This document shows positions 1 to 64,000 of a stretch of DNA of 64,000 nt, piece after piece. The stretch covers positions 1-64,000 of the forward strand of contig JAIZWL010000004.1 in the NCBI GenBank assembly GCA_021498125.1, read 5' to 3'. Under the pieces are notes generated by a model. It was not told the origin of the DNA and made no database searches. It was given only the letters and a program-made list of their open reading frames with translations. A program made the position numbers and the translations under genes. Every line of letters starts with the position of its first letter. The stretch's first letter is position 1. This stretch comes from Candidatus Thorarchaeota archaeon (GTDB lineage Archaea; Asgardarchaeota; Thorarchaeia; Thorarchaeales; Thorarchaeaceae).

Positions 1-77
1 TCTGTTGGTGCTGATATTGCGGCGTCTGCTTGGTGTTTAACCTCAACAGCAGTTTGATGATGCTGTTCAGGATACTT

Positions 78-885
78 CTAATTAAAACCTGGAATTTTGC
101 CACGGGTGGAACCATTTGAGCTGATTGCACGACTAGCATAGACAGTTTCGATATTAAATTCTTGATAAAGTTCGCGGACGATTTTAGTCGCCGAATTACT
201 TTCCAGTACAAAACAACCTCGATGATCAAGCTCACGATAAACTTTTGCAAGACGTTCTTGTTCAGACAGCCGAAATCCTTTATCAGTATAAGACGTAAAA
301 CTAGCTGTACTATTTAATGGTACATACGAGGATCGAAATAAACAAAATCACCCAATGAAGCAGACTGTACAGCATTTTCAAAATCAGTAGAAAGGATAAT
401 CGCATGTTTAAGAGCATTACTAACAGCTCTCAGATTAGGAGCATCAAGTATACGGGGATTTTTATATCGCCCATAGGGGACATTAAATTTCCCCTCAGAA
501 TTAACTCGATATAGACCATTGTAACAAGTACGATTTAGATAGATAAATCTTGCCGCCCTCTCAATTGGATCCGATGATTCTTCTGAGCGAATCTTATAGA
601 AGGTGTCGGGATCGTTTTTATAACGTCTACTAGAAAGTTCTGTTACAAGATCTTCGACAAATCACGCACAACAATATATAAATTGATTAATTCTGCGTTA
701 AGATCTGAAAGAATTGCTTTTTTTATCAGGCCCTTAGCAAATAGATGAAAGTATAAAGCGCCACCGCCAAAAAAAGGTTCATAATAGTCATTAAAAGAAG
801 GCGGCAAGTTTTCTATAATCTCAGGAATAAGCTTTCCTTTTCCACCAGCCCATTTAACAATTGGTCGAGGGGTATTAACGGCCAT
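78..885 (-). pseudogene. Dam-type (D12 class) N6-adenine DNA methyltransferase, frameshifted
   Basis: The start at 885 gives an N-terminus reading MAVNTPRPIVKWAGGKGK, the SAM-binding motif of D12-class adenine methylases, followed by YYEPFFGGGALYF. The frame breaks near 659-661, where one base appears to be missing after VVRD. The +1 frame then continues with VEDLVTELSSRRYKND, NRTCYNGLYRVN and GKFNVPYGRY, all typical of the family. A second one-base loss near 328-331 falls inside the catalytic DPPY motif (read as DP, then PYVPLNSTASF in the next frame). The last part holds VLESNSATK and the conserved C-terminal STRGKIP, with a stop at 78-80. A third shift near 88-91 would keep the frame open to the window edge. 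As written the gene cannot make an active enzyme. Either it is a decayed orphan methylase, or this contig end has indel errors. It looks more AT-rich than its neighbours, which fits transfer. Confidence 0.8.
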
Positions 886-1252
886 AGTAGATTCAACAAA
901 TTGGATAAATTTGATACATAAGATAGTTTCCATGAATGCCTGTCTACAAACATCGTTCATCTGATAAAATGAAATCTATCATGACAAGCGATCAGGCGAA
1001 AAGAGAAACATGCATGGAACTCATCTCCTACTGAAGCCCATTACGGATAAAAAAAGCGTGAAACAATCCTCAAGGCATAAATTATAATTTTGCCTGCAGT
1101 CGATTAAGAGCAAAATGGCTGATATGCTACGCAATTGACCTCTACAGCCAAGTTATGAATACCACTGACTCATTTCCAACAAAAAAGTAAACGGGCCTAG
1201 AAAATGTCAACGATAATAAGTGAATTATCCAATTAAGTAATGAGGTGATACT
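886..1252. other. Intergenic region without recognised gene
   Basis: About 370 bases between the divergent methylase remnant and the membrane protein gene. An in-frame extension of the methylase up to 960 is possible but lacks conserved residues. A ribosome binding site (GAGGTGAT, about 1243-1250) precedes the GTG at 1253. No RNA gene or repeat was seen. Confidence 0.4.
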
Positions 1253-1687
1253 GTGCAGCAGACTGATCAGAGAGAGGTGAGCGTTGAGCCGATCAAGCCG
1301 ATGTCCACAATCTATGCCGCTCTGGTGATAGCACTCATTGTGCTCATAGCACTGGGTAACGTGTTCGCCTTGGAGATCAGCGAATACAGGTTCCGTGCGA
1401 CGGTGCTGGTCTTCATTGGCAGCGTGCTGTTGATGTTACTGGGAGCCGAGATTGCGCGAGTGCTCTACAAGGCGGGGATGACACCGATCGGATTCATAGG
1501 ATTTCTCACATTCAACCTGCTCTTCGGAGCGATCTTATTTGCGGTGTTCAGCGACATTGTTGGCATGAGTGCGAGGCCCGAGGTACAACCACTTATCGGT
1601 GGATACCTTGTGTTCGGCATTGTCTGGTACATCATAATCGTTCTTTTGGAGATCATCGCGTGGTTTAGAAGACGAAAGCAAACATAG
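1253..1687 (+). CDS. Four-helix integral membrane protein, unknown function
   Basis: A 144-residue protein with a short charged N-terminus (about residues 1-17) and four strongly hydrophobic segments at roughly 18-40, 48-68, 78-102 and 112-136. It ends in a basic tail (FRRRKQT), so the C-terminus is probably cytoplasmic. The GTG start has a good ribosome binding site just upstream. I do not recognise the family. It lies about 100 bases upstream of the mutY-like gene on the same strand and could share its transcript, but nothing in it points to DNA repair. Confidence 0.65.
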   Translation: MQQTDQREVSVEPIKPMSTIYAALVIALIVLIALGNVFALEISEYRFRATVLVFIGSVLLMLLGAEIARVLYKAGMTPIGFIGFLTFNLLFGAILFAVFSDIVGMSARPEVQPLIGGYLVFGIVWYIIIVLLEIIAWFRRRKQT

Positions 1688-1784
1688 AGATGCGACAATA
1701 GCCTCTATTGACACGAAGGCTTTAAGTCTGCGTCAACCACCATCCTTCGAGCGAAGAGTCATACAGCAGAGAAGAGGCTCGATT

Positions 1785-2621
1785 TTGATACGACCGATCG
1801 ATGGAGCGATAATCAAGGACTTCCAACAAGAGATCATGGATTGGTGGAGAAACAATGCCCGTGATCTTCCGTGGCGGAGAGAGCCAACACCCTATCACGT
1901 TCTGGTCTCAGAGATAATGCTTCAACAGACACAGGTCTCGCGTGTCATTCCGAAATACCACCAGTTCCTAAACGAATTCCCCACCATCCCCGAATTAGCA
2001 AGAGCAGACACAAGACGCCTTCTACAGGTCTGGAGTGGTCTTGGCTACAATCGGCGAGCACTCTGGCTTCGTGAAGCAGCAGCGGAAATTGTCAAGATCG
2101 GCGAGTTTCCCCAGACTCCACAAGAGCTCAGGAAACTAAAGGGAATTGGCCCATATACATCACGCTCGATCTTGATCTTCGCCTTCAATAGAGATCTTGC
2201 TGCTGTTGACACAAACATTCGTCGCGTCTTCATTGCCCGAGGATTTGCCGAGGAGGATACCACAGATAAAGACCTGCAGGAGATCGCTGATACGTTACTG
2301 CTGCGAGGGCGTTCACGAGATTGGCACAATGCACTAATGGACTATGGTGCGATCATGCTCGATGCGGCCTCGACGGGCATCACACCGAGGACTACCCAAT
2401 CCAGATTCAAAGGCTCGACCCGGCAGGTCCGAGGCGCAATCATCAAAATTCTCACCCGCACACCACATATGAATCTTGCAGGTCTCCGAGCAGAATTGGA
2501 AGGGGAACAGATCAAGACTGAGAAGAGTGGACTGGTTGTAGAACAACTTGTCAGTGAAGGTCTTGTGAGCCGCTCCGAATCGGGAGAATACTACATTCCA
2601 GAGACCGAACACAATCGCTGA
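1785..2621 (+). CDS. mutY: A/G-specific adenine DNA glycosylase (MutY type) without Fe-S cluster cysteines
   Basis: A 278-residue HhH-GPD glycosylase. MutY removes adenine mispaired with 8-oxoguanine. The N-terminus has LPWRREPTPYHVLVSEIML with the catalytic Glu at about 43, followed by QQTQV. The helix-hairpin-helix reads LKGIGPYTSRS (about 118-128); Tyr at the position that is Lys in endonuclease III favours MutY. The catalytic Asp is in AVDTNIRRV (Asp142). The four-cysteine 4Fe-4S loop usually found after LMDYGA is replaced by a stretch ending STRQVRG, and the protein contains no cysteine at all. The C-terminal 55 residues look like a small winged helix rather than the MutT-like domain of bacterial MutY. 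The start is TTG at 1785 with a GAAGAGG site upstream. The gene ends 4 bases from the convergent DUF998 gene. Confidence 0.85.
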   Translation: MIRPIDGAIIKDFQQEIMDWWRNNARDLPWRREPTPYHVLVSEIMLQQTQVSRVIPKYHQFLNEFPTIPELARADTRRLLQVWSGLGYNRRALWLREAAAEIVKIGEFPQTPQELRKLKGIGPYTSRSILIFAFNRDLAAVDTNIRRVFIARGFAEEDTTDKDLQEIADTLLLRGRSRDWHNALMDYGAIMLDAASTGITPRTTQSRFKGSTRQVRGAIIKILTRTPHMNLAGLRAELEGEQIKTEKSGLVVEQLVSEGLVSRSESGEYYIPETEHNR

Positions 2622-2625
2622 ACGA

Positions 2626-3267
2626 TCACTCTATTTGTCGATCGCTTGCAGTTTCCCGAACAACCCTAATCTTGTAGTACCAAGTAAAGATGGTTACAAG
2701 CCCGACAAACACGAGAGAACCGAAGACGGTGAGCCATTCCACAATAGGACCGCCCAAGGTGAAGCTCAGACCCATACTGATGAGATCGATGCCAATACCA
2801 TAGAGTGCAGCCAACTTTGGAAAGTCAGCAACCAAAAGTAGTGCAATGTTGATCAATAACAGTACGAAAAAGTTGAGCAGAAAGAAGGTGGCTGAAGCAG
2901 TCAGATGCGGTTGGCCTGTGTCTTCTGAGAACACGCCGATCATGATGAGTGCAACAGCAGAGAGAAGCCCAAGGCCCTGGCCGAGGATCAGGAGGATCTT
3001 GCTCACCTTGTTTGGTCCCCACCACTCTCGAAGTCCGATGAAGAACGGCATGAGTGCAAGACCTGTAAGAATACAACCTGCATTGTAGAAATAGGCACCA
3101 AAGGGACTGTAGATGAAATCGCCCAGCCTGCTGAGATAGTGCGTTGTCGGCCAATAGGGGCCCGGATAAAATGCCCATGAGACCATAGTGAAGACACAAT
3201 AGAGTAGGATTGTAGAGATCCCGCCTAGTACAAGTAGACCGCCTCTACGTCGTATCAGAGCAAGCAT
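2626..3267 (-). CDS. DUF998-family integral membrane protein
   Basis: A 213-residue protein with six hydrophobic segments and the usual DUF998 layout: a first helix, an extracytoplasmic loop with HYLSRLGDF and SPFGAYFYNAG, then five more helices. The family is widespread in archaea and has no firmly assigned function. The frame stays open upstream to 3447, but that extension is unlike the family, so the ATG at 3267 (MLALIRRRGG) is preferred. It is convergent with the mutY-like gene, with almost no spacer. Confidence 0.7.
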   Translation of the reverse strand: MLALIRRRGGLLVLGGISTILLYCVFTMVSWAFYPGPYWPTTHYLSRLGDFIYSPFGAYFYNAGCILTGLALMPFFIGLREWWGPNKVSKILLILGQGLGLLSAVALIMIGVFSEDTGQPHLTASATFFLLNFFVLLLINIALLLVADFPKLAALYGIGIDLISMGLSFTLGGPIVEWLTVFGSLVFVGLVTIFTWYYKIRVVRETASDRQIE

Positions 3268-3603
3268 GGAAACACCGTTCCAAGATTTGGTGCCCTCGCT
3301 ATAAAGTCTATTCCGATGAATTAGCAGATCCATACGCGATGAGCAGAAACTGAGAACAAATAGAATCAATAGAAGAAATGTCACATCAGACTCATGGATA
3401 CGTTGAACAATCACGTAAGAATCATGGTATCGGTTCTGAAAAATCAATAAGCAAGTGACTAGGAAAAATAAGACTAGTAGAGTGTATCCGAATTCAAAAC
3501 TCTTCGAGATTCATCCTGACTTGATTAATCCATTTATTCACTTTTCACAGCACACACAATCTGCACATATTTAAATATTCAAAGAAAAAGAAGAAAAAGT
3601 GTC
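3268..3603. other. Intergenic region with the hicB promoter
   Basis: Divergent spacer between the DUF998 gene and hicB. The first 180 bases stay open in frame with the DUF998 gene but show no conserved sequence. The last 40 bases hold the hicB TATA box. Nothing else was recognised. Confidence 0.4.
3570..3577 (+). promoter_or_regulatory. TATA box of the hicB gene
   Basis: TTTAAATA lies about 27-34 bases upstream of the hicB ATG. With the usual archaeal spacing of about 25 bases from TATA box to start site, the transcript would begin nearly at the ATG, giving a leaderless or very short-leader mRNA. Confidence 0.55.
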
Positions 3604-3807
3604 ATGAAAAAGTTCAGTGTTGTGATCGAAAAAGATGAGGATGGTTACTATATAGCCACTGTCCCTTCTTTACAAGGATGCCACACTCAAGCAAAGAGTC
3701 TCGATGATTTAATTAGAAGAATAAAAGAGGCGATCGAACTTTACCTTGAGGTTGAAAAGGATATTAATACAAGGGAGTTCATAGGAGTACAAGTGGTTGA
3801 AGTTTAG
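3604..3807 (+). CDS. hicB: HicB-family antitoxin-like protein
   Basis: A 67-residue protein with the partial RNase H-like HicB fold: KKFSVVIEKDEDGYYIATVP, then SLQGCHTQAKSLDDLI and a helix ending AIELYLE. In type II systems HicB neutralises the mRNA-cleaving toxin HicA. This copy has no added DNA-binding domain. The usual partner gene is present only as a short fragment directly downstream, overlapping the hicB stop. It may be a leftover antitoxin or a solitary HicB-fold protein. Confidence 0.8.
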   Translation: MKKFSVVIEKDEDGYYIATVPSLQGCHTQAKSLDDLIRRIKEAIELYLEVEKDINTREFIGVQVVEV

Positions 3808-3880
3808 ACCAGTTAAAGGGGAGAATCTCGTCAAGATAGACGGATCAGTAATAAAAAATATATTGTATCGCCAATTATGA
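3797..3880 (+). pseudogene. Truncated HicA toxin remnant
   Basis: A TTG-initiated frame of 27 codons overlaps the end of hicB by 11 bases, as hicA often does. It begins LKFRPVKGENLVKI, which matches the HicA N-terminus (K-x-x-P-V-x-G-x-E-x-x-K-x-L). It then lacks the conserved glycine-phenylalanine, arginine-glycine-serine-histidine region and the second half of the domain. It is inferred to be a deletion remnant. It is very short, so chance similarity cannot be excluded. Confidence 0.4.
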
Positions 3881-3915
3881 AAAAAAGCTGGTCTGGATTA
3901 CTTATAACAGACCAG
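3881..3915 (-). terminator. Hairpin with U-run ending the minus-strand regulator gene
   Basis: CTGGTCTG (3888-3895) pairs perfectly with CAGACCAG (3908-3915). Read on the minus strand the stem is followed by C and seven T. The hairpin encloses the stop codon of the winged-helix gene (3902-3904). It resembles a bacterial intrinsic terminator; archaea mainly use the U-run. Confidence 0.65.
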
Positions 3916-4354
3916 ACCAGATTCGATAGACCTCGGCCCAAAGAAACGAACAGCCAAGAATTCCCAGTACAATAGTAAAGACGTTATGGACATCATAAGA
4001 TGAACCGACAGTCACGAGGTAGAAGAGGAAGACTCCCGTGAACACGACCGCATAGAAGAGCGTTCGGGGGATCACACGTTCTCGCAAGAACAGGAAGTTG
4101 TCAAGGAACCCCAGATCGGCATCAGCATCTATACGATACTCACCATGCACATTCTTCTCCAAGAACCCTCGCTCAACAAGTTTGTCAAGGTGGTACAATG
4201 CAACACTTGGACTACTGAGCCCCATGTGCCGGGCAAGCTCACGGGGGCCAATAAATGACTTGAGGCTAATCAATGTGATGAGCACGTTCCACGACGTGGA
4301 ACCTAGATCCAAGAGGTGTGCTCGATCGGTGGACTTGGTACCGGGATTCAACAT
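3902..4354 (-). CDS. Membrane-anchored winged-helix (ArsR-like) regulator
   Basis: A 150-residue protein. Residues about 10-75 form a winged helix: a helix with SWNVLITLISLKSF, then GPRELARHMGLSSPSVALYH as the recognition region and a wing ending EYRID. Two hydrophobic segments follow (about 95-117 and 123-145), so the DNA-binding domain is probably tethered to the cytoplasmic face of the membrane. The frame is open further upstream, but the ATG at 4354 leaves 7 bases after the preceding stop and has a GAGGAG just upstream. It follows the 637-residue ectodomain protein on the same strand, and the two probably form an operon. A membrane-bound transcription factor coupled to a surface sensor is the simplest reading (inference). 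Confidence 0.7.
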   Translation of the reverse strand: MLNPGTKSTDRAHLLDLGSTSWNVLITLISLKSFIGPRELARHMGLSSPSVALYHLDKLVERGFLEKNVHGEYRIDADADLGFLDNFLFLRERVIPRTLFYAVVFTGVFLFYLVTVGSSYDVHNVFTIVLGILGCSFLWAEVYRIWSGLL

Positions 4355-4361
4355 TCTCTCC

Positions 4362-6275
4362 TCATACTTGATTCTGGCGCATTCTATATCTCTTATGTAT
4401 GTGACGGCCCACCCAAATGAGCAGAGGCAGCACCGCAAGGTATATGCCAATTAAGAGGGTAATGTGCGACCCGACGAGAATGAGGTAGGGAGTGATCATG
4501 CTCACTGCTCCAAATGGGGCCACCATCGCATAGATCAACAATGGAGAGATTCGCCATGGTTCGTCTGTACGTAGCGAGTGAATAAGAGCAAAGAGCGGGA
4601 TCCACAGAGTGACCACTACATACGGCAGATAGAACCAAAGTGGCATGTTGATCCAAAGGATACTGCTTCCTTGACTCCAAGCGAAAATGAATGTTGGTCC
4701 CGGGAAGCCCAAGTAGTTCACAGCCAAGGCGGAGCTGGAACTTCCTTGATGCACGATGACATGAAACCATGGTGTCACAATACTGAAGAATAGGAGGATG
4801 ATGGGTAGTACACGGGGATCCTCCTTTATCCGTTTCAATAGACGAACATCAGAGTTGCGCCACAGAAGGATCAGTGATACCAGAAAAATCGACCCGTACA
4901 ATGCCGTTATGATCATCGCACCAGTAGAGACCGAAAACCCACCCACTTCCAGAAATGGAAGCTTTACAGTGAGATGCAGATTGGACTTGCCACTGATATA
5001 TTGCGAGTAGTTGAGTCTGTCTTCAAACTCCATATAGCCAGAGTTCAATAGTCGGCACTCGAAGGAGATAATACCACTGTAGGCGGGAATGTACAATGAC
5101 ACTGTAGACGATGTGACAAGATTGACAAGATCGGAATAGTAATGATATGTGTAATCTCGCCCTATGGAATCGGTTATCAAAATCGATGATTTAGAATCCT
5201 TGAAGTAAACATCCAGAAACACAAAGGGCACGTTAGGGGAGATACTTACATCCAAGCGCACAGTTGGGAGCTTGAACTCTACAGCGGTCAGACTATCTTG
5301 ACGCACCTCAAAGACCAATGGTGTGGTCCAGTTCTTACGTGCAGTCAAGTACCAGCCACCCCACCCACTGTACTGACCGACCGGGAGATAGAATTGCGAA
5401 TCTGGCTTCTTGAAGAGGACGAGCGAGAAGTTATCTTCACCAAACGGACTAATATTGAGAGCAATATTATACCCAAGCTGCGGGAAAAACGGACTGGATA
5501 ATAGAGGGACATTCTCTGTCGACTTGGGAGTGACTCTCACAGGGAATAGTTGGGTATCATAGGAGGCCAGCGCCCTTGCTTGCTTGATCACGACCTCGAT
5601 CGGTTTGTGGGCAAAGATATCAAACCGAAATTGCCCCTCTATAATCCACTGATCAGTTGCACGACGCACCTCGTCCAGAGGAACATCAATAGTGAGCGTC
5701 TTGGAAGAACTACCGGTCATATTCACGGCTGCGAAGTACCAAATGGATTTGAACGAGGTACTATTCAACGGCAATTCTAAGATCGAATCACCACTCATCA
5801 AGAGAAGATCCATTCGAACTTGTGTAAAGCCATCGATGTTCTCAAAGTCCACAGAAAAAGTAAGACTTGTGATATTCGTGAGAACTATATTGCACTTGCG
5901 ATAGAAAGTAAATAAATAATTGTCAGCCTTAATGTGAAGACCATCATTCTCAGGAGTAAGAGAATATTCCGTGTACGTAGTGTACGGATAGACCAAGGTC
6001 ACTACATCCCGAGTCCAGCTCTCGTTACCTCTAAATGGGCTCTCCTGAAATAGGGCGCCATCGAACGGAGCGGATGAAGGAATGGAGGTATTACTGTATC
6101 CTACAGTATTAGGGATCGCCGAGGTCTCAGTGAGCGCAAAGGTTGGAACGGTGCTCTCAGGCACGAGCAACACAATTGCAGCTCCCAGTGAGATCGCCAA
6201 AATAAAAGCCACAAACACACTGGTGACGACTCGACGGGTGAACTGCGATTTCAGGTTGATTTTTGGTAAAGTCAT
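4362..6275 (-). CDS. Large membrane protein with extracellular domain and C-terminal helical bundle, unknown
   Basis: A 637-residue protein. The N-terminus has a basic stretch then a hydrophobic segment (about 15-37), a signal anchor. Residues about 40-440 are an extracytoplasmic, beta-rich region with many N-x-S/T sequons. The C-terminal 200 residues hold about six hydrophobic segments, starting with GAMIITALYGSIFLVSLILL. No catalytic motif was found and I do not recognise the family. It lies directly upstream of the membrane-anchored winged-helix gene with a 7-base gap, so it may sense an outside signal or stress for that regulator (inference). Confidence 0.6.
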   Translation of the reverse strand: MTLPKINLKSQFTRRVVTSVFVAFILAISLGAAIVLLVPESTVPTFALTETSAIPNTVGYSNTSIPSSAPFDGALFQESPFRGNESWTRDVVTLVYPYTTYTEYSLTPENDGLHIKADNYLFTFYRKCNIVLTNITSLTFSVDFENIDGFTQVRMDLLLMSGDSILELPLNSTSFKSIWYFAAVNMTGSSSKTLTIDVPLDEVRRATDQWIIEGQFRFDIFAHKPIEVVIKQARALASYDTQLFPVRVTPKSTENVPLLSSPFFPQLGYNIALNISPFGEDNFSLVLFKKPDSQFYLPVGQYSGWGGWYLTARKNWTTPLVFEVRQDSLTAVEFKLPTVRLDVSISPNVPFVFLDVYFKDSKSSILITDSIGRDYTYHYYSDLVNLVTSSTVSLYIPAYSGIISFECRLLNSGYMEFEDRLNYSQYISGKSNLHLTVKLPFLEVGGFSVSTGAMIITALYGSIFLVSLILLWRNSDVRLLKRIKEDPRVLPIILLFFSIVTPWFHVIVHQGSSSSALAVNYLGFPGPTFIFAWSQGSSILWINMPLWFYLPYVVVTLWIPLFALIHSLRTDEPWRISPLLIYAMVAPFGAVSMITPYLILVGSHITLLIGIYLAVLPLLIWVGRHIHKRYRMRQNQV

Positions 6276-6442
6276 AACAACATATCACCGAGTTCTGTTG
6301 TCCAACATTCTATATTCAATCTAGACTTTCGAACGGCGTTCTAAAGTGTCGAACACCTTCATTCCTATTGCCGACTGGTCAAACATGAAGCATATTGGAA
6401 TGATTCATCGATCGGAGTATTGACACATACACTATCAGAGTG

Positions 6443-8560
6443 TCACTGGTACCTCCGTCTCAGGATCAACACCAATGCCACAACTGCAATGAGCACAGCA
6501 CCGCCAATGAGTAGATTTGTGAGCGGCCACCAGTCCTGAGTCACCTCATGAGAAGGATTCGTGCTGATATGAATCGTCCCCACTCCAAGATGGCCTGCGG
6601 CCCGGTACACGACCATATGCTCCGCATCCAAGATGAGATCACAAACGCAATGAGGAGTAATTCCAGAGGGATATTCAGTATGGGGTAAAATTGGTACTTC
6701 AATTGAGCCGATAATGCTGATGCTGCTGCTGCCACTACCAGACACAGAATCAAGCACACTATACACACATACATGAGTTGAATTGGCCACAGCAATGATG
6801 TTCTTATCGACTGTAAAGGTCTGCACACCAGTAGAGATATTGCCTATCTCGTCAAGTGAGAGAGATGATGCTTGAGACCTATCAATCTTGTAGATTACAA
6901 GGCCATGCTCATCTAAGATGAACATTGATCCATTCACTACCTTGACCATGTCTGGTGCAGAATCGAACGATGCTGTGAAAGCAAATACCTTGCTGGTGTT
7001 CACATCACAGACGTATCCGCCAGTCTTTCCGAGCATATAGAGCATCGAACCGTCCATGCAAAAGGCAGTGATATTGTCTGTCCCGCTCATGGTAATGGTC
7101 TTCACAGATTCCCGACCACCAACATTGCCATCAGACACGTTCCAACGGTATATCGTGACCACACTCGATCCCGGTGCAATCATGTACACAAAACCGTTGT
7201 AGCCTTGAGGCCGGAATCCTTGTGTGCTACGATCCGTATGAGACCAAGGTACAGAAATGGTATTCTTATCGATCCTCTCAGGCACAGGAGTCACCGGAGC
7301 AGAGTCCCACAACTTTGATCGCGCATGAAAGAGATGATCTCCGACGACCATGAGATCAGAAGCGTCACACAGAACAGAAACACCTGATGTCAGTGGCATT
7401 GGATAGGTGAAGTACTGATCACCACCCCAGTGAGCGGCATCAAGCCCATCTGTGAACACCATATCAGAAACGTATCCGCCGGACCATTCTTTGTAGAGAA
7501 AATGGGGGGGCACAGCGGTCAAATTCCAGATTGCGATAAAGTTAACACCGATTCCTGCGATCACAGTGCCTTCAGATGCCACTGTAGCATAATTTTGTAT
7601 CTCCTCGGCCGTGGTCCCATTTAGAAACCCTGAGATCGATATCTGCGTCGGACTTGTCATGTTGATGGCAAAGAACCCATCATTATATTTACTGAGCGAG
7701 CTTGGAACTGCTTTGACGAGAAGATAATCGTCAGTCCAGACTACAGGACTGAGCAATGCTGAAGATAAATGGAAAACAGTGCTAACGTTACCACTTGATC
7801 CCAGAGCAGAACTAAAATCCAATATTGAAAATACAGGCTCCAGATATCCAGACTGGCGACAGTAGGCAATCATTGTATCGTGCAGCCTGAACCAGTAGGG
7901 CTGTTCGAAATAAAGGTCAATGTCCAATATGTGAACAGGTTTACTGGGATTGGTCAAATTCCAGACTGTGAAGTTGCCGTGCTCGTAGGTGACGGCGAGA
8001 TCCCCGCTCACACTGACCTCGGTAGTGTTGAAGGTGAAGACTGGCTGAATAGTATCATGAAACGTAGTGAAGACCTGTGTCTTCTGGGTCTCGGGGTTGA
8101 GAGCAGTGAAGAACCAGCGACCACCCTGAATGTTAGACCAATGAATGTCACTGGAATACTGATCGTTCTGGGTGAGCGTATCGTGATTTAGAGAGTACAA
8201 CCTCAGATTGCCAGACAGATCAAAAGAGACAATATTACCCGAATCCAGTAGCTCCAGACTGACAATTGGAGAATCTGACTTGATTGAACTCAGCAGATCA
8301 AATGTAAAGTTGTGGACTTCAAGCATCTTGCCATTTGCGGCAACAATAGCAGAGTCTTGAATCACAATGTCGGTAAGACTTCCTAATGATGAGTCCAAAG
8401 AGAGGCTGCTATCCTGTTGTAGTATCTTAGTTGGAGAAGGAATGCCATATCCTCCTGCAACAAGTGGAACAGATAGTACTGATATTGTCAGAATTGCTAA
8501 AATCATAGGTACAAGCGTAGTCATACGAACCACATTAGTTGCCCCCACATGAGCGAACAT
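6443..8560 (-). CDS. Secreted, membrane-anchored beta-propeller-like surface protein
   Basis: A 705-residue protein with an N-terminal hydrophobic signal (MTTLVPMILAILTISVLSVP) and a C-terminal anchor of about 22 hydrophobic residues followed by RRRYQ. In between are repeated short strand patterns such as NIVSFDLSGNLRLYSL and TSKVFAFTAS, resembling the blades of WD40 or PQQ-type propellers, with many N-glycosylation sequons. No catalytic residues were recognised. The start could be 8560 or the internal ATG at 8524, which gives a more conventional signal peptide. A short hairpin (TGACAC/GTGTCA, about 6427-6445) overlaps the stop codon. It is a putative surface or adhesion protein. Confidence 0.65.
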   Translation of the reverse strand: MFAHVGATNVVRMTTLVPMILAILTISVLSVPLVAGGYGIPSPTKILQQDSSLSLDSSLGSLTDIVIQDSAIVAANGKMLEVHNFTFDLLSSIKSDSPIVSLELLDSGNIVSFDLSGNLRLYSLNHDTLTQNDQYSSDIHWSNIQGGRWFFTALNPETQKTQVFTTFHDTIQPVFTFNTTEVSVSGDLAVTYEHGNFTVWNLTNPSKPVHILDIDLYFEQPYWFRLHDTMIAYCRQSGYLEPVFSILDFSSALGSSGNVSTVFHLSSALLSPVVWTDDYLLVKAVPSSLSKYNDGFFAINMTSPTQISISGFLNGTTAEEIQNYATVASEGTVIAGIGVNFIAIWNLTAVPPHFLYKEWSGGYVSDMVFTDGLDAAHWGGDQYFTYPMPLTSGVSVLCDASDLMVVGDHLFHARSKLWDSAPVTPVPERIDKNTISVPWSHTDRSTQGFRPQGYNGFVYMIAPGSSVVTIYRWNVSDGNVGGRESVKTITMSGTDNITAFCMDGSMLYMLGKTGGYVCDVNTSKVFAFTASFDSAPDMVKVVNGSMFILDEHGLVIYKIDRSQASSLSLDEIGNISTGVQTFTVDKNIIAVANSTHVCVYSVLDSVSGSGSSSISIIGSIEVPILPHTEYPSGITPHCVCDLILDAEHMVVYRAAGHLGVGTIHISTNPSHEVTQDWWPLTNLLIGGAVLIAVVALVLILRRRYQ

Positions 8561-8572
8561 AGGTCTCTAAAC

Positions 8573-8626
8573 ATGTATACTATTGTGTCTTGTGAGCAAC
8601 GTTTTCTATTATGTACACTATTGTGT
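8573..8626. repeat. Pair of 16-base direct repeats in a promoter region
   Basis: ATGTATACTATTGTGT (8573-8588) recurs as ATGTACACTATTGTGT (8611-8626), with one mismatch and a 38-base period. The pair sits just upstream of the surface propeller gene on the minus strand and in the divergent spacer with the XPB gene. It may be a tandem regulator binding site. Confidence 0.45.
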
Positions 8627-8743
8627 TTCGCGCCCCACAACTGAATTTATGAGAAATAATAAACCACATAAAATATTTCAAAATATCAGGTTAACCACCG
8701 AACACAAGACACATCACAGTGTTGATTTTTAAGAACAGGGCAC

Positions 8744-8812
8744 ATGGCTGAAGTATCAAATGAGCCTACAGTAATCCAGAGCGAGAAGAATGATCAGACT
8801 AAGATTCAATAG
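8744..8812 (+). other. Possible upstream short reading frame overlapping the XPB start
   Basis: A 22-codon frame beginning MAEVSNEPTV ends with TAG at 8810-8812, inside the start of the XPB gene and in another frame. No strong ribosome binding site is seen. It could be chance or a translated leader; there is no direct support for translation. Confidence 0.2.
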
Positions 8813-10121
8813 AGGAACTATCCTGATAGAGGGAAACCATCCCACTCCATACGGCCACTGGGATGATCGCGTCGGTGCATATCGTGCCGAAGCCATCTTC
8901 TATGGGGAGATCCTCGATTATCTGACACGTCGCAAATTCCAGTTCCAAGACGAGGTCCCAAATCTTGTCTCGGTGACCATAGACCAGTCCAGCATCAAAT
9001 TGAAGGATTATCAAGAATCTGCACTCAATGCATGGGAGGATGCAGGCCGCCGAGGAGTGATCGAGTTACCGACAGGCTCTGGAAAGTCATACATCGCACT
9101 CAAGGCGATCGAACGCTGTAACGTGCCTACGCTTATTGTAGTGCCCACTCTCGACCTGATGGAACAATGGAAGACAATGATCGGAGACCTACTAAAGGTA
9201 AAGGCGGGTACCGTGGGAGGCGGCACGACCGATATTCAAGGGATTACGGTGATCACTTACGACTCTGCATATCTGCGCGCCGAGACCTTGGGAAACAGAT
9301 TCCTCTTCTTAGTCTTCGATGAAGTCCATCATCTGCCCGCCCCTAGCTACATGCAGATCGCCGAGATGTATATTGCACCAATGAGAATGGGTCTCACGGC
9401 CACGTACAGGAGAGATGATGGTAGTCATCTTGAGCTTCCGCGGTTAGTGGGAGGTGTCGTATTCCGCCTGAAGACCGATGCTCTCGTGGGTGAACATCTG
9501 GCCCCATTTATCCATGATAGAATCTATGTGGATCTAACAGATGAAGAGCGTCAGGAGTACGATGAGAATTACTCAACATTCAAACATGTTCTCAAGAAGA
9601 AGAGAATTCGACTTGGGGGTCTCGATGGCTTTCAGAGGTTCATCATGCGAAGTGGCTGGGATCCGGAGGTTCGTCAGGCGTTACTCGCTCGCAATCGGGC
9701 AATTGAGATCGCTCTTAACTCAGAGGCAAAACTCACCGTATTGGGGGAATTGCTACGCACATACACTGATGAGAAGATACTGATCTTTACTCTGCATAAC
9801 AGCCTCGTCTACAGAATCAGCAGGCGCTTTCTCATTCCAGCAATAACTCATCAATCACCGAAGGAGGAACGCAAAGAGATCCTTGATGCGTTCAGAACGG
9901 GAGAGTACAGAACTGTGGTGACAAGCCAAGTACTGGACGAGGGAATCGATGTCCCGGATGCCTCAGTGGCCATCATCATCAGTGGGACTGGCAGCACTCG
10001 CGAGTATATCCAGCGCCTCGGAAGGATTCTACGGAAACAGAGCGGAAAGACTGCGAAGATCTTTGAGATAGTCGCACGTGATACTCTTGAGACCTCAATG
10101 AGCCAGAAGAGACACAGATAG
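8790..10121 (+). CDS. xpb: XPB-type superfamily 2 DNA helicase
   Basis: A 443-residue ATP-dependent 3'-5' DNA translocase of the XPB/Rad25 family. An N-terminal damage-recognition-like domain (about 1-70) precedes the Walker A motif PTGSGKS (94-100). Motif II is DEVH (177-180) and motif III is TATYRRDDG (about 203-211), where XPB carries its RED-type loop. A thumb-like insertion lies around 225-300. The C-terminal RecA lobe has VVTSQVLDEGIDVP and QRLGRILRK (motif VI). The length fits archaeal XPB, which lacks the long eukaryotic extensions. The Bax1 nuclease gene starts 16 bases downstream, the conserved archaeal pairing thought to act in unwinding and incision at damaged DNA. Confidence 0.92.
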   Translation: MIRLRFNRGTILIEGNHPTPYGHWDDRVGAYRAEAIFYGEILDYLTRRKFQFQDEVPNLVSVTIDQSSIKLKDYQESALNAWEDAGRRGVIELPTGSGKSYIALKAIERCNVPTLIVVPTLDLMEQWKTMIGDLLKVKAGTVGGGTTDIQGITVITYDSAYLRAETLGNRFLFLVFDEVHHLPAPSYMQIAEMYIAPMRMGLTATYRRDDGSHLELPRLVGGVVFRLKTDALVGEHLAPFIHDRIYVDLTDEERQEYDENYSTFKHVLKKKRIRLGGLDGFQRFIMRSGWDPEVRQALLARNRAIEIALNSEAKLTVLGELLRTYTDEKILIFTLHNSLVYRISRRFLIPAITHQSPKEERKEILDAFRTGEYRTVVTSQVLDEGIDVPDASVAIIISGTGSTREYIQRLGRILRKQSGKTAKIFEIVARDTLETSMSQKRHR

Positions 10122-10137
10122 ACCGGAGGAAAGTGGA

Positions 10138-11718
10138 ATGCTACCATCAAATCTTCTTCTCGCAAGACGGCGGAGCGGAAAGATCGAACCAGTCTGGCTC
10201 ACCCCGACAGATACTACACTCGCAGTTGTATCAGATATCCAACAGATCTTTGTAAATGCAGTCGGTAGGAAAAAGACAGACTTGGATGAGGCACTCCACG
10301 AATTTGAGGAGGCATCAGAGTCTGACTATCGACAAGTCAGAGGTATTGCGACAATTCTCGAACGCAGATGTGTCTACGCCTTGGATGCAGCCATTGACCC
10401 TCAGCTCGCCCGCCGTACTGTCTTTCACGAGACCGCAAATACAGTGATACCGATCACACAAGAAGAACGTCACGCGACCCTCTCTCGTGTTGCAAGTCAA
10501 CTCGGAGTGACCGTGGAGCAGCTTGAGAACAGCCTGTACGCGGATCTGAAAGAGGAGAGCAAGATCGAGTCATTCGAACCATTAGATATCCATCAACTTA
10601 TCCGACAGTATAATCTGGAGATCACGCAGACGCTCCTCTTCAACTGCACGGAACTCTCATTTCATGGTTCGCTTAACTGGAAGATCATCTTCGGTCTCAT
10701 AAAATGGCTCGGACTCATGTACGATATTGAGGAGCAAGAGGAAGGCTATCTGGTGACTGTTGAGGGACCACTTAACCTCATTAAGGCAAGTAGGCGGTAC
10801 GGCACACGACTGGCCATGCTCTTACCACATATTGTCTCTGCGGAAAAGTGGACAATCCACGCGACGATTGCGGACTGGAGAGATCCCCGGAATCGGCAAG
10901 AGTTTGAATTTGCGATCTACAGCAAAAAGCACGGACCACTTCTACAGGTCTCCGACATCGATACCGTTGAGACCTATGATAGCTCTGTCGAGGAACGCTT
11001 CGCTCAAGACTTTCGAATGGCAAAGACCGGATGGACAATGTCCCGAGAACCCCGCCCACTCAAGGCTGGTACTCATGTCATGATCCCCGATTTTCTGTTT
11101 GAGAGATTTGGTAAACGAATCTACATGGAGATCGCAGGCTTCTGGACAACGGAGTACATCTCCAAGAAGATCAACAAACTTCAGAACCTCCAAGAGGTAG
11201 ATATGATCGTGGCTGCTGACGAGGCGCTGGCATGTGAAGAGATGGACTCGCTTCCTGAGAATATCCACGTGTTTTACTATCGAAGGAAAGTGCCTATCGG
11301 ACCAATTGTACATTATCTTCGCTCGAAAGAGGCTGAACTCACACAGGCTCACCTCCAACAGCTTGAGCTTGATAACGTACAAATCGAACCAAACGCTCCA
11401 GTTATCTCAGTATCCGAACTTGCCTCACAGATGGCCATCACTGAGAGTTCGTTGAGAACATTTCTCCAGCAGAGACCTGTGACCGGATATAGGATCATTG
11501 GTGATGACCTTGTCAGTGATACGGTTCTTCGGGAGATAGATCGTGCCCTGCATGACAGATTACAAGACGGTCCGCTGATGCTATCCGAGGCGGTCTCGAT
11601 CATCAATGCATGGAACATCGAACACCCAACTTCAGTCTTAGAACACCTTGGATACACTGTGGACTGGACTAGCTTAGATTCCGATGATCAACAAGTTTAC
11701 AGAAATAATGTAGTATGA
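10138..11718 (+). CDS. bax1: Bax1-type nuclease (DUF790), XPB partner
   Basis: A 526-residue DUF790 protein. It opens with the family signature MLPSNLLLARRRSGKIEPVWL-like sequence. A PD-(D/E)xK-type nuclease core lies near 305-350: a glutamate in the helix around SVEERFAQDF, then MIPDFLFE, then IYMEIAGFWT. A helix-rich C-terminal region follows. Bax1 binds XPB and cuts DNA with 3' overhangs or bubble structures. A GGAGG site precedes the ATG and the spacer from xpb is 16 bases, so the two are surely cotranscribed. The last 110 residues contain helix-turn-helix-like segments (ISVSELASQMAITESSL) that may aid DNA binding. Confidence 0.9.
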   Translation: MLPSNLLLARRRSGKIEPVWLTPTDTTLAVVSDIQQIFVNAVGRKKTDLDEALHEFEEASESDYRQVRGIATILERRCVYALDAAIDPQLARRTVFHETANTVIPITQEERHATLSRVASQLGVTVEQLENSLYADLKEESKIESFEPLDIHQLIRQYNLEITQTLLFNCTELSFHGSLNWKIIFGLIKWLGLMYDIEEQEEGYLVTVEGPLNLIKASRRYGTRLAMLLPHIVSAEKWTIHATIADWRDPRNRQEFEFAIYSKKHGPLLQVSDIDTVETYDSSVEERFAQDFRMAKTGWTMSREPRPLKAGTHVMIPDFLFERFGKRIYMEIAGFWTTEYISKKINKLQNLQEVDMIVAADEALACEEMDSLPENIHVFYYRRKVPIGPIVHYLRSKEAELTQAHLQQLELDNVQIEPNAPVISVSELASQMAITESSLRTFLQQRPVTGYRIIGDDLVSDTVLREIDRALHDRLQDGPLMLSEAVSIINAWNIEHPTSVLEHLGYTVDWTSLDSDDQQVYRNNVV

Positions 11719-11826
11719 AATTTTCACATCATGGAACGTTCAGGTAGAATAAACTTATCCGGATTTTGAATATAGACATAAAGTTGTGCATATTATTCTA
11801 ATACTGCAATCTTATCGGCTCCTTAT

Positions 11827-11982
11827 AGAGCCTCAGAAATGGGAGCTGTGTGAAAAGTCCACAGACATAGATCGTTCAAGTCAGAATGGATCCCGAAACG
11901 TTTTGGATTCGATCGCAAAATGGTGTTCATACTTCTCATGATCACTATTTCACTGACTTTTCACACAGAGCCTCAGAAATGG
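11827..11982. mobile_element. MITE-like element: 14-base terminal inverted repeats inside 16-base direct repeats
   Basis: CTGTGTGAAAAGTC (11846-11859) and its exact complement (11955-11968) are the ends of a 123-base segment. Outside them, AGAGCCTCAGAAATGG occurs twice in direct orientation (11827-11842 and 11967-11982). This is the layout of a small non-autonomous transposable element with a flanking duplication, or the scar of an insertion. The inside has no coding capacity. It sits in the gap of about 310 bases between Bax1 and the RelBE-type pair. Confidence 0.5.
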
Positions 11983-12027
11983 AAGAATTAAAATGCACTC
12001 AAGAATACTAAAGAATGGTAAAACATC

Positions 12028-12228
12028 ATGTCTTTATTGACTTCCGAGGAAAAGGAGTTGTTAACCCGAGTGGCCAATTTGATGGATGAGTTATTGGAAA
12101 CTCTCGAGGTTATACAGGATAAAAAACTTGTAAAAGATCTGAAAATTGCATTACGTGAAGTCGATGAAGGTAATACTAGACCGCTTGACGAACTATTTCG
12201 AGAGATAGGACTTGACAGAAAAGTTTGA
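12028..12228 (+). CDS. RelB-type antitoxin-like small protein
   Basis: A 66-residue, highly charged helical protein starting MSLLTSEEKELLTRVANL. It overlaps the following RelE-type toxin by 17 bases, the usual arrangement of an antitoxin and its toxin. It has no clear ribbon-helix-helix; a coiled helical arm that wraps the toxin is likely. The C-terminal segment PLDELFREIGL resembles the end of DUF2683/RelB-like archaeal antitoxins. Confidence 0.65.
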   Translation: MSLLTSEEKELLTRVANLMDELLETLEVIQDKKLVKDLKIALREVDEGNTRPLDELFREIGLDRKV

Positions 12229-12469
12229 AGTCAGATTCACACCGCGTTTTTTGGGCATGATTCGGTCACTGGACAGAACAACTCAGACTCGGATACTTGA
12301 CGAGATTAGTATATTAAAAACCAGACCATTCATTGGAAAGCCATTACGAGGGGAATGGAAAGGCATTTTTTCATTACGCGTGGGGAATTATCGCGTTCTT
12401 TATCAAATCCGCGAGAATGTGGTGTACCTGTTGGTTGTAGACCATCGCAGACGAGTCTACAGGCAATAA
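12212..12469 (+). CDS. RelE/ParE-family toxin
   Basis: An 85-residue RelE/ParE-fold protein. It has the expected features: an early basic stretch with RFLGMIRSLD, then GKPLRGEWKGIFSLRVGNYR and a final strand with VYLLVVDHRRRVY. RelE members cleave mRNA at the ribosome; ParE members target gyrase. The late arginines and the tyrosine near the end favour RelE, but this is not decisive. The start is TTG at 12212, inside the antitoxin gene. Confidence 0.85.
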   Translation: MTEKFEVRFTPRFLGMIRSLDRTTQTRILDEISILKTRPFIGKPLRGEWKGIFSLRVGNYRVLYQIRENVVYLLVVDHRRRVYRQ

Positions 12470-12818
12470 TTTTTATTAAAACAGTTCACTAAAATAATAG
12501 GTTCTGCGCTCATTCAAGCTACTGTTGTGATCATCCAGATACACATGAATAAAGTCACATCAAGTGCAATGAATTTCATTATGAAACAAAAACTGTTACG
12601 TTCTTCAAAAACGTGCTGAAACAGAGAACTGCTTTGGATGTGTCCAATAGAAGGTATATTTGTCAGGTCTCATAAAATCTATCATGTTGCGTTAGTTACA
12701 AACCAATTCATACAAATCAATAAACAACTTCTCCATATTCACAGATAAATCGTGTTAGCACACGGATCAAAGGTGTACCCGATTCGGTTGCAATCAAATC
12801 CAGCAGAACCAAAAGGAG
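12470..12818. other. Intergenic region without recognised gene
   Basis: About 350 AT-rich bases between the convergent RelE gene and the metallo-beta-lactamase-fold gene. It contains a small palindrome (AATGAATTTCATT, near 12569) and no convincing coding or RNA gene. Confidence 0.35.
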
Positions 12819-13469
12819 CTATACTTCGATGGTCAGTCCAGCACCACAGATTCGACTTGAGCGATCATAACGCTGTAGAATTGCCCGTTTTACGCGAGTA
12901 CAGTGACACGGCACGATCAATTGCAAGCCCTCCAAAATATCGAGCTGCCTGAAATCATGAAATCCCCCGATAAGTCCATAGACAGCACCAAACTTCGATG
13001 CCGCTCGAAGGATAGCGGCAATTCCGGGATGACTGCATCCGGTTATCACAACAAGACCACGCTCTGTTGAAACGATCAATGACTGTTCCCGCAAGTGTCG
13101 TCCAAGCTCTCCAGTGGTCATTATCCCATCAAGCAATTCCCCGGCTGCCTGTACCTCTATCAACTCGGCATTAGAAAATGAACGGATCCGCTTTTTAGTA
13201 CGTGAAGAAAAAGACTGTGGGACAAATACCCTTACCAATCCTAGATGATCAAGAATGCTGAGACCCCCTGTATGGTCACTATGATCATGCGACAAGACAA
13301 TGGCGTCTATCGCGGAGAGATCAACATTCATCTTTTGCATATTGAACAAGAGTCGCTTAGAGTCAGCCCCAGTGTCAAAGAGCACATGCTCGTCAACAAG
13401 ACAGGCAAAGCCCCAACTGCTCTCGAGGTCGGAGTAGGCCTCATTGTCATATACAATTCGGAAATTCAT
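12819..13469 (-). CDS. Metallo-beta-lactamase-fold hydrolase
   Basis: A 216-residue MBL-fold enzyme. The zinc-binding signature SHDHSDHTGG lies at about 60-69, the third histidine is in TGCSHPG and the later ligands are in GGFHD and PCHCT. The layout resembles the archaeal MJ0888-type branch linked to dihydropterin ribofuranosyl-aminobenzene phosphate synthase, part of methanopterin synthesis. That link is only by family resemblance and the substrate is unknown. Its promoter region (TATA-like AAAAATATTTG on the minus strand) is shared with the divergent larA-like gene. Confidence 0.8.
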   Translation of the reverse strand: MNFRIVYDNEAYSDLESSWGFACLVDEHVLFDTGADSKRLLFNMQKMNVDLSAIDAIVLSHDHSDHTGGLSILDHLGLVRVFVPQSFSSRTKKRIRSFSNAELIEVQAAGELLDGIMTTGELGRHLREQSLIVSTERGLVVITGCSHPGIAAILRAASKFGAVYGLIGGFHDFRQLDILEGLQLIVPCHCTRVKRAILQRYDRSSRICGAGLTIEV

Positions 13470-13605
13470 ACTATGCCTCTGTATTCAGAATAGCACAGAA
13501 ATACAAATATTTTTCCGTTAATCAGACATTCAAGAATATGATGCAACCAGTGGTATAGTCCTAAATATTTATTCGGGGGGAAGAGGTACGTAGTGACGAC
13601 AAGAT

Positions 13606-14862
13606 ATGAAGACATCCATTTTGTACAAAGGGGTACCTGTCAAGCTTGAGATCCCAGAGAGCTGTAAGGTCACAATCATTGAACCGAAATCAGTCTCTTC
13701 AGGATTAGAACCGAGCATGATAATCAGAGAAGCGTTGGAATCACCAATTGACCATATTAGGTTCAGCGAGTTCGTGTCTAAGAATAATTCATTTCTTGTA
13801 ATTGTCAACGATCATGCAAGAAGCACTCCCACCCCAGACATTCTGAGAGAGATCCTCCCATATTTAAGAGAGAAGCAATTTAGAGTCATAGTGGCAAGTG
13901 GCACGCATACAAGCCCAAGTGAATCAGACCTGCGCGAGATAATCTTTGGAGAGTATTATGATGAACTAAAGCCGAAAATTACTCTTCACGACTCTCGAAA
14001 CAGTAAGATGATCAATCTTGGCACAACAAGCAGGGGAACGCCAGTTCTAATCAATGCAATCGTCAATGACTATGATGCCATAATTGCAATCAACTCGATA
14101 GAGCCCCATTATTTTGCCGGATTTACCGGGGGCCGAAAGAGCATACTCCCAGGTATCGCAGCGTTTGATACTATCGAGGCAAATCATTCAATGGCACTGC
14201 TAGATGAGGCCAGACTTCTCCGATTAAAGGGCAATCCCGTTCATGAGGACTTGGAGGAGGCAGCCAAGATGCTTGCCCACGATCACCCCATATTTGCAAT
14301 CAACGTTGTTCAGGATGGTAAGAAGAGAATCGCACGAGTGGTGGCTGGGGACATATTCGAACAGTTGTATGAAGGCGCAAAGACTGCACAAGAAATCTAC
14401 GCACCAAAAATCGATGAGCCCGCGGACATTGTCATATCCGTCGTTCATCCACCATTGGATCAGGATTTGTATCAGGGGGCCAAAGGCTTCGAAAATACGA
14501 GATTCGCACTCCGAAGAGGTGGAATTCTGATACTTGTCGCAGCGTGCCCGGGAGGCATAGGAGATGAGAGCTACGCAGCAATGATGACCTGTGCGGACTC
14601 ACCAGAAGAGATGTATGAAAAGTTCAAAGAAGTCATCAAACATTATCAACTTGGTTGGCATAAGGTCGGGTCAATACCACCATTTCTGGCTGAGAACCAG
14701 TTCTGGTTCGTTACAGACATTGACGATGACACAGTAGAGAAAATGCACATGAGACCGTTCCATGACATCCAGACTGCGATCGATGCGGCCATTGAAACGT
14801 TAGGAAATGACATCAATATCTTGATAGTCAATGATGCAGGAAATGTGTGCCCAGTAATTTAA
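13606..14862 (+). CDS. larA: LarA-type nickel-dependent 2-hydroxyacid racemase
   Basis: A 418-residue LarA-family protein. The conserved N-terminal motif DHARSTP is at 69-75, followed by SGTHTSP with His101. EPHYFAGFTGGRKSILPG carries His168 and Lys178, matching residues that in lactate racemase hold the nickel-pincer cofactor. LarA homologues racemise D/L-lactate or related 2-hydroxy acids. No cofactor-synthesis genes (larB, larC, larE) are in the window. A TATA-like CTAAATATTTATTC lies about 35-45 bases upstream and a purine-rich site precedes the ATG. Downstream on the opposite strand is a D-lactate or glycolate dehydrogenase set, which suggests joint use of a hydroxy acid. The exact substrate is unknown. 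Confidence 0.85.
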   Translation: MKTSILYKGVPVKLEIPESCKVTIIEPKSVSSGLEPSMIIREALESPIDHIRFSEFVSKNNSFLVIVNDHARSTPTPDILREILPYLREKQFRVIVASGTHTSPSESDLREIIFGEYYDELKPKITLHDSRNSKMINLGTTSRGTPVLINAIVNDYDAIIAINSIEPHYFAGFTGGRKSILPGIAAFDTIEANHSMALLDEARLLRLKGNPVHEDLEEAAKMLAHDHPIFAINVVQDGKKRIARVVAGDIFEQLYEGAKTAQEIYAPKIDEPADIVISVVHPPLDQDLYQGAKGFENTRFALRRGGILILVAACPGGIGDESYAAMMTCADSPEEMYEKFKEVIKHYQLGWHKVGSIPPFLAENQFWFVTDIDDDTVEKMHMRPFHDIQTAIDAAIETLGNDINILIVNDAGNVCPVI

Positions 14863-14925
14863 AAGAAAAAGAAAAGGAAGGTCATAACACGCGACGAATA
14901 CAAATACCACCGCCGTGTTAGACCT
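14863..14925 (-). terminator. Terminator of the aminotransferase operon, in the convergent gap
   Basis: AGGTCATAACACG (14879-14891) pairs with CGTGTTAGACCT (14914-14925), a 12-base-pair stem with one bulged A. On the minus strand it is followed by a pyrimidine tract rich in T (complement of 14863-14878). It ends the minus-strand genes that start upstream at 18954 or 16266, and lies just beyond the larA stop codon. Confidence 0.6.
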
Positions 14926-14946
14926 CTTGCAAATATTATTCTATGA

Positions 14947-16266
14947 TCACTCCCGCAGATTGGGGGCGACCTTCTTGAAGGCCTCCACGTGCTTTTCGAT
15001 GTCTTCTTCAGTATGCTGAACGGACACCAACCATTCCTCTTCTGGACCATAGGCCATTGGAAGAATTCCTTCATTTGCCATGGCTAACCAATATTCTTGG
15101 AACTTGACCTTGTCCGCTCGAAGCCAGTCACGATAGTTTTTCACAGGGGGCTTTGTGAAGAGGATTCCTCCAACTGCATTAATCCCCTGAACTGTGGCAT
15201 TCAGTTTGTTATCGCTGATGATGTCGTCATACGCTGAGAGCAACATCTTCCCCAGCTTTTCAACCCGGTCGTATGCCTCCTTCGTGAGGATCTCGGTAAG
15301 GGTTATTTTGCATGCACGAATTGAGAGAGGATTGGCCGAGAAGGTACCAAAGAGTCCTTCACTTCCAATTCCGCTCATTATCTCCTTTCTTCCGCCACAT
15401 GCACCAATGGGCAGTCCACCACCAATAGCCTTGGCCATCGATATAAGATCAGGCTTCACATCAAAATACTCAGAAGCCCCGCCAGGCGAGAGCTTGACCC
15501 CAGTCTTGACCTCATCGAAGATCAGAAGAACATTGTATTCCTCTGTCAGTTTTCTTAATTCTTTCAGGTAGCCCTTGTCAGGAGGGATCACACCAGCATT
15601 CATCATCACGGGCTCAACAATTACTGCAGCCACTTCACCAAGATGCGCCTCTAAGATGTCACGCATTGCGTCAATATCGTTGAACGGAGCTATGAGAGTA
15701 TCTTTCACCGTACCCTCAGTTATACCAGCACCATAGGGAATGGGGCTGGGACGCTTATTTGGGCCGGCCTCGCCAAGGGTCGGACGCTTGCTGATGTGTA
15801 GAGTGTCGAAGAGCCCATGATAAGCACCCTCGATTTTAACAATCTTGTCTTTTCCGGTAAAACGTCGGGCCAGCCGGATAGCATACAAAGTTGCCTCAGT
15901 CCCCGAGTTGACAAATCGAAGTTTATCAATTGGAAAACGATCTTTGAGAGCCTTTGCTGCCGTGTAGATCTCTTCAAAGGGCAACCCGAACATAGTACCA
16001 TAGTCCAGTTGATCTCGAAGACCTGCGATTATATTGGGGTGGCTATGTCCAACAAAGAGCACACCCCAACACAGGTTGAAATCAATGAACTCATTTCCAT
16101 CAGCATCCCAGACCTTTGAACCCTCAGCCTTCTTCACAAAAATAGGATGAGGATCATAGGTAGGAGCTGAACCACCGATACCTCCGGGCAAGAGGGTAAG
16201 TGCCTCTTCATATAATTTCCCGGATTGCGGTGTCTTCTGCGCATAACGCTCAATATTATCTTTCAT
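14947..16266 (-). CDS. Class III aminotransferase, glutamate-1-semialdehyde aminomutase-like
   Basis: A 439-residue fold-type I PLP enzyme. FVNSGTEATLYAIRLAR is the phosphate-binding region, IVKIEGAYHG follows, DEVKTG is the cofactor-binding aspartate and the PLP lysine is in SMAKAIGGGLPIGACGG. The whole pattern is closest to HemL, which makes 5-aminolevulinate, but no haem genes are near. Related enzymes act on other amino acids. The start is ATG at 16266; the frame is open to a TTG at 16296 and a GTG at 16281 is also possible. It is 100 bases downstream of the CCG-domain gene on the same strand, so it may share a transcript with the dehydrogenase set. Confidence 0.8.
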   Translation of the reverse strand: MKDNIERYAQKTPQSGKLYEEALTLLPGGIGGSAPTYDPHPIFVKKAEGSKVWDADGNEFIDFNLCWGVLFVGHSHPNIIAGLRDQLDYGTMFGLPFEEIYTAAKALKDRFPIDKLRFVNSGTEATLYAIRLARRFTGKDKIVKIEGAYHGLFDTLHISKRPTLGEAGPNKRPSPIPYGAGITEGTVKDTLIAPFNDIDAMRDILEAHLGEVAAVIVEPVMMNAGVIPPDKGYLKELRKLTEEYNVLLIFDEVKTGVKLSPGGASEYFDVKPDLISMAKAIGGGLPIGACGGRKEIMSGIGSEGLFGTFSANPLSIRACKITLTEILTKEAYDRVEKLGKMLLSAYDDIISDNKLNATVQGINAVGGILFTKPPVKNYRDWLRADKVKFQEYWLAMANEGILPMAYGPEEEWLVSVQHTEEDIEKHVEAFKKVAPNLRE

Positions 16267-16369
16267 GAACGAGTCCGTCACTATTATCACCCGCAAAACG
16301 AATTAGTTTGTCTGTAAATAGTACGCCTAAACTTGGATATAACAAATAGCATACAGCTATCACACACCC

Positions 16370-17095
16370 TCATTTTAGACCCAGCCTCTTTGCCACAAAT
16401 TCTGGAAAGTCCAACATCTCAATATCGCTTCCTGTACGTTCGACAGATTCGCGAAGATTGAAAGTGCAAAATGGACAAGCAGTAGTCAAGACAGAAGCAC
16501 CAGTCTCTTTTGCCTCGGAAACACGTGCATCTGCAGCGCCCCGTGCAAGATCACGATTCGTTGATCTCACTCCACCTCCAGCTCCACAACAAGAGGCATT
16601 CTCTCGGTTTGTGTACATCTCTCGTAACTCCACGCCGGGAATATCCTGCAATGCCTCTCGTGGCTCATCATAGATGCCCATGTGACGCCCAATATGACAG
16701 GGATCGTGATATGTCACCGAAATAGGTTGACCGTCAGGGAATTCGAGGCGGCCTTGTTCGATGAGTTCCTTTAGAAGGACTGGAAAATGAACTACCTCGA
16801 AAGGAAGAGGTTCCGACAGAATTTTGGGATAATCAACAGAGAAGGTACGATAGCACCCCGCACACGCCGTGACAACTCGATCTGCACCTGTCGAGCGAAT
16901 CGCCTCGACATTGTGAGTAGCAAGTCTCTTTGCCTCTTCAACATGACCAGTACGTAGTGCCACACTTCCGCAACACCATTCATCCTCACCGAGCACCGTG
17001 AAATCGACACCGGCCCGTTTGAGAATCTTGATTGTTGACTCTGCAATGCTGGGAAGTCGATAGGTTGCCATACAACCAACAAAGTATAGAATCAC
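16370..17095 (-). CDS. CCG-domain (HdrB/GlcF-like) subunit of FAD/Fe-S dehydrogenase
   Basis: A 241-residue protein with two cysteine-rich CCG domains. The first has VGCMATYR, DEWCCGS and ACAGCYRTF; the second has YHDPCHIGRH, ASCCGAGGG and TACPFCTFN. Such domains bind Fe-S clusters in heterodisulfide reductase HdrB and in the GlcF/LldE subunits of glycolate and lactate oxidases. The start is taken as the GTG at 17095, which overlaps the upstream stop by four bases (GTGA) and has GGAGG upstream. It is cotranscribed with the ferredoxin-like subunit and with the FAD subunit. Confidence 0.85.
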   Translation of the reverse strand: MILYFVGCMATYRLPSIAESTIKILKRAGVDFTVLGEDEWCCGSVALRTGHVEEAKRLATHNVEAIRSTGADRVVTACAGCYRTFSVDYPKILSEPLPFEVVHFPVLLKELIEQGRLEFPDGQPISVTYHDPCHIGRHMGIYDEPREALQDIPGVELREMYTNRENASCCGAGGGVRSTNRDLARGAADARVSEAKETGASVLTTACPFCTFNLRESVERTGSDIEMLDFPEFVAKRLGLK

Positions 17096-17490
17096 AATTG
17101 TGCCTCCATAAGTTCTTTGAGCCAATTTCGCTTCTTGGGATCTTCACCAAAGGGGTTGTGTACGGTACGAAGATTCTCAGCAATCTTGTTTGAGACCGGA
17201 TCCCCGTAGCCTCGTTGAACTAGTTCTGCCCGAGCCGCTTCAACCACGACAGTTATGTCAAGACCGGATAGACAGGTAGTCTGGCAGTTTCCACAGGTAG
17301 TACATTCATACAATCGTTCTGTCAGCTCACTCCAGTCCAGCCACCCCTGTAACAGAGAGAATAAAATAGTCATCTTGCCCTTCGCGCTATTGGATTCAAG
17401 TGTGGTCTGTTTGTAAATAGGGCAATTGCTCTGACACAGTCCACAGCTTACACACTCCATAATGATATGACGATAATCTTCAAGACCCAT
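17092..17490 (-). CDS. Two-[4Fe-4S] ferredoxin-like subunit (HdrC/GlcF N-terminus-like)
   Basis: A 132-residue protein with CVSCGLCQSNCP (about 13-24) and CTTCGNCQTTC (about 64-74), two 4Fe-4S binding sites. In many bacteria this part and the CCG part are one GlcF polypeptide; here they are two genes, as in HdrC and HdrB. It probably passes electrons from the FAD subunit to an unknown acceptor. Overlap with the CCG gene and a gap of 6 bases from the FAD gene show one operon. Confidence 0.85.
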   Translation of the reverse strand: MGLEDYRHIIMECVSCGLCQSNCPIYKQTTLESNSAKGKMTILFSLLQGWLDWSELTERLYECTTCGNCQTTCLSGLDITVVVEAARAELVQRGYGDPVSNKIAENLRTVHNPFGEDPKKRNWLKELMEAQL

Positions 17491-17496
17491 TTTCCC

Positions 17497-18954
17497 TCAC
17501 CTCCAAGCGTCCTCATCCGTTACGTAGGCAGAATGGATTGGCCGCACATCCTTGTCACGTTCCTCTGTCTGGAGACCCATCTTTTGTGGATTCAATATCC
17601 CATGAGGGTCAAAGAGATCCTTTATCCTTCGATCAATCTCCAGTTTTGTAGGACCGACTGCTTGAGAAACATATGGATTCTTGACATAACCAAACCCATG
17701 TTCAGCACTGACAACACCGCCAATACTTATGACATAGTCCAGTATCTCTTTCTCAGAAAGCTTCACTGCACGCCAATGCTCTTTATTATCAGGATCAATC
17801 AATACTGCGGGATGAATAATTCCAATCCCAGTATGACAGAACACGGCTGCTATGATATCATGCGAACGGATAATACGACCAATCTCTCGAATAGCCTCGC
17901 TCTGCTTTGAGAGAGGTACACATGGATCCGCAGCTGCGAAACCCACCTCACGATAACCAGGATAAATTCGGACAATGGCCACATCAATCGCCAAGCGGGG
18001 CGCCCACAACTTATCGATGGTCTTCGGGTCTCGCGCAATGATGATATCTTTTCCACCATGCTCACGAAGAATTTCGGCCATGAGATTGGCCCGACGCTCT
18101 AGGTCGGATTCATCATAAGCATGAAGATCACCAACAAAATTGGCCTCACATTCTGGAAATCCGAGATTCATGACATCATTGATGGTCTTGACAGTATACC
18201 CATCAGTCGCCTCCAAAGTAGCCGCTTCAACGCCCCTCATCGTAATCTCATGAGACGCTTTAACTAACTCGTCCAAGTCGTCAAAGAATGCTCCAACACT
18301 CGCCTCATATTTTGGACGGGGGATCAGGTTAATGGTCGCCTCTGTGATGATCCCCAATGTTCCTTCTGAACCAGAAATGAGGGATGCGAGATTATAGCCC
18401 ATGTTGTATCGCGGAGCTCTTGTGCCAACATGTAATACAGAACCATCGGCCATTACGACTTCGAGTTCACGAATCCAAGGGCTTACCCGTCCGTACTTGT
18501 ATCCATGATGCCCATTTGAGTCCGATGCGAGTATACCTCCAATGCTTGCTGCATCATGGCTGCCCACATCATGAGGAAACATCAACCCGTGATCAGCAAG
18601 TGCTTTATCCAATGTTTCATACCGTACACCAGGTTGCACTACTGCAAGAAGGTCTTCCACACTTATTTCCAATATTTTATTCATGCGGCTCGTGTCCAAC
18701 ACGATTCCACCCGAAACAGGTAGTGAGGATCCCTGAAAAGAGGCACCACCACCCCGTGGAGTAATCGGAATCCTCAGTCTATCGGCCAGCTGTATAATCT
18801 CAACGACCTGCTCTCGATTCTCTGGGAACACAATAACCTCAGGAGGAGCAAAGTATGGAGTGAGATCTCTCGCATAAGCCACAAGATCGACTCTCGAAGT
18901 AACAATATTTTCAGGATTCAATATCTTCCGTAATTCAACCACGACATCCGACAA
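17497..18954 (-). CDS. glcD: FAD-binding D-lactate/glycolate dehydrogenase (GlcD type)
   Basis: A 485-residue VAO/PCMH-fold flavoprotein. The FAD-binding domain has PITPRGGGASFQGSSLP and DVGSHDAASIGGILASDSNG, then YNLASLISGSEGTLGIIT. The C-terminal FAD-oxidase domain has FCHTGIGIIHP and VSAEHGFGYVKNPY. It oxidises D-lactate, glycolate or another 2-hydroxy acid and passes electrons to the Fe-S subunits encoded next. The start is TTG at 18954, with a GGAGG site about 9 bases upstream. It is the first of three tightly packed minus-strand genes, with the aminotransferase gene perhaps as a fourth. Confidence 0.9.
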   Translation of the reverse strand: MSDVVVELRKILNPENIVTSRVDLVAYARDLTPYFAPPEVIVFPENREQVVEIIQLADRLRIPITPRGGGASFQGSSLPVSGGIVLDTSRMNKILEISVEDLLAVVQPGVRYETLDKALADHGLMFPHDVGSHDAASIGGILASDSNGHHGYKYGRVSPWIRELEVVMADGSVLHVGTRAPRYNMGYNLASLISGSEGTLGIITEATINLIPRPKYEASVGAFFDDLDELVKASHEITMRGVEAATLEATDGYTVKTINDVMNLGFPECEANFVGDLHAYDESDLERRANLMAEILREHGGKDIIIARDPKTIDKLWAPRLAIDVAIVRIYPGYREVGFAAADPCVPLSKQSEAIREIGRIIRSHDIIAAVFCHTGIGIIHPAVLIDPDNKEHWRAVKLSEKEILDYVISIGGVVSAEHGFGYVKNPYVSQAVGPTKLEIDRRIKDLFDPHGILNPQKMGLQTEERDKDVRPIHSAYVTDEDAWR

Positions 18955-18990
18955 CAGTAACAGCCTCCGTTCATGAGAAACACAAATACC

Positions 18991-20049
18991 TCATCTGACG
19001 TATTTTCGAATCAGTTTATAGACAACGAACAATACGATTATCAAGCCAACAATCCCACCATATCCAGTGAGAACATGTTGATCAAAGTAACTCAAGAACA
19101 CTGAGAGGTAGGGAACTCCTAGGAGGAAAGTATTGAAGCTTTGAAGCCATACATCCACGCCAAGAGTAGTGGAGATATTGATCACCCACGTAACAATGAA
19201 GGTGACTATCAAGACAAGATAGTCCCATAAGAGCTGCGCCTGATAAAATTGCAAATAGATTATAAAAGCAAAAATAATACCTACTGCTAAAAAGCCAAAA
19301 TAATCGACCCTCTTAAATGAGATGTCCTCAATGTAGGTACGTTCTGGCTTTGCTCCAAACGCGCGGGCATTAATAGCGACCTCGAGATCCATCGCGCGTC
19401 TAAACATCAAAAGTATAAGCGGCGTTATGATTGGGATATAGGCCCGTCTGATTTTCTGATAGAAATTGGCCTTGTCGATGTCAAAACCTCTAATCTTCTG
19501 CGCATCAATAATAGCCTTCCAGCTATCTTGAACTAGTGGAACAAATCTCATGGCTGTGATAAACATGAAGATTATCTTCTGAGGAATACGAACTTTTGCA
19601 AGGGCTGCATTCAATCGCGACATCGAAGTGGTCATTGTAAAAATTGGAATTACAGACAGGACTGCAACAATCCTCGTGCTGACAAACAGGCCGAATAATA
19701 CACCGCCAGCCGTGAGAGCACCATAATTTGTGGTGCCATCTGCTGAAGGCCAGTCAAAGAACTGGAACAAGACGGTCTGATCACCGAACCTGTATGTAAG
19801 ACCTTGTAGAAGCATGAGGAAAAGAACCATGTATTTTAGAAGACTAAGCAATATTCCTAGACTTCTCAATTCCACTTTACCAACAATCCACCAGAGTGTG
19901 GCAATGAGAATCCATACAATAACAACAGCAAGTTGCGTCACATTATTCATGGTCAAAGCGTAGATGAGGGCGACACCAACATACGCCATCTTGACAAGAG
20001 GGTTCATTCTGTCAAGGGGAGTGTCTTTCTTGATATATTCGAACGCCAT
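18991..20049 (-). CDS. ecfT: ECF transporter transmembrane subunit EcfT
   Basis: A 352-residue membrane protein. Residues about 20-250 are the EcfT domain, with the two ATPase-coupling motifs QKIRGFD and NARAFGA. About four extra helices follow, making it some 90 residues longer than a usual EcfT (about 265). It couples ATP hydrolysis by the EcfA domains to vitamin or cofactor uptake through the S subunit. The start is ATG at 20049, directly after the ecfA stop (TAAG, then ATG) with GGAGGGAG upstream. The role of the extra helices is unknown. Confidence 0.85.
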   Translation of the reverse strand: MAFEYIKKDTPLDRMNPLVKMAYVGVALIYALTMNNVTQLAVVIVWILIATLWWIVGKVELRSLGILLSLLKYMVLFLMLLQGLTYRFGDQTVLFQFFDWPSADGTTNYGALTAGGVLFGLFVSTRIVAVLSVIPIFTMTTSMSRLNAALAKVRIPQKIIFMFITAMRFVPLVQDSWKAIIDAQKIRGFDIDKANFYQKIRRAYIPIITPLILLMFRRAMDLEVAINARAFGAKPERTYIEDISFKRVDYFGFLAVGIIFAFIIYLQFYQAQLLWDYLVLIVTFIVTWVINISTTLGVDVWLQSFNTFLLGVPYLSVFLSYFDQHVLTGYGGIVGLIIVLFVVYKLIRKYVR

Positions 20050-20050
20050 C

Positions 20051-21802
20051 TTACGCACTCCCTCCTTCAAAGATCTCGACCATTTCTTTGACCGAGAGTA
20101 GTAATTTCTCAATGCCATAATCTTTCAATAAGAGAGAGAGTTCAGCGATCTGTGGAGGACGGATATCTGCCGATTTCAAAACATCAGCCATTGCAAATAC
20201 ATCACGAGTTGGTCCGTCCGCCAGTATCTTCCCACCACCCATAACTATCACTCGTGGTGCATATGTTGCAATCAGATCCATATCGTGGGAAATCATGACC
20301 ACGGTCTTGCCTCTCTTTTGCATATCCATTGCTATCTGACAGAGCTTGTGACGACCATCGTAATCCTGAGCTGTTGTTGGTTCGTCAAGAATGAGTATTT
20401 CAGGATCCATGGCTATGCCAGCAGCAGCAGCCAGTTTTCGCCGGTCTCCGAAACTAAGGCGGAACGGAAATATGTCACGCATTTCCTCAAGACCGACTTC
20501 TTTCAATGCAAAGTCCACACGCTTCTTTACCTCTTCTTGTGGGAGCTTGAGGTTTTTCAGTCCGAACTCGATCTCTTTCTCTGTACTGATCGAGAATAAT
20601 TGGTAATCAGGATTTTGAAGAATCAATGACACTGTTTTTGCAAGTGCTCCAGTGGTCATCCCTTTAACATCATGCCCTTCGACTCGTACGGCTCCTTCTG
20701 TAGGCGTGAGAAGACCAACAAAATGTTTTACAAGAGTAGTCTTTCCACTGCCATTCTGCCCAATTATTGCGACAACCTCTCCCTTGCGAACTTGGAGAGA
20801 AACCCCTTTAAGAGCAGTGACAGGCACTCGCCCGGGATAAACAAAGACAACATCATCTACATCAATAACAACATCAGTAGTAGGCGTGGGTGGAGGTTCT
20901 GGTTCGGTCCATTTGATCTTAAGGAAGCCCTCATCAAGAAGACCCTTAAGAAGTTCAAAAGCCTCCTCCAGCGTAATTGGGATCCCACCTCGCGACTCGT
21001 ATTTTTCCTTGAACCCTGGGATCTTCTTCTCAAGGGCCTTACAGAGCAAAGTCACATCGGGGGGATTAACACCGATCTTAGATAGTTCTTCAGTTCGCTT
21101 AAACACTTCTCTGGGTGGACCGTAAGCAAACTGCTTTCCCTTGTCAAGCACAAGCACTCTAGATGCTAAAGGTGCAATTTCTTTTGTCTTGTGTGTAGAA
21201 ACAATAATCGTCAGGTCTTCTTCGGAGGTGAGCCTATGAAGGGTCTCAAGTATCTCTTTTGTTCCAATTGGATCAAGCTGACTAGTAGGCTCGTCGAGGA
21301 CTAGGAGCTGCGGCAACATGGTCAGAGCGGCACCAAAAGCCACTCTCTGCTTCTGCCCCCCACTGAGCTCTTTAGGACTACGATCACCCATCTCTTGAAG
21401 ACCACAAATCTCCTTTGCGAATTCCATTCTTCGTAGAATCTCTTCGCGAGGGATACACAGATTCGCGGGGCCAAATGCGAGCTCTGAATCAACGTCATTC
21501 GTTACAAACTGCGTTTCAGGATCTTGAAGGACCATGCTCACATGAAATGCGAGTTTAATAATCGGAGTTTCCCAAGGATCCATACCAGCAACGTAGACTT
21601 GCCCTTTCTCAGTACCAGCATAGACGGTGGGAATAATCCCATTGAGATGAAAACACAGAGTCGTCTTTCCTGAGCCATTAGCACCAAGAATGGCAATTAC
21701 TTCTCCTTTATTCACATCAAAATTAAGTTTGTCAAGAGCTTGAGGGCCTCGCTCGTAAGTAAATGAGAGATTTTCAACGGTGACAAGGGGATTGTTGTTC
21801 AT
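20051..21802 (-). CDS. ecfA: Fused ECF transporter ATPase (EcfA-EcfA')
   Basis: A 583-residue protein with two complete ABC ATPase domains in one chain. Domain 1 has GANGSGKTT (about 40-48), LSGGQKQRVA and LVLDEPTSQLD. Domain 2 has GQNGSGKTT, LSFGDRRKLA and LILDEPTTAQD. The second signature is LSFGD instead of LSGGQ, so one composite ATP site may be weakened. A linker of about 55 residues (with EPEPPPTPTT) joins the two. In most bacteria EcfA1 and EcfA2 are separate. It sits between the S and T genes. Confidence 0.9.
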   Translation of the reverse strand: MNNNPLVTVENLSFTYERGPQALDKLNFDVNKGEVIAILGANGSGKTTLCFHLNGIIPTVYAGTEKGQVYVAGMDPWETPIIKLAFHVSMVLQDPETQFVTNDVDSELAFGPANLCIPREEILRRMEFAKEICGLQEMGDRSPKELSGGQKQRVAFGAALTMLPQLLVLDEPTSQLDPIGTKEILETLHRLTSEEDLTIIVSTHKTKEIAPLASRVLVLDKGKQFAYGPPREVFKRTEELSKIGVNPPDVTLLCKALEKKIPGFKEKYESRGGIPITLEEAFELLKGLLDEGFLKIKWTEPEPPPTPTTDVVIDVDDVVFVYPGRVPVTALKGVSLQVRKGEVVAIIGQNGSGKTTLVKHFVGLLTPTEGAVRVEGHDVKGMTTGALAKTVSLILQNPDYQLFSISTEKEIEFGLKNLKLPQEEVKKRVDFALKEVGLEEMRDIFPFRLSFGDRRKLAAAAGIAMDPEILILDEPTTAQDYDGRHKLCQIAMDMQKRGKTVVMISHDMDLIATYAPRVIVMGGGKILADGPTRDVFAMADVLKSADIRPPQIAELSLLLKDYGIEKLLLSVKEMVEIFEGGSA

Positions 21803-21866
21803 TTTTTTAATTCACATCCAGATGCAAGCTGAAAGGTTAGGGCGCGGGGCGGGGGGAATAGAAAAG

Positions 21867-21892
21867 GTGAGGCCCCAAAAAAAAGGCCTCAC
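21867..21892 (-). promoter_or_regulatory. Hairpin between the ECF S and A genes
   Basis: GTGAGGCC (21867-21874) pairs with GGCCTCAC (21885-21892). On the minus strand the loop begins with eight T. It lies in the 107-base gap between the S-subunit gene and ecfA. It could pause or partly stop transcription, or be an RNA processing site, setting the ratio of S subunit to A and T. It could also simply protect the upstream mRNA end. Confidence 0.45.
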
Positions 21893-21909
21893 AAGATTTA
21901 TGCTAGATT

Positions 21910-22692
21910 TTACCAAATGGCGCGGGGAATCCTTGGTAGGCCACTTCGCTTCATTGCCTCGACAATAGCAATTGCAATTATTGTGGTAATGATTGCCAGA
22001 GTTGGCACCCACCAACTATACGCAATAAATGTTGCAATGCCAAGTGCCACCGAGTACGAGAAGAGGTACCAGTACACCAATGCCCATGGTAGGAACCACA
22101 TTTCCAAGCCCATGAGCACCGCCAAGAAGACACCCAGATATTGGAATTTTGGTCTTTCATCTCTAGACCATTTTGGAATCATCGACTTACCCAACGGTGT
22201 AAACTCGATGATCAACCATGGCAACCAAAAGATTGCTCCTGCCAACAATACTGTGATGTTCCATGTCTCCCCAGTAACACCAGGCCAGATGTATGGCCAG
22301 ACAATACCATAGACTGAAGTCACAATCATTGCAAGCAGTGACAAAACCCAATACTTGTTGTCATCTGAATTAATGAATAATGCGACGTAGACTGCTGGGA
22401 GAATACCAGTTAATAAGACATCAACTGGCCCAAGAGGGTAGGTTGCGGGGCTGATAAACATTCCAATAACGCCGCCAATGATTGCAGCAAGGATTCCACC
22501 AATGGGACCTAGAACAAGTGGACCAATCGCCTCAAATACGACACACAGTGGGAGAAAACCCCCACCACCAACGTATGGGAAGATTGGCACCAGAGCAAGA
22601 GCACCGTTAATTGCACCATATACTGCAATAAAAGCAATGCTCGCGCCGCCATAACCCATTGGGGCTCGTTCTCTAACGCGTTCTTCTGTCAT
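21910..22692 (-). CDS. ECF transporter substrate-binding (S) component, substrate unknown
   Basis: A 260-residue membrane protein with six or more hydrophobic segments. It starts with a short cytoplasmic stretch (MTEERVRERAPMGYGG), then ASIAFIAVYGAINGAL, as ECF S components do. A motif GPLVLGPIGGILAAIIGGVIG matches the membrane turn of ECF S subunits. No family-specific residues identify the vitamin or metal. It is the first gene of the operon S-AA'-T. A TATA box at 22754-22763 and a GGAGGAGA site precede it. Confidence 0.75.
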   Translation of the reverse strand: MTEERVRERAPMGYGGASIAFIAVYGAINGALALVPIFPYVGGGGFLPLCVVFEAIGPLVLGPIGGILAAIIGGVIGMFISPATYPLGPVDVLLTGILPAVYVALFINSDDNKYWVLSLLAMIVTSVYGIVWPYIWPGVTGETWNITVLLAGAIFWLPWLIIEFTPLGKSMIPKWSRDERPKFQYLGVFLAVLMGLEMWFLPWALVYWYLFSYSVALGIATFIAYSWWVPTLAIITTIIAIAIVEAMKRSGLPRIPRAIW

Positions 22693-22753
22693 CTCATATC
22701 TCCTCCGGAGCTAATGCTGGAGTAAAGAGATGCATGTTATTAATGCAGACCGA

Positions 22754-22763
22754 GTATATATCA
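22754..22763 (-). promoter_or_regulatory. TATA box of the ECF operon
   Basis: On the minus strand TGATATATAC lies about 62-71 bases upstream of the S-subunit ATG, implying a leader of about 35-40 bases that carries the ribosome binding site GGAGGAGA. No riboswitch-like fold was recognised in that leader. Confidence 0.5.
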
Positions 22764-23160
22764 TTTTTTGATTGTAAAAACAGGATTTATCACCTAGATT
22801 GGCAATAATATGAATATTTGTCTGGCTATTTCAGGGGATAAGTCTTTATAAAAAGCACACAAATAGATAGTAAAAAACATCAGGTTCGTTTTTGCAACAC
22901 TACCGCTTAGATATAGGTCTCAAGATCTACGGCTATTGAAAAACCATCAGACGCAGCTACGGACAAAAATAGTCCAACATATTGGATTCATGGATCATAA
23001 TCCATACAAAGAATTTTTGTAAAAATACCTGCCTGCATTGTTAGCCTGAAGAGAATTAATGAAGTTCATCCTAAATACTCTAAACGTACAGGTGAATTAA
23101 ACATATAAAATTGATGAGACAAGTTCACCGAGGCCATGTAAAATATTAGTAAAAGGTGGT
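22764..23160. other. Intergenic region without recognised gene
   Basis: About 400 AT-rich bases between the ECF promoter and the terminator of the next gene. There is no long open frame and no RNA gene was recognised. Its left part may hold upstream control sites for the ECF operon. Confidence 0.35.
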
Positions 23161-23188
23161 GGCCCATCCTGACCGAATCAGGAGGGCC
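23161..23188 (-). terminator. Terminator of the NADH oxidase gene
   Basis: GGCCCATCCTGA (23161-23172) pairs with TCAGGAGGGCC (23178-23188), an 11-base-pair stem with one bulged A and a 5-base loop. It lies 30 bases past the stop codon of the gene ending at 23219. On the minus strand it is followed by ACCACCTTTT. Confidence 0.65.
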
Positions 23189-23218
23189 TGAATGAATAAA
23201 ATATATGTCACAAATCAA

Positions 23219-24580
23219 TTACTTCGATTTCACTTTGTGATACCATTTCATGATCGCATTGACCGTCGCAGAAATTATTGGATATGCCAGCGGAGATGCG
23301 GTCAGGAGAGGATGAGTCCCAATCTGCAATGCATCAATCTCCAGATCTGTCATTCTGTTCTGGACCATCACTGACAACAGATTGATCATCTCACCAACAG
23401 AGTCGCCACCACGAATCTGGGCTCCAAGGATCTGATGGGAGTATCGTGCGAAGAGAAGCTTCACGTACACCTTACTAGCGCCCGGCAGTTTTCCGGGATG
23501 TCGATCTGGACCCTCGTGTGTCCCAACAACATAGTCAATGCCTGCGGCCTTGGCCATATCCTCAGTAAGGCCAACAGAGGCAAAAGCGACATCACAGACC
23601 TTAGTTGAGAAGGTTCCCAGAAAGCCCAAGAACTCCTTGATCACTTTTATTCCAAAGAGGCCAGAACCTACCAGCCTGCCCTGAGCCATAGCAGTTGACG
23701 CAAGCATCAGTTTTGTGTAATCGGCTGTCAAAAAGTGTCTCTTTGTCGTGCAGTCCCCAACAGCATAGATGTCCTTTATCGAGGTCCGCATATATTCATC
23801 AACAACGATCCCATACCTCTTGTCTACGGCGAGCCCAATCTTCTCAGCCAGTTTCAGGTTGGGACGATAGCCAACAGCCACAATGACGATATCAGCAGGA
23901 TATTCTTTGCCATTCTCAAGAACTACTTTCTCCACCTTTCCGTTGCCAACAATATCCTTTACTGAGAGACCAGTAACAACCTCGGCACCTTTCTCGCTCA
24001 AGATGTCGCCAACCATGTCCCCAAATTCCTTGTCCATAGACAATGGCAGAGGAGATGCAAGCTTTTCGACCATGACGACGTTCTTTTCGGCCCGCAACAG
24101 CTCATCGGCGGTCTCCACGCCTATGAAACCGCCACCGACAATCACAATATTCTTACTCTCACCAAGCCGCTTCTTGAGTTCTTTCAGGTAGTCCATCTCC
24201 TTCCTGATGAAATAGACACCATCAAGATCGATACCTGGAATCGGGGGCACGAATGGTTCAGTACCCACAGCAAGAACCAGCTTGTCGTACTCGATCTTTT
24301 CACCACTCTTCAACTCGATAATCTTCGCATCACCATCGACATTTACTGCTTCGTCAATCATGAGCTCGATCTTGTTCTTGTCCAAGGGTGCATCCGGCAA
24401 TATGTTATCTTCAACAGAAGCGAGAGTATGCAGCACATACGGGATACCACAAGGGATTAGAGCAGTCTTTTCTCGGCGAATTAATAGAATACTCTTCTCG
24501 GGATATGTATTCCGTGCAGAAAGAGCAGTCATTACTCCACCTGGACCGCCACCAATTATGACCACGTCGTGTTTTTTCAT
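23219..24580 (-). CDS. CoA-disulfide reductase / NADH oxidase family flavoprotein
   Basis: A 453-residue pyridine nucleotide-disulfide oxidoreductase with a single redox cysteine. The FAD site is VVIIGGGPGGVMTAL (about 6-20); IPCGIPY has the active-site Cys44. The NAD(P) site is NIVIVGGGFIGVETA and IYAVGDC closes the FAD site. The C-terminal dimerisation domain ends with HPLLTASPLAYPI. Members reduce CoA disulfide, polysulfide or O2 with NAD(P)H; the exact substrate cannot be told from sequence. A GAGGTAGG site precedes the ATG. An interrupted palindrome upstream may be its operator. Confidence 0.88.
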   Translation of the reverse strand: MKKHDVVIIGGGPGGVMTALSARNTYPEKSILLIRREKTALIPCGIPYVLHTLASVEDNILPDAPLDKNKIELMIDEAVNVDGDAKIIELKSGEKIEYDKLVLAVGTEPFVPPIPGIDLDGVYFIRKEMDYLKELKKRLGESKNIVIVGGGFIGVETADELLRAEKNVVMVEKLASPLPLSMDKEFGDMVGDILSEKGAEVVTGLSVKDIVGNGKVEKVVLENGKEYPADIVIVAVGYRPNLKLAEKIGLAVDKRYGIVVDEYMRTSIKDIYAVGDCTTKRHFLTADYTKLMLASTAMAQGRLVGSGLFGIKVIKEFLGFLGTFSTKVCDVAFASVGLTEDMAKAAGIDYVVGTHEGPDRHPGKLPGASKVYVKLLFARYSHQILGAQIRGGDSVGEMINLLSVMVQNRMTDLEIDALQIGTHPLLTASPLAYPIISATVNAIMKWYHKVKSK

Positions 24581-24744
24581 AGGTACCTACCTCGTTGTGG
24601 ATTACTATTCATACGATAGGTGAGTCGAGCGCCGATTTCTTAACGTTATAAAGTTTCACTGTGAGGCAAAAATAAATTCAAATCATTTAACAATATAATA
24701 AAAAATGACCGGCCGTATTTAATCACGGTCGCTTGGAAAATAAT

Positions 24745-24780
24745 GATATATGTGAATGATTGTTCATATGTTCATATATC
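24745..24780. promoter_or_regulatory. Interrupted palindrome between the NADH oxidase and RAM-domain genes
   Basis: GATATATG(TG)AA at 24745-24756 faces TTCATATATC at 24771-24780. Nested inside is TGAA-TGATTG-TTCA (24753-24766). It is 165 bases from the oxidase start and about 90 bases from the RAM gene start, a plausible operator for either or both. Confidence 0.4.
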
Positions 24781-24868
24781 CACTTGTAGTGAATTCGGGT
24801 ACAAAAGAGCCGTAGCGAAAATTTTTGTACGAGCATGACAGATACTAACATGAGGTGAGAATATTCAA

Positions 24869-25093
24869 ATGACAGAAGTGATTGTTCTGATCAATGTGAA
24901 GGCGGGCACTGTTCAATCGGTAATCAATGATATAGCAAAGATAGAAGGTGTCAAGAAAGTAGACATGGTAACAGGACCGTATGACATAATCGTCTATGCG
25001 GAGATCCCAGCACGCGACAAGCTGAGACGATTCGTCACGGACATCCATGAATATGAGGGAATTGAAAAGACCGAGACCTGCGTGGTGCTCTAA
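24869..25093 (+). CDS. Stand-alone Lrp/AsnC ligand-binding (RAM) domain protein
   Basis: A 74-residue protein equal to the effector-binding RAM domain of Lrp/AsnC regulators, with no DNA-binding part: VIVLINVKAGTVQSVINDI, then VDMVTGPYDIIVYAEI and the final strand EKTETCVVL. Such proteins (SraA-like) form ring oligomers and bind amino acids; they may modulate full-length Lrp partners. A GAGGTGAG site precedes the ATG. No full-length Lrp gene is near. Confidence 0.85.
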   Translation: MTEVIVLINVKAGTVQSVINDIAKIEGVKKVDMVTGPYDIIVYAEIPARDKLRRFVTDIHEYEGIEKTETCVVL

Positions 25094-25197
25094 ACCAAGA
25101 AACGCAGAAAGAACATACTGGTGGAGAGAGGGGAGCAGACTATTTTGTCAGAACTCGGGCATATCAACATAGTGAGGTTCACGTCTGTAATTCTCTC

Positions 25198-25211
25198 TGA
25201 ATGATCATTCA
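25198..25211. repeat. 14-base perfect palindrome between convergent genes
   Basis: TGAATGATCATTCA is fully self-complementary. It lies about 105 bases after the RAM gene and 60 bases before the 3' end of the DUF1028 gene. No T-run follows, so it is a weak terminator candidate. Confidence 0.35.
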
Positions 25212-25272
25212 TCCTACAGACACGTTCCAGAGAGGGGGATAAGTCTTAGAGCGTGAGAACAGTCACTTTGGT

Positions 25273-26154
25273 TCAGGGATCAAGTCCTGCATCAGCAAGC
25301 AACCACTCATATACACTCTTCCAGATCTTACCATCCTCGCGCATTTTGTTCTCGAAATTATTGATAGAGATGTACTTTTGAAGGGCACTTTGCGCAGCCT
25401 CCGGAAATACGCCATGTTCGACTTCGCTTAGTAAATCAAGAGCAGCAAGGGCCTGTTGTATCTTCAAAGAGATATCACCTTGGATAGGTAGCAAGTGGCT
25501 GGGATCTTCTCTACTCAAGAGTGTCATATCATAGATTTTGAAGATTCGCTCCAGCTCCTCAATAGGGCTGGGATGATCATCGACTCGTACATCAACATAG
25601 CGATCGGTCCCACCTTCATACCCACCGCCCTCACGTACAACAAGGATTGCCGCAGACTGCATACCACGACGGTCACCACCTTTGGCCTGCCCTGCTCTCA
25701 ATGCAGCAAAGAGCTTATCGATCAAGTCGCCCTCTGTGGACTCGTAGGCCTCAGCCATTGCCGTGACGACCTTCTCTGAAGCAAGAATGTTCCCCTGACA
25801 TGTGTAACCGTCACCAGTCACGTGTCCTGCCCAGTCCATGCATTCGTCACCAGTGTAGGCAACGGCACGACCAGCAGCATCAACAATTCCGACCTGCCTA
25901 TGTTCAGCACCGTCATCATCAGAGAGGAGGGACTGAAGTACCTCTTGTGCGGTCATACCTCTCGCCAACATATCGAGTCCACGTGGACCATAGGAGACAT
26001 TGGCCCAAGCTTGTGTGGCAATGGCCCCGACATTGGCTTTTGCCCATGGCACAATGGATCCGACCGCAGGAAATTTGCTCTGGACAATTACTCCAAGATC
26101 ACTGGTCTTCGGATCACGCGCAACAATAGAGAATGTAGATGGTCTCGCAGACAT
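25273..26154 (-). CDS. DUF1028 family protein (Ntn-hydrolase-like fold)
   Basis: A 293-residue protein. The first 215 residues match DUF1028: STFSIVARDPKTSDLGV, then GSIVPWAKANVGAIATQAW and YTCQGNILAS, with AGQAKGGDRRGMQSAAIL. The C-terminal 75 residues (YEWLLADAGLDP at the end) resemble the helical domain often attached to this family. The function is not established; the fold suggests an N-terminal nucleophile hydrolase relative. The start is ATG at 26154, with GGAGA upstream; the frame is open to 26181. It is divergent from the secreted nuclease gene. Confidence 0.8.
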   Translation of the reverse strand: MSARPSTFSIVARDPKTSDLGVIVQSKFPAVGSIVPWAKANVGAIATQAWANVSYGPRGLDMLARGMTAQEVLQSLLSDDDGAEHRQVGIVDAAGRAVAYTGDECMDWAGHVTGDGYTCQGNILASEKVVTAMAEAYESTEGDLIDKLFAALRAGQAKGGDRRGMQSAAILVVREGGGYEGGTDRYVDVRVDDHPSPIEELERIFKIYDMTLLSREDPSHLLPIQGDISLKIQQALAALDLLSEVEHGVFPEAAQSALQKYISINNFENKMREDGKIWKSVYEWLLADAGLDP

Positions 26155-26227
26155 TGTACGGTCTCCTAATCTATTGTCCATTCATCATACTCTAAGCAAT
26201 TTTAATATGCCCCCTGTTCTCTGTCAC

Positions 26228-29200
26228 ATGAGGATGCACGTCTTGAGATGGAGAATGCTCATAGCCGCTCTTATCATCTGTTTTTTAATCGTAGGTGTAG
26301 TTGTGATCTACGTATACGTCATTAATAGACCTCCATTCGATACTACAGCTCCCATAGTCATCATTACCAGCCCATCTGACGGGGACTCACTGGCAGGGAC
26401 TGTCACCATATCCTTTACCGCAACAGATGAAACCTTCATCAATGAAACTGAGATCTACATCGATAATTCCCTTCGGGCCGCCACGACAACGTACATGTGG
26501 AATACAACCGCTGAGAAAAACGGTAATCATTCAATTCTCTGCCGTGCAGGTGATAGTTCCGGTAACTGGGGGCAAGCCGTCATCACGATCGTTGTGAATA
26601 ACAGTCCGCCTTCACCACCACCAGATGAAAATGTGACACAGACAACCTATACAGATGCCTTCAAGGTCATGAGCTATAATATCGAGGAGAGTGGGGCAAA
26701 CGAGAATTGGAAAGAGGTCGTAAAAGAGGAGAACCCGGACATTCTTGTTCTCATCGAAACTGGCACATTCGATGATAACGGAAATGAAACACTTGACGAG
26801 ATAGTATCAGAGTTCAACACGTATTTTTCCAATGAACTCCCGTATGAGGGATACTGCACTCAGGGCATCTCCTACTCGACTGATGGAGAGGCTATATTAA
26901 GCAGATTCCCCGTGATCGAGTTCAAGCAGATTCCCATTGTGAAACTCGATAATGGAAGCAACTACGATGTCACACATGATTTCGTGGACGCTGTTGTGAA
27001 TGTTAGCGGAACAGACATGCATGTGATAGGAGCCCACCTGAAGGCAAGAGATGGAAGTAGCAATGAATGGCGGCGGGAACGCGAGACCGAGGGAATCATC
27101 AATTATATGGATGGTCTAGGAAATGTTCCAATTCTGTACATGGGAGACCTCAATTCGTTTTCGCCCGATGATACAGGGAGCCTTGCGCCCCATGGCGATC
27201 TCGGTTATGGGCCTATGACCATGATGCTCTATCCCAACGATCCCACCTATGGTCAATACGCCTCGGCAGTCCACAATTTCACTGATGTCTTCCGTACGCT
27301 GAATCCAACAGATCCCGGGTACACATATGGCCATCAGGATGCATACTATTTATCACGAATCGACTTTCTTGTAACGAACCAGTTCTTTAGTGGGCGACTG
27401 ATCAACTCCACTGTTGGCGACACACCATCAGCAGATACAGGCTCGGACCATTATTGCGTGGACGTGTTCATCAGAGCCAATCTGACCACACATCAAGATC
27501 ATGAGCCACCAGCAAAGGTCACAGGATTGACCACAGCAGATGTCAGCTTCTCAGAGATCAATCTCTCATGGACCCCAAATAGTGAATCGGACATCTCACA
27601 CTACCGTATATACCGAGATGGAATATTGCTCGCTCAGATATATGATAACACATACAATGACACCGGTCTCAACCAGTCAACTTCATACGTCTATGAGGTC
27701 TCAGCAGTGGATACGAGTCTGAACGAGGGGCCACGCTCGGACCCATTAAATGTCAGCACCACAAGTAAGGGCGATCCGGATCTTGTGGTCATTAACGAGT
27801 TCCTCCCTGACCCGGACACCGTATACTCTGATGAATGGATCGAACTCTACAACCCTCAAGATGTTGATGCCAATATCTCCGGCTATTTTCTCGACGACAT
27901 CGCAATAAATGGCTCAAACCCATACCTCATCCCGAAGGGGACCGTGATCTCAGCACACGGATACCTTGTGTTCTACAAGAGCACAACAGGAATCAACCTC
28001 AACAATGTGAACGATACTGTCAATCTCATCAGACCGGATGGGATCACAATCATTGACACATACGAGTACAACAGTACAATGAACGACATAAGTATCGGAC
28101 GTGAGACAGATGGTGGAGACACGTGGACAACATTTTCGTTTCCGACGCCCGGCGCATCTAACACGAATGAACGTGTTCCGGCTGATGCAGTGGTGATCAA
28201 TGAGTTTTTGCCAAGCCCCAATACGCTCTATACAGAAGAGTGGATCGAACTCTATAATCCGCTCAACGAGTCTGTAGATATCTCACGATACATACTTGAT
28301 GATATCGTGACTGGCGGCTCTGGCCCCTATACGATCCCATCCGGAACCATCATTCCGGCCAATGGCTTTGCTCTCTTCAACTACACAACAACCGGAATCG
28401 CCCTCAATAATGCAGGGGACAACGTGACCCTCTTGCGACCGAACTACAGAGAGATCATTGATTCGTATTCGTACAACTCGTCTACCAGCGATGTGAGCAT
28501 TGGTCGTATCACTGATGGAAATGCGACTTGGACAACATTTGTCTCGCCCACACCAGGAGCATCCAATGTACACTCCAGCTCGGCTGCTGCCGATTCAATA
28601 TGCATCAACGAATTTCTCCCGGACCCCGATACGTTATACTCCGAAGAGTGGATCGAACTCTATAATCCGCTCAATGAGTCTGTTGATCTGTCAGGATACA
28701 TACTTGACGACATCACGGGTGGCGGCTCCAGCCCCTATACGATTCCTTCGGGAACAATCATCCCCGCATTTGGATTTATACTATTTAATCAGAGCACAAC
28801 AGGGATTGCCCTCAATAATGCAGGGGACACCGTGAACTTCTTGAAACCCGATGGATCTACAGTCGTGGATTCACACGCATATAATTCATCAACGGATGAT
28901 GTGAGTATCGGCCGTACAACAGATGGAGGGGCCAATTGGACCACCTTTATCGCCCCAACACCGGGTGCGTCTAATGTAGTGCCAAGCTCTAATGCTGATG
29001 CGGTGGTCATTAACGAGTTCCTACCCGACCCAGACACGGCATACTCGGAAGAGTGGATCGAACTCTACAATCCATTGAACGAGTCCGTTGACATATCAGG
29101 ATACATTCTGGACGACATAACATCCGGAGGCTCGAGTCCATATACGATTCCCCAGGGGACGATCATCAGCGCTTACGGTTTTGCTCTCTTCAACCAGAGC

Positions 29201-29560
29201 ACAACGGGAATTGCTCTCAATAATGCGGGGGACACCGTGAACTTTCTCAGTCCCAATGGCACGGTACTCGATTCATATACATACAACTCCTCATCTAATG
29301 ATGTCAGCTATGGTCGTAGTACTGATGGTAACAGCACATGGAAGACCTTTGCCTCCCCCACACCGGGTGCCAGCAATGGAGCATCACCATTGTTGAGCAA
29401 TGATATGCTACTGAAGAGAGGATCACCCGAGATAGTCGATCTAAGGATTCAAACATCAACAGAGCAGTGTTCACACAAGAGAGGCCCCAATCATCTTGAA
29501 GAGAGGTTGCCCCACCGTGGCTGCGATTATATTCGAGATAGCGGGAATATAATCTGGTAG
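26228..29560 (+). CDS. Surface endonuclease/exonuclease/phosphatase-domain protein with four lamin-tail domains
   Basis: A protein of about 1110 residues. A signal anchor (about 10-33) is followed by an Ig-like domain (38-125) and an endonuclease/exonuclease/phosphatase domain (about 145-418). That domain has an apparently intact active site: FKVMSYNIEE, LVLIETG, IGAHLKA, YMGDLNSF, RIDFLVT and GSDHYCVD. A fibronectin type III domain (about 424-513) and four lamin-tail domains (520-1053) come next, each opening like VVINEFLPDPDT and holding EEWIELYNP. It may cut extracellular DNA or phosphoesters. The last 55 residues are polar and basic and overlap a convergent gene by 90 bases; no C-terminal anchor is seen. 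The ATG at 26228 is preferred (a second is at 26234); a TTTTAATATG TATA-like box lies about 20-30 bases upstream. Confidence 0.85.
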   Translation: MRMHVLRWRMLIAALIICFLIVGVVVIYVYVINRPPFDTTAPIVIITSPSDGDSLAGTVTISFTATDETFINETEIYIDNSLRAATTTYMWNTTAEKNGNHSILCRAGDSSGNWGQAVITIVVNNSPPSPPPDENVTQTTYTDAFKVMSYNIEESGANENWKEVVKEENPDILVLIETGTFDDNGNETLDEIVSEFNTYFSNELPYEGYCTQGISYSTDGEAILSRFPVIEFKQIPIVKLDNGSNYDVTHDFVDAVVNVSGTDMHVIGAHLKARDGSSNEWRRERETEGIINYMDGLGNVPILYMGDLNSFSPDDTGSLAPHGDLGYGPMTMMLYPNDPTYGQYASAVHNFTDVFRTLNPTDPGYTYGHQDAYYLSRIDFLVTNQFFSGRLINSTVGDTPSADTGSDHYCVDVFIRANLTTHQDHEPPAKVTGLTTADVSFSEINLSWTPNSESDISHYRIYRDGILLAQIYDNTYNDTGLNQSTSYVYEVSAVDTSLNEGPRSDPLNVSTTSKGDPDLVVINEFLPDPDTVYSDEWIELYNPQDVDANISGYFLDDIAINGSNPYLIPKGTVISAHGYLVFYKSTTGINLNNVNDTVNLIRPDGITIIDTYEYNSTMNDISIGRETDGGDTWTTFSFPTPGASNTNERVPADAVVINEFLPSPNTLYTEEWIELYNPLNESVDISRYILDDIVTGGSGPYTIPSGTIIPANGFALFNYTTTGIALNNAGDNVTLLRPNYREIIDSYSYNSSTSDVSIGRITDGNATWTTFVSPTPGASNVHSSSAAADSICINEFLPDPDTLYSEEWIELYNPLNESVDLSGYILDDITGGGSSPYTIPSGTIIPAFGFILFNQSTTGIALNNAGDTVNFLKPDGSTVVDSHAYNSSTDDVSIGRTTDGGANWTTFIAPTPGASNVVPSSNADAVVINEFLPDPDTAYSEEWIELYNPLNESVDISGYILDDITSGGSSPYTIPQGTIISAYGFALFNQSTTGIALNNAGDTVNFLSPNGTVLDSYTYNSSSNDVSYGRSTDGNSTWKTFASPTPGASNGASPLLSNDMLLKRGSPEIVDLRIQTSTEQCSHKRGPNHLEERLPHRGCDYIRDSGNIIW
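27785..29385 (+). repeat. Four tandem lamin-tail domain repeats in the coding sequence
   Basis: Repeat units begin near 27785, 28190, 28598 and 29003, a period of 405-408 bases (135-136 codons). They share runs such as GAGTGGATCGAACTCTA and AACGAGTC, and units 2-4 are the most alike, which suggests recent duplication or gene conversion. Confidence 0.8.
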
Positions 29561-30328
29561 TTTAAGCGAGATATCTACGGAACTGGTAATGTACTTGGCC
29601 AGCCCCGGATAGTCTGTAGAGAGCTGCGATGCAATAGAAACAGCAGCATCTCGATTCCCGACGATAACATGCGAGATAAGCTGGCACCACGGCCTGACAG
29701 CACGGATATCAGGGTTCCCAAGGTGAAGCAGGTTCTCAAACCAAGGTTGATCACGCAGCAAGGCGAATCCACCAAGCACTTCACGGTCATCCGTGTATCT
29801 GCTAAAGGTCTCTGCTGCTTCGACCATGAATCCAAGAAGCAAATTCACAGCCTGTTGGGAACCTAGTGAGAACGATGACACATCACCACCATCAAGTGAC
29901 CAGATGATCCCATGAGTGATATATTGCAGAACGAACATCACCGCCTCAAAAGTTCGCCACTCTTCAAAAGAGATCAACATGACATTGAAGAGGTCATGAG
30001 CATGAGGGAGGCGCAGACTGCCCAGTGCTGCCAAGATATCACTCCGGTAACGTTCAGAATCGGGCAGGTCATATTTCCAAAAGAAACGATAATAGTTCAT
30101 ACTGACCGAGAGCTGGAATACCGCATGTTCAATTGGTTCGTCACTGGTCATCGAATAGATTTCATCGATAATTCGATCACAGGGCATCTGCAAAGAGATA
30201 TCGAACTTCAAGTGGGAGAGCAAATCACGAGCGGTCTTTGCCCGATCTTGGTGCAGCACATGTGCGCCGCTGATCAAGTACTCATCAGATAGGATGATTC
30301 CTAAGTTATTAAGTAACTCAAGTCGCAT
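29471..30328 (-). CDS. Unknown helical protein
   Basis: A 285-residue, mostly alpha-helical soluble protein with no recognised motif. It has aromatic-rich helices (SMNYYRFFWKYDLPDSERY, SFEEWRTFEAVMFVLQYI) and no signal or clear membrane segment. It may be an alpha-solenoid or scaffold. The start is ATG at 30328; the frame is open to 30343. Its 3' end overlaps the secreted nuclease gene by 90 bases on the other strand. It is followed upstream by another helical unknown on the same strand. Confidence 0.55.
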   Translation of the reverse strand: MRLELLNNLGIILSDEYLISGAHVLHQDRAKTARDLLSHLKFDISLQMPCDRIIDEIYSMTSDEPIEHAVFQLSVSMNYYRFFWKYDLPDSERYRSDILAALGSLRLPHAHDLFNVMLISFEEWRTFEAVMFVLQYITHGIIWSLDGGDVSSFSLGSQQAVNLLLGFMVEAAETFSRYTDDREVLGGFALLRDQPWFENLLHLGNPDIRAVRPWCQLISHVIVGNRDAAVSIASQLSTDYPGLAKYITSSVDISLKLPDYIPAISNIIAATVGQPLFKMIGASLV

Positions 30329-30478
30329 AGAATTTACAACCAATCATTTTAGCAAGCCTTTCTCAAGTAGTATAATATAACTCATATAAATCGTGACACG
30401 ATAAATCAAAGAAAATAATCTATTACAAAATGCAATCCAACATCAAAACATAATTTTTGAGAGGGCGGAGAGAGACCT

Positions 30479-31009
30479 CTAAGGGCACTCTACCTTCTCA
30501 AGTTCATCTGTACAGATCTTGCGATTTTCGGGGTCTTGGACCTTTGCAATAGCCTTCTTTGCAAGGGCCACATACGACTTGCAGCTCTCTCCATCTCCAA
30601 GAACGGCATGCGCCCGCGCAAGAGCCTCATACGCAAAAGGGAGATCAAAGTCAGCAAAGACCACAGGTTCTTGCATGACGAGCCCCTTGTCCGCCCGCGT
30701 GATAGCAATCTCATCCTTCGACTGAATTAGATCAAGACAAGTGGTTGCATGGGCAAGAGCCAGCTCCCCAAGCCTCATTGCATTATAGACTCGTGAAATC
30801 ATGTATTCGGCCCGCGCACGGTGCACGATCGTCCCGATTTTGCTCCAGTGAAAACGTGACGTGAACGCCAGCCCAAGAGCCTCATCACGTTCTTTTTCGT
30901 CAGGAGCATCTTTGTCAAGAATGGACCAGATCGCATTATTGGTTTCCGTTGCAAACTTTCTATGGAACTCCTGTAATTTTGTCTGTTCCTCTTTCAAGAT
31001 AAGGACCAA
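30479..31009 (-). CDS. TPR-like helical protein, unknown
   Basis: A 176-residue alpha-helical protein. Paired helices such as RAEYMISRVYNAMRLGELAL and PFAYEALARAHAVLGDG, with their alanine and small-residue spacing, resemble tetratricopeptide repeats. There is no catalytic motif. The start is taken as TTG at 31009, with no strong ribosome binding site; an internal start is possible. It lies 23 bases downstream of the isoaspartyl peptidase gene on the same strand, so the two may be cotranscribed. Confidence 0.5.
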   Translation of the reverse strand: MVLILKEEQTKLQEFHRKFATETNNAIWSILDKDAPDEKERDEALGLAFTSRFHWSKIGTIVHRARAEYMISRVYNAMRLGELALAHATTCLDLIQSKDEIAITRADKGLVMQEPVVFADFDLPFAYEALARAHAVLGDGESCKSYVALAKKAIAKVQDPENRKICTDELEKVECP

Positions 31010-31032
31010 CAGTACTTGATATCCGAATCAGA

Positions 31033-31920
31033 TTACTCTTTTCCTTGATGGCCAACAATCATCGATTTGATAGAGTCAATGGTGCCTCTAATGATTGCAA
31101 CAGGCATGGCCTTTGCATTGGTCGCTGCACCTACCTCGCCATTAACATCGGCAACAATCAGACCTGCTTCGGAACCAGTCTTCTCCACTAACAATGAAAC
31201 CCCTCTCTCAGCAGCCTCCTGCGGAGCAACTCCCTGTTCAACGTAGCCGGCCGTGGTATAACTAAGAATGACGCGCATGATGTGCTCGCCATACCCTGTT
31301 GCTGCAACCCCCACCTGATCATTCGCATAGGCTCCAGCACCCATGACCGGGGAATCACCTACCCGACCGGGGATCTTCTTTCGAATGCCACCAGTCGATG
31401 AGGTTGCGGCAATACGCCCCTCAGAATCCACCACAACACAACCGACCGTATCGGCAGAAGCTGCGTCATCAGTCGAAGGAATCTTGGAGTGATCAAGAAC
31501 ACCAGGGTTGGTTTCCTTACGGTATCCCTCCTTCATCATCTGGGCATAGACTCGCTGAGCATTGGGACCCGCGAAAAACTTGTGCGGTGTCTTTTCCATC
31601 ACATATCGAGCCAAGGATATTGGATTGTAGATCCCCGTCACAGCAGCCACCGAACCAAAGTCAAGCGTGCTACCATCAATGATCATTGCATCAAGCTCTT
31701 GAATCCCATCATTATTCCGTGTGGCCCCAAGTCCAGCATTCAGCTGACCACAACTCTCCATAAACGCCGTACACACTTCTGCAGCATCCAGTGCAGATCC
31801 TCCAGCCATCAGGACTTCCCATCCGGCACGAGCTGCCTTCTCTACATTCTCAAGACCTATCGGAATGCGTTCGTCCTTCCAAGCACCAGCACCGCCATGT
31901 ACAATGATTACGGGTCTCAT
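31033..31920 (-). CDS. Isoaspartyl peptidase / plant-type L-asparaginase (Ntn hydrolase), copy 1
   Basis: A 295-residue Ntn-hydrolase. It opens with RPVIIVHGGAGA; the autocleavage site and catalytic Thr158 are in ADTVGCVVVD, followed by SSTGGIRKKIPGRVGDSP and GAGAYAND. The enzyme self-cleaves before the Thr to give alpha and beta chains, then removes isoaspartyl residues from peptides or hydrolyses asparagine. The start is ATG at 31920 with GGAGAC upstream. A second copy occurs at 59470-60345. Confidence 0.9.
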   Translation of the reverse strand: MRPVIIVHGGAGAWKDERIPIGLENVEKAARAGWEVLMAGGSALDAAEVCTAFMESCGQLNAGLGATRNNDGIQELDAMIIDGSTLDFGSVAAVTGIYNPISLARYVMEKTPHKFFAGPNAQRVYAQMMKEGYRKETNPGVLDHSKIPSTDDAASADTVGCVVVDSEGRIAATSSTGGIRKKIPGRVGDSPVMGAGAYANDQVGVAATGYGEHIMRVILSYTTAGYVEQGVAPQEAAERGVSLLVEKTGSEAGLIVADVNGEVGAATNAKAMPVAIIRGTIDSIKSMIVGHQGKE

Positions 31921-32136
31921 GATGATTGTCTCCAACAACTAAGATTCGACATTGCGACCACTTAGCCTTTCAGGCTCGGTCAATGAACGAACGTAGACCA
32001 GTATCCACAATATAAAAAATATACGAAACTTGTAAATCAGTAAAGTGCCGTGTCTGCACATGACTTTGAGTGCAGACGAGAATAGAGGAACCTCTCATCG
32101 GGAGACCTCTTAGGCAGGAACAGCTACTACATACGC

Positions 32137-33987
32137 ATGGCTCAAGAAGAGGCTCTTTCCCAGTATCTTGCAGTTGAGACCGCCGGAGGCCCCTCATGGC
32201 ATCCGGACAAACAGCAGATCGTCTTCACATCAAACTCAGCAGGCGTATTCCAGATCTTTAGAACCCCACTGATCAACAACATCGCTGTCTGGCCTGACCG
32301 CCTGACATTCTCTGAAGACAGATGCACCAATCCCAGATATCTACGAGATGGAAGCATCCTGTTCACTCGTGATAGAGGTGGAGATGAGAATTTTCAGATC
32401 GGATACATCAGTCCCGAGGGAGAAGACCTCACATGGCTCACCTCCAGACCCGAGTCTAAACATAGGTTTGGGACCTTTGGCAAGACCAGATATTATTTCC
32501 AAGCAAATATCGAAGATCGTGGACGACTTGATGTCTACGAACATAGATTTCCGGTGCGTGATACCGAACCGGAATTGATCCATCGCCCAGAAGCGGGACT
32601 TGTAGTTGCAGCCGCGCTCTCAAAAGATGAGCGGTTGCTAGTCATGGAAAAATATCTCGGAAATGCAGAACAAGAACTCCTGCTCTATGATGAGGGGACG
32701 GTCACAGACCTCACAAAGGGGCTATCTGGCAAGAAGAAGAACAGATGGTCGGTCATTCGATTTCTTGATGATGAGACCCTGTTGGTGGTCACCGACTACG
32801 AGGCAGACATCAAGCGTCTGGCCCTGTTAGATCTGAGTGGCGAACTGACAAAGATACCAACAATTGAAGAGAAGTTCAAGTGGGAATTCGAAGAGGGAAC
32901 ATATGATCCTAACTCGGAATACACCTACTTTTTCACCAACGAGGATGGTTACAGCACCTTGTATAGAGGTACATTCACACCGGACGGTGGAGCCGAGATC
33001 GAAGCGCTGGAACTGCCTATTAAGGGAGGTCTCGAACACGGGGACGCTCGATCGTTCTCACGAGGTGCATCGCTCTCACCTGATGAGAGATACCTTGCCA
33101 TGACCATCTCGACTCCAACCGAACCAACAAACATCTGGATTCTAGATACACAGACTGGCGAGTGTTGGAAGGCCACCAATGCAAGTGCTGCGGGAATCAA
33201 TCCACGGACCTTTGCAGATGCCACACTTCATCGTTTCTCAAGTTTCGATGGCCTTGAGGTGCCATATTTCAAATACGTGCCAAGAGGAGAGCGACCTGAG
33301 AATGGCTGGCCCGCGATCCTGATGATCCATGGAGGGCCTGAGTCGCAGAGCAGACCGACCTTCAATCCAGTCCTACAGTTCTTTGTGGCGGGGGGCTTTG
33401 CGGTCATCACACCTAACATAAGGGGCAGTACTGGCTACGGCCGCACGTATATGGACTTGGACAATGTTGAGAAGCGCCTTGACTCGATCAAAGACATCAA
33501 GCATCTTGCGCTCACCTTGAAAGAGAGAGACCCAGACATCGATGGCGAACGACTCGTGATCTATGGAGGGAGCTATGGAGGTTTTGCTGTCCTGTCTGCA
33601 ATAACGGAGCACCCTGACCTATGGAAGGCCGCAGTAGACATCGTAGGCATTTCGAACTTTGTAACATTTCTACAGAACACTGCGCCTTGGCGAAGATCAC
33701 TGCGAGAAAGCGAATATGGTAGTCTGGAGAAAGACATGGACATTCTGAGGAAGATCAGCCCAATCCACAAGGTGGACAGAATTGTTGTACCACTCTTCAT
33801 CATCCAAGGCGATAACGACGAACGTGTACCACTCACTGAGAGCATTCAGATCCACGAGAAAATGCGAGAGAGAGGCGTGCCTGTGAAGATGTTACGCTTC
33901 CCTGATGAAGGACACGGCCTTGCAAAACTCAAGAACCGTGTGAAGGCCTACTCTGAAGTTCTTGAGTGGCTCAAGTCGATGGTATGA
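32137..33987 (+). CDS. S9-family peptidase (prolyl oligopeptidase / acylaminoacyl peptidase type)
   Basis: A 616-residue serine peptidase. The N-terminal part (about 1-350) is a beta-propeller with WHPDKQQIVFTSN and similar repeats. The C-terminal alpha/beta-hydrolase has YGGSYGGFAVLSA with Ser479, GDNDERVPL with the aspartate near 559-561, and DEGHG with His593. There is no signal peptide, so it is cytoplasmic. It cuts short peptides or removes blocked N-terminal residues. Confidence 0.9.
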   Translation: MAQEEALSQYLAVETAGGPSWHPDKQQIVFTSNSAGVFQIFRTPLINNIAVWPDRLTFSEDRCTNPRYLRDGSILFTRDRGGDENFQIGYISPEGEDLTWLTSRPESKHRFGTFGKTRYYFQANIEDRGRLDVYEHRFPVRDTEPELIHRPEAGLVVAAALSKDERLLVMEKYLGNAEQELLLYDEGTVTDLTKGLSGKKKNRWSVIRFLDDETLLVVTDYEADIKRLALLDLSGELTKIPTIEEKFKWEFEEGTYDPNSEYTYFFTNEDGYSTLYRGTFTPDGGAEIEALELPIKGGLEHGDARSFSRGASLSPDERYLAMTISTPTEPTNIWILDTQTGECWKATNASAAGINPRTFADATLHRFSSFDGLEVPYFKYVPRGERPENGWPAILMIHGGPESQSRPTFNPVLQFFVAGGFAVITPNIRGSTGYGRTYMDLDNVEKRLDSIKDIKHLALTLKERDPDIDGERLVIYGGSYGGFAVLSAITEHPDLWKAAVDIVGISNFVTFLQNTAPWRRSLRESEYGSLEKDMDILRKISPIHKVDRIVVPLFIIQGDNDERVPLTESIQIHEKMRERGVPVKMLRFPDEGHGLAKLKNRVKAYSEVLEWLKSMV

Positions 33988-34015
33988 GTGAGTGGCCACG
34001 CAATCGTTCGCTCAA

Positions 34016-35461
34016 TCAATCTTCATGTGATGAATCCGCGTCATCCCATACCGAATCGATCTCTTCTGCATCATCGGGAAGCTCAAGAACTTCATCAGGA
34101 ACCCAATCATAGTCAGGGCCTGAAGGATCAAATTGTTCTTCCGGAGCGGTCTCATAGTCCGAGTCACCATCATAGGCCTCACCAAAGAAAGAGGAGTCAT
34201 CAATCTGCTTGATCTCAGGGTCTGCGGAGTACGATTCGGGTGGAACTTTAATTCCAGCCCGGAGAAGGGCCTCTCTGAGTCTGGAATCACGGACAAAATG
34301 CCAAGGTGGGAGTAGTTCTTTGTCGTCAAGCTCGAATTCCACAGAGGTCGGATGCAAGTGAGAGGTTTCAGTATCAACAAGAAATGACGCATTTACTAAT
34401 GAGACCACTCTGTAAGCCAGCAGAGGCTCTTGCTCAATTGCTTTGATCCGTGAACCAACAGGACCATCGAAAACAATTCGCCAGCAGGCATCATGAACAT
34501 CTCCCATCATGGGACAGCAAGTGGCATCGTGATGTATGATGATCTTCACGGGCTCACCGACGCTCATATCGGCAAGTTCGGTAGCGGTCTCGGGGAGCGG
34601 CAGATTAAAGAACTCACATGATTGCGTCACGTAGGGCTGAAACAGGTCAAGGGAGAGAACAGATCTATCAGTCACTAGGTCGCCATAGATGATGTCAGTA
34701 TAAGGATCCCAAGTCATCTCTACGCCGTCACCTGTTGTATATGCTATGCCACGAACCAAGGGGTCTCGAAGCACAGCACGGACATCTTCAGAGAGCTTGG
34801 TGGTATAGCGTGATACCTCATCATGTTCCATGATACTAAGAAAACGAATTGTGTAACTGACACCATCACTCTCAAGGTGTGGTTGTACTCTCTGCACGTC
34901 TCTGAATCGCTCGGCAAGGTCCGCTAAAATTTGATTCTCGTGAGCGTGCATGTCCTCAGGTCGCGGGGGTATCTGCTTCCATGTGAAAGGAGGAGGAGCA
35001 GGTTCGGGAAAGAAGATCGCAAGGCGAATCCATCGCAGAGGGGCGGTTGCTCCCTCCGCAGGCAGTCCATAAGAGAACTTTGCAAAAGGGGCCCATGTGG
35101 TCTCAGGGTCGCCGTCTGCAAAATCATCAAGGTCTGTCGGTATCCAGAAGACATCACTCTGTGAACCGTCGGTCAGGACAAACGGGCGCCGTACAACATC
35201 ATCATGAATCTCGTCCGCATAAGAAACGAGATCATCAAGCGTGATAACTGTACGATAGTGCCGAATTGTAAGATCACGCCATGGACCCAGACGGACTAGC
35301 CCCACATAGTATTCTGACGAACCCTCATATCGTTGAAAGATCAGCCATGCCTGCGCACGACCGGTGACTTCATCACGATCAATCAGAAGATCGCCATAGC
35401 GAACATTTGTGGGCCGACCAGATTCATAAGGCATCTCTATCCAAGTTCTAATGGTGTACAT
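34016..35461 (-). CDS. Unknown protein with acidic C-terminal tail
   Basis: A 481-residue soluble protein I cannot assign. It has no signal or membrane segment. A cysteine and histidine patch IIIHHDATCCPMMGDVHDACW (about residues 305-325) could bind metal. The last 75 residues are very acidic with repeated DSDYE, DYDWVPDE and ELPDDAEE-like stretches, and are probably disordered. The rest is a mix of strands and helices with many tryptophans and prolines. The start is ATG at 35461; the frame is open to 35488. Confidence 0.55.
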   Translation of the reverse strand: MYTIRTWIEMPYESGRPTNVRYGDLLIDRDEVTGRAQAWLIFQRYEGSSEYYVGLVRLGPWRDLTIRHYRTVITLDDLVSYADEIHDDVVRRPFVLTDGSQSDVFWIPTDLDDFADGDPETTWAPFAKFSYGLPAEGATAPLRWIRLAIFFPEPAPPPFTWKQIPPRPEDMHAHENQILADLAERFRDVQRVQPHLESDGVSYTIRFLSIMEHDEVSRYTTKLSEDVRAVLRDPLVRGIAYTTGDGVEMTWDPYTDIIYGDLVTDRSVLSLDLFQPYVTQSCEFFNLPLPETATELADMSVGEPVKIIIHHDATCCPMMGDVHDACWRIVFDGPVGSRIKAIEQEPLLAYRVVSLVNASFLVDTETSHLHPTSVEFELDDKELLPPWHFVRDSRLREALLRAGIKVPPESYSADPEIKQIDDSSFFGEAYDGDSDYETAPEEQFDPSGPDYDWVPDEVLELPDDAEEIDSVWDDADSSHED

Positions 35462-35547
35462 GACTGATAAGTATGTATAATCGTTCACCTAAATAAAAAG
35501 CGCACGCAGTCAGATATAATAGTTCAACTCACAAGAGTGACGGTGGC

Positions 35548-36174
35548 GTGAGAACCATGACCAAGAGTATAGCATTACTGATGATGTTACTGCTTCCTGT
35601 ATTTATTTCGCCAGTCGCCGCAATCAACTATTCACCTGTGACATTTACAGAGTCTGATGTAAGTGCCACCATTCGGATCTCGGCTCCTGATCTCATTGCC
35701 AGCCCTTTCAACATCAACGTTCATACAGATATAACCATCAAGCCAGCACAAGAGAACATTTCCAAGATCAATGTCACCAGCATCACTCTAATGATCACAA
35801 AAGATAATGGGGCCAACAATTTCGGTCTGCTTGCTGCTGATACGGTCTCGTTCGCGCCCGGTCAGGTGGGAACCACGTCTATCAACATGACAGTAGACTT
35901 TGAGCTCTCAGGTACCGGAACGGGAACAGAGTGCTTCTTTGCTCTAAGTGTAGAAGGCATGATCACAAACTCAACAGGAAACTACACCTTCCGCGCAATA
36001 TCCCCAGAGAATCTTGCGGGGCCATTTAATATTGCACCAGGGTTCAGCTCGCCTATCACTCAAGTAGGTATTGTGGTGATCATCATATCAGTAATCTGTA
36101 TAGCTGCTGGGGCATACGGTGTAAAAAAAGCAAAGGCACCAGTCCCCAAGAGAAGAGGTCTCCTCGATGAGTGA
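35548..36174 (+). CDS. Secreted protein with C-terminal membrane anchor, unknown
   Basis: A 208-residue protein with a signal peptide (IALLMMLLLPVFISPVAA), an all-beta extracellular part with N-glycosylation sequons, and a C-terminal helix (GIVVIIISVICIAAGAYGV) followed by KKAKAPVPKRRG. The layout fits a single-pass archaeal surface protein. The start is GTG at 35548 or the ATG at 35557. No family was recognised. Confidence 0.65.
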   Translation: MRTMTKSIALLMMLLLPVFISPVAAINYSPVTFTESDVSATIRISAPDLIASPFNINVHTDITIKPAQENISKINVTSITLMITKDNGANNFGLLAADTVSFAPGQVGTTSINMTVDFELSGTGTGTECFFALSVEGMITNSTGNYTFRAISPENLAGPFNIAPGFSSPITQVGIVVIIISVICIAAGAYGVKKAKAPVPKRRGLLDE

Positions 36175-36189
36175 CTGACGACTCTCGAA

Positions 36190-36372
36190 CTATTTGAGAT
36201 AACTCTTGATCCGTTCTTTGCTGACTTGCTTACCCAACTCTGCAAGAGGATAGATTGCACCACATGCCTTGCATTTCAGAGCACTATAGACAACAGGCAT
36301 TCCGGCCACTCGAATTTCGTAAATGGTGGCCAACCAATCTTCTCCTCCACACAATTCGCATTCGATTTTCAT
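36190..36372 (-). CDS. Small zinc-ribbon protein
   Basis: A 60-residue protein with CELCGGED (about 5-12) and CKACGAIYP (about 34-42): two CxxC knuckles that would bind one zinc. The C-terminus is a short basic helix (KQVSKERIKSYLK). The function is unknown. Such proteins often act as nucleic-acid or protein adaptors. Confidence 0.65.
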   Translation of the reverse strand: MKIECELCGGEDWLATIYEIRVAGMPVVYSALKCKACGAIYPLAELGKQVSKERIKSYLK

Positions 36373-36645
36373 TGCAAAACCTCACAAGTTCCTTTGCGAG
36401 CATTTGAGCATAACAAAATAAGTTCTTCCACAAAAAAACAATATATCCATAAAAAATTATAGTTAGTTAGACGGAGATCACAATAGTATCAAGTAAGATT
36501 CACGCACAGAGGATTATGCACATCAGGCGATCCTTCCAAATCCTCGAAACTTGCTCATCAACAATGAAACGGGGGACATCCAAGACAATTGCACATGACA
36601 ACCAGATAATATAGGGGAACAGGACCGCCTCGTAAGGGAAATACA

Positions 36646-37557
36646 ATGACTTCTGCGCTGCAAGACTATGCCATGCTCATCTCAGGAATGCTCTTTTGGG
36701 GCGGGTCGTGGGTCTCCGCAAAGATCCTCGTGACAATTGCACCTCCGATGACAATTGGCTTCTTTCGATTTCTCTTTGCCAGTATTTTCTTCCTCGGCCT
36801 ATTGAAAGCCTCCGGAGAAGGAATATGCAATCTACGTCCCAACTTCCGGTGGCTTGTACTTGTTGGAGCGACTGGTATTTTCGGGTATGGCATCCTGTTT
36901 CTCACAGGGATACGATTTACCACTGCTGCACAGGGGTCCATCATTGCAGGATTCAATCCCACCATGATAGCACTCTTTGCACACCTCATTCATAAAGAGC
37001 GACTTGATCGACGATGGAAATACACCGGGTTCATTCTGAGCTTTCTCGGAGTGATGATGGTCATTGGAGTTCAGACGCTCCTTGACTTCAACATCAGCTA
37101 TCTGATAGGGAACCTCATCATACTATGCGCGATGGCAATGTGGGGATTCTATTCATCAATTAGCAAACAGGTCATGAAGACACTCTCACCAGCAGAAGTC
37201 AATGCGGGAGGCTCCATTGTCGGTTGCATGTTCTTTGGACTCTTCGCACTGACAGAAGAACCATGGACGCTCCCAGTCTTGAACGATCCCATCTTCTGGG
37301 CCAATATCCTCTTTCTTGGATTCTTTGTGACCTTTCTCGGCTTTCTGTTTTACTTGAGAAGTGTGGATCGGCTTGGCGCAACTAAGACGGGAGGCTTCAT
37401 CAATCTCGTCCCCGTCTTTGGTACATTGCTCTCAGTCCTCATTCTTCATGAGACCCTACACTGGACGTTCCTCGTCGGGCTTGTATTTGTAGTAACAGGA
37501 ATCACCATCGTCAATGCACGCAGCTCAAAAGAGACTATTCAAATAGGTGATGTCTGA
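36646..37557 (+). CDS. EamA/DMT-family permease, copy 1
   Basis: A 303-residue drug/metabolite transporter with about ten hydrophobic segments arranged as two EamA repeats. The family N-terminus is seen (GMLFWGGSWVSAKI, then PPMTIGFFRFLFA), as is TTAAQGSIIAGFNPTMIALFA in the first half. Members export amino acids or other metabolites; the substrate is unknown. The start of the second, similar gene overlaps its end by 8 bases. Confidence 0.88.
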   Translation: MTSALQDYAMLISGMLFWGGSWVSAKILVTIAPPMTIGFFRFLFASIFFLGLLKASGEGICNLRPNFRWLVLVGATGIFGYGILFLTGIRFTTAAQGSIIAGFNPTMIALFAHLIHKERLDRRWKYTGFILSFLGVMMVIGVQTLLDFNISYLIGNLIILCAMAMWGFYSSISKQVMKTLSPAEVNAGGSIVGCMFFGLFALTEEPWTLPVLNDPIFWANILFLGFFVTFLGFLFYLRSVDRLGATKTGGFINLVPVFGTLLSVLILHETLHWTFLVGLVFVVTGITIVNARSSKETIQIGDV

Positions 37558-38509
37558 GGCGCAGCACGAGGCGAGATCCATGAAGGAATCTGCTGCCAAA
37601 TACTATGCAATGCTCGTCGGTGCAATGGTCCTGTGGGGGGCTTCGTGGGTCTCCAAGAAGATCGCGGTCTCAGCAGCACCACCTCTGACAATCGGGTTTC
37701 TGAGGTTTCTCTCGGCAAGTGTCGTCTTTCTCATATTCATGTTTGCGATCAAGCGGCCGCCGCACAAGGCGTTCTCCAAGGGCGACATCAAGATCCTATT
37801 GCCTATCGGGATAGTAGGCGTCTTCGGTTATGAGACCATGGAACTTCTCGGTCTCCAACTGACCACCGCAGCACAGGGAGCGATCATTGATGGGTTTCAG
37901 CCGGTCACAATTGCCATCTTTGCATTCATCATGCTCCGCGAGTCCCTCACTCGAAAGTGGCAGTATATTGGATTTCTCTTCGGGTTTTTAGGCATCGTCT
38001 CAGTGGTGGGGACTCAATTCCTTGCAGGCATTGGCCAACACGTACTCGGCGACCTTGTACTCATTGGGGCGACCTGTGTCTGGGCGATCTATTCGGCTCT
38101 CGGTAAACGTGCCATGGGCTCCATGGATGCATTAGACATGACAGCAGGTGGGATCTTCATCGGCACGATCTTCTTTGGTCTCACCTCTCTGACTGAGCAG
38201 TGGTGGACGCTTCCTGCAATGGTGGACCCGATATTCTGGGTGAACATACTCTTCTTAGGAATGGTCATGACCTTCCTCTGCTTCCTCCTGTATTTTGAGA
38301 GCATCCGCAATATTGGAGCCACACGATCTGGGGTCTTTGTCAGTCTTATTCCCATCTCCGGCACCATCCTCTCATTTTTCGTTCTTAAAGAGGAGATTCT
38401 TGCATCATTCTGGGCGGGACTCGTCCTCGTCACCATCGGGATCATCATTACGAACTTCCCTGTCCGAGAAGGGAATCAGGAAAAAGAGACAACTCCACCC
38501 GACCTTTGA
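37550..38509 (+). CDS. EamA/DMT-family permease, copy 2
   Basis: A 319-residue paralogue of the preceding permease: AMVLWGASWVSKKI, PPLTIGFLRFLSA and TTAAQGAIIDGFQPVTIAIFA line up with copy 1. It also has about ten helices. It overlaps copy 1 by 8 bases (or 11 if GTG at 37547 is used), so they are translated together and may form a heterodimer. They clearly arose by tandem duplication. Confidence 0.88.
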   Translation: MSEAQHEARSMKESAAKYYAMLVGAMVLWGASWVSKKIAVSAAPPLTIGFLRFLSASVVFLIFMFAIKRPPHKAFSKGDIKILLPIGIVGVFGYETMELLGLQLTTAAQGAIIDGFQPVTIAIFAFIMLRESLTRKWQYIGFLFGFLGIVSVVGTQFLAGIGQHVLGDLVLIGATCVWAIYSALGKRAMGSMDALDMTAGGIFIGTIFFGLTSLTEQWWTLPAMVDPIFWVNILFLGMVMTFLCFLLYFESIRNIGATRSGVFVSLIPISGTILSFFVLKEEILASFWAGLVLVTIGIIITNFPVREGNQEKETTPPDL

Positions 38510-38575
38510 CCGAGTAGGAAAGTAGATAACGGACCTGAATGCGTGAGATTCATGCTCCACGAAGGTGTATGATAA

Positions 38576-40090
38576 ATGAGTGCATATGATGACTTTCTTG
38601 CACGAGCGCGCGAACTAGTAACAGTTGAATCGGCAACGGGTGTTCTATACTGGGATCTTGAAACCTACATGCCGCCTAAAGGCATTCGTCTTCGCAGTGA
38701 ACAGATTGCTGCCCTGTCGAAAATTCAACACGAGATGCTGACCAGCCCTGAGACCGGCAAACTTCTCGAGGCTGCTGAAAAAGAGATGGGATCATACGAT
38801 GAGGTCCAGAAGAGAAATCTCCATCTTGCCCGTCGGGAATATGATTCGGAAACAAAGGTCCCTGTTGATCTCGTGATGGCAATTGCCAGACAACAAGCAA
38901 TCACCACTGATGTCTGGAAAAAGGCAAAGGCCGCACAGGACTGGAAAAAGTTCCAGCCCGAACTCAAAAAGATGATAGATCTCACCCGACAGCGGTACGA
39001 GATCATTATGGATGTCAAGGGCATTCCGGTGCTCTATGATGCAATGGTAGATGACTACGAGAGAGCGATGACCTCAGCAAAGATCGAGAAGGTATTCTCA
39101 GAACTTAGAGATGGCCTGATCCCATTAGCTCAGAAGTGTGCTGATGCAACCAAGGGAACCGACCTCAGTCGTCTTGCCCGGCCAGTCCCAGTCGAGATCC
39201 AACGGAAGATCGCCACGGATCTTGCGAATCTTATCGGATATGATACAACATCAAAAGAGGCAGGTGGCCGTATCGATGAGACCGAGCATCCATTCACCAC
39301 CGGATACTTTGATGATGTGAGAATCACAGTGCATTACCATGAGAAGAATGTCATGTCAATGATATACGCTATTCTTCACGAGGGGGGTCATGCACTCTAC
39401 GAACAGAACCTCAATCATGATTGGATGTATCAGCCCATTGGTAAAGCCGCCAGCATGGGAATTCATGAATCGATGTCACGATTTGTTGAGAACATCTTTG
39501 GACGTACCAATGAGTTCTGGCAATTCTACTATCCCAGACTAAATGAGCTGACCAATAACACATTTGCAGACATTCCACTCGATGAGTTTGTCCGCGCAGT
39601 CAATCATGTTCGCCCCTCCAAGATCCGGATAGAGGCGGACGAGGTGACCTATTCATTGCATATCATCATCAGATTCGAGATCGAACGTGACCTGTTCGGT
39701 GGAAAACTCGATGTGTCGGATCTTCCACAAGTGTGGAACGAGAAATACGAGAAATACCTCGGTATTGAGATTAAAAATGACTCTGAGGGAGTAATGCAAG
39801 ATACACACTGGGCCTCTGGGCTGTTCGGATACTTCCCAAGCTACGCCCTTGGTAATGTGTATGATGGGATGTGGCGTGACAAGATCAATCATGATATCCC
39901 CGACTGGCAGACACGCATACCCAGTGGCGAGTTTGCTCACATCAAGTCATGGTTGGTTGAGAACATCCATAGCAAGTCCGCCCTCTATGATCCAGCAGAC
40001 CTCGTTAAACATGTGACAGGAAAAGATCTTGAGGCCAAACCGTTTCTCAGATATCTTGAGGAAAAATACTCTAACCTCTTCGGATTTTAA
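38576..40090 (+). CDS. M32-family metallocarboxypeptidase (Taq type)
   Basis: A 504-residue zinc carboxypeptidase. The zinc motif HEGGH is at about 268-272 in ILHEGGHALYEQ; downstream GIHESMSRFVENIFGR gives the third ligand, and RIEADEVTYSLHIIIRFEIE is a conserved family stretch. It removes C-terminal amino acids from peptides in the cytoplasm. Its length matches the family (about 500). Confidence 0.92.
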   Translation: MSAYDDFLARARELVTVESATGVLYWDLETYMPPKGIRLRSEQIAALSKIQHEMLTSPETGKLLEAAEKEMGSYDEVQKRNLHLARREYDSETKVPVDLVMAIARQQAITTDVWKKAKAAQDWKKFQPELKKMIDLTRQRYEIIMDVKGIPVLYDAMVDDYERAMTSAKIEKVFSELRDGLIPLAQKCADATKGTDLSRLARPVPVEIQRKIATDLANLIGYDTTSKEAGGRIDETEHPFTTGYFDDVRITVHYHEKNVMSMIYAILHEGGHALYEQNLNHDWMYQPIGKAASMGIHESMSRFVENIFGRTNEFWQFYYPRLNELTNNTFADIPLDEFVRAVNHVRPSKIRIEADEVTYSLHIIIRFEIERDLFGGKLDVSDLPQVWNEKYEKYLGIEIKNDSEGVMQDTHWASGLFGYFPSYALGNVYDGMWRDKINHDIPDWQTRIPSGEFAHIKSWLVENIHSKSALYDPADLVKHVTGKDLEAKPFLRYLEEKYSNLFGF

Positions 40091-40097
40091 TATACAA

Positions 40098-40120
40098 GGC
40101 AGGGGCATTTTGCCCTTGCC
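40098..40120. terminator. Hairpin after the M32 carboxypeptidase gene
   Basis: GGCAGGGGCA (40098-40107) pairs with TGCCCTTGCC (40111-40120) with one G-T pair and a TTT loop, 8 bases after the stop codon. There is no T-run downstream, so it may mark the 3' end or only stabilise the mRNA. Confidence 0.45.
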
Positions 40121-40176
40121 ACAAACATAAATCCGTATTAGTGAGATGATACTACCACTCTTGGAGGATAGAGGAA

Positions 40177-41028
40177 ATGAGAAAAATCGATATTAGACTC
40201 GAACAGACCAAATATAGTCCCGGATCCAGTATCCAAGGGGAAGTCGTGGTCAATACTGACAAAGAATTCGAAGCAAATCGAGTCACCCTAGAGTTTGTAG
40301 GTATTGAAGAGGCAAGAGTCGTTCGTGGCGCAGGTGATTCTAGACGTGTCTACAAAGAAAAAATATTACACATCGATGAGGAAACCATTCTTCACGAGAG
40401 CGTGATCATTCCAGAGGGGACGACCAGTTTTCCATTCGAGGTGAATATCCCTAGAAACCTGCCCGAATCATATTATGGTCACTATGGCTCTATCCGATAC
40501 CAGTTGAGAGCAAAGGTTGAGATCTCGTGGGCGCTGGACCCAAAATGCGAGGTGGATGTCGGAATCATCCACCCACTAGAGCACGTCCCCCCGAAACCCT
40601 TCACCAAGTTCATAGATTGGAACGGCCTTGATCAGATTCAGATCGAGATTCCGCGACACACTATCGCTCCACCAGAGCCGTTTCCCATACGCATAATGCT
40701 ACGAGGCGATCCGAAAATTCGCGGGATTAGGTTTGAGATTCTATTCAAGGAAATTGTATCTCCAAAAGGAAGAACCGAGACCACGACAAGGCAGCTATCA
40801 ACAGCATATCTAAAGGCGGAAGAGATCTCATACAATAGCTGGATGGACATCAATATGGAGACATCGGAGAAATGGCCTTTACCGTTTTCCTCTCAGCTGA
40901 TTAAAACAGCATACGTTCTGAAAGTGACTGCAGATATCAGATTTAGATTTGACAGGTCCGTCGAGTTTCGACTTGTGCCTTCTCGACCACCAGCAGAATT
41001 GTTTGAACAAGATGATTTCAGCTGGTAG
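40177..41028 (+). CDS. Arrestin-fold protein
   Basis: A 283-residue protein with the two beta-sandwich domains of arrestins. The N-terminal domain has the diagnostic elements: EQTKYSPGSSIQGEVVV near the start, then FPFEVNIPRNLPESYYG, and YGSIRYQLRAKVEI, which is the classic arrestin SxxYxLxA strand. A second sandwich runs from about 150 to 275. It has no signal or membrane part. Arrestins in eukaryotes bind membrane receptors and trafficking adaptors; bacterial relatives include Spo0M. The role here is unknown. GGAGGATAGAGG precedes the ATG. It is convergent with tldE. Confidence 0.82.
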   Translation: MRKIDIRLEQTKYSPGSSIQGEVVVNTDKEFEANRVTLEFVGIEEARVVRGAGDSRRVYKEKILHIDEETILHESVIIPEGTTSFPFEVNIPRNLPESYYGHYGSIRYQLRAKVEISWALDPKCEVDVGIIHPLEHVPPKPFTKFIDWNGLDQIQIEIPRHTIAPPEPFPIRIMLRGDPKIRGIRFEILFKEIVSPKGRTETTTRQLSTAYLKAEEISYNSWMDINMETSEKWPLPFSSQLIKTAYVLKVTADIRFRFDRSVEFRLVPSRPPAELFEQDDFSW

Positions 41029-41041
41029 TTGAAAAATAAGA

Positions 41042-41072
41042 CGCCCCAAGAGAAACTGTATCTCTTAGGGCG
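41042..41072. terminator. Bidirectional hairpin between the arrestin and tldE genes
   Basis: CGCCCCAAGAGA (41042-41053) pairs with TCTCTTAGGGCG (41061-41072) with one C-A mismatch. It sits in the 58-base gap between convergent genes and may end both transcripts. Confidence 0.55.
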
Positions 41073-41086
41073 ATAGGTCTCACCGA

Positions 41087-42484
41087 CTATCCAGTGATAG
41101 TAAATCCATCAAAGACCAAGGACCCAACAGAAACGCTCCAAGGTAATACTTCAACATCATTACCCATGGCAATGATCTTCTTGTAGCCCTCATAGAAGTT
41201 CCCTGCAACAGAAACTGGTTGAACCGAGTGCTTGATCTCACCGTTCTCGATCAGATAGACCGAGGAGGCAACTACCGCGAACTCACCAGTGGCCACATCT
41301 GTATGAAAGATGCCCAATGGGAAATCATCAATTAGTAGAGCCTTTCCATCAATAGAACTAATGAGATCATCTAATGAGCGGTCACCACCCACGACTTCGA
41401 GATGCTTGGCCCCAACGGACGGAGGAACTTCATACGGAATTGAGCCGCCAAAGATCCCTCCACCTCGGGAAGCGTTGCCAGTAGGTTCTACGCCGTTGGC
41501 CCGAGCATAATAGCTATCGAAGAGGAATCCCTTCAAAACCCCGTCCTCAATGACAGTGTTTCTCCGCTGCGGGTGCCCTTCTGCATCGATTGCCATCGTG
41601 CCCAAATAATTGGGATTCTGACCATCATCATAGACGGTAAGCGACTTGACTGCGATCTCGTTCCCTAGATGATCACAGAGCGGGGAGACCCCATCAACAA
41701 CAGCATCGCCCAAGGTAGATCGGGCCAAGCTGGAGGCAATGTATGTCGAGGCCGCAATTGGTTTCCAAACAGTGGGTAACGCCCCAGTGAAGTCTAATTT
41801 TTCTGCGCCCAATAGATTCACTGCACGCTGAGCAGCATCCCTACCGAGACCCTCGGTCTTGACAATTCTATCACGTGCCACATCAAATCCGAAAGACCCA
41901 CGTCTCTCTTCACCGACCATGGCTTGCACATTCACCGACACCATATTATGTCCAAAGCGGGTGGCCTCAAGAATACCACGAGTGTTGCCCAGAGCATAGG
42001 CACCCCATGAGGCCGCGGCCTCGGCAGAGAAAATCTTTGCGCGCTCGTCAACGGTCTTTGCCTCGGTGATCATCTCTTCGGAGAATCGAATGAGATCATC
42101 CGTACCAAGAGCGAGTATCTCCTTATCAAAGGCACCCTCCTTCCCTCGGCCTGCAGGATCACAAAAGCCTTGGAAACGATTGTCCTCGACAGTCACTCCG
42201 GAGGCAATAGAGAGAGCCTCAAAGATGACCAGATCAACTCGATTCTTCGTGATACCAGAGGCACTGGCAAATCCGATACGCTTACCAAGAGCGACTCGTG
42301 CAGAGCACCCGGCCACAATACCATCTTTAGCACTCACAATACCCTGAGTGATCTCTGCTGACATCTCATGGCTATAGAAGACACCAACCTCGATCTCCGC
42401 ATCAGCGTTCAGGCTCTTGCCATACTTGAGAGCAGAATCAGTGACTGCAAGCAGTTCGTCCTTAACTGTATCATAATCCATCAT
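41087..42484 (-). CDS. tldE: TldE/PmbA-family subunit of TldD-TldE protease
   Basis: A 465-residue TldD/PmbA-family protein without the HExxxH motif, so it is the non-catalytic TldE (PmbA) partner. Family features include GNASRGGGIFGG and the C-terminal GEIKHSVQPVSVAGNFYEGY. In bacteria and archaea TldD and TldE form a heterodimer that degrades unfolded short peptides and helps process microcins. The gene follows tldD with 9 bases between them and has GGAGG ahead of the ATG. Confidence 0.9.
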   Translation of the reverse strand: MMDYDTVKDELLAVTDSALKYGKSLNADAEIEVGVFYSHEMSAEITQGIVSAKDGIVAGCSARVALGKRIGFASASGITKNRVDLVIFEALSIASGVTVEDNRFQGFCDPAGRGKEGAFDKEILALGTDDLIRFSEEMITEAKTVDERAKIFSAEAAASWGAYALGNTRGILEATRFGHNMVSVNVQAMVGEERRGSFGFDVARDRIVKTEGLGRDAAQRAVNLLGAEKLDFTGALPTVWKPIAASTYIASSLARSTLGDAVVDGVSPLCDHLGNEIAVKSLTVYDDGQNPNYLGTMAIDAEGHPQRRNTVIEDGVLKGFLFDSYYARANGVEPTGNASRGGGIFGGSIPYEVPPSVGAKHLEVVGGDRSLDDLISSIDGKALLIDDFPLGIFHTDVATGEFAVVASSVYLIENGEIKHSVQPVSVAGNFYEGYKKIIAMGNDVEVLPWSVSVGSLVFDGFTITG

Positions 42485-42493
42485 TTGAGCCTC

Positions 42494-43918
42494 CTATGCT
42501 TTCCCTCCAAAGGTCACCCCGTCCACAACTAACTTCGGGCCACCAAGACCAACAGGCAGTGGTGCCTGCCCGGCCTTTCCACAGCCACCAAAGTAACCAC
42601 TGTAGAGCTGAAGATCACGAGTCGCACCCTCCACATGCCCGAGCATCTCCAGAACGTTCCCTGACAGCGAGACCTCACGTATTGGATATTTGATCTCTCC
42701 ATTCTCGACCCAATAACCACGAATCGCCTTGAACAGAAAACTCCCGTCGCCCTCTACTTGACCACCGGAGGTCTGAATTGCGTAAACACCAGTACCCAGG
42801 AGCTCAAGGGCCTCCTCCTCTGTCAGGTCACCTGCCGCAAAGTACGTGTTGGTCATCCGCACTATTGGCGGAAACATGAATGTTATAGCTCGCGCATTTC
42901 CTGTAGGGCTCTGCCCGAGATTTGCAGCCGTGCCACGATTGTGAAGATAGTGCTTTAGGACGCCCTTGTCCAAGACAACTGTATTGTGCGCAGGAGTCCC
43001 CTGATCATCAAATGGTACCCACAGACCACCATACTTCTCAATATCAACAATGCCCGAGTCTATGATCGTGGCATGCTCTGTTCCCAGCCGAGTACCAACC
43101 TTTCCAGTGAGCGGAGAAAATCCGGGGACTACGAAATCCGCCTCACTTAGATGGCCAAATGATTCGTGAGCAAGAACTCCAACAAGCTGGTTCTCAATCA
43201 GGCTTCTGAACTTCCCAGCAGGACAGGGTTTTGCTTTCAATTGTTCGGCGGCTCGTTCGGCTGCATCCTGGCCCATGTTCTCTGGGCTGTGTTCACCCGA
43301 GGCAAATGTGTCAACACCAGTTGTGCCACCGAATGATCTGAATCCAACAACCATTCCACCATCCTCGGCTCGCGAAGTAACCTTCACCCGGAGCTCGGTA
43401 GTGAGAAAGTCCCACTCAATGTGAGTCCCATCGGAGTTCACCAACATCTTGTGACCATAAAGCTCTCCGTACATTCCTCGGATATTCCGGACGCTCTTGC
43501 CGTGGTCTTTTGCACTCTCGACCACTCTATTGACCAGATCGATTTTTTCGGAGATCGACCATTTTTCCGGGTGAATCCCAATTGAGGGTGTGTAGGCAGG
43601 TTTAGGTGAAACTGGCTCTCCACGCTCAAATGGAAGCTTGAGCTTTGCTGCACTAAGGGATGCCCGAGCCATCTTAACGGCTTGGCCTACAGCAGCCAGC
43701 ACACTCTCACGATCTGGAGTTGCCGTGAACGAGAAACCCGAGACCCCTTTGATGTAACAGGTGATTGCGATGCCCATCCGCGATTTTACTTGAATGTCCT
43801 TGAAGGTGTCATCTGTCCGGTCAAGTGTCCGAAGAGTGAGATCCTCATACCGTGCCTCGACAAAATCAGCACCCAGACGCTCGCCATGTGCAACACCATC
43901 TTCCAAGATATATTTCAT
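42494..43918 (-). CDS. tldD: TldD metalloprotease subunit
   Basis: A 474-residue zinc protease subunit. The metal motif HESFGH is at about 251-256 (AHESFGHLSEADFV). The later RGTAANLGQSPTGNARAI and the C-terminal YPIREVSLSGNVLEM match the family. It pairs with TldE, encoded next. The start is ATG at 43918 with GAGGT upstream; the frame stays open to 43942. Confidence 0.92.
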   Translation of the reverse strand: MKYILEDGVAHGERLGADFVEARYEDLTLRTLDRTDDTFKDIQVKSRMGIAITCYIKGVSGFSFTATPDRESVLAAVGQAVKMARASLSAAKLKLPFERGEPVSPKPAYTPSIGIHPEKWSISEKIDLVNRVVESAKDHGKSVRNIRGMYGELYGHKMLVNSDGTHIEWDFLTTELRVKVTSRAEDGGMVVGFRSFGGTTGVDTFASGEHSPENMGQDAAERAAEQLKAKPCPAGKFRSLIENQLVGVLAHESFGHLSEADFVVPGFSPLTGKVGTRLGTEHATIIDSGIVDIEKYGGLWVPFDDQGTPAHNTVVLDKGVLKHYLHNRGTAANLGQSPTGNARAITFMFPPIVRMTNTYFAAGDLTEEEALELLGTGVYAIQTSGGQVEGDGSFLFKAIRGYWVENGEIKYPIREVSLSGNVLEMLGHVEGATRDLQLYSGYFGGCGKAGQAPLPVGLGGPKLVVDGVTFGGKA

Positions 43919-44213
43919 AATATTTACCTCGATAATCCCCAAGGTTCAATGAACGAGTAACAATAATCTCTGCAAGTCCTCTTTAGTCAACCAATATATG
44001 ATTTTGTTTTAACGAATCTCCATGTGAAACGCCCCAGCGCGAGCAATAGCGAACAGGAGTTACACAACAAAGAATGATCAATATCAAGATCAAGTAGTTT
44101 TCATTGCAAACGGTCTCGTATGGCCGGGCCAAGTGACCATACATCGCAGTCTAATAAGCAACAATAACACACGATCTTATCGAACCTATGAAGAGCGCCA
44201 AAAACACAGAAAC

Positions 44214-44777
44214 TCATTTATCATGCGTAGAGGATCGAATGTCTACAGGCGGATAGGCATCATAAATTGATTTTGCGAGATCCAGAAACAGACTATGGAC
44301 ATTGGTACCATCTTTCGCACTGGCCTCACCATATCGAAAATCCCATCGTTCGGCAAAACTATGACCTTCATCAGGACTCACTTCTCTTGTTTCGCTCTGG
44401 TCGATCTTGTTTGCAATCAATAGAGGAATCAGCTCACGACCCTCCCTAGTGGTGATATTCTCCTGTACACCATAGATCCATCGTTCAAGACTGTCGAATG
44501 TGGAACGATCCGACACATCATAGACAAATATGACAGCATGGGCACCCTTGTAGTATTGAGTCCGTAGCTCACGAAAATCAGCCTGACCACCCAGATCGAT
44601 CAAAGTCAAAATTACTGGAGTGAAGGGATCAATATTCAATGCGGCTGCACTGAGATCAACTCCGACAGTCGCCTTATAGTTGGGATCGAACTCATCCAAC
44701 AATACACGGCGAATAAGTGAAGATTTCCCAACATTAGCGTCACCGACAAGCAAGACTTTGTAGACCGGAACAGGCAT
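44214..44777 (-). CDS. Ras/Rab-like small GTPase, copy 1
   Basis: A 187-residue small GTPase. G1 is GDANVGKSS (12-20), the switch I Thr is 37, G3 is DLGGQ (61-65), G4 is NKID (123-126) and G5 is ASAK (152-155). The fold and FVYDVSDRSTFDSLERW resemble Rab/Ras; DLGGQ, with Gly in place of the Ras alanine, is closer to Arf. There is no C-terminal cysteine for lipidation, nor an N-terminal helix, so it is unlikely to be prenylated. It stands alone in its strand, about 300 bases from tldD. In Asgard archaea these are numerous and their roles are mostly unknown. Confidence 0.92.
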   Translation of the reverse strand: MPVPVYKVLLVGDANVGKSSLIRRVLLDEFDPNYKATVGVDLSAAALNIDPFTPVILTLIDLGGQADFRELRTQYYKGAHAVIFVYDVSDRSTFDSLERWIYGVQENITTREGRELIPLLIANKIDQSETREVSPDEGHSFAERWDFRYGEASAKDGTNVHSLFLDLAKSIYDAYPPVDIRSSTHDK

Positions 44778-44946
44778 AACTTCGTCACCGCATCTTAATT
44801 ATATCCGGTATTTAGAGATAAAATGATGTATGACATCTCATCTGCCAGCAGAGAAACGATCTTGCCTTTTCGGAACGGCAAGCACTTCCAAACATCATTG
44901 TATTATGAAACCAAAACCAAAAAGAGTATCGCTTAGTACGTAGCTT

Positions 44947-45837
44947 GTGACCATTATGCTAAGATACGAGGGAACTATCTGGAGACCTCCAAGTGAGGCA
45001 CGAAGCCTGATCTTACAGGCCACAATAGGATGCTCACACAATGCCTGCATATTTTGTGTCTCATACAAAGACCGGAAATATAGAGTGAGGGGAGCCGAAG
45101 GGATCACTGCTGATTTGAGAGGTCTCCCAACTTCAATCAAGAATGGTGTTCGTCGCGTGTTCCTTGCGGATGGAAATGCATTAGCAATGACCACTGACGA
45201 GATGCTGGCAACACTTCAAGTTCTACAGAAGAACCTGCCTGCACTCGAACGAGTTGGTGTCTATGCCTACGCAAAAGATGTTCGTGACAAAAGCATTAGT
45301 GATCTCAGACAACTCAAGGACGCAGGACTCGGAATAGTCTATCTTGGCCTCGAGACCGGTGACGACGAACTCTTGAGATGGTGCCGTAAAGGTGTGGACT
45401 CACGAGAAATGATGGAGGCCTGTAAGAAGATAAGGTCGGCTGGAATCCCACTTTCTCTTACGATCATACTTGGCCTTGGTGGCCTCGAGCATTCTGAGCA
45501 ACACGCAAAGGCCACTGTTCAAGTCCTCAACAAGATAGACCCCGAATATGTTGGGGCACTGACACTGATGATCCCAAGAGGCACGCCATTGTATGAGATG
45601 ACTCAGCGCGGCGAGTTTGAACCCATGCGCCCATTTGACATTCTGAGAGAACTGAGAACACTTGTTGAGGGGATACATCTATCCAATTGCGTCTTCAGGA
45701 CCAATCATGCATCAAATTACTTACCGCTCGGCGGCACTCTGAACCGGGACAAGTACAAAATCCTTGACACCCTGGACACAGTACTTGAAAGACATGATGA
45801 CAGTGTGCTGCGGCCATCAGGTCTCAGAGGCCTATAA
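44947..45837 (+). CDS. Radical SAM protein
   Basis: A 296-residue radical SAM enzyme. The cluster motif is CSHNACIFC (Cys29, 34, 37), which is C-x4-C-x2-C and not the common C-x3-C-x2-C. The beginning RYEGTIWRPPSEARSLIL and FLADGNALAM are typical of one archaeal and clostridial group related to HemN/YgiQ-type enzymes. It generates a deoxyadenosyl radical; the reaction is unknown. The start is GTG at 44947 or the ATG at 44956. Confidence 0.82.
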   Translation: MTIMLRYEGTIWRPPSEARSLILQATIGCSHNACIFCVSYKDRKYRVRGAEGITADLRGLPTSIKNGVRRVFLADGNALAMTTDEMLATLQVLQKNLPALERVGVYAYAKDVRDKSISDLRQLKDAGLGIVYLGLETGDDELLRWCRKGVDSREMMEACKKIRSAGIPLSLTIILGLGGLEHSEQHAKATVQVLNKIDPEYVGALTLMIPRGTPLYEMTQRGEFEPMRPFDILRELRTLVEGIHLSNCVFRTNHASNYLPLGGTLNRDKYKILDTLDTVLERHDDSVLRPSGLRGL

Positions 45838-46033
45838 AATTCAGAGGGGAGTACTTTCCAAAAAATGAAAGAGGCATCAGCACGTTCTTGTGAAACGCAT
45901 TGAAACGTATGGGAGATCCATCTTCCACAGGAATCAACATCGCCAGAATTAATTCCATGACACTGACTGGTCAAGACCACCAGCAGATATGGTCCACAAT
46001 ATGTGACGGCCGTATTGCTCAACACAAAGACTG

Positions 46034-46255
46034 TTACCTTGTTGCACCGACAATTAGGAGAACGACACCCAGTCCGATCAGTGCGAGCATCGTCTCAGAG
46101 AAGAGATAGCCGCCTAGAGTTATTGAATACAGATTAAGCATGTAGAGATATGTAGTGACCTGCTCCAGAGCAGTCACACTGAGTACGGCTGCCAGTACCG
46201 GAAGCAGCCCAACTATAATCAAGATCAATCCAAAAATCACAAGTCCTTTTCCCAT
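46034..46255 (-). CDS. Small membrane protein, unknown
   Basis: A 73-residue protein with two hydrophobic helices (LVIFGLILIIVGLLPVLAA and MLALIGLGVVLLIVGA). GGGAGATGATCTCT precedes the ATG at 46255. The frame stays open to 46312. Its neighbours suggest no function. Confidence 0.5.
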   Translation of the reverse strand: MGKGLVIFGLILIIVGLLPVLAAVLSVTALEQVTTYLYMLNLYSITLGGYLFSETMLALIGLGVVLLIVGATR

Positions 46256-46470
46256 AGAGATCATCTCCCATAGGAATACTATCTTCACGTCCTGACTGAT
46301 AACTTCGCGCATACTTCGGAGCTGAATTGTTTGATACTATAGTATATCCAAGGCTTAAGGTAATTTAATGAAATGGCGGATGAAACATAAAATGGTATTT
46401 AAGTAAACCCGCATAATCTAATTCGCGCTTTGGTTGGTCGTATCAACTTGATTAAAAAGGGGAAAGTTCG

Positions 46471-48879
46471 ATGAAGAAAGTACCATTACTATTTTTAATT
46501 ATGCTCATTGTTAGTACGCCATTTCTTTTGATGGTTGCACAATCAACATCTACCACGGAGGGAACATCTCAGCCCAAATCCTATGCATTCAGTAAAACAC
46601 AACCTGAGAATGGAGGGGTGAACATGATGTTCTTTACCGAAACACCATCTTCGGAGGACGCTCTGTACTATGTGTGCCGACGTGGATCGAATACGGTAGC
46701 CTACTTTGGGAAGTCCGCGATTAAGTACATTTCAGAGAATACTATCTTCACTCTAAAATTTCCGGGAAGTAATTTGGTCATTCCACAGGGACAACAACCA
46801 ACGAAATCAATTACAAATTATTTGTATGGTGATGATCCATTAACTTGGAAGACGGATGTTCCGAATTATGAAATACTTCAATATCCTGAAATATATCCGG
46901 GGATTGACCTTGTCTATAAGATCCAGAACGGCAATCTGAAGTACGAGTTTGTAGTGCACCCTCATGCCGATCCGACGGTTATCCGGATAGAGTACGTGAA
47001 TGCTGATAACATTGACATCATTGATAACAGTATCATAGTTACTCAGAAAGGACACCAGATCACGGACACTGAATTATATGTATTTCAAAAAGCAGGAGCG
47101 GTTCCGATAGAATGCATGTTTACTCAGATCGAAGACAAGACCGTTGCGTTCCAATTGAGTGCATATGATAACTCAAAGCAGTTGGTCATAGATCCGGTTT
47201 TACTGGTATATTCGTCATTTCTAGGTGGTTCTGATTTCGAAGCGGCTTCGGAAATTAAGGTCGAAAACGGATATATCTATGTGGCGGGAACCACCCAATC
47301 TGCTAACTTTCCCACAGCCAATGCACTCAACTCAACTTATGGTGGAAACTTCGACGGCTACGTAACAAAACTCTCTCCTGATGGGCAATCATTAGTATAT
47401 AGTACATTCATTGGTGGTGCCAATTATGACTACATACAGGGGATTGCAGTGGAGCAAGGAGAGGTCTACATTACAGGATATTCAAACTCCGTTGATTTTC
47501 CCACAGTCAATGGATATAATTCAACCTTTAGTGGAGATTATGATTGCTTTGTAGCCAAGTTATCTCTTGACGGACAGTCCCTTATCTATAGTACCTTCAT
47601 CGGAGACACGGACTTAGATGTTGCAAATGACATTATTGTGCAGAATGGCTATGCATATATTACTGGACGAACCAAGTCGGCAGGATTCCCTACTATTAAC
47701 GGATTTAATACAACCTATGGTGGAGCATGGGACTGTTTCGTAACCAAGTTGTCTCGTGATGGAGGATCGTTATTGTACAGCACCTTTGTTGGCGGTTCTG
47801 ATGATGACTATGGTCAGGCAATTGCCATCTTGGAGGGAGAAGTCTATGTTGTGGGAATTACCAAATCCCCGGAATTCCCAACAATAAATGCTTCAGACTC
47901 GACCCACAATGGCGCATGGGACTGCTTTGTACTCAAATTGTCCGGTGATGGACAGACATTGATGTTTAGTACCTTCATCGGAGGGAATAACGATGACCTT
48001 GGAGTGGATATTGCAACAGCAGAGGGAGAAGTTCTCATTACAGGCCACACAAATTCCTCGGACTTTCCAACAGTCAATGCATATTCATCCAACTACAGAG
48101 GCGGAGAGTACGACTGCTTTGTGACTAAGCTCACAGACGATGGGCAAGCAATGATATATAGCACCTTCATCGGCGGGTCGGACATAGATGAGGCAATGGG
48201 ACTTGCTATAGCAAATGGCGAAGCATACATCACTGGAATTACTGGTTCAGCAGACTTTCCAACAGTCAATGCATATGATTCAACATTTAGTGGTCATTCG
48301 AACTGCTTCGTGACCAAGATTGCCAGTGATGGAAAAACATTAGAATATTCTACCTTTCTTGGGGATTCCGATCAGGTCCGGGGAGAGTCCATCTTCGTAG
48401 AGAATGGTTTCACATATATCTTTGGCACAACTATGGAAATTGGTTTCCCACTGGTAAACCCCTATGATTCAACCACAGATAAGGGAACAGACAGCTTTGT
48501 AGCAATAATAAGTGAAGAAGAAGACAGTGATTTCGACGGACTGACTAATTGGGACGAATATATCATCTACGGCACAAATCCCAATTGTATTGACACTGAT
48601 AATGATAATCTCAACGACGCTTTCGAGATTCAGATAGGAACCAGTCCACTTGCAAATGATACAGATGGGGACACGTTCCTCGACTGGTACGAGATCCAAT
48701 ACGGCTCAAATCCGCTTGATCCTACAGATTATCCGGGAGCAACAGCAACCAATACTACCACATCTGTGACTGATTCGCAAAATCTGAATCTACTTTGGCT
48801 TCTGGTCGGAATTGCCATTATTACAAGTGTCGGAGCAGTCATGGTTTCAATTATCAGTTGGAGAAAGTCCAATCGATGA
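46471..48879 (+). CDS. SBBP beta-propeller-repeat surface protein with type 3 calcium repeats and anchor
   Basis: An 802-residue secreted protein. A signal peptide (about 5-24) is followed by a DUF7948-like N-terminal domain. About eight SBBP-type repeats of 55-60 residues come next, each with STFIGG, then VYITGYSNS and DFPTVN, and FVTKLS near the end of a blade. Around 685-765, DSDFDGLTNWDEY, DTDNDNLNDAFE and NDTDGDTFLDWYE are thrombospondin type 3-like calcium-binding repeats. A C-terminal helix (LLWLLVGIAIITSVGAVMVS) ends in RKSNR. It is a probable adhesive or cell-wall protein. Confidence 0.85.
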   Translation: MKKVPLLFLIMLIVSTPFLLMVAQSTSTTEGTSQPKSYAFSKTQPENGGVNMMFFTETPSSEDALYYVCRRGSNTVAYFGKSAIKYISENTIFTLKFPGSNLVIPQGQQPTKSITNYLYGDDPLTWKTDVPNYEILQYPEIYPGIDLVYKIQNGNLKYEFVVHPHADPTVIRIEYVNADNIDIIDNSIIVTQKGHQITDTELYVFQKAGAVPIECMFTQIEDKTVAFQLSAYDNSKQLVIDPVLLVYSSFLGGSDFEAASEIKVENGYIYVAGTTQSANFPTANALNSTYGGNFDGYVTKLSPDGQSLVYSTFIGGANYDYIQGIAVEQGEVYITGYSNSVDFPTVNGYNSTFSGDYDCFVAKLSLDGQSLIYSTFIGDTDLDVANDIIVQNGYAYITGRTKSAGFPTINGFNTTYGGAWDCFVTKLSRDGGSLLYSTFVGGSDDDYGQAIAILEGEVYVVGITKSPEFPTINASDSTHNGAWDCFVLKLSGDGQTLMFSTFIGGNNDDLGVDIATAEGEVLITGHTNSSDFPTVNAYSSNYRGGEYDCFVTKLTDDGQAMIYSTFIGGSDIDEAMGLAIANGEAYITGITGSADFPTVNAYDSTFSGHSNCFVTKIASDGKTLEYSTFLGDSDQVRGESIFVENGFTYIFGTTMEIGFPLVNPYDSTTDKGTDSFVAIISEEEDSDFDGLTNWDEYIIYGTNPNCIDTDNDNLNDAFEIQIGTSPLANDTDGDTFLDWYEIQYGSNPLDPTDYPGATATNTTTSVTDSQNLNLLWLLVGIAIITSVGAVMVSIISWRKSNR

Positions 48880-48907
48880 CTCATCAATAAGGTACAACAA
48901 CAAAGAA

Positions 48908-48936
48908 GGGATCACTTGTAGTTGCTCAGTGATCCC
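48908..48936 (+). terminator. Terminator after the SBBP surface protein gene
   Basis: GGGATCACT (48908-48916) pairs perfectly with AGTGATCCC (48928-48936), followed by CTAAATTTTATTTCTCT. It lies 29 bases past the stop codon. Confidence 0.7.
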
Positions 48937-49209
48937 CTAAATTTTATTTCTCTATAAAAAATGGCCTTCTATCATTTATTTTTAAAATATAGGTCGCAAA
49001 CAATTTAATTATCCTATTTTCTAATTTGGCTCAAGCAGTGAAAGAGATCATTCTCAACTGTCCGCGACCCCCGATCACAATAAACACTTGAAAACAAGTG
49101 TCAGAAATCAGTGCATCTACCGCATCCATGAAATCAGAAGAATAAAACGAAGATTCATAACTACAAAGGCCACGAGCCAATCAGTCATGTTTGGAGAACG
49201 ACAGCATTG
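48937..49209. other. Intergenic region without recognised gene
   Basis: About 270 AT-rich bases between the SBBP terminator and the leucine-rich repeat gene. No RNA gene or repeat was recognised. Confidence 0.35.
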
Positions 49210-50277
49210 ATGGATGTCATCACTATCAGTTACAGTACAAGCGACGGCCTGACAAAAGAGGTCGAACTGGATATAGACGCGGAGGAGCTGGATCTCTCGA
49301 GGCAGAAGATTACAAGCATCGATCTTACACCGTTAAAGGATGCAAAGGAATTACGCGCGCTCAATCTAGCATTTAATCGGATGGTTTCGATTGACCTGAC
49401 GGGGCTCGATGGCTGTTCAGCCCTGGAGGAACTGATACTGACAAAGAACAATATCCAAGAGATCGATCTGCGTCCCCTTGGGTCATGCCCTGCACTTCGA
49501 GAGTTGAACGTAGGAGGCAATGAGATATCCTTCTTGGACCTCTCACCACTATCGAATTGCACGCATCTTGAACGACTGAGGCTCTTTGGAAATAATCTTG
49601 ACTCGATAGATTTGACTCCATTATCTCGATGCACCGAACTGAAGATGCTCGAATTGGAACATAACAACATGCCCGAGATCGATCTTCGACCATTATCCAA
49701 GTGCACTAATCTGACTCAGATTAATTTAATGTATAATAATTTCACGGCTATTGATCTGACACCTCTCAAGAACTGCAAGCGACTCAAGTTCCTCTACCTG
49801 CATCATAACGTCCTCAAGAGCATTGACCTCACACCTCTGGCAAATTGTGAGGACCTGACGATCATCAGACTTGGTGGTAACGAACTCACAAGTATTGATC
49901 TCGAACCTTTAGCGAAATGTAAGAACCTGCGCAGAGTAGGTCTCGCAATGAACGCACTTGAGAGCATCGATCTGCGACCCCTAGCCGAATGTCAGGAACT
50001 TAGAAGTCTTGATGTTGCAGGAAATCATCTCACGTCGATCAATCTCGAGCCACTCGCCGATTGCACTGCTCTTGAAGAACTCTACATCCATAGTAATCAT
50101 CCAACGGAGAATAACTTCAGTAGCGTCAATCTTACACCACTATTATCATGCCCGGATCTTGAGGATCTTGGTGTTCCCGATGACGCGGACCTCATCATCG
50201 ATAAATCGTATCGAGGTTCAGACTATCCACCTGCCATCGAAGAACTCGTTGAGGAAAAGAGGATAAAGTGGGAATAG
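49210..50277 (+). CDS. Leucine-rich repeat protein
   Basis: A 355-residue cytoplasmic protein built almost entirely of about 11 leucine-rich repeats of exactly 24 residues, each shaped IDLTPLxxCxxLxxLxLxxN (about residues 35-295). A cysteine sits at position 9 of nearly every repeat. A short cap and a charged C-terminal tail (EELVEEKRIKWE) follow. No catalytic domain or signal is attached. The likely role is protein binding. The start is the ATG at 49210 rather than the TTG just before. Confidence 0.85.
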   Translation: MDVITISYSTSDGLTKEVELDIDAEELDLSRQKITSIDLTPLKDAKELRALNLAFNRMVSIDLTGLDGCSALEELILTKNNIQEIDLRPLGSCPALRELNVGGNEISFLDLSPLSNCTHLERLRLFGNNLDSIDLTPLSRCTELKMLELEHNNMPEIDLRPLSKCTNLTQINLMYNNFTAIDLTPLKNCKRLKFLYLHHNVLKSIDLTPLANCEDLTIIRLGGNELTSIDLEPLAKCKNLRRVGLAMNALESIDLRPLAECQELRSLDVAGNHLTSINLEPLADCTALEELYIHSNHPTENNFSSVNLTPLLSCPDLEDLGVPDDADLIIDKSYRGSDYPPAIEELVEEKRIKWE

Positions 50278-50340
50278 ACCAGGCGCACTCACGACAGTAC
50301 TTTTTAGGAAAGAGAACATTATGGGACTGGTTGATGAGTC

Positions 50341-50991
50341 ATGGTTGTAGAAATTGATGATACTACCAAGGAACAAGTAATGGAGCTCTTTGAGGTCCTT
50401 GAACATGATGTGACTCTACATGTCTTTGTTGACGATCACGACTGTCTATATTGTGGCGACACGCAAGCATTAGCAGAAAATGTGGCGGACCTCTCTGACA
50501 AGGTGCACGTGAAGGTCTATCCGGGTGATCTCAATGATGAACGGGCAAAAGAAATGGGCGTGAAATACCATCCCGCCATTGTGGTTCACGGTGAGCGCCC
50601 CTATAATGTACGCTTCTATGGAATTCCTGCCGGTCACGAGTTCGGAGCCTTGATTGGAAGTATCACAGATGCCTCACGAGGGATCGCACCGTTTTCTGAC
50701 GACGTGATAGCTGACATAAAATCAATTGACAAACCGATCCATATCCAAGTCTTTACCACACCGACCTGCCCGTATTGCCCAAATATGGTCAGACTCGCCC
50801 ATCAAGCAGCGATTCTCAATCCGTTTATCGAGGCGGATATGATCGAGGCACTAGAGTTCAAGGAGCTATCCGCCAAATACGCAGTGTTCGCAGTGCCAAA
50901 GACTATCTTCAATGAGGATGTCTCGATAGAGGGTCTCACACCACCAGAAATTCTGGTTGAGAAACTCTTCGAAGCTGTAGACAAGATATAG
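50341..50991 (+). CDS. Protein disulfide oxidoreductase (PDO, two thioredoxin folds)
   Basis: A 216-residue protein with two thioredoxin-like units. The first has CLYC (35-38), the second CPYC (143-146) with TTPTCPYCPNM and a cis-proline in AVPKTI. This is the archaeal PDO (glutaredoxin-like) layout, which makes or isomerises disulfides in the cytoplasm. The gene for the NADH:disulfide oxidoreductase-type flavoprotein at 23.2 kb may supply electrons, but that is only a guess. Confidence 0.88.
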   Translation: MVVEIDDTTKEQVMELFEVLEHDVTLHVFVDDHDCLYCGDTQALAENVADLSDKVHVKVYPGDLNDERAKEMGVKYHPAIVVHGERPYNVRFYGIPAGHEFGALIGSITDASRGIAPFSDDVIADIKSIDKPIHIQVFTTPTCPYCPNMVRLAHQAAILNPFIEADMIEALEFKELSAKYAVFAVPKTIFNEDVSIEGLTPPEILVEKLFEAVDKI

Positions 50992-51100
50992 ACATTTGAC
51001 CATGTGATTCTGACTGTGCCAGGATCCTCAATTTTTATTATACCAGTTCCAATTACTTAAATCAAAAGTAAGGGATAAGAAAAGCGAGAGGTTGAGAATC

Positions 51101-51577
51101 ATGAACACAGAAGAAACATTGGAGTTTATAGATCGCCAGATTGAATTAGAAGAACGAATCATCCAGATAGTCGAAGAGAACGTGGGAAAGCTTGGAAACG
51201 CCTTCCTCAAAGACCTGCTCATAGGAATCTCTCAGGACTCTCATAAACACAAGGCGCTCCTCCAATCTCTTCGAAAAGCTGTCGAGGGGCCGACTCCATT
51301 TATCAGCACACAGGAACGCGATAAGATAGCAAAAGGGATTGACAAACATATCGAACTGGAAAGGCAGGCTGTTGAAACCTACACCAAGCTGATGAATGAG
51401 AGCGAGAATGATCAGGTCCGAACAATTGCAGCCATCATTAGAGAGGACGAACTACGACACCATGCAATGCTCAAGGAACTCCACAAGACGATTGTGGAAC
51501 CTGAAACCCTGACTGAGGACATGATCTGGGATATCATGTGGAAAGATTCACCGTGGCATGGTAGCCCGGGAGGCTAA
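51101..51577 (+). CDS. Ferritin-like / rubrerythrin-like helical protein
   Basis: A 158-residue four-helix protein. Candidate diiron ligands are in EFIDRQIELEERII, SQDSHKHKALL, KHIELERQAVETY and EDELRHHAML. The repeated E-x-x-H-like pattern and length match ferritin-like domains. It may bind iron and act in oxidative stress. The start is ATG at 51101, with GAGAGGTTGAG upstream; TTG at 51092 is also possible. Confidence 0.75.
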   Translation: MNTEETLEFIDRQIELEERIIQIVEENVGKLGNAFLKDLLIGISQDSHKHKALLQSLRKAVEGPTPFISTQERDKIAKGIDKHIELERQAVETYTKLMNESENDQVRTIAAIIREDELRHHAMLKELHKTIVEPETLTEDMIWDIMWKDSPWHGSPGG

Positions 51578-51608
51578 TAATGCCGCTACAAAAGTCCGAG
51601 CACAAAAA

Positions 51609-52151
51609 TCATTGTGTGAATTTCTCGATGAGTCTCATGAACTTAAAGTCGAGAGATTCGATGCCAATTCCAGTCTTGGCAGAGATTAATTGAGTATCCA
51701 TGCCGTAAGGCTCTGCAAGGCGTGCTATCTCGGACTCGATATGGTCGAAGGGAGGCTCCAGGAGATCAATCTTGTTCCCGACAAGAATGAAACGTTCACC
51801 GTCGCCTTCCTTCAGTCGTAAGTTGCTGTTTTCTTCAACCATGGGAATCCAATAACCAAAGAGGGCATCAAGTGTGGACATCCTACTCACATCAAAGAAT
51901 AGCAGGCCGACCTTGGCTCCACGAATCATACCCTTCAGGGTTTCGATAAATCGCATCTGACCGCCAAAGTCCCAGATTGATAGAGTGACAGCACGACCGT
52001 CAGATAATGTGACTTTCTTTGTGTCAAAACTGGCGCCGACAGTGGTCCTCAAGCTTGCCGGATCAGGAAACGATCCAGTCGTCCATCTGCTAGTGAATGA
52101 AGTCTTACCGCATTCAGTATCTCCAAGAACGACCGCCTTTAGAATCGCCAT
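51609..52151 (-). CDS. Small GTPase (Arf/Ras-like), last gene of a five-gene operon
   Basis: A 180-residue GTPase. G1 is GDTECGKTS (10-18), the switch I Thr is 36 or 37, G3 is DFGGQ (61-65), G4 is NKID (126-129) and G5 is SAK (157-159). There is no lipidation cysteine and no N-terminal amphipathic helix. It lies 48 bases downstream of two tightly linked membrane protein genes on the same strand, a longin-like gene and a zinc-ribbon gene. Longin and roadblock proteins are often regulators of small GTPases, so the operon may encode the GTPase with its regulator and membrane partners (inference). Confidence 0.9.
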   Translation of the reverse strand: MAILKAVVLGDTECGKTSFTSRWTTGSFPDPASLRTTVGASFDTKKVTLSDGRAVTLSIWDFGGQMRFIETLKGMIRGAKVGLLFFDVSRMSTLDALFGYWIPMVEENSNLRLKEGDGERFILVGNKIDLLEPPFDHIESEIARLAEPYGMDTQLISAKTGIGIESLDFKFMRLIEKFTQ

Positions 52152-52199
52152 CTGTGTTTCACCAAGTTAAGTTCTCTCTATCAAATGTTTCCTTTTATT

Positions 52200-53546
52200 T
52201 TACGTTATTCGTGCCGGACGCGAACGTTTGAAACGTCGTGGACTACTCAACATCATTGCAACAGTTGCAACAATCAGAACAGTCAGTAATATGAGGAGAG
52301 GCACAAAAAAGCTGATGATAATGATAACGCCTAATAGAACTGATGCAATATTAAACGATATAAAATTGTATGCAGCCCTTTTTGCCCCGAGTCGATATAA
52401 TCGCCATGAAGTACGCCCATAAGCAAAGATACCAATGGAAACTTCAATAAAAATAAAAATGCCTATAACTTCGAAAGTCCAACGATCACCACGGATAAAT
52501 GGGTGCCCTAAAACTGCAAGCATACTGATGTTTGCAAGTAACAGCCTCCGAATATGGCGATGACCTTTCTGCACAATTGTTGCAATCCCAGACATGATAA
52601 AAGATGAGGCGGCAATTGTTCCAAGGATCACTTCAAGCCAAGAGAGAAATTCTAATGTCACGTGCGGGCGGAATGCAAAAGCTCTGTCAACACAAGTAAA
52701 AACAATTGCAATTGAAATGGAGACCAGTGCAATAGTTATGTATGTTGGAACAGTAGCATGCGTAGATGACGCCTGTTCCGCAAAGAAATCAATGGAAAAG
52801 ATGGTCGCTAATATCGGAATATTGGCGACGAATATGTAAAGTGCAATATCATAATCTCCCGCAATGATAGTCCCAACAAACAGACCCGATGATAACACAA
52901 GTGCATAGATCCCGACAAACAGTGTAATAATCGTGCGGGGTGGCCTAAGTAGAGATGCCAACAAGGAGGCTGCCATAACAATGGGAACAAATACAAAAAG
53001 AAAACTTTGAACGTCACTGTAAAGTGTCTTTGAAGTTGCAAGGTACCAGAAGATAAGGAATGTTGACTCTAAAGTCAAAAGACCACCTGCAAAAGGTCCG
53101 GGGGATCTACTGAAAATCCATATGCTTGCAATTATCACGAGAATCATATTAAGTGCAAGAAGAGTTATGAAAATAATAGAGGGAACACCTCTCTGATTCA
53201 CAAATAATATTATTAGCTGAGAAACAATTCGGATCAGTGTGTATGCATAGATAACATAATGAATGCGCTTATTGTCAGTAGCTATGTGCACGATCGAATT
53301 GATTAGGGCCATCATAAATAAGAGAACCCAGGTTCGTTGAACCATAAGCGAATCAGTATATGATGCAACAAGAATAATCAGGCCCATGAAAAATGAGGCA
53401 ATGCCAAAGAATACTAGTGCCCTAAACGTGGACGACGACACACGGTCACGAACCAAATAGATCCGCCGGGAGTACACAGCAAGTGCGCCCAGCATTAGGA
53501 AGAACGCAACGTGTGCACTGACAATAAGAGCTAAATTGAAATCCAC
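52200..53546 (-). CDS. Polytopic membrane protein (about 14 helices), paralogue A
   Basis: A 448-residue protein with about 14 hydrophobic segments and no recognised transporter motif. Its N-terminus (DFNLALIVSAHVAFFLMLGA, then FRALVFFGIASFF) parallels the gene just upstream (DFFLALQISLVVSS, then KRALILFGLSAVV), so the two are paralogues. The C-terminus is short and basic (SPRRFKRSRPARIT). The GTG start abuts the stop of the upstream gene, with GGAGG just before. It may be a membrane receptor or docking platform for the neighbouring GTPase (inference). Confidence 0.75.
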   Translation of the reverse strand: MDFNLALIVSAHVAFFLMLGALAVYSRRIYLVRDRVSSSTFRALVFFGIASFFMGLIILVASYTDSLMVQRTWVLLFMMALINSIVHIATDNKRIHYVIYAYTLIRIVSQLIILFVNQRGVPSIIFITLLALNMILVIIASIWIFSRSPGPFAGGLLTLESTFLIFWYLATSKTLYSDVQSFLFVFVPIVMAASLLASLLRPPRTIITLFVGIYALVLSSGLFVGTIIAGDYDIALYIFVANIPILATIFSIDFFAEQASSTHATVPTYITIALVSISIAIVFTCVDRAFAFRPHVTLEFLSWLEVILGTIAASSFIMSGIATIVQKGHRHIRRLLLANISMLAVLGHPFIRGDRWTFEVIGIFIFIEVSIGIFAYGRTSWRLYRLGAKRAAYNFISFNIASVLLGVIIIISFFVPLLILLTVLIVATVAMMLSSPRRFKRSRPARIT

Positions 53547-54959
53547 TTAGACCGCCTCCTGATCAAGATCAGTACCCCTCAGAATTCGAATGAAACGGCG
53601 CACAGGGTTTCCAGGTGCGCTGAACATGAGCATCACGATGGCAACAATTTGCAGCACGGGATCCATAATAAACGGCATTCTATCAGAGAACATAGAGACC
53701 AGTCCTGCGGATATTGCTCCAACAATAAAGATCACAAATCGTACTGCGACTCTGCCATGACCCATTTTGACTAGACGCCATGCAAGTCGTCCATATGCCA
53801 CAGCCGCAATTAGAATGAGAATTAGCATGGGGAGATAAAGAATAGAAGAGTCGTAGCGACCAGAATTGATCCATGGATTCATTAGTAGGACCAGCGGCAC
53901 TCCAATCACGATGAGTAAGTCTGTAATAGGTTCAGTAACACGCTCACTATAAGTAGTTGACAAAGCCGCCAACAAAAATACTGAAACAGCAACTACTCCA
54001 AGAATCCAATCCATGAAGATGATCCATTGGTCCCAATTACCATGAATTTTCATGAGCAAGATACTATCCCAAGGCAGACCAACGGCAGGTGAAGTGCCAT
54101 AGGAATACGCCCAGTTTGTCCAATGGGTCTCCACTAACAACCCGATTGAAAACAGTGTGATTGCAATATAGAGTGGGGTTCGCGTATGAGTGTGCACAGC
54201 CTCTGCAACAAAATACTCGAATGGCAATACAAGTGCCAATGAGACCATGTATGCAAAAAAGACGAAGATATAGATCCCTGCATCACCAGCAACAATGGCG
54301 GCATATATGACCGGAATAGCAAGTGTGGTCCCAAAGAAGATGAGAAATAGGGAGGGAATCATTCGCCATGGCTTTAGCATAGACGCCAAGATAGCAGCAA
54401 TAAATGTCACACCCAACACAGCACCTGGAAAGTAGTGAGGCTCAATTAATATGAAACCATACATCACGGTGAAGTACAGCGGAACCGTGATCAGCGCAAT
54501 TCCAAGTGAAGAATACGTGAATGGTGATGGTGAGACCATATGAAGTCTAATTGTCAAGAGGAAAAGTACTCCGACAATGATGACCATTGAGAAATACTTG
54601 AATGGGCCTGCGGGATCAAGGGCGATCAGGAAGAGAGAACTGAAATAAAATGTAATAAAAGTGGCTATTGCTTTGATCCGGGTAGTACGCGATTCAAAGA
54701 TGATCTCAAAGAGAGAAAGATCTAGCAGCAATGGCCCAAACGAAAACAGAACCCGACTCAACATGAGATTTACTACAGAGAGAGAAATCGAGACCTGATA
54801 TACTACTGCGGACAAACCAAATAAGATCAAAGCCCTCTTTGTGGCCGAACCAAGTCGGTGAGATGTCCGTCTATATGATTGCACAAAGATTGCGAGTGAG
54901 ATTGCCATGATAACACTCGAAACAACCAACGATATCTGAAGAGCAAGAAAGAAGTCCAT
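53547..54959 (-). CDS. Polytopic membrane protein (about 14 helices), paralogue B
   Basis: A 470-residue paralogue of the following gene, with the same pattern of about 14 hydrophobic segments. It has a small cytoplasmic C-terminus (RRFIRILRGTDLDQEAV). The start is taken as the ATG at 54959, with AGGTGGTGA overlapping the upstream stop codon; TTG at 54968 is the alternative. No family was recognised with confidence. Some helices recall the seven-helix sensor part of archaeal histidine kinases, but there is no kinase or other output domain here. Confidence 0.75.
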   Translation of the reverse strand: MDFFLALQISLVVSSVIMAISLAIFVQSYRRTSHRLGSATKRALILFGLSAVVYQVSISLSVVNLMLSRVLFSFGPLLLDLSLFEIIFESRTTRIKAIATFITFYFSSLFLIALDPAGPFKYFSMVIIVGVLFLLTIRLHMVSPSPFTYSSLGIALITVPLYFTVMYGFILIEPHYFPGAVLGVTFIAAILASMLKPWRMIPSLFLIFFGTTLAIPVIYAAIVAGDAGIYIFVFFAYMVSLALVLPFEYFVAEAVHTHTRTPLYIAITLFSIGLLVETHWTNWAYSYGTSPAVGLPWDSILLMKIHGNWDQWIIFMDWILGVVAVSVFLLAALSTTYSERVTEPITDLLIVIGVPLVLLMNPWINSGRYDSSILYLPMLILILIAAVAYGRLAWRLVKMGHGRVAVRFVIFIVGAISAGLVSMFSDRMPFIMDPVLQIVAIVMLMFSAPGNPVRRFIRILRGTDLDQEAV

Positions 54960-54975
54960 TGAAACCAATCACCAC

Positions 54976-55350
54976 CTATCGCCATAGATCGCCGATCTCA
55001 CGGCCTCGTCGCTTCAATGCCTTTTCTACTTCTGAAGATAACACCTCGTCGGAAGCAGTTGGTTCCTTGAGAATGGTCTTCAGTGCATCACCCACTTCTC
55101 GTTCGCCATCTCCCTCACAAATGAAAAGAATCTCATCGGTAGTCAGATAACCAATCACACCTTTATCGGATTTCATGAACATCGGCTGCCCTTGTGTACT
55201 TGATCCTCCAGTTCGTGATAATGCTGCTGAAACTAATTGCAGGATACCAGTCAACAGTGCAATTCGCTCTTCTCGTGCCTCGTCTCTAGGATAAATCAAT
55301 TTAGAGTCCATACTCTCAAGTTCCACGCGTGCCACTAATCGAACTACCAT
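54976..55350 (-). CDS. Longin-like small protein
   Basis: A 124-residue protein whose predicted order of elements is strand-strand-helix-strand-strand-strand-helix-helix: VVRLVARVELESM, a helix around RIALLTGILQLVSAAL, then PMFMKSDKGVIGYLTT, EILFICEG and EVGDALKTIL. That order is of a longin domain rather than a roadblock domain, which starts with a helix. Longin proteins regulate or bind small GTPases and trafficking machinery. The match is structural inference. The start lies 2 bases after the zinc-ribbon stop. Confidence 0.55.
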   Translation of the reverse strand: MVVRLVARVELESMDSKLIYPRDEAREERIALLTGILQLVSAALSRTGGSSTQGQPMFMKSDKGVIGYLTTDEILFICEGDGEREVGDALKTILKEPTASDEVLSSEVEKALKRRGREIGDLWR

Positions 55351-55352
55351 TC

Positions 55353-55631
55353 TTATTCGCCTCCAAAAGCTTTCGAGACCCAGTCAAAATCGGATTTCGG
55401 CTTTGATTTTTCCTCACCAGAATAAAGAGGAATGACAACGTCCCTGATGCCCAAGCCATCGCCTGAATTATAGAGAGTCACAAGGAGGTCATGACCATTC
55501 TCGCATTTTACAATGAGGGTCGGAGAACGCCCCTGCTCGATGATCCGATTTCTTATCTCTGCGGCTTCCTCATCGGTCATTTCTATTTCGGCGGCGCCCT
55601 TGCACTTCGGGCAAGAAAAATGCAGCTTCAT
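55353..55631 (-). CDS. Small zinc-ribbon protein, first gene of the GTPase operon
   Basis: A 92-residue protein. Cys7 and Cys10 (CPKC) and Cys43 and His47 (KCENGHDLL) could bind one zinc. Between them is a helix (TDEEAAEIRNRIIEQG). The C-terminal 30 residues are charged. The pattern CxxC, strand, C/H, then a beta hairpin LLVTLYN...GIRDVVIPL is shared with the first half of the 58135-58638 protein. The start is ATG at 55631, with GAGG upstream. Confidence 0.65.
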   Translation of the reverse strand: MKLHFSCPKCKGAAEIEMTDEEAAEIRNRIIEQGRSPTLIVKCENGHDLLVTLYNSGDGLGIRDVVIPLYSGEEKSKPKSDFDWVSKAFGGE

Positions 55632-55927
55632 CACAAAATCCTCGAACCACCTTGCTAATTTTGCCTTTTTAACATAGCTTGGACGAACTTGTCATGGGAT
55701 AAAAATTTATTAGCACGCTTTTATCAAAGGCGATCTTTGAGAGGCACGTGGTGATTTCAAAAAAGAACTATACAGTACATTCTAATGTGACTGCCATATC
55801 GAAAGATAGATTCGAAACAGATAAAGAACGATTAACTACACACTTCATTAGCACATATGAGATAGAAGATGTCTGCAATATTGAATAAAATATAAAAAAG
55901 ATGGCGGCGTTCTAGAAGGGATACCCT

Positions 55928-56989
55928 ATGAATGACAACATTCAGAATACAGAAGACCAACTACGAAACCTTCAGGGAATCGCTCACCAAGTCGTCGTCC
56001 TACGAAATGTATCTCGTTTATTCTCAAATCCTGAAGACAACCTGAACTCCGTGCTATTCAAACTTGTGCACATGATACCGGAGGCATTTCAATTTCCCAA
56101 CCTCATTGGTGTCCAGGTCGCTATTAATGATCAATCGGTCACTACAGATAACTTCTCTACGACCCCATGGTCGATCTCTGCGGACATCATCTCTCATGGC
56201 ACTAGTATAGGTAAAATTCAGGTTGTGTACGTTGAGAGACCATCGGAAACAAAGGGTGACCCCTTCAAAAAAGGTGAGAAAGACTTTCTCGAAACCATCG
56301 GAAAGGAACTGGGCATATTTATCGAACGTACTAAATTATGGAGAGTCCAAGATCAACAGAGACACGAACTCGAAATCTATGCCTCCTTACTCCGCCATGA
56401 CCTCCGTAACGACCTCGGTGTCATTCTTGGGTACGTGGATATGGTAAAGCTGACCGCCCACGACCCACAGATCATTGAAACGGTCACCGCAATCGAAGCC
56501 GCCAGCCAACGAATGCTGAACATCCTCTCTGCCTTTGGAAAAATGCCAACAACCACTGAGCCAAATATAACAAAAATATTGGAAACTTCGATCTCGCAGG
56601 CTCGTGCTGCAGAACCAAAGATGACCATCGATCTACAGATAGACCCTGCCGTCAAGGAGAAGGAGATACCAAAGAGCCGACTGCTCCCAATGGTCTTTGA
56701 CAACCTCTTGAGAAATGCATCAACCCATGCAGGAATCGAAGCTACTGTCACCATTACAGTAGGTCTCGAAGGGGATTACGTCCGGATCGTGGTTGCGGAC
56801 GATGGACCCGGAGTGGCCGACACGATCAAGGACTCTCTGTTTGAGAAGGGGGTCTCTACGAGAGGTGGAGGACTCGGACTGTATCTATCACGCGAGATCG
56901 TAAAGTCAATTGGCGGCTCCATCCGTCTTCTTGACACCGAAAAGGGTGCGGCCTTTGAAGTGATGCTTCCAATCGTCTCAGTTCTATGA
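55928..56989 (+). CDS. Sensor histidine kinase, cytoplasmic, GAF-like input domain
   Basis: A 353-residue histidine kinase. A GAF-like domain occupies about 15-135 (LFKLVHMIPEAFQFPNLIGV, then IGKIQVVY). The H-box LLRHDLRNDLG has His157. The ATPase part has the N-box DNLLRNAS, G1 DDGPGVAD and the G2 loop RGGGLGLYLS. There is no membrane segment or signal. No response regulator is next to it, so it is an orphan kinase. It lies between the two GTPase loci, on the opposite strand. Confidence 0.88.
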   Translation: MNDNIQNTEDQLRNLQGIAHQVVVLRNVSRLFSNPEDNLNSVLFKLVHMIPEAFQFPNLIGVQVAINDQSVTTDNFSTTPWSISADIISHGTSIGKIQVVYVERPSETKGDPFKKGEKDFLETIGKELGIFIERTKLWRVQDQQRHELEIYASLLRHDLRNDLGVILGYVDMVKLTAHDPQIIETVTAIEAASQRMLNILSAFGKMPTTTEPNITKILETSISQARAAEPKMTIDLQIDPAVKEKEIPKSRLLPMVFDNLLRNASTHAGIEATVTITVGLEGDYVRIVVADDGPGVADTIKDSLFEKGVSTRGGGLGLYLSREIVKSIGGSIRLLDTEKGAAFEVMLPIVSVL

Positions 56990-57111
56990 TCAGAAGGTCC
57001 TCACTATACCAACCATCACCAGTAATCCCCGGTCGTTTCACGAGTGCCTGATATCAATTCAAATTATGAGCAATTGCACCAACACGTTGAACTTCAAGAT
57101 CACACCAAAGT

Positions 57112-57525
57112 CTAAGAGGGGAGGAATCCCGTTCGTGATGTGCATGTCTCACAGGTGTCAAAGCCACCACCTGGGCAGTTTGCTACAATGTTCCCTCCGT
57201 GCTTTATTCCCCATTCCTGCATAGCTATAAGAGTAGGTCTCAGATCAAGTCCTTTCTCGGTGAGCCGGTAACTGACCGATGGAGGAGTGCGTGAAGTGTC
57301 AACGATTCGGACAAGGATCTTCTCGGTCTCTAATTCTCGCAGGCGTTCGGTCAATATCTTTGGACTGATCCAAGGGAGTAATCGTTGAAGCTGACTAAAT
57401 CTGAGACCATTCTTAGCACTAGGCATCATAAGCATCTGGAGAAGCAACAATGTCCAACGTTTTCCTAGGATCTGAGAGGCAATAAAGACAGGGCATTTGA
57501 GCACCGAGGACTTGTCAATTTTCAT
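57112..57525 (-). CDS. HxlR-family transcriptional regulator
   Basis: A 137-residue winged-helix regulator. The HxlR pattern is clear: CPVFIASQILGKRWTLLLLQ, then RFSQLQRLLPWISPKILTERLREL and the wing SYRLTEKGLDL. A cysteine cluster at the C-terminus (CPGGGFDTCETCTS) could bind a metal or sense redox state. The start is ATG at 57525; GTG at 57534 is also possible. Confidence 0.85.
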   Translation of the reverse strand: MKIDKSSVLKCPVFIASQILGKRWTLLLLQMLMMPSAKNGLRFSQLQRLLPWISPKILTERLRELETEKILVRIVDTSRTPPSVSYRLTEKGLDLRPTLIAMQEWGIKHGGNIVANCPGGGFDTCETCTSRTGFLPS

Positions 57526-57639
57526 CGTGTTCACTATATTTTGTATATTAGGTAACTAAAATAAAGTTATAGCATGATGATGCAGAATCCAACACGGACA
57601 GACCCGCATCATCATTTTACTCTACAAAGCACAGCGTGA

Positions 57640-58122
57640 TCAATTGAGCTTGAAGTCGATCTTGCAGATGTCCCCGGTCTTTAGGTCAATATGACTCATC
57701 TGCAAAGCCTTGCCAGTGACTGTAAGAATAGCACCACGTACTACACCACCAACAGGACAGGCAGTATGACCTTCCAAGTCATACCCCCCAACCCTGCGCG
57801 GACAGATCAGGCAATCCTGCACAATGACATGGGCCACATCATCTTCGAAATAGACCTCAAGATCTTCAGCAATCTGGACCACATTCATAAGCTTCTCGAG
57901 GATTTTCTCGACAGGGTCTCGAGGAGAAACGACCTTCTGCCTGAGCATCTCTTTACCCATCTCTTGACCGATCCACGACCCAAGAATATCCATTGCGCCC
58001 TGTGGATCCATGTCAGGGTTAAGCAATATGTCCCGAGCCTTGACAAGGCCCGCACCCATACCTATCACTACACGATTAAGGTAACTACCAGTCGGATCTT
58101 TCTTTTTTCTGAACCTGAACAA
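57640..58122 (-). CDS. V4R-like ligand-binding domain protein
   Basis: A 160-residue protein. The C-terminal half has DCLICPRRVGGYD (Cys104, Cys107), TACPVGGVVRGAI (Cys122) and TGDICKIDFKLN (Cys153). This cysteine spacing and the final strand pattern resemble the V4R (4-vinyl reductase) domain, which binds small hydrophobic molecules or metal. The N-terminal half is helical (MGAGLVKARDILLN). The start is TTG at 58122 with AGGGGTG upstream, 12 bases after the previous stop. It is in one unit with the zinc-ribbon gene. Confidence 0.6.
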   Translation of the reverse strand: MFRFRKKKDPTGSYLNRVVIGMGAGLVKARDILLNPDMDPQGAMDILGSWIGQEMGKEMLRQKVVSPRDPVEKILEKLMNVVQIAEDLEVYFEDDVAHVIVQDCLICPRRVGGYDLEGHTACPVGGVVRGAILTVTGKALQMSHIDLKTGDICKIDFKLN

Positions 58123-58134
58123 ATCATCACACCC

Positions 58135-58638
58135 CTAAGCTCGCCTTACTAGTCCTTCTCGAACATACCGTTCACAGATGTCTTCAATCTGCTGAAGGTT
58201 AATTCGTTCACCTAGTGCCCGTTCTACTCCCACGACCTGCCGCCTAATCTGGCTGATGCAAATAGTCCCTGACTCACAGACTGCCTTGAGAACAGCCTTG
58301 TCAAGGATGAACGAGGACTTCTCTCGTTCTTTGACCTCATCATAAGAATAGAGCGCTTGATAACACGGTTCGCCAAATTGTTCTGAGAGAGATGCCGCCA
58401 CAGTATCCTTGGATACCAATGTGACCTCACGTGGTACATCAAATTTGAAGCTGTCAGGACACTCAATTCCCCGAACGCGAAGTTGACGATCAATGTAAAC
58501 GACAATTGCATGCAACGGATCACCGTGTACAAACATGATCCGAAGGATTCCATCAGGACTGTTCCCGAACTCGTCCTCTGATACATCAATCGAGACTGGC
58601 TTATTGCATTGCTCACAATGTACCGTTACCTGTGCCAT
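58135..58638 (-). CDS. Zinc-ribbon protein with C-terminal winged-helix-like domain
   Basis: A 167-residue protein. The N-terminal zinc-ribbon part has CEQC (Cys8, Cys11) and VHGDPLHAIVVYID (His38, His43), then RVRGIECPDSF. The C-terminal part (about 90-167) is helical with CESGTICISQIRRQV and LQQIEDICERYVREGLV, which resembles a winged helix. It may link a zinc ribbon to protein or DNA binding. A GGAG site precedes the ATG. It is 148 bases downstream of the GTPase gene and may have its own promoter there. Confidence 0.55.
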   Translation of the reverse strand: MAQVTVHCEQCNKPVSIDVSEDEFGNSPDGILRIMFVHGDPLHAIVVYIDRQLRVRGIECPDSFKFDVPREVTLVSKDTVAASLSEQFGEPCYQALYSYDEVKEREKSSFILDKAVLKAVCESGTICISQIRRQVVGVERALGERINLQQIEDICERYVREGLVRRA

Positions 58639-58786
58639 ATTTTGTAACTCCTATCATGACCCTCATTCATTGGATGTCGCTGACTCCTATCAAGAGCCGA
58701 AAATTCTTGAGAGAGAACTGCTAAGAATACAAGTCCAAACCATATTAACGTTATTAAGACAACATTGTCAGTAAAATTAATAAAAT

Positions 58787-59293
58787 TCATGATGCGACCA
58801 TCTCCAGAATTCGTTGCCTAAGCTCGGGAAAGTTGAGACCTGTCTTGGAACTCACCAAAATGAAATCAAGGCCATACTCTTCGGCGGACATGCGTATGTT
58901 TTCGATGTCGAGATGATTTGCTGCATCAATCTTATTTCCGACAAGGACTTTTTTCTCTGGGGGGAGGAAAGTGATAAGATCCAGCCATATTCCAATCCGA
59001 AGGATGGATGAGACCACAGTGCAATCAAAGACCACAAGTGCGGCCTTAGCACCAGTCAGTAACGGGCCTTGAAAAAACCTGAATTGCTTCTGGCCCCCAA
59101 AATCAAAACAGGCGACCTTGATCATAGTCGAGTCATCCGGAGCAATCGACCACGTGTCAATATCAAATCCCACGGTCATTGTTTTCTCAACATATGTATT
59201 CGTAATGAGCCGCGCAATCAGGGTGCTCTTACCGACACCACCATTGCCAACAACTGCAAGCTTGTATAGTTTGTGCGCGGTCAATAACAACAT
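58787..59293 (-). CDS. Small GTPase (Arf/Ras-like), copy 3
   Basis: A 168-residue GTPase. G1 is GNGGVGKST (16-24), G3 is DFGGQ (64-68), G4 is NKID (120-123) and G5 is SSK (148-150). It has Thr38/Thr40 in switch I. There is no lipidation site. A TATA-like TTATACTAAAA lies 50-60 bases upstream. The gene is in line with the zinc-ribbon and V4R-like genes, parallel to the operon at 51.6-55.6 kb. Confidence 0.9.
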   Translation of the reverse strand: MLLLTAHKLYKLAVVGNGGVGKSTLIARLITNTYVEKTMTVGFDIDTWSIAPDDSTMIKVACFDFGGQKQFRFFQGPLLTGAKAALVVFDCTVVSSILRIGIWLDLITFLPPEKKVLVGNKIDAANHLDIENIRMSAEEYGLDFILVSSKTGLNFPELRQRILEMVAS

Positions 59294-59469
59294 CCATCCA
59301 CATCGAAACTTTGTGCAGTAGTGTGCATTTGCCTTTTTTAGTATAATGTGGATATTTCCATTGGTAGAATCAAAAATATCTTAATGCATAAATTGAAAGA
59401 CGTATTTGTTACAATTCGAAATCTTAACGCGATTAATAAATACCGACCTGAAGACTAAACCTTGCCACC

Positions 59470-60345
59470 TTACGGGAGGCCGCTAAGAGCCATCGACACG
59501 ACAGGTTCACTCTCCAAACCTTGGATGATCGCAACTGGCAGATGAGGCGTATCAAAACCAACCCCGATATTCCCCCTGTTGTCGACCATGATCAGACCTA
59601 CTTCACCAGTAGTACGATCTCTAGCGACTCGCATAATCTCAGTTGTTGCCTCTGTAATGGACATCCCTTCCTCTACATAACGAATGGCCATTCGTGCCAT
59701 GGTGACCCGAAGAATTTGCTCTCCGCGACCAGTACAACTTGCTGCTGCGATCTCATTTGCATAGACCCCAGCCCCAATGATGGGCGAGTCACCAACGCGA
59801 CCGGGTAGTTTCCCAGTCCAGCCACTTGTGGAAGAGCCTCCTGCAACATTCCCGTGTTGATCAACAGCCACACAACCTACAGTATCACAGGCTTGAGCGA
59901 GAGAGGTGAGACCTGTCGTATCGGGTCTTTCCTTGGGGCGATAGCCCTCAGAGATCATTCGCTGATAGATCTTGAGAGCACCATCGGCTGCAAACTGCAT
60001 GTTTGGAGTTCGCTCAAGGACATAGCGTGCTAAAGAAATCGGATGGACCACACCCTGCACAGCCATGATTGCACCGCTCTCAAGTCGAGAACCATCCATG
60101 ATCATTGCATCAAGCTCGGTGTATCCCTCTGCATTGGGTGTGGCGCCTCTGCCCGCCGTGAAGAGAGTGGTCTCCTCAAGAACCCAGATGGCTGCCTCTA
60201 CAGCATCAAGGGCAGAACCTCCATTGGTCATCACACAGTGACCTTTTTTCGCAGCACGACGGACGGCATCGAGAATCTCATCATGATGCTCCTTGAATTC
60301 AGTAGCTCCACCATGAACAATGATCGCGGGAAGACTCAGAATCAT
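59470..60345 (-). CDS. Isoaspartyl peptidase / plant-type L-asparaginase (Ntn hydrolase), copy 2
   Basis: A 291-residue paralogue of the enzyme at 31033-31920: PAIIVHGGATEF, FTAGRGATPN, LDAMIMDGS, catalytic Thr155 in CDTVGCVAVD, and PGRVGDSPIIGAG. It self-cleaves at the Thr. The start is ATG at 60345; two GTG codons precede it. The two copies differ enough to suggest distinct substrate preference. Confidence 0.9.
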   Translation of the reverse strand: MILSLPAIIVHGGATEFKEHHDEILDAVRRAAKKGHCVMTNGGSALDAVEAAIWVLEETTLFTAGRGATPNAEGYTELDAMIMDGSRLESGAIMAVQGVVHPISLARYVLERTPNMQFAADGALKIYQRMISEGYRPKERPDTTGLTSLAQACDTVGCVAVDQHGNVAGGSSTSGWTGKLPGRVGDSPIIGAGVYANEIAAASCTGRGEQILRVTMARMAIRYVEEGMSITEATTEIMRVARDRTTGEVGLIMVDNRGNIGVGFDTPHLPVAIIQGLESEPVVSMALSGLP

Positions 60346-60351
60346 CACCAC

Positions 60352-60767
60352 GTTACAAAGACGAAGACGAAGAGAAAAATGTACCTCAACGGATAGCGAA
60401 GAATACCAGTTTTCCGGAATAGTTACCTGCGCTCACATATGAGGGGAGAAAATAGTCCAGTTGGCCAATTTAAAGTGCAAGCAAAAAAAAGGATCGCCTG
60501 TTAAAACAAATGCAGAGAAACACAAGAACGTGGTGAAAAATAAACAAAGTACAAAACGTGGGGATTGTGAGTGGCCTTATCATACGAATTAGTGACATCA
60601 ATAAACCACACCATGACGAGGACTGCATCCCCTCATACCTCCCCCTCCCCCTACACTCTACAAAGAAGTCCTCGAAATTAAGCGGTCACCTGCACAACCA
60701 CCAGCTCCCCTCTTTTTCCTCTCTCGCAGGTGGCCGCCACCGGAACGATCGAATGGAACTTCCGCAA
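60352..60767. other. Intergenic region without recognised gene
   Basis: About 415 bases upstream of the isoaspartyl peptidase gene and downstream of the ABC ATPase gene. It holds a pyrimidine tract (ACCTCCCCCTCCCCCTACA, about 60638-60656), G-rich on the minus strand. No RNA gene was seen. Confidence 0.35.
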
Positions 60768-61652
60768 TCAGAAGCCCATTCGATGTAGTTCTTGTTCAAG
60801 GAAATGCTTTGTCTGTTGGAGATTGGTCCATCGCTCTGCAAAGTTCTCCGGATCAATGCGCTGTTCACGATACATGCGTACAATATCTTCGATCTCAATG
60901 CTGGTCTCGGTAATCCGATCTCGATACATCTGTGCCATGATTGCGGCATTTGCCTCCTCGGTCTCGCTTGGTTTCTGAACCGAGATGATCTGGCCGTCCA
61001 TGATGCGATATATCCGGTCCGTCTGTCGAGCAATTGCAGGGTCATGAGTCACTATGATGACAGTCTTACCCATCTCCTTGTTGACACGATGAAGGAACTC
61101 AACAATCTTAGCACCAGTTTCGGTATCAAGGTCACCAGTTGGTTCATCGCAGATCACAATGGGCGGATCATTTGCAAGGGCTGCCGCAATTGCAACACGT
61201 TGCTTCTCTCCGCCTGAGAGCTCGTCAGGCTTGTGCTTCATCCGCAGGTTCAGACCAACGATGTCGAGAAGTTCAGTGACTCGCTTGCGTCGCCTTTCAG
61301 CAGGGGTATTGATCGCCAACATTGAGAGCTCAACGTTCTCGTAGGCGGTCAAGGTCGGAATCAGATTGAGTGTCTGAAAGATATGACCGACCATTTTCTG
61401 TCTAAGCGCTCCAAGCTCGGCCTGACTTGCGCCTGAGATCTCACGTCCTGCAACCCATACTTTGCCAGCTGTGGGATGAGCAAGACCACCAAGAATGTTG
61501 AGGAGGGTGGTCTTACCGGAACCACTAGGTCCAACAATAGCGATCATCTCACCCTCTTCGATTTTCATCGAGAGGCCACGAAGGGCCTGAATCTCAACAT
61601 TTCCGATTCTGTAGACCTTCACAAGGTCTTCTGTTTCTATGTAACTAACCAT
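60768..61652 (-). CDS. ABC transporter ATPase (LolD/MacB type) with C-terminal extension
   Basis: A 294-residue ATPase. Walker A is GPSGSGKTT (about 41-49), the Q-loop is in IFQTLNLIP, the signature is [10 protein letters not shown] and Walker B is [18 protein letters not shown] has the switch histidine. Residues about 235-294 are an extra charged helix pair not seen in typical LolD (about 230 residues). It powers the FtsX-like permease encoded 7 bases upstream. Confidence 0.9.
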
Positions 61653-61659
61653 TTTTGTA

Positions 61660-64000
61660 TCACTCCCTTAAAATGTTAATTTTATCTTCAGTTAATCTCG
61701 AAGCCATGATGACAGGAATCAAGGCTGCAAGGACTACTGCCAATACAACACATGCCATGCTGAGTATTGGAATCAGACCCAAGACAATCCTCGGGCGGAC
61801 CAGTGCATTCGTGTTTTGACTATTATTGGAAATATCTCCAAATAGCTGGACAAACCCTGTGCCTATCCCAAGAATAAGCGAGAAGAGAACCATCACCAGA
61901 ACTTCTCCAAAGAGCACTTTGAGAATCTGTGATCGACTAAATCCTCTCACCCCAAGGAGAGTGACCTCGTATTCTTTTTCTTTCAGGGTAAGGCCAATGA
62001 CAAGCCCAGTACCGATCACTGCAAGAGCCACTGCAAAAGCAATCCCAATCCAACTGGATCGAATACCTGCCATTTGAAAGGCGTCATTTTCTAAATTAAT
62101 ATTCCGAGTTGTAATAGAATCCGTTGACGTCACTTCAGGATAGAGGGCCTTAATATCCTGCTCCAGTTGCGTACCGTTTGTAGACGGAGCCGTCTTGATC
62201 AAGATGTGGGGTGTTGCATATTTAGCCCAACTCTGTGACTTGATAAAGGACAAAGGCACAAATGAGGGGTAATTACCAGAGAACGCAAAGCTACCGACCA
62301 TATCCTCTAAAGGACTCGCAAAACCTACAAGTCCAACAATGGTCATCTGATGAATACCATTTGAGGGATCGCGGACAGTGATCTTGTTTCCAACACGAAG
62401 CTCTAGACTGCGCGCAAGAGCAATGGTGAGAACGATCTTATCCCCTGTGAAATTAGAAAATATTTGGTCAACAGGCGCTCCTGAAAACCACGAGTCTTCA
62501 TAGAATGCTGTATCTCGCCATGTCGTGGCGTTTATCCCTCGGACTTCCAGTGATCCTCGGACCGTACTCAGCGTGATCCATTCTTCATCCGTGATATGGG
62601 TCACCCCATCGATCTGAGCGATCTTGTTCAAGTCCGCACCGGTCACGTTTGTACCAGTCGGGAAGATGGCATTGACATCAGATCCAACATTGTAGAGATT
62701 AGTTCTGTAAAGTTGATCCTGCTGTGAGAAGAGACTGCCCACACTGAAGATCCCATAGGACACTATGAGCGAGACAACAAAGACCAATGCGGCATTACGC
62801 ATGGGATTTCGTTGAACATTTCGAGTAGCCAGCTTTCCAAAGGTGCCAAAGAATCTCTTGGCAGATTTGACGATGCCCTCTTGGAATTTTTGGGAGCCGC
62901 GTAAGAGAATCTTAGTCAACCCATAGAGGAACATGATAGGTCCAATAAAGTTGAGTAGTAGATCCACAGGAGACCAAAGTGCAACCACGATAAATAATAA
63001 GAAATTAACGCGCAATGAACTCGCCAACAATGTAGCCATATTGATACCCAGTGCCCACACTATGATCTTGTAGGTTCCCAACGCCAAGGCGATCCTTGGG
63101 AACAGATGCTTGTATTGTCGCTGCTCTTCGATATAGACGTACTGCTTGAGTGCATCTAATGGTTCCAGTTTCGACGCACGATCCGCAGGTCCGCGGATAG
63201 ACCAGCGCGCGAGAATTAATGCAAATATTATTACAACTACACTGTTCATGAGATGTCCTGATATGGATCCTAGTAGATTTGTCAGTGAGGCATTCGCAAT
63301 GATCATTGCCGTACCCGTTCCAGCAAAAAGACCCACGACCCCAGCGATGAGACCTATGATAACGCCTTCGAGCTGTAACATCTTCTTGATGGATTTGGGA
63401 CCAAATCCTTTAGTCTGTAGAAGACCAAATTCTCGCCGTCGAAGATTATAGCTCACATCACTCAGCATCGTAGAAGAGTACCAGCTCATGAAGATGATCG
63501 GCGCTGCAAGACTCACAAATGAGAGCATAAGAATACTCGATGTAAATGACAACAAAAGAAGCGGGTCACCGACGAGATCTTTAACCTGCGTATTGTATGC
63601 GGCTGTCCGATCCGAAATTTTCTCAATCGCCAGCTCTACATTTGAAATGGACGCACTGATATCGTAGGGATTAATGACTACGCTACGATCGAATCTACAT
63701 AAAAATCCCTGCGAGACCCCGATCTGGCCAACATTGCTCTGATGACTGTACCAGTCAAACAGTGGCTTCATGGTGGCATTCCAATCAGTCAACATGATGT
63801 GATAATCACGCCAGTCGCCCATTGAAATATGGATATATCCATAATCAACAGAATATGTGGGATTAAGGAGTTTAGCAAAACGCTCGGAGATATCCACAAA
63901 GCCTGCAATCGTAAGATTAACGGTGATAGTCTCGAAAGAAGGAGGCGAAGTTTTCAGCACTTTAATCGGCACTGAGATGACATCACCAATCGAAAACAAT
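61660..64000 (-). CDS. FtsX-like ABC transporter permease, partial
   Basis: The C-terminal 780 or so residues of a large MacB/FtsX-like permease; the beginning lies beyond the right edge. Visible are an extracellular part, a first set of helices (LLLLSFTSSILMLSFVS, GVIIGLIAGVVGLFAGTGTAM), further helices, a second large extracellular domain (about 62.1-62.7 kb), and a final FtsX domain with KEKEYEVTLLGVRGFSRSQI. It probably exports a lipid, peptide or lipoprotein, or acts by mechanical coupling. The ATPase gene follows directly. Confidence 0.85.
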   Translation of the reverse strand, partial: LFSIGDVISVPIKVLKTSPPSFETITVNLTIAGFVDISERFAKLLNPTYSVDYGYIHISMGDWRDYHIMLTDWNATMKPLFDWYSHQSNVGQIGVSQGFLCRFDRSVVINPYDISASISNVELAIEKISDRTAAYNTQVKDLVGDPLLLLSFTSSILMLSFVSLAAPIIFMSWYSSTMLSDVSYNLRRREFGLLQTKGFGPKSIKKMLQLEGVIIGLIAGVVGLFAGTGTAMIIANASLTNLLGSISGHLMNSVVVIIFALILARWSIRGPADRASKLEPLDALKQYVYIEEQRQYKHLFPRIALALGTYKIIVWALGINMATLLASSLRVNFLLFIVVALWSPVDLLLNFIGPIMFLYGLTKILLRGSQKFQEGIVKSAKRFFGTFGKLATRNVQRNPMRNAALVFVVSLIVSYGIFSVGSLFSQQDQLYRTNLYNVGSDVNAIFPTGTNVTGADLNKIAQIDGVTHITDEEWITLSTVRGSLEVRGINATTWRDTAFYEDSWFSGAPVDQIFSNFTGDKIVLTIALARSLELRVGNKITVRDPSNGIHQMTIVGLVGFASPLEDMVGSFAFSGNYPSFVPLSFIKSQSWAKYATPHILIKTAPSTNGTQLEQDIKALYPEVTSTDSITTRNINLENDAFQMAGIRSSWIGIAFAVALAVIGTGLVIGLTLKEKEYEVTLLGVRGFSRSQILKVLFGEVLVMVLFSLILGIGTGFVQLFGDISNNSQNTNALVRPRIVLGLIPILSMACVVLAVVLAALIPVIMASRLTEDKINILRE

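Follow-up and report, generated by a model that had tools for sequence, protein, structure and literature searches.

A predicted cassette of Rab-like GTPase, longin-fold, zinc-ribbon and polytopic membrane proteins conserved in Asgard archaea

Asgard genomes encode dozens of small GTPases together with longin and roadblock proteins, and to our knowledge nobody can say which of these pair with one another. The MglA–MglB pair of prokaryotes consists of a Ras-like GTPase with a roadblock GAP. Conservons (CvnA–D; Mfp) are compact operons that combine a membrane sensor, a roadblock GAP, a small GEF and a Ras-like GTPase, often in several copies per genome (PMC13343842, PMC13015309). In Haloferax, the formation of extracellular vesicles is under the control of a conserved operon that encodes the GTPase ArvA, ArvB and the zinc-ribbon protein ArvC (PMC10927574). 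A 2024 structural study found operons to be of little help in MK-D1, where GTPase genes generally do not share an operon with genes for roadblock, longin or TRAPPC3 proteins (PMC10933270).

The window analysed here, a stretch of 64,000 nucleotides, holds five minus-strand open reading frames, all located where a preliminary description had placed them (Table 1). The spacing it reported was reproduced from the sequence, with intergenic gaps of 2 nt, then 7 nt (TTG start) or 16 nt (ATG start), 0 nt and 48 nt, and its three ribosome binding sites at or within the preceding stop correspond to Shine-Dalgarno-like motifs for the longin-fold protein (LG) and the two polytopic proteins (TM-A and TM-B). 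Between the possible TM-A starts, the ATG at 54959 (470 aa) is a better choice than the alternative TTG at 54968, since MDF begins nearly every homologue.

Table 1. Coordinates of the operon genes, their translation signals and a flanking gene.
Feature	Position	Strand	Basis or remark
ZR, 93-aa zinc-ribbon protein	55353..55634	-	ZR homologue immediately 5′ of every LG copy
LG, predicted longin-fold protein, 124 aa	54976..55350	-	AF2 model and PDB fold matches
TM-A, 470-aa polytopic protein	53547..54959	-	AF2 model and positive-inside pattern
TM-B, 448-aa paralogue of TM-A	52200..53546	-	Sequence comparison and tree
Rab-like small GTPase, 180 aa	51609..52151	-	Pfam Ras match, PDB profile matches, tree
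Shine-Dalgarno-like GGAGG for LG	55360..55364	-	Sequence; within 3′ end of ZR gene
Shine-Dalgarno-like AGGTGGTGA for TM-A	54969..54977	-	Sequence; overlaps LG stop
Shine-Dalgarno-like AGGAGG for TM-B	53555..53560	-	Sequence; within 3′ end of TM-A
Ferritin-like gene, flank outside cassette	51092..51577	+	Marks one edge of insertion site

Comparison across Asgard genomes shows that these genes represent a conserved Asgard cassette, the core of which comprises four genes (ZR, LG, TM and a Rab-like GTPase), with the second TM optional. The form found here (type I) is represented by 24 LG copies in 21/228 Asgard genomes. When the gene-order check proposed in the preliminary description was run on these relatives, ZR lay immediately upstream and TM immediately downstream at 24/24 LG copies. 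Orthologues of the cassette GTPase are confined to the 21 LG-bearing genomes (Asgard set, n = 228), all four core genes co-occur phyletically, and the trees of LG, TM and GTPase are congruent module by module; where two modules stand in tandem (m1 and m2 of genome G009), each groups with different genomes in the trees. The genes flanking the cassette differ between cassette-bearing genomes, and in sister genomes that lack it the same flanking genes close up cleanly, with the whole cassette absent. Conservation of the ZR–LG–TM order at every copy, amid varying flanks and clean empty sites, places the arrangement far beyond chance. Type I is absent from many Thorarchaeal genomes and is therefore not essential. 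The empty sites lie between ferritin-like and IorA genes, and in cassette-free genomes the gene next to the ferritin-like gene is usually IorA. The redox flanks (PDO, ferritin-like, TrxR and IorAB) were rejected as cassette partners and regarded as background synteny, because they remain together even in the absence of the cassette. Elsewhere in the window, a 160-aa protein (57640–58122) is a candidate V4R. The preliminary description knew of no described system with this five-gene set, and no description of the cassette genes was found in the open literature searched.

Single-sequence and first-profile searches had suggested that the cassette was limited to one family, a limit that was dropped because weak ZR matches revealed a second, diverged cassette (type II) with the same ZR–LG–TM order in 23–28 genomes. 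Type II is also encoded in the present genome and reaches at least three further Asgard families. The ~26 type-II loci read GTPase–ZR–LG–TM, ZR–LG–TM–GTPase, or truncated versions of either, and gene order is kept at unrelated loci and in those other families. The type-I and type-II TM proteins are homologous over 436 columns (profile comparison, E = 4.7e-11). Profile comparison detected no homology between the two longin-type proteins, LG1 and LG2, so the two are equated by their position and fold type. With Pfam Fuz_longin_1, the first longin of FUZ/MON1/HPS1, LG2 gives a weak match (E = 0.0015, 6/24, below the cut-off). Half-length TM proteins (L298 and L299) occur in another Asgard family.

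ZR carries an invariant C-C-C-H zinc ribbon (C7-x2-C10 … C43-x3-H47), beyond which a variable linker leads to a conserved C-terminal D-W-x4-F-G; its Pfam matches are weak, the best being Zn_ribbon_Brz. LG is 42–81% identical across its 24 copies, with an invariant C-terminal L-W. The AF2 model of LG (pLDDT 86.9) runs strand-strand-helix-strand-strand-strand-helix-helix, which is the element order of the longin superfamily, with no N-terminal helix, as defined in PMC10933270. Going by their descriptions, the 50 best PDB fold matches of LG are chains of roadblock, longin, adaptin-sigma, COPI-zeta, SNARE-longin, GATOR/Ragulator and TRAPP/BLOC-3 types; each match is weak when taken singly (best E = 0.003, TM-score ≤0.58). 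Pfam Robl_LC7 gave no significant match (2/24 members, best E = 0.077), and a PDB sequence search with the LG, LG2, TM and ZR profiles returned nothing informative. The model thus bears out the preliminary assignment of the 124-residue protein to a longin or roadblock fold, and it points to the longin fold and not the roadblock order, though both belong to the same fold superfamily.

TM constitutes a new 15-helix family: neither TM-A nor TM-B matches any Pfam or NCBIfam entry, and TM has neither a PDB sequence match nor a confident PDB fold match. The AF2 model of TM-A (pLDDT 90.8) and the positive-inside pattern give 15 helices in a 7+1+7 layout, N-out and C-in, where the preliminary description had counted 14. 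The top 50 PDB fold matches are mostly GPCRs and the rest mainly rhodopsins; kinship with GPCRs is not claimed, because all of these matches are weak (TM-score <0.5, E >0.07) and GPCRs dominate the PDB. An origin of TM from two 7-TM units by internal duplication was also rejected, as no 7+7 sequence repeat was found: the N-terminal and C-terminal halves, of similar composition, did not match by the method that related the type-I and type-II proteins. For a comparison of TM with PF16927, a 7TM domain found in archaeal histidine kinases, 20 relatives yielded no protein carrying that domain, and a carboxypeptidase-like protein from one genome (G016) was dropped as a chance match in the TM search. 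Conservation of TM is stronger on the cytoplasmic side than outside (P = 9e-4) or in the membrane core (P = 1e-8). The conserved cytoplasmic face includes T40, P144/F147, KPWR 196–199, E/Q253, P262, Y264, G400/R407 and P449; an outward His/Asp cluster (D2, H279, D310, D317 and D426) is also conserved, as are charged residues at intramembrane or membrane-edge positions (D317, D347, H279 and R407). TM-B is ~25% identical to TM-A, in line with the paralogy originally proposed. It forms a clade (support 100/99) found only in genera g1, g2, g10, g11 and g12, and is a lineage-specific duplication in which residues conserved in TM have changed (R for D347, N for R407; both positions are replaced in most TM-B copies). 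The preliminary proposal of a membrane-linked GTPase module survives in part: a dedicated module, with LG as putative regulator and TM as putative receptor, is well supported as an evolutionary unit, because gene order is conserved and LG has a predicted longin fold, but the paired membrane proteins do not belong to its core.

All G motifs of the window GTPase are intact (GDTECGKT, T37, DFGGQ, NKID and SAK); DxGGQ and NKxD are kept in 20/20 type-I GTPases, and the G1–G5 motif columns are invariant in the cassette GTPase alignment (A3). The protein matches Pfam Ras (E = 1e-23), its best PDB profile matches include Rab28, Ypt7 and Thor-Rab, with entry 7ezb among them, and the cassette GTPases are monophyletic (support 100/95). 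The C-terminus (IEKFTQ) has no prenylation Cys, and a Cys occurs among the last six residues in 1/20 type-I GTPases. Two positions before the switch-I Thr, 20/20 type-I and 21/23 type-II GTPases have a basic residue, as do 4/16 other GTPases of this genome. A basic residue at this position is the catalytic one in the substrates on which tri-longin RabGEFs act (PMC12383261); the counts are not phylogenetically independent, and the residue is also found in other Rabs.

From these sequence features and models we infer that the cassette probably encodes a membrane-receptor-coupled small-GTPase switch. The 15-helix TM would sit in the cell membrane, sensing via its outward His/Asp cluster and offering its conserved cytoplasmic face for docking. 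LG would dock at this face and act on the GTPase; a role as exchange factor or co-factor, as in longin-based RabGEFs, is the most likely, and a GAP role is less so. ZR may use its conserved C-terminal peptide, which contains a W, to tether either LG or the GTPase. Because the GTPase lacks a lipid anchor, the TM–LG–ZR complex would bring it to the membrane and let it go again, and the GTPase would pass the signal to an effector; in genomes with both TM-A and TM-B, the receptor may be a heteromer. More speculatively, and in our estimate improbably, the cassette could represent a primordial system of receptor, GEF and GTPase, with a polytopic receptor as the place where a single-domain longin switches on a Rab-like GTPase. 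It would then be a surviving relative of the stage that gave rise to the eukaryotic longin RabGEFs (Mon1–Ccz1, BLOC-3, Fuzzy–Inturned and TRAPP) and an archaeal design counterpart of receptor-coupled G-protein signalling.

Other roles were weighed against such a switch. TM could be a transporter or lipid flippase gated by a GTPase–LG–ZR complex, with transport and not signalling as the output, as its 7+1+7 helices with conserved membrane and edge charges and the optional TM-A/TM-B pair might suggest; this seems unlikely given that TM matches no transporter family or structure, that its conservation is strongest on cytoplasmic loops and not in the core, and that D347 and R407 are both lost from most TM-B copies. 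We are similarly doubtful of an ArvABC-type module for vesicle budding or trafficking, in which the GTPase would deform the membrane, ZR and LG would be its negative and positive regulators, and TM would mark the budding site or cargo. The GTPase, small alpha/beta protein and zinc ribbon are common to both operons (PMC10927574) and the cassette GTPase is Rab-like, but ZR has no DUF2072 match and LG no DUF2073 match in Pfam, ArvABC itself has no polytopic membrane protein, and nothing found in this analysis links the cassette with coats, ESCRT or vesicles. If the cassette were instead an accessory or selfish island of mobile or defence-like character, kept at one locus with genes loosely related in function, this would explain why its presence is patchy, why copies stand in tandem and why subtypes switch at a single locus. 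It is nevertheless very improbable: LG and GTPase sequences are highly conserved, the gene order of type II holds across unrelated loci and other Asgard families, an unsystematic look noticed no integrase or transposase at the cassette edges, and a defence island was discarded when PADLOC gave no convincing match (best CorA-like, E = 0.003).

The cassette matters because it shows, without any guessing, which proteins a small GTPase is likely to work with. In each of two separately conserved versions it names a cognate GTPase, longin, zinc-ribbon partner and dedicated membrane protein, and pre-eukaryotic membrane-directed GTPase control thereby becomes testable with four small genes.

Among described systems, conservons share the overall design of membrane part, small regulators and GTPase, including a Ras-like GTPase (CvnD) in the operon, as the cassette has a Pfam Ras GTPase adjoining TM. 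Their membrane and zinc-ribbon counterparts are unrelated: CvnA has a histidine-kinase-like HATPase, whereas the 15-helix TM has no HATPase match (Pfam, NCBIfam); CvnB is Roadblock/LC7, whereas LG has the longin order; and CvnC is DUF742, whereas ZR is a C-C-C-H zinc ribbon. Conservons are also actinobacterial, and the cassette, with its Rab-like GTPase, belongs to Asgard archaea. ArvABC (OapABC; Haloferax and other archaea) is likewise an operon of small GTPase, small alpha/beta protein and zinc ribbon, but ArvB (DUF2073, SepF-like) and ArvC (DUF2072) differ from LG and ZR by Pfam, and the cassette adds a polytopic membrane protein. MglA–MglB similarly places a prokaryotic small GTPase beside a regulator of the same fold superfamily; MglB, however, is a roadblock protein, and the pair lacks both a ZR and a polytopic membrane protein of its own. 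The longin RabGEFs resemble the cassette in pairing a longin-fold protein with a Rab-like GTPase, in the weak FUZ/MON1/HPS1 profile match of LG2 and in the basic switch-I residue. In contrast to them, the cassette longin is single-domain, with no second longin in the core and no significant sequence homology, and is accompanied by a polytopic membrane protein; eukaryotic Rabs differ further in their prenylation cysteines, the window GTPase being without a C-terminal Cys. Among the Rab-like, roadblock and TRAPPC3-like proteins already described from Asgard archaea (such as Thor-Rab; PMC10933270) are members of the same GTPase superfamily; unlike most GTPase genes of MK-D1, the cassette GTPase gene does share an operon with genes for a longin and a membrane protein.

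The window covers bases 1-64000 of contig 4 in a 3.1-Mb genome, and its operon reads, from the promoter side, zinc-ribbon protein (ZR), longin-fold protein (LG), two paralogous membrane proteins (TM-A and TM-B) and GTPase. Our reannotation reproduces the intergenic gaps of the preliminary description, and its three ribosome binding sites correspond to Shine-Dalgarno motifs in front of three of the five ORFs, each overlapping or abutting the preceding gene's stop. The start of TM-A was chosen because nearly all homologues begin MDF. Elsewhere in the window, a large secreted-looking protein combines a nuclease-like domain with ~4 subsequent repeats of the type '(V/I)NEFLPDPDT.Y.(D/E)EWIELYNP', similar to lamin-tail-domain repeats, and a second protein has, besides many propeller-like 'YSTFIGG' repeats, an acidic stretch resembling thrombospondin type 3 and a membrane helix at its C terminus.

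Coordinates of the features described (window positions unless a contig or locus is named)
Feature	Position	Strand	Description
Five-gene operon	51609-55634	minus	gaps 2, 7/16, 0 and 48 nt
ZR			93 aa; C7, C10, C43, H47 invariant; D83-W84 and F89-G90 invariant near C terminus
LG			124 aa
TM-A	from ATG at 54959		470 aa
TM-B			448 aa; ~25% identity to TM-A
GTPase			180 aa; Ras-like, all G motifs present
Conserved block beside cassette	49207-51577	plus	leucine-rich-repeat protein, protein disulfide oxidoreductase, ferritin-like gene
Operon adjoining cassette	57640-59293	minus	three genes, as follows
Ras-like GTPase	58787-59293	minus	
ZR with extra C-terminal domain	58135-58638	minus	
160-aa protein	57640-58122	minus	no known family
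Sister operon (L316)	contig 4, ~165 kb		GTPase, ZR with winged helix, V4R/TRAPPC3-like protein
Type-II cassette of window genome	contig 8, 29158-31755 (= L233 7159-9756)		ZR2-LG2-TM2-GTPase
Half-length membrane proteins	L298 134-1317; L299 7565-8775		membrane protein of 262-270 aa, with its overlapping upstream neighbour of 133-134 aa; Asgard family f11
Proteins with N-terminal ZR-like domain	L164 6485-7360; L165 6461-11242; L170 1738-2583		280-291 aa; family f2; several in tandem in L165
Secreted-looking protein	26000-29560	plus	
Propeller-like repeat protein	46471-48879	plus	802 aa

The genes behave as a single cassette. TM homologues occur in 22 of 47 same-class genomes, one being a chance match. 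A census of 228 Asgard genomes, one per species, placed LG in 21 genomes from 11 genera, all within the window's own family; TM and ZR occupy the identical 21, with one weak partial match and a few weak matches besides, respectively. All 19 genomes of the class with a GTPase orthologue (E < 1e-30) possess LG and TM, and in the two LG/TM genomes lacking that match (G002 and G020) the contigs end inside TM. Among class genomes of completeness >= 90% and contamination <= 5%, 10 of 13 carry the cassette. ZR lies directly upstream and TM directly downstream of every LG copy (24/24), bearing out the expected conservation of gene order. TM-B, counted originally as part of a five-gene set, is optional: it stems from a single duplication (clade support 100/99; genera g1, g2, g10, g11 and g12), and a cassette with one TM is complete as it stands. 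In a tree of 59 GTPases, 16 of them others from the window genome, those of the cassettes cluster together (support 100/95).

Flanking genes vary between genomes. Cassette-free genomes, among them G005, G016, G018, G021 and G030, show a clean empty site, in which IorA, IorB and other genes of the region come immediately after the ferritin-like gene; we take IorAB, TrxR and Trx to be such from their sequences. The block beside the cassette is kept in most relatives, whether the cassette is present or absent. Tandem modules occur in G009 and G015. In the LG and TM trees module 1 of G009 groups with G026; module 2, in the LG, TM and GTPase trees, groups with G024/G025 and, where that genome is present, with G010. 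Because these placements agree with one another and conflict with genus labels, each module is inherited as a unit. Loci L061 and L057 each contain adjacent tandem modules, those of L061 belonging to different subtypes, and genus g8 has either subtype, one per genome, at the same locus. This pattern suggests either an old tandem pair of which different members were lost, or an exchange of cassettes.

Weak ZR matches led to a diverged, type-II cassette with the same gene order, whose LG and TM had been missed by the first profiles. A TM2 profile retrieved 23 genomes and a broader one 28, ~5 of them weak or partial; type II extends beyond the window's family to G050 (f5), G126 and G128 (f9) and G219 (f29). 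Its genes are ordered ZR-LG-TM-GTPase or GTPase-ZR-LG-TM, in some cases with an extra LG. Aligned with each other, the TM families of types I and II match over 436 columns (E 4.7e-11), whereas a composition control, the N- against the C-terminal half of TM, gives E 0.067 over 43 columns; most ZR2 members match the ZR1 profile (1e-5 to 1e-8). Comparison of LG1 with LG2 detected no relationship; an invariant Trp ends both, and 6 of 24 LG2 members weakly match the Pfam 'first longin domain of FUZ, MON1 and HPS1' (E 0.0015, below cut-off). In family f11, the half-length membrane proteins match the TM2 C-terminal half, and their genes overlap that of an upstream 133-134-aa protein which on visual inspection resembles roadblock/longin proteins; the pair may be a half-size form of the module.

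Structures were predicted with AlphaFold from input alignments of 24 and 30 rows. The LG model (pLDDT 86.9) has the element order E-E-H-E-E-E-H-H, which by definition is that of longins (PMC10933270), and thus favours the longin-like fold proposed for the 124-residue protein. Its top 50 PDB fold matches (Foldseek) are roadblock, longin, sigma-adaptin, zeta-COP, SNARE longin, GATOR1, Ragulator, TRAPP, BLOC-3 or Fuzzy-Inturned type chains; each match is weak on its own (best E 0.003, TM-score <= 0.58). The TM-A model (pLDDT 90.8) contains 15 membrane helices and short ones, rather than the 14 first counted. Positive-charge alternation in type-I TM fits an N-out/C-in topology, with which type II is compatible; conservation peaks on the cytoplasmic side, with a second cluster of outward-facing His/Asp residues. 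The TM family had no match in Pfam, NCBIfam or PDB; its fold matches, mostly GPCRs and then rhodopsins (all TM-score < 0.5), are read only as 'helical bundle' because GPCRs dominate the PDB.

In the window genome a ZR-type protein is found at four or more Ras-like GTPase loci, namely both cassettes, the operon adjoining the type-I cassette and the sister operon on contig 4. ZR may therefore serve Asgard small GTPases as a general adaptor, whose companions are a longin and a membrane protein in some loci and a V4R-type protein in others; we regard this as a lead, not a conclusion. The V4R assignment in the sister operon (E 7e-7) lies just below the family cut-off. TRAPP has longin and V4R as its two core folds (PMC10933270).

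Cassette GTPases have intact motifs and usually lack a C-terminal cysteine, so that membrane access would have to come via a partner, for which TM would be the obvious candidate. Small GTPases are regulated by longin and roadblock proteins that serve as subunits of GEFs or GAPs (PMC12383261, PMC13015309, PMC10936438), and tri-longin GEFs work through a basic residue that their substrate carries in switch I (PMC12383261). In our sequence alignment a basic residue occupies this position in 20/20 type-I and 21/23 type-II cassette GTPases, as against 4/16 other GTPases of the window genome. The difference is no more than suggestive, since the sequences counted are related and the basic residue also occurs in some other Rabs. 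We infer all of the cassette's function, and on the GTPase features, the longin regulators and the switch-I residue we prefer a reading in which the role of exchange factor or co-factor would fall to LG, that of tether or co-regulator to ZR, and that of receptor platform to TM.

A search of open-access literature turned up no earlier account of these genes as a set. Tested for membership, the cassette was found to belong neither to the actinobacterial conservons nor to ArvABC, the Haloferax GTPase/zinc-ribbon vesicle operon. With known RabGEF families, too, we claim likeness in working and not membership. The overall design is that of conservons, which comprise a membrane sensor, a roadblock GAP, a third small GEF and a GTPase (PMC13343842, PMC13015309), and by analogy the cassette may be said to 'work like' a conservon.
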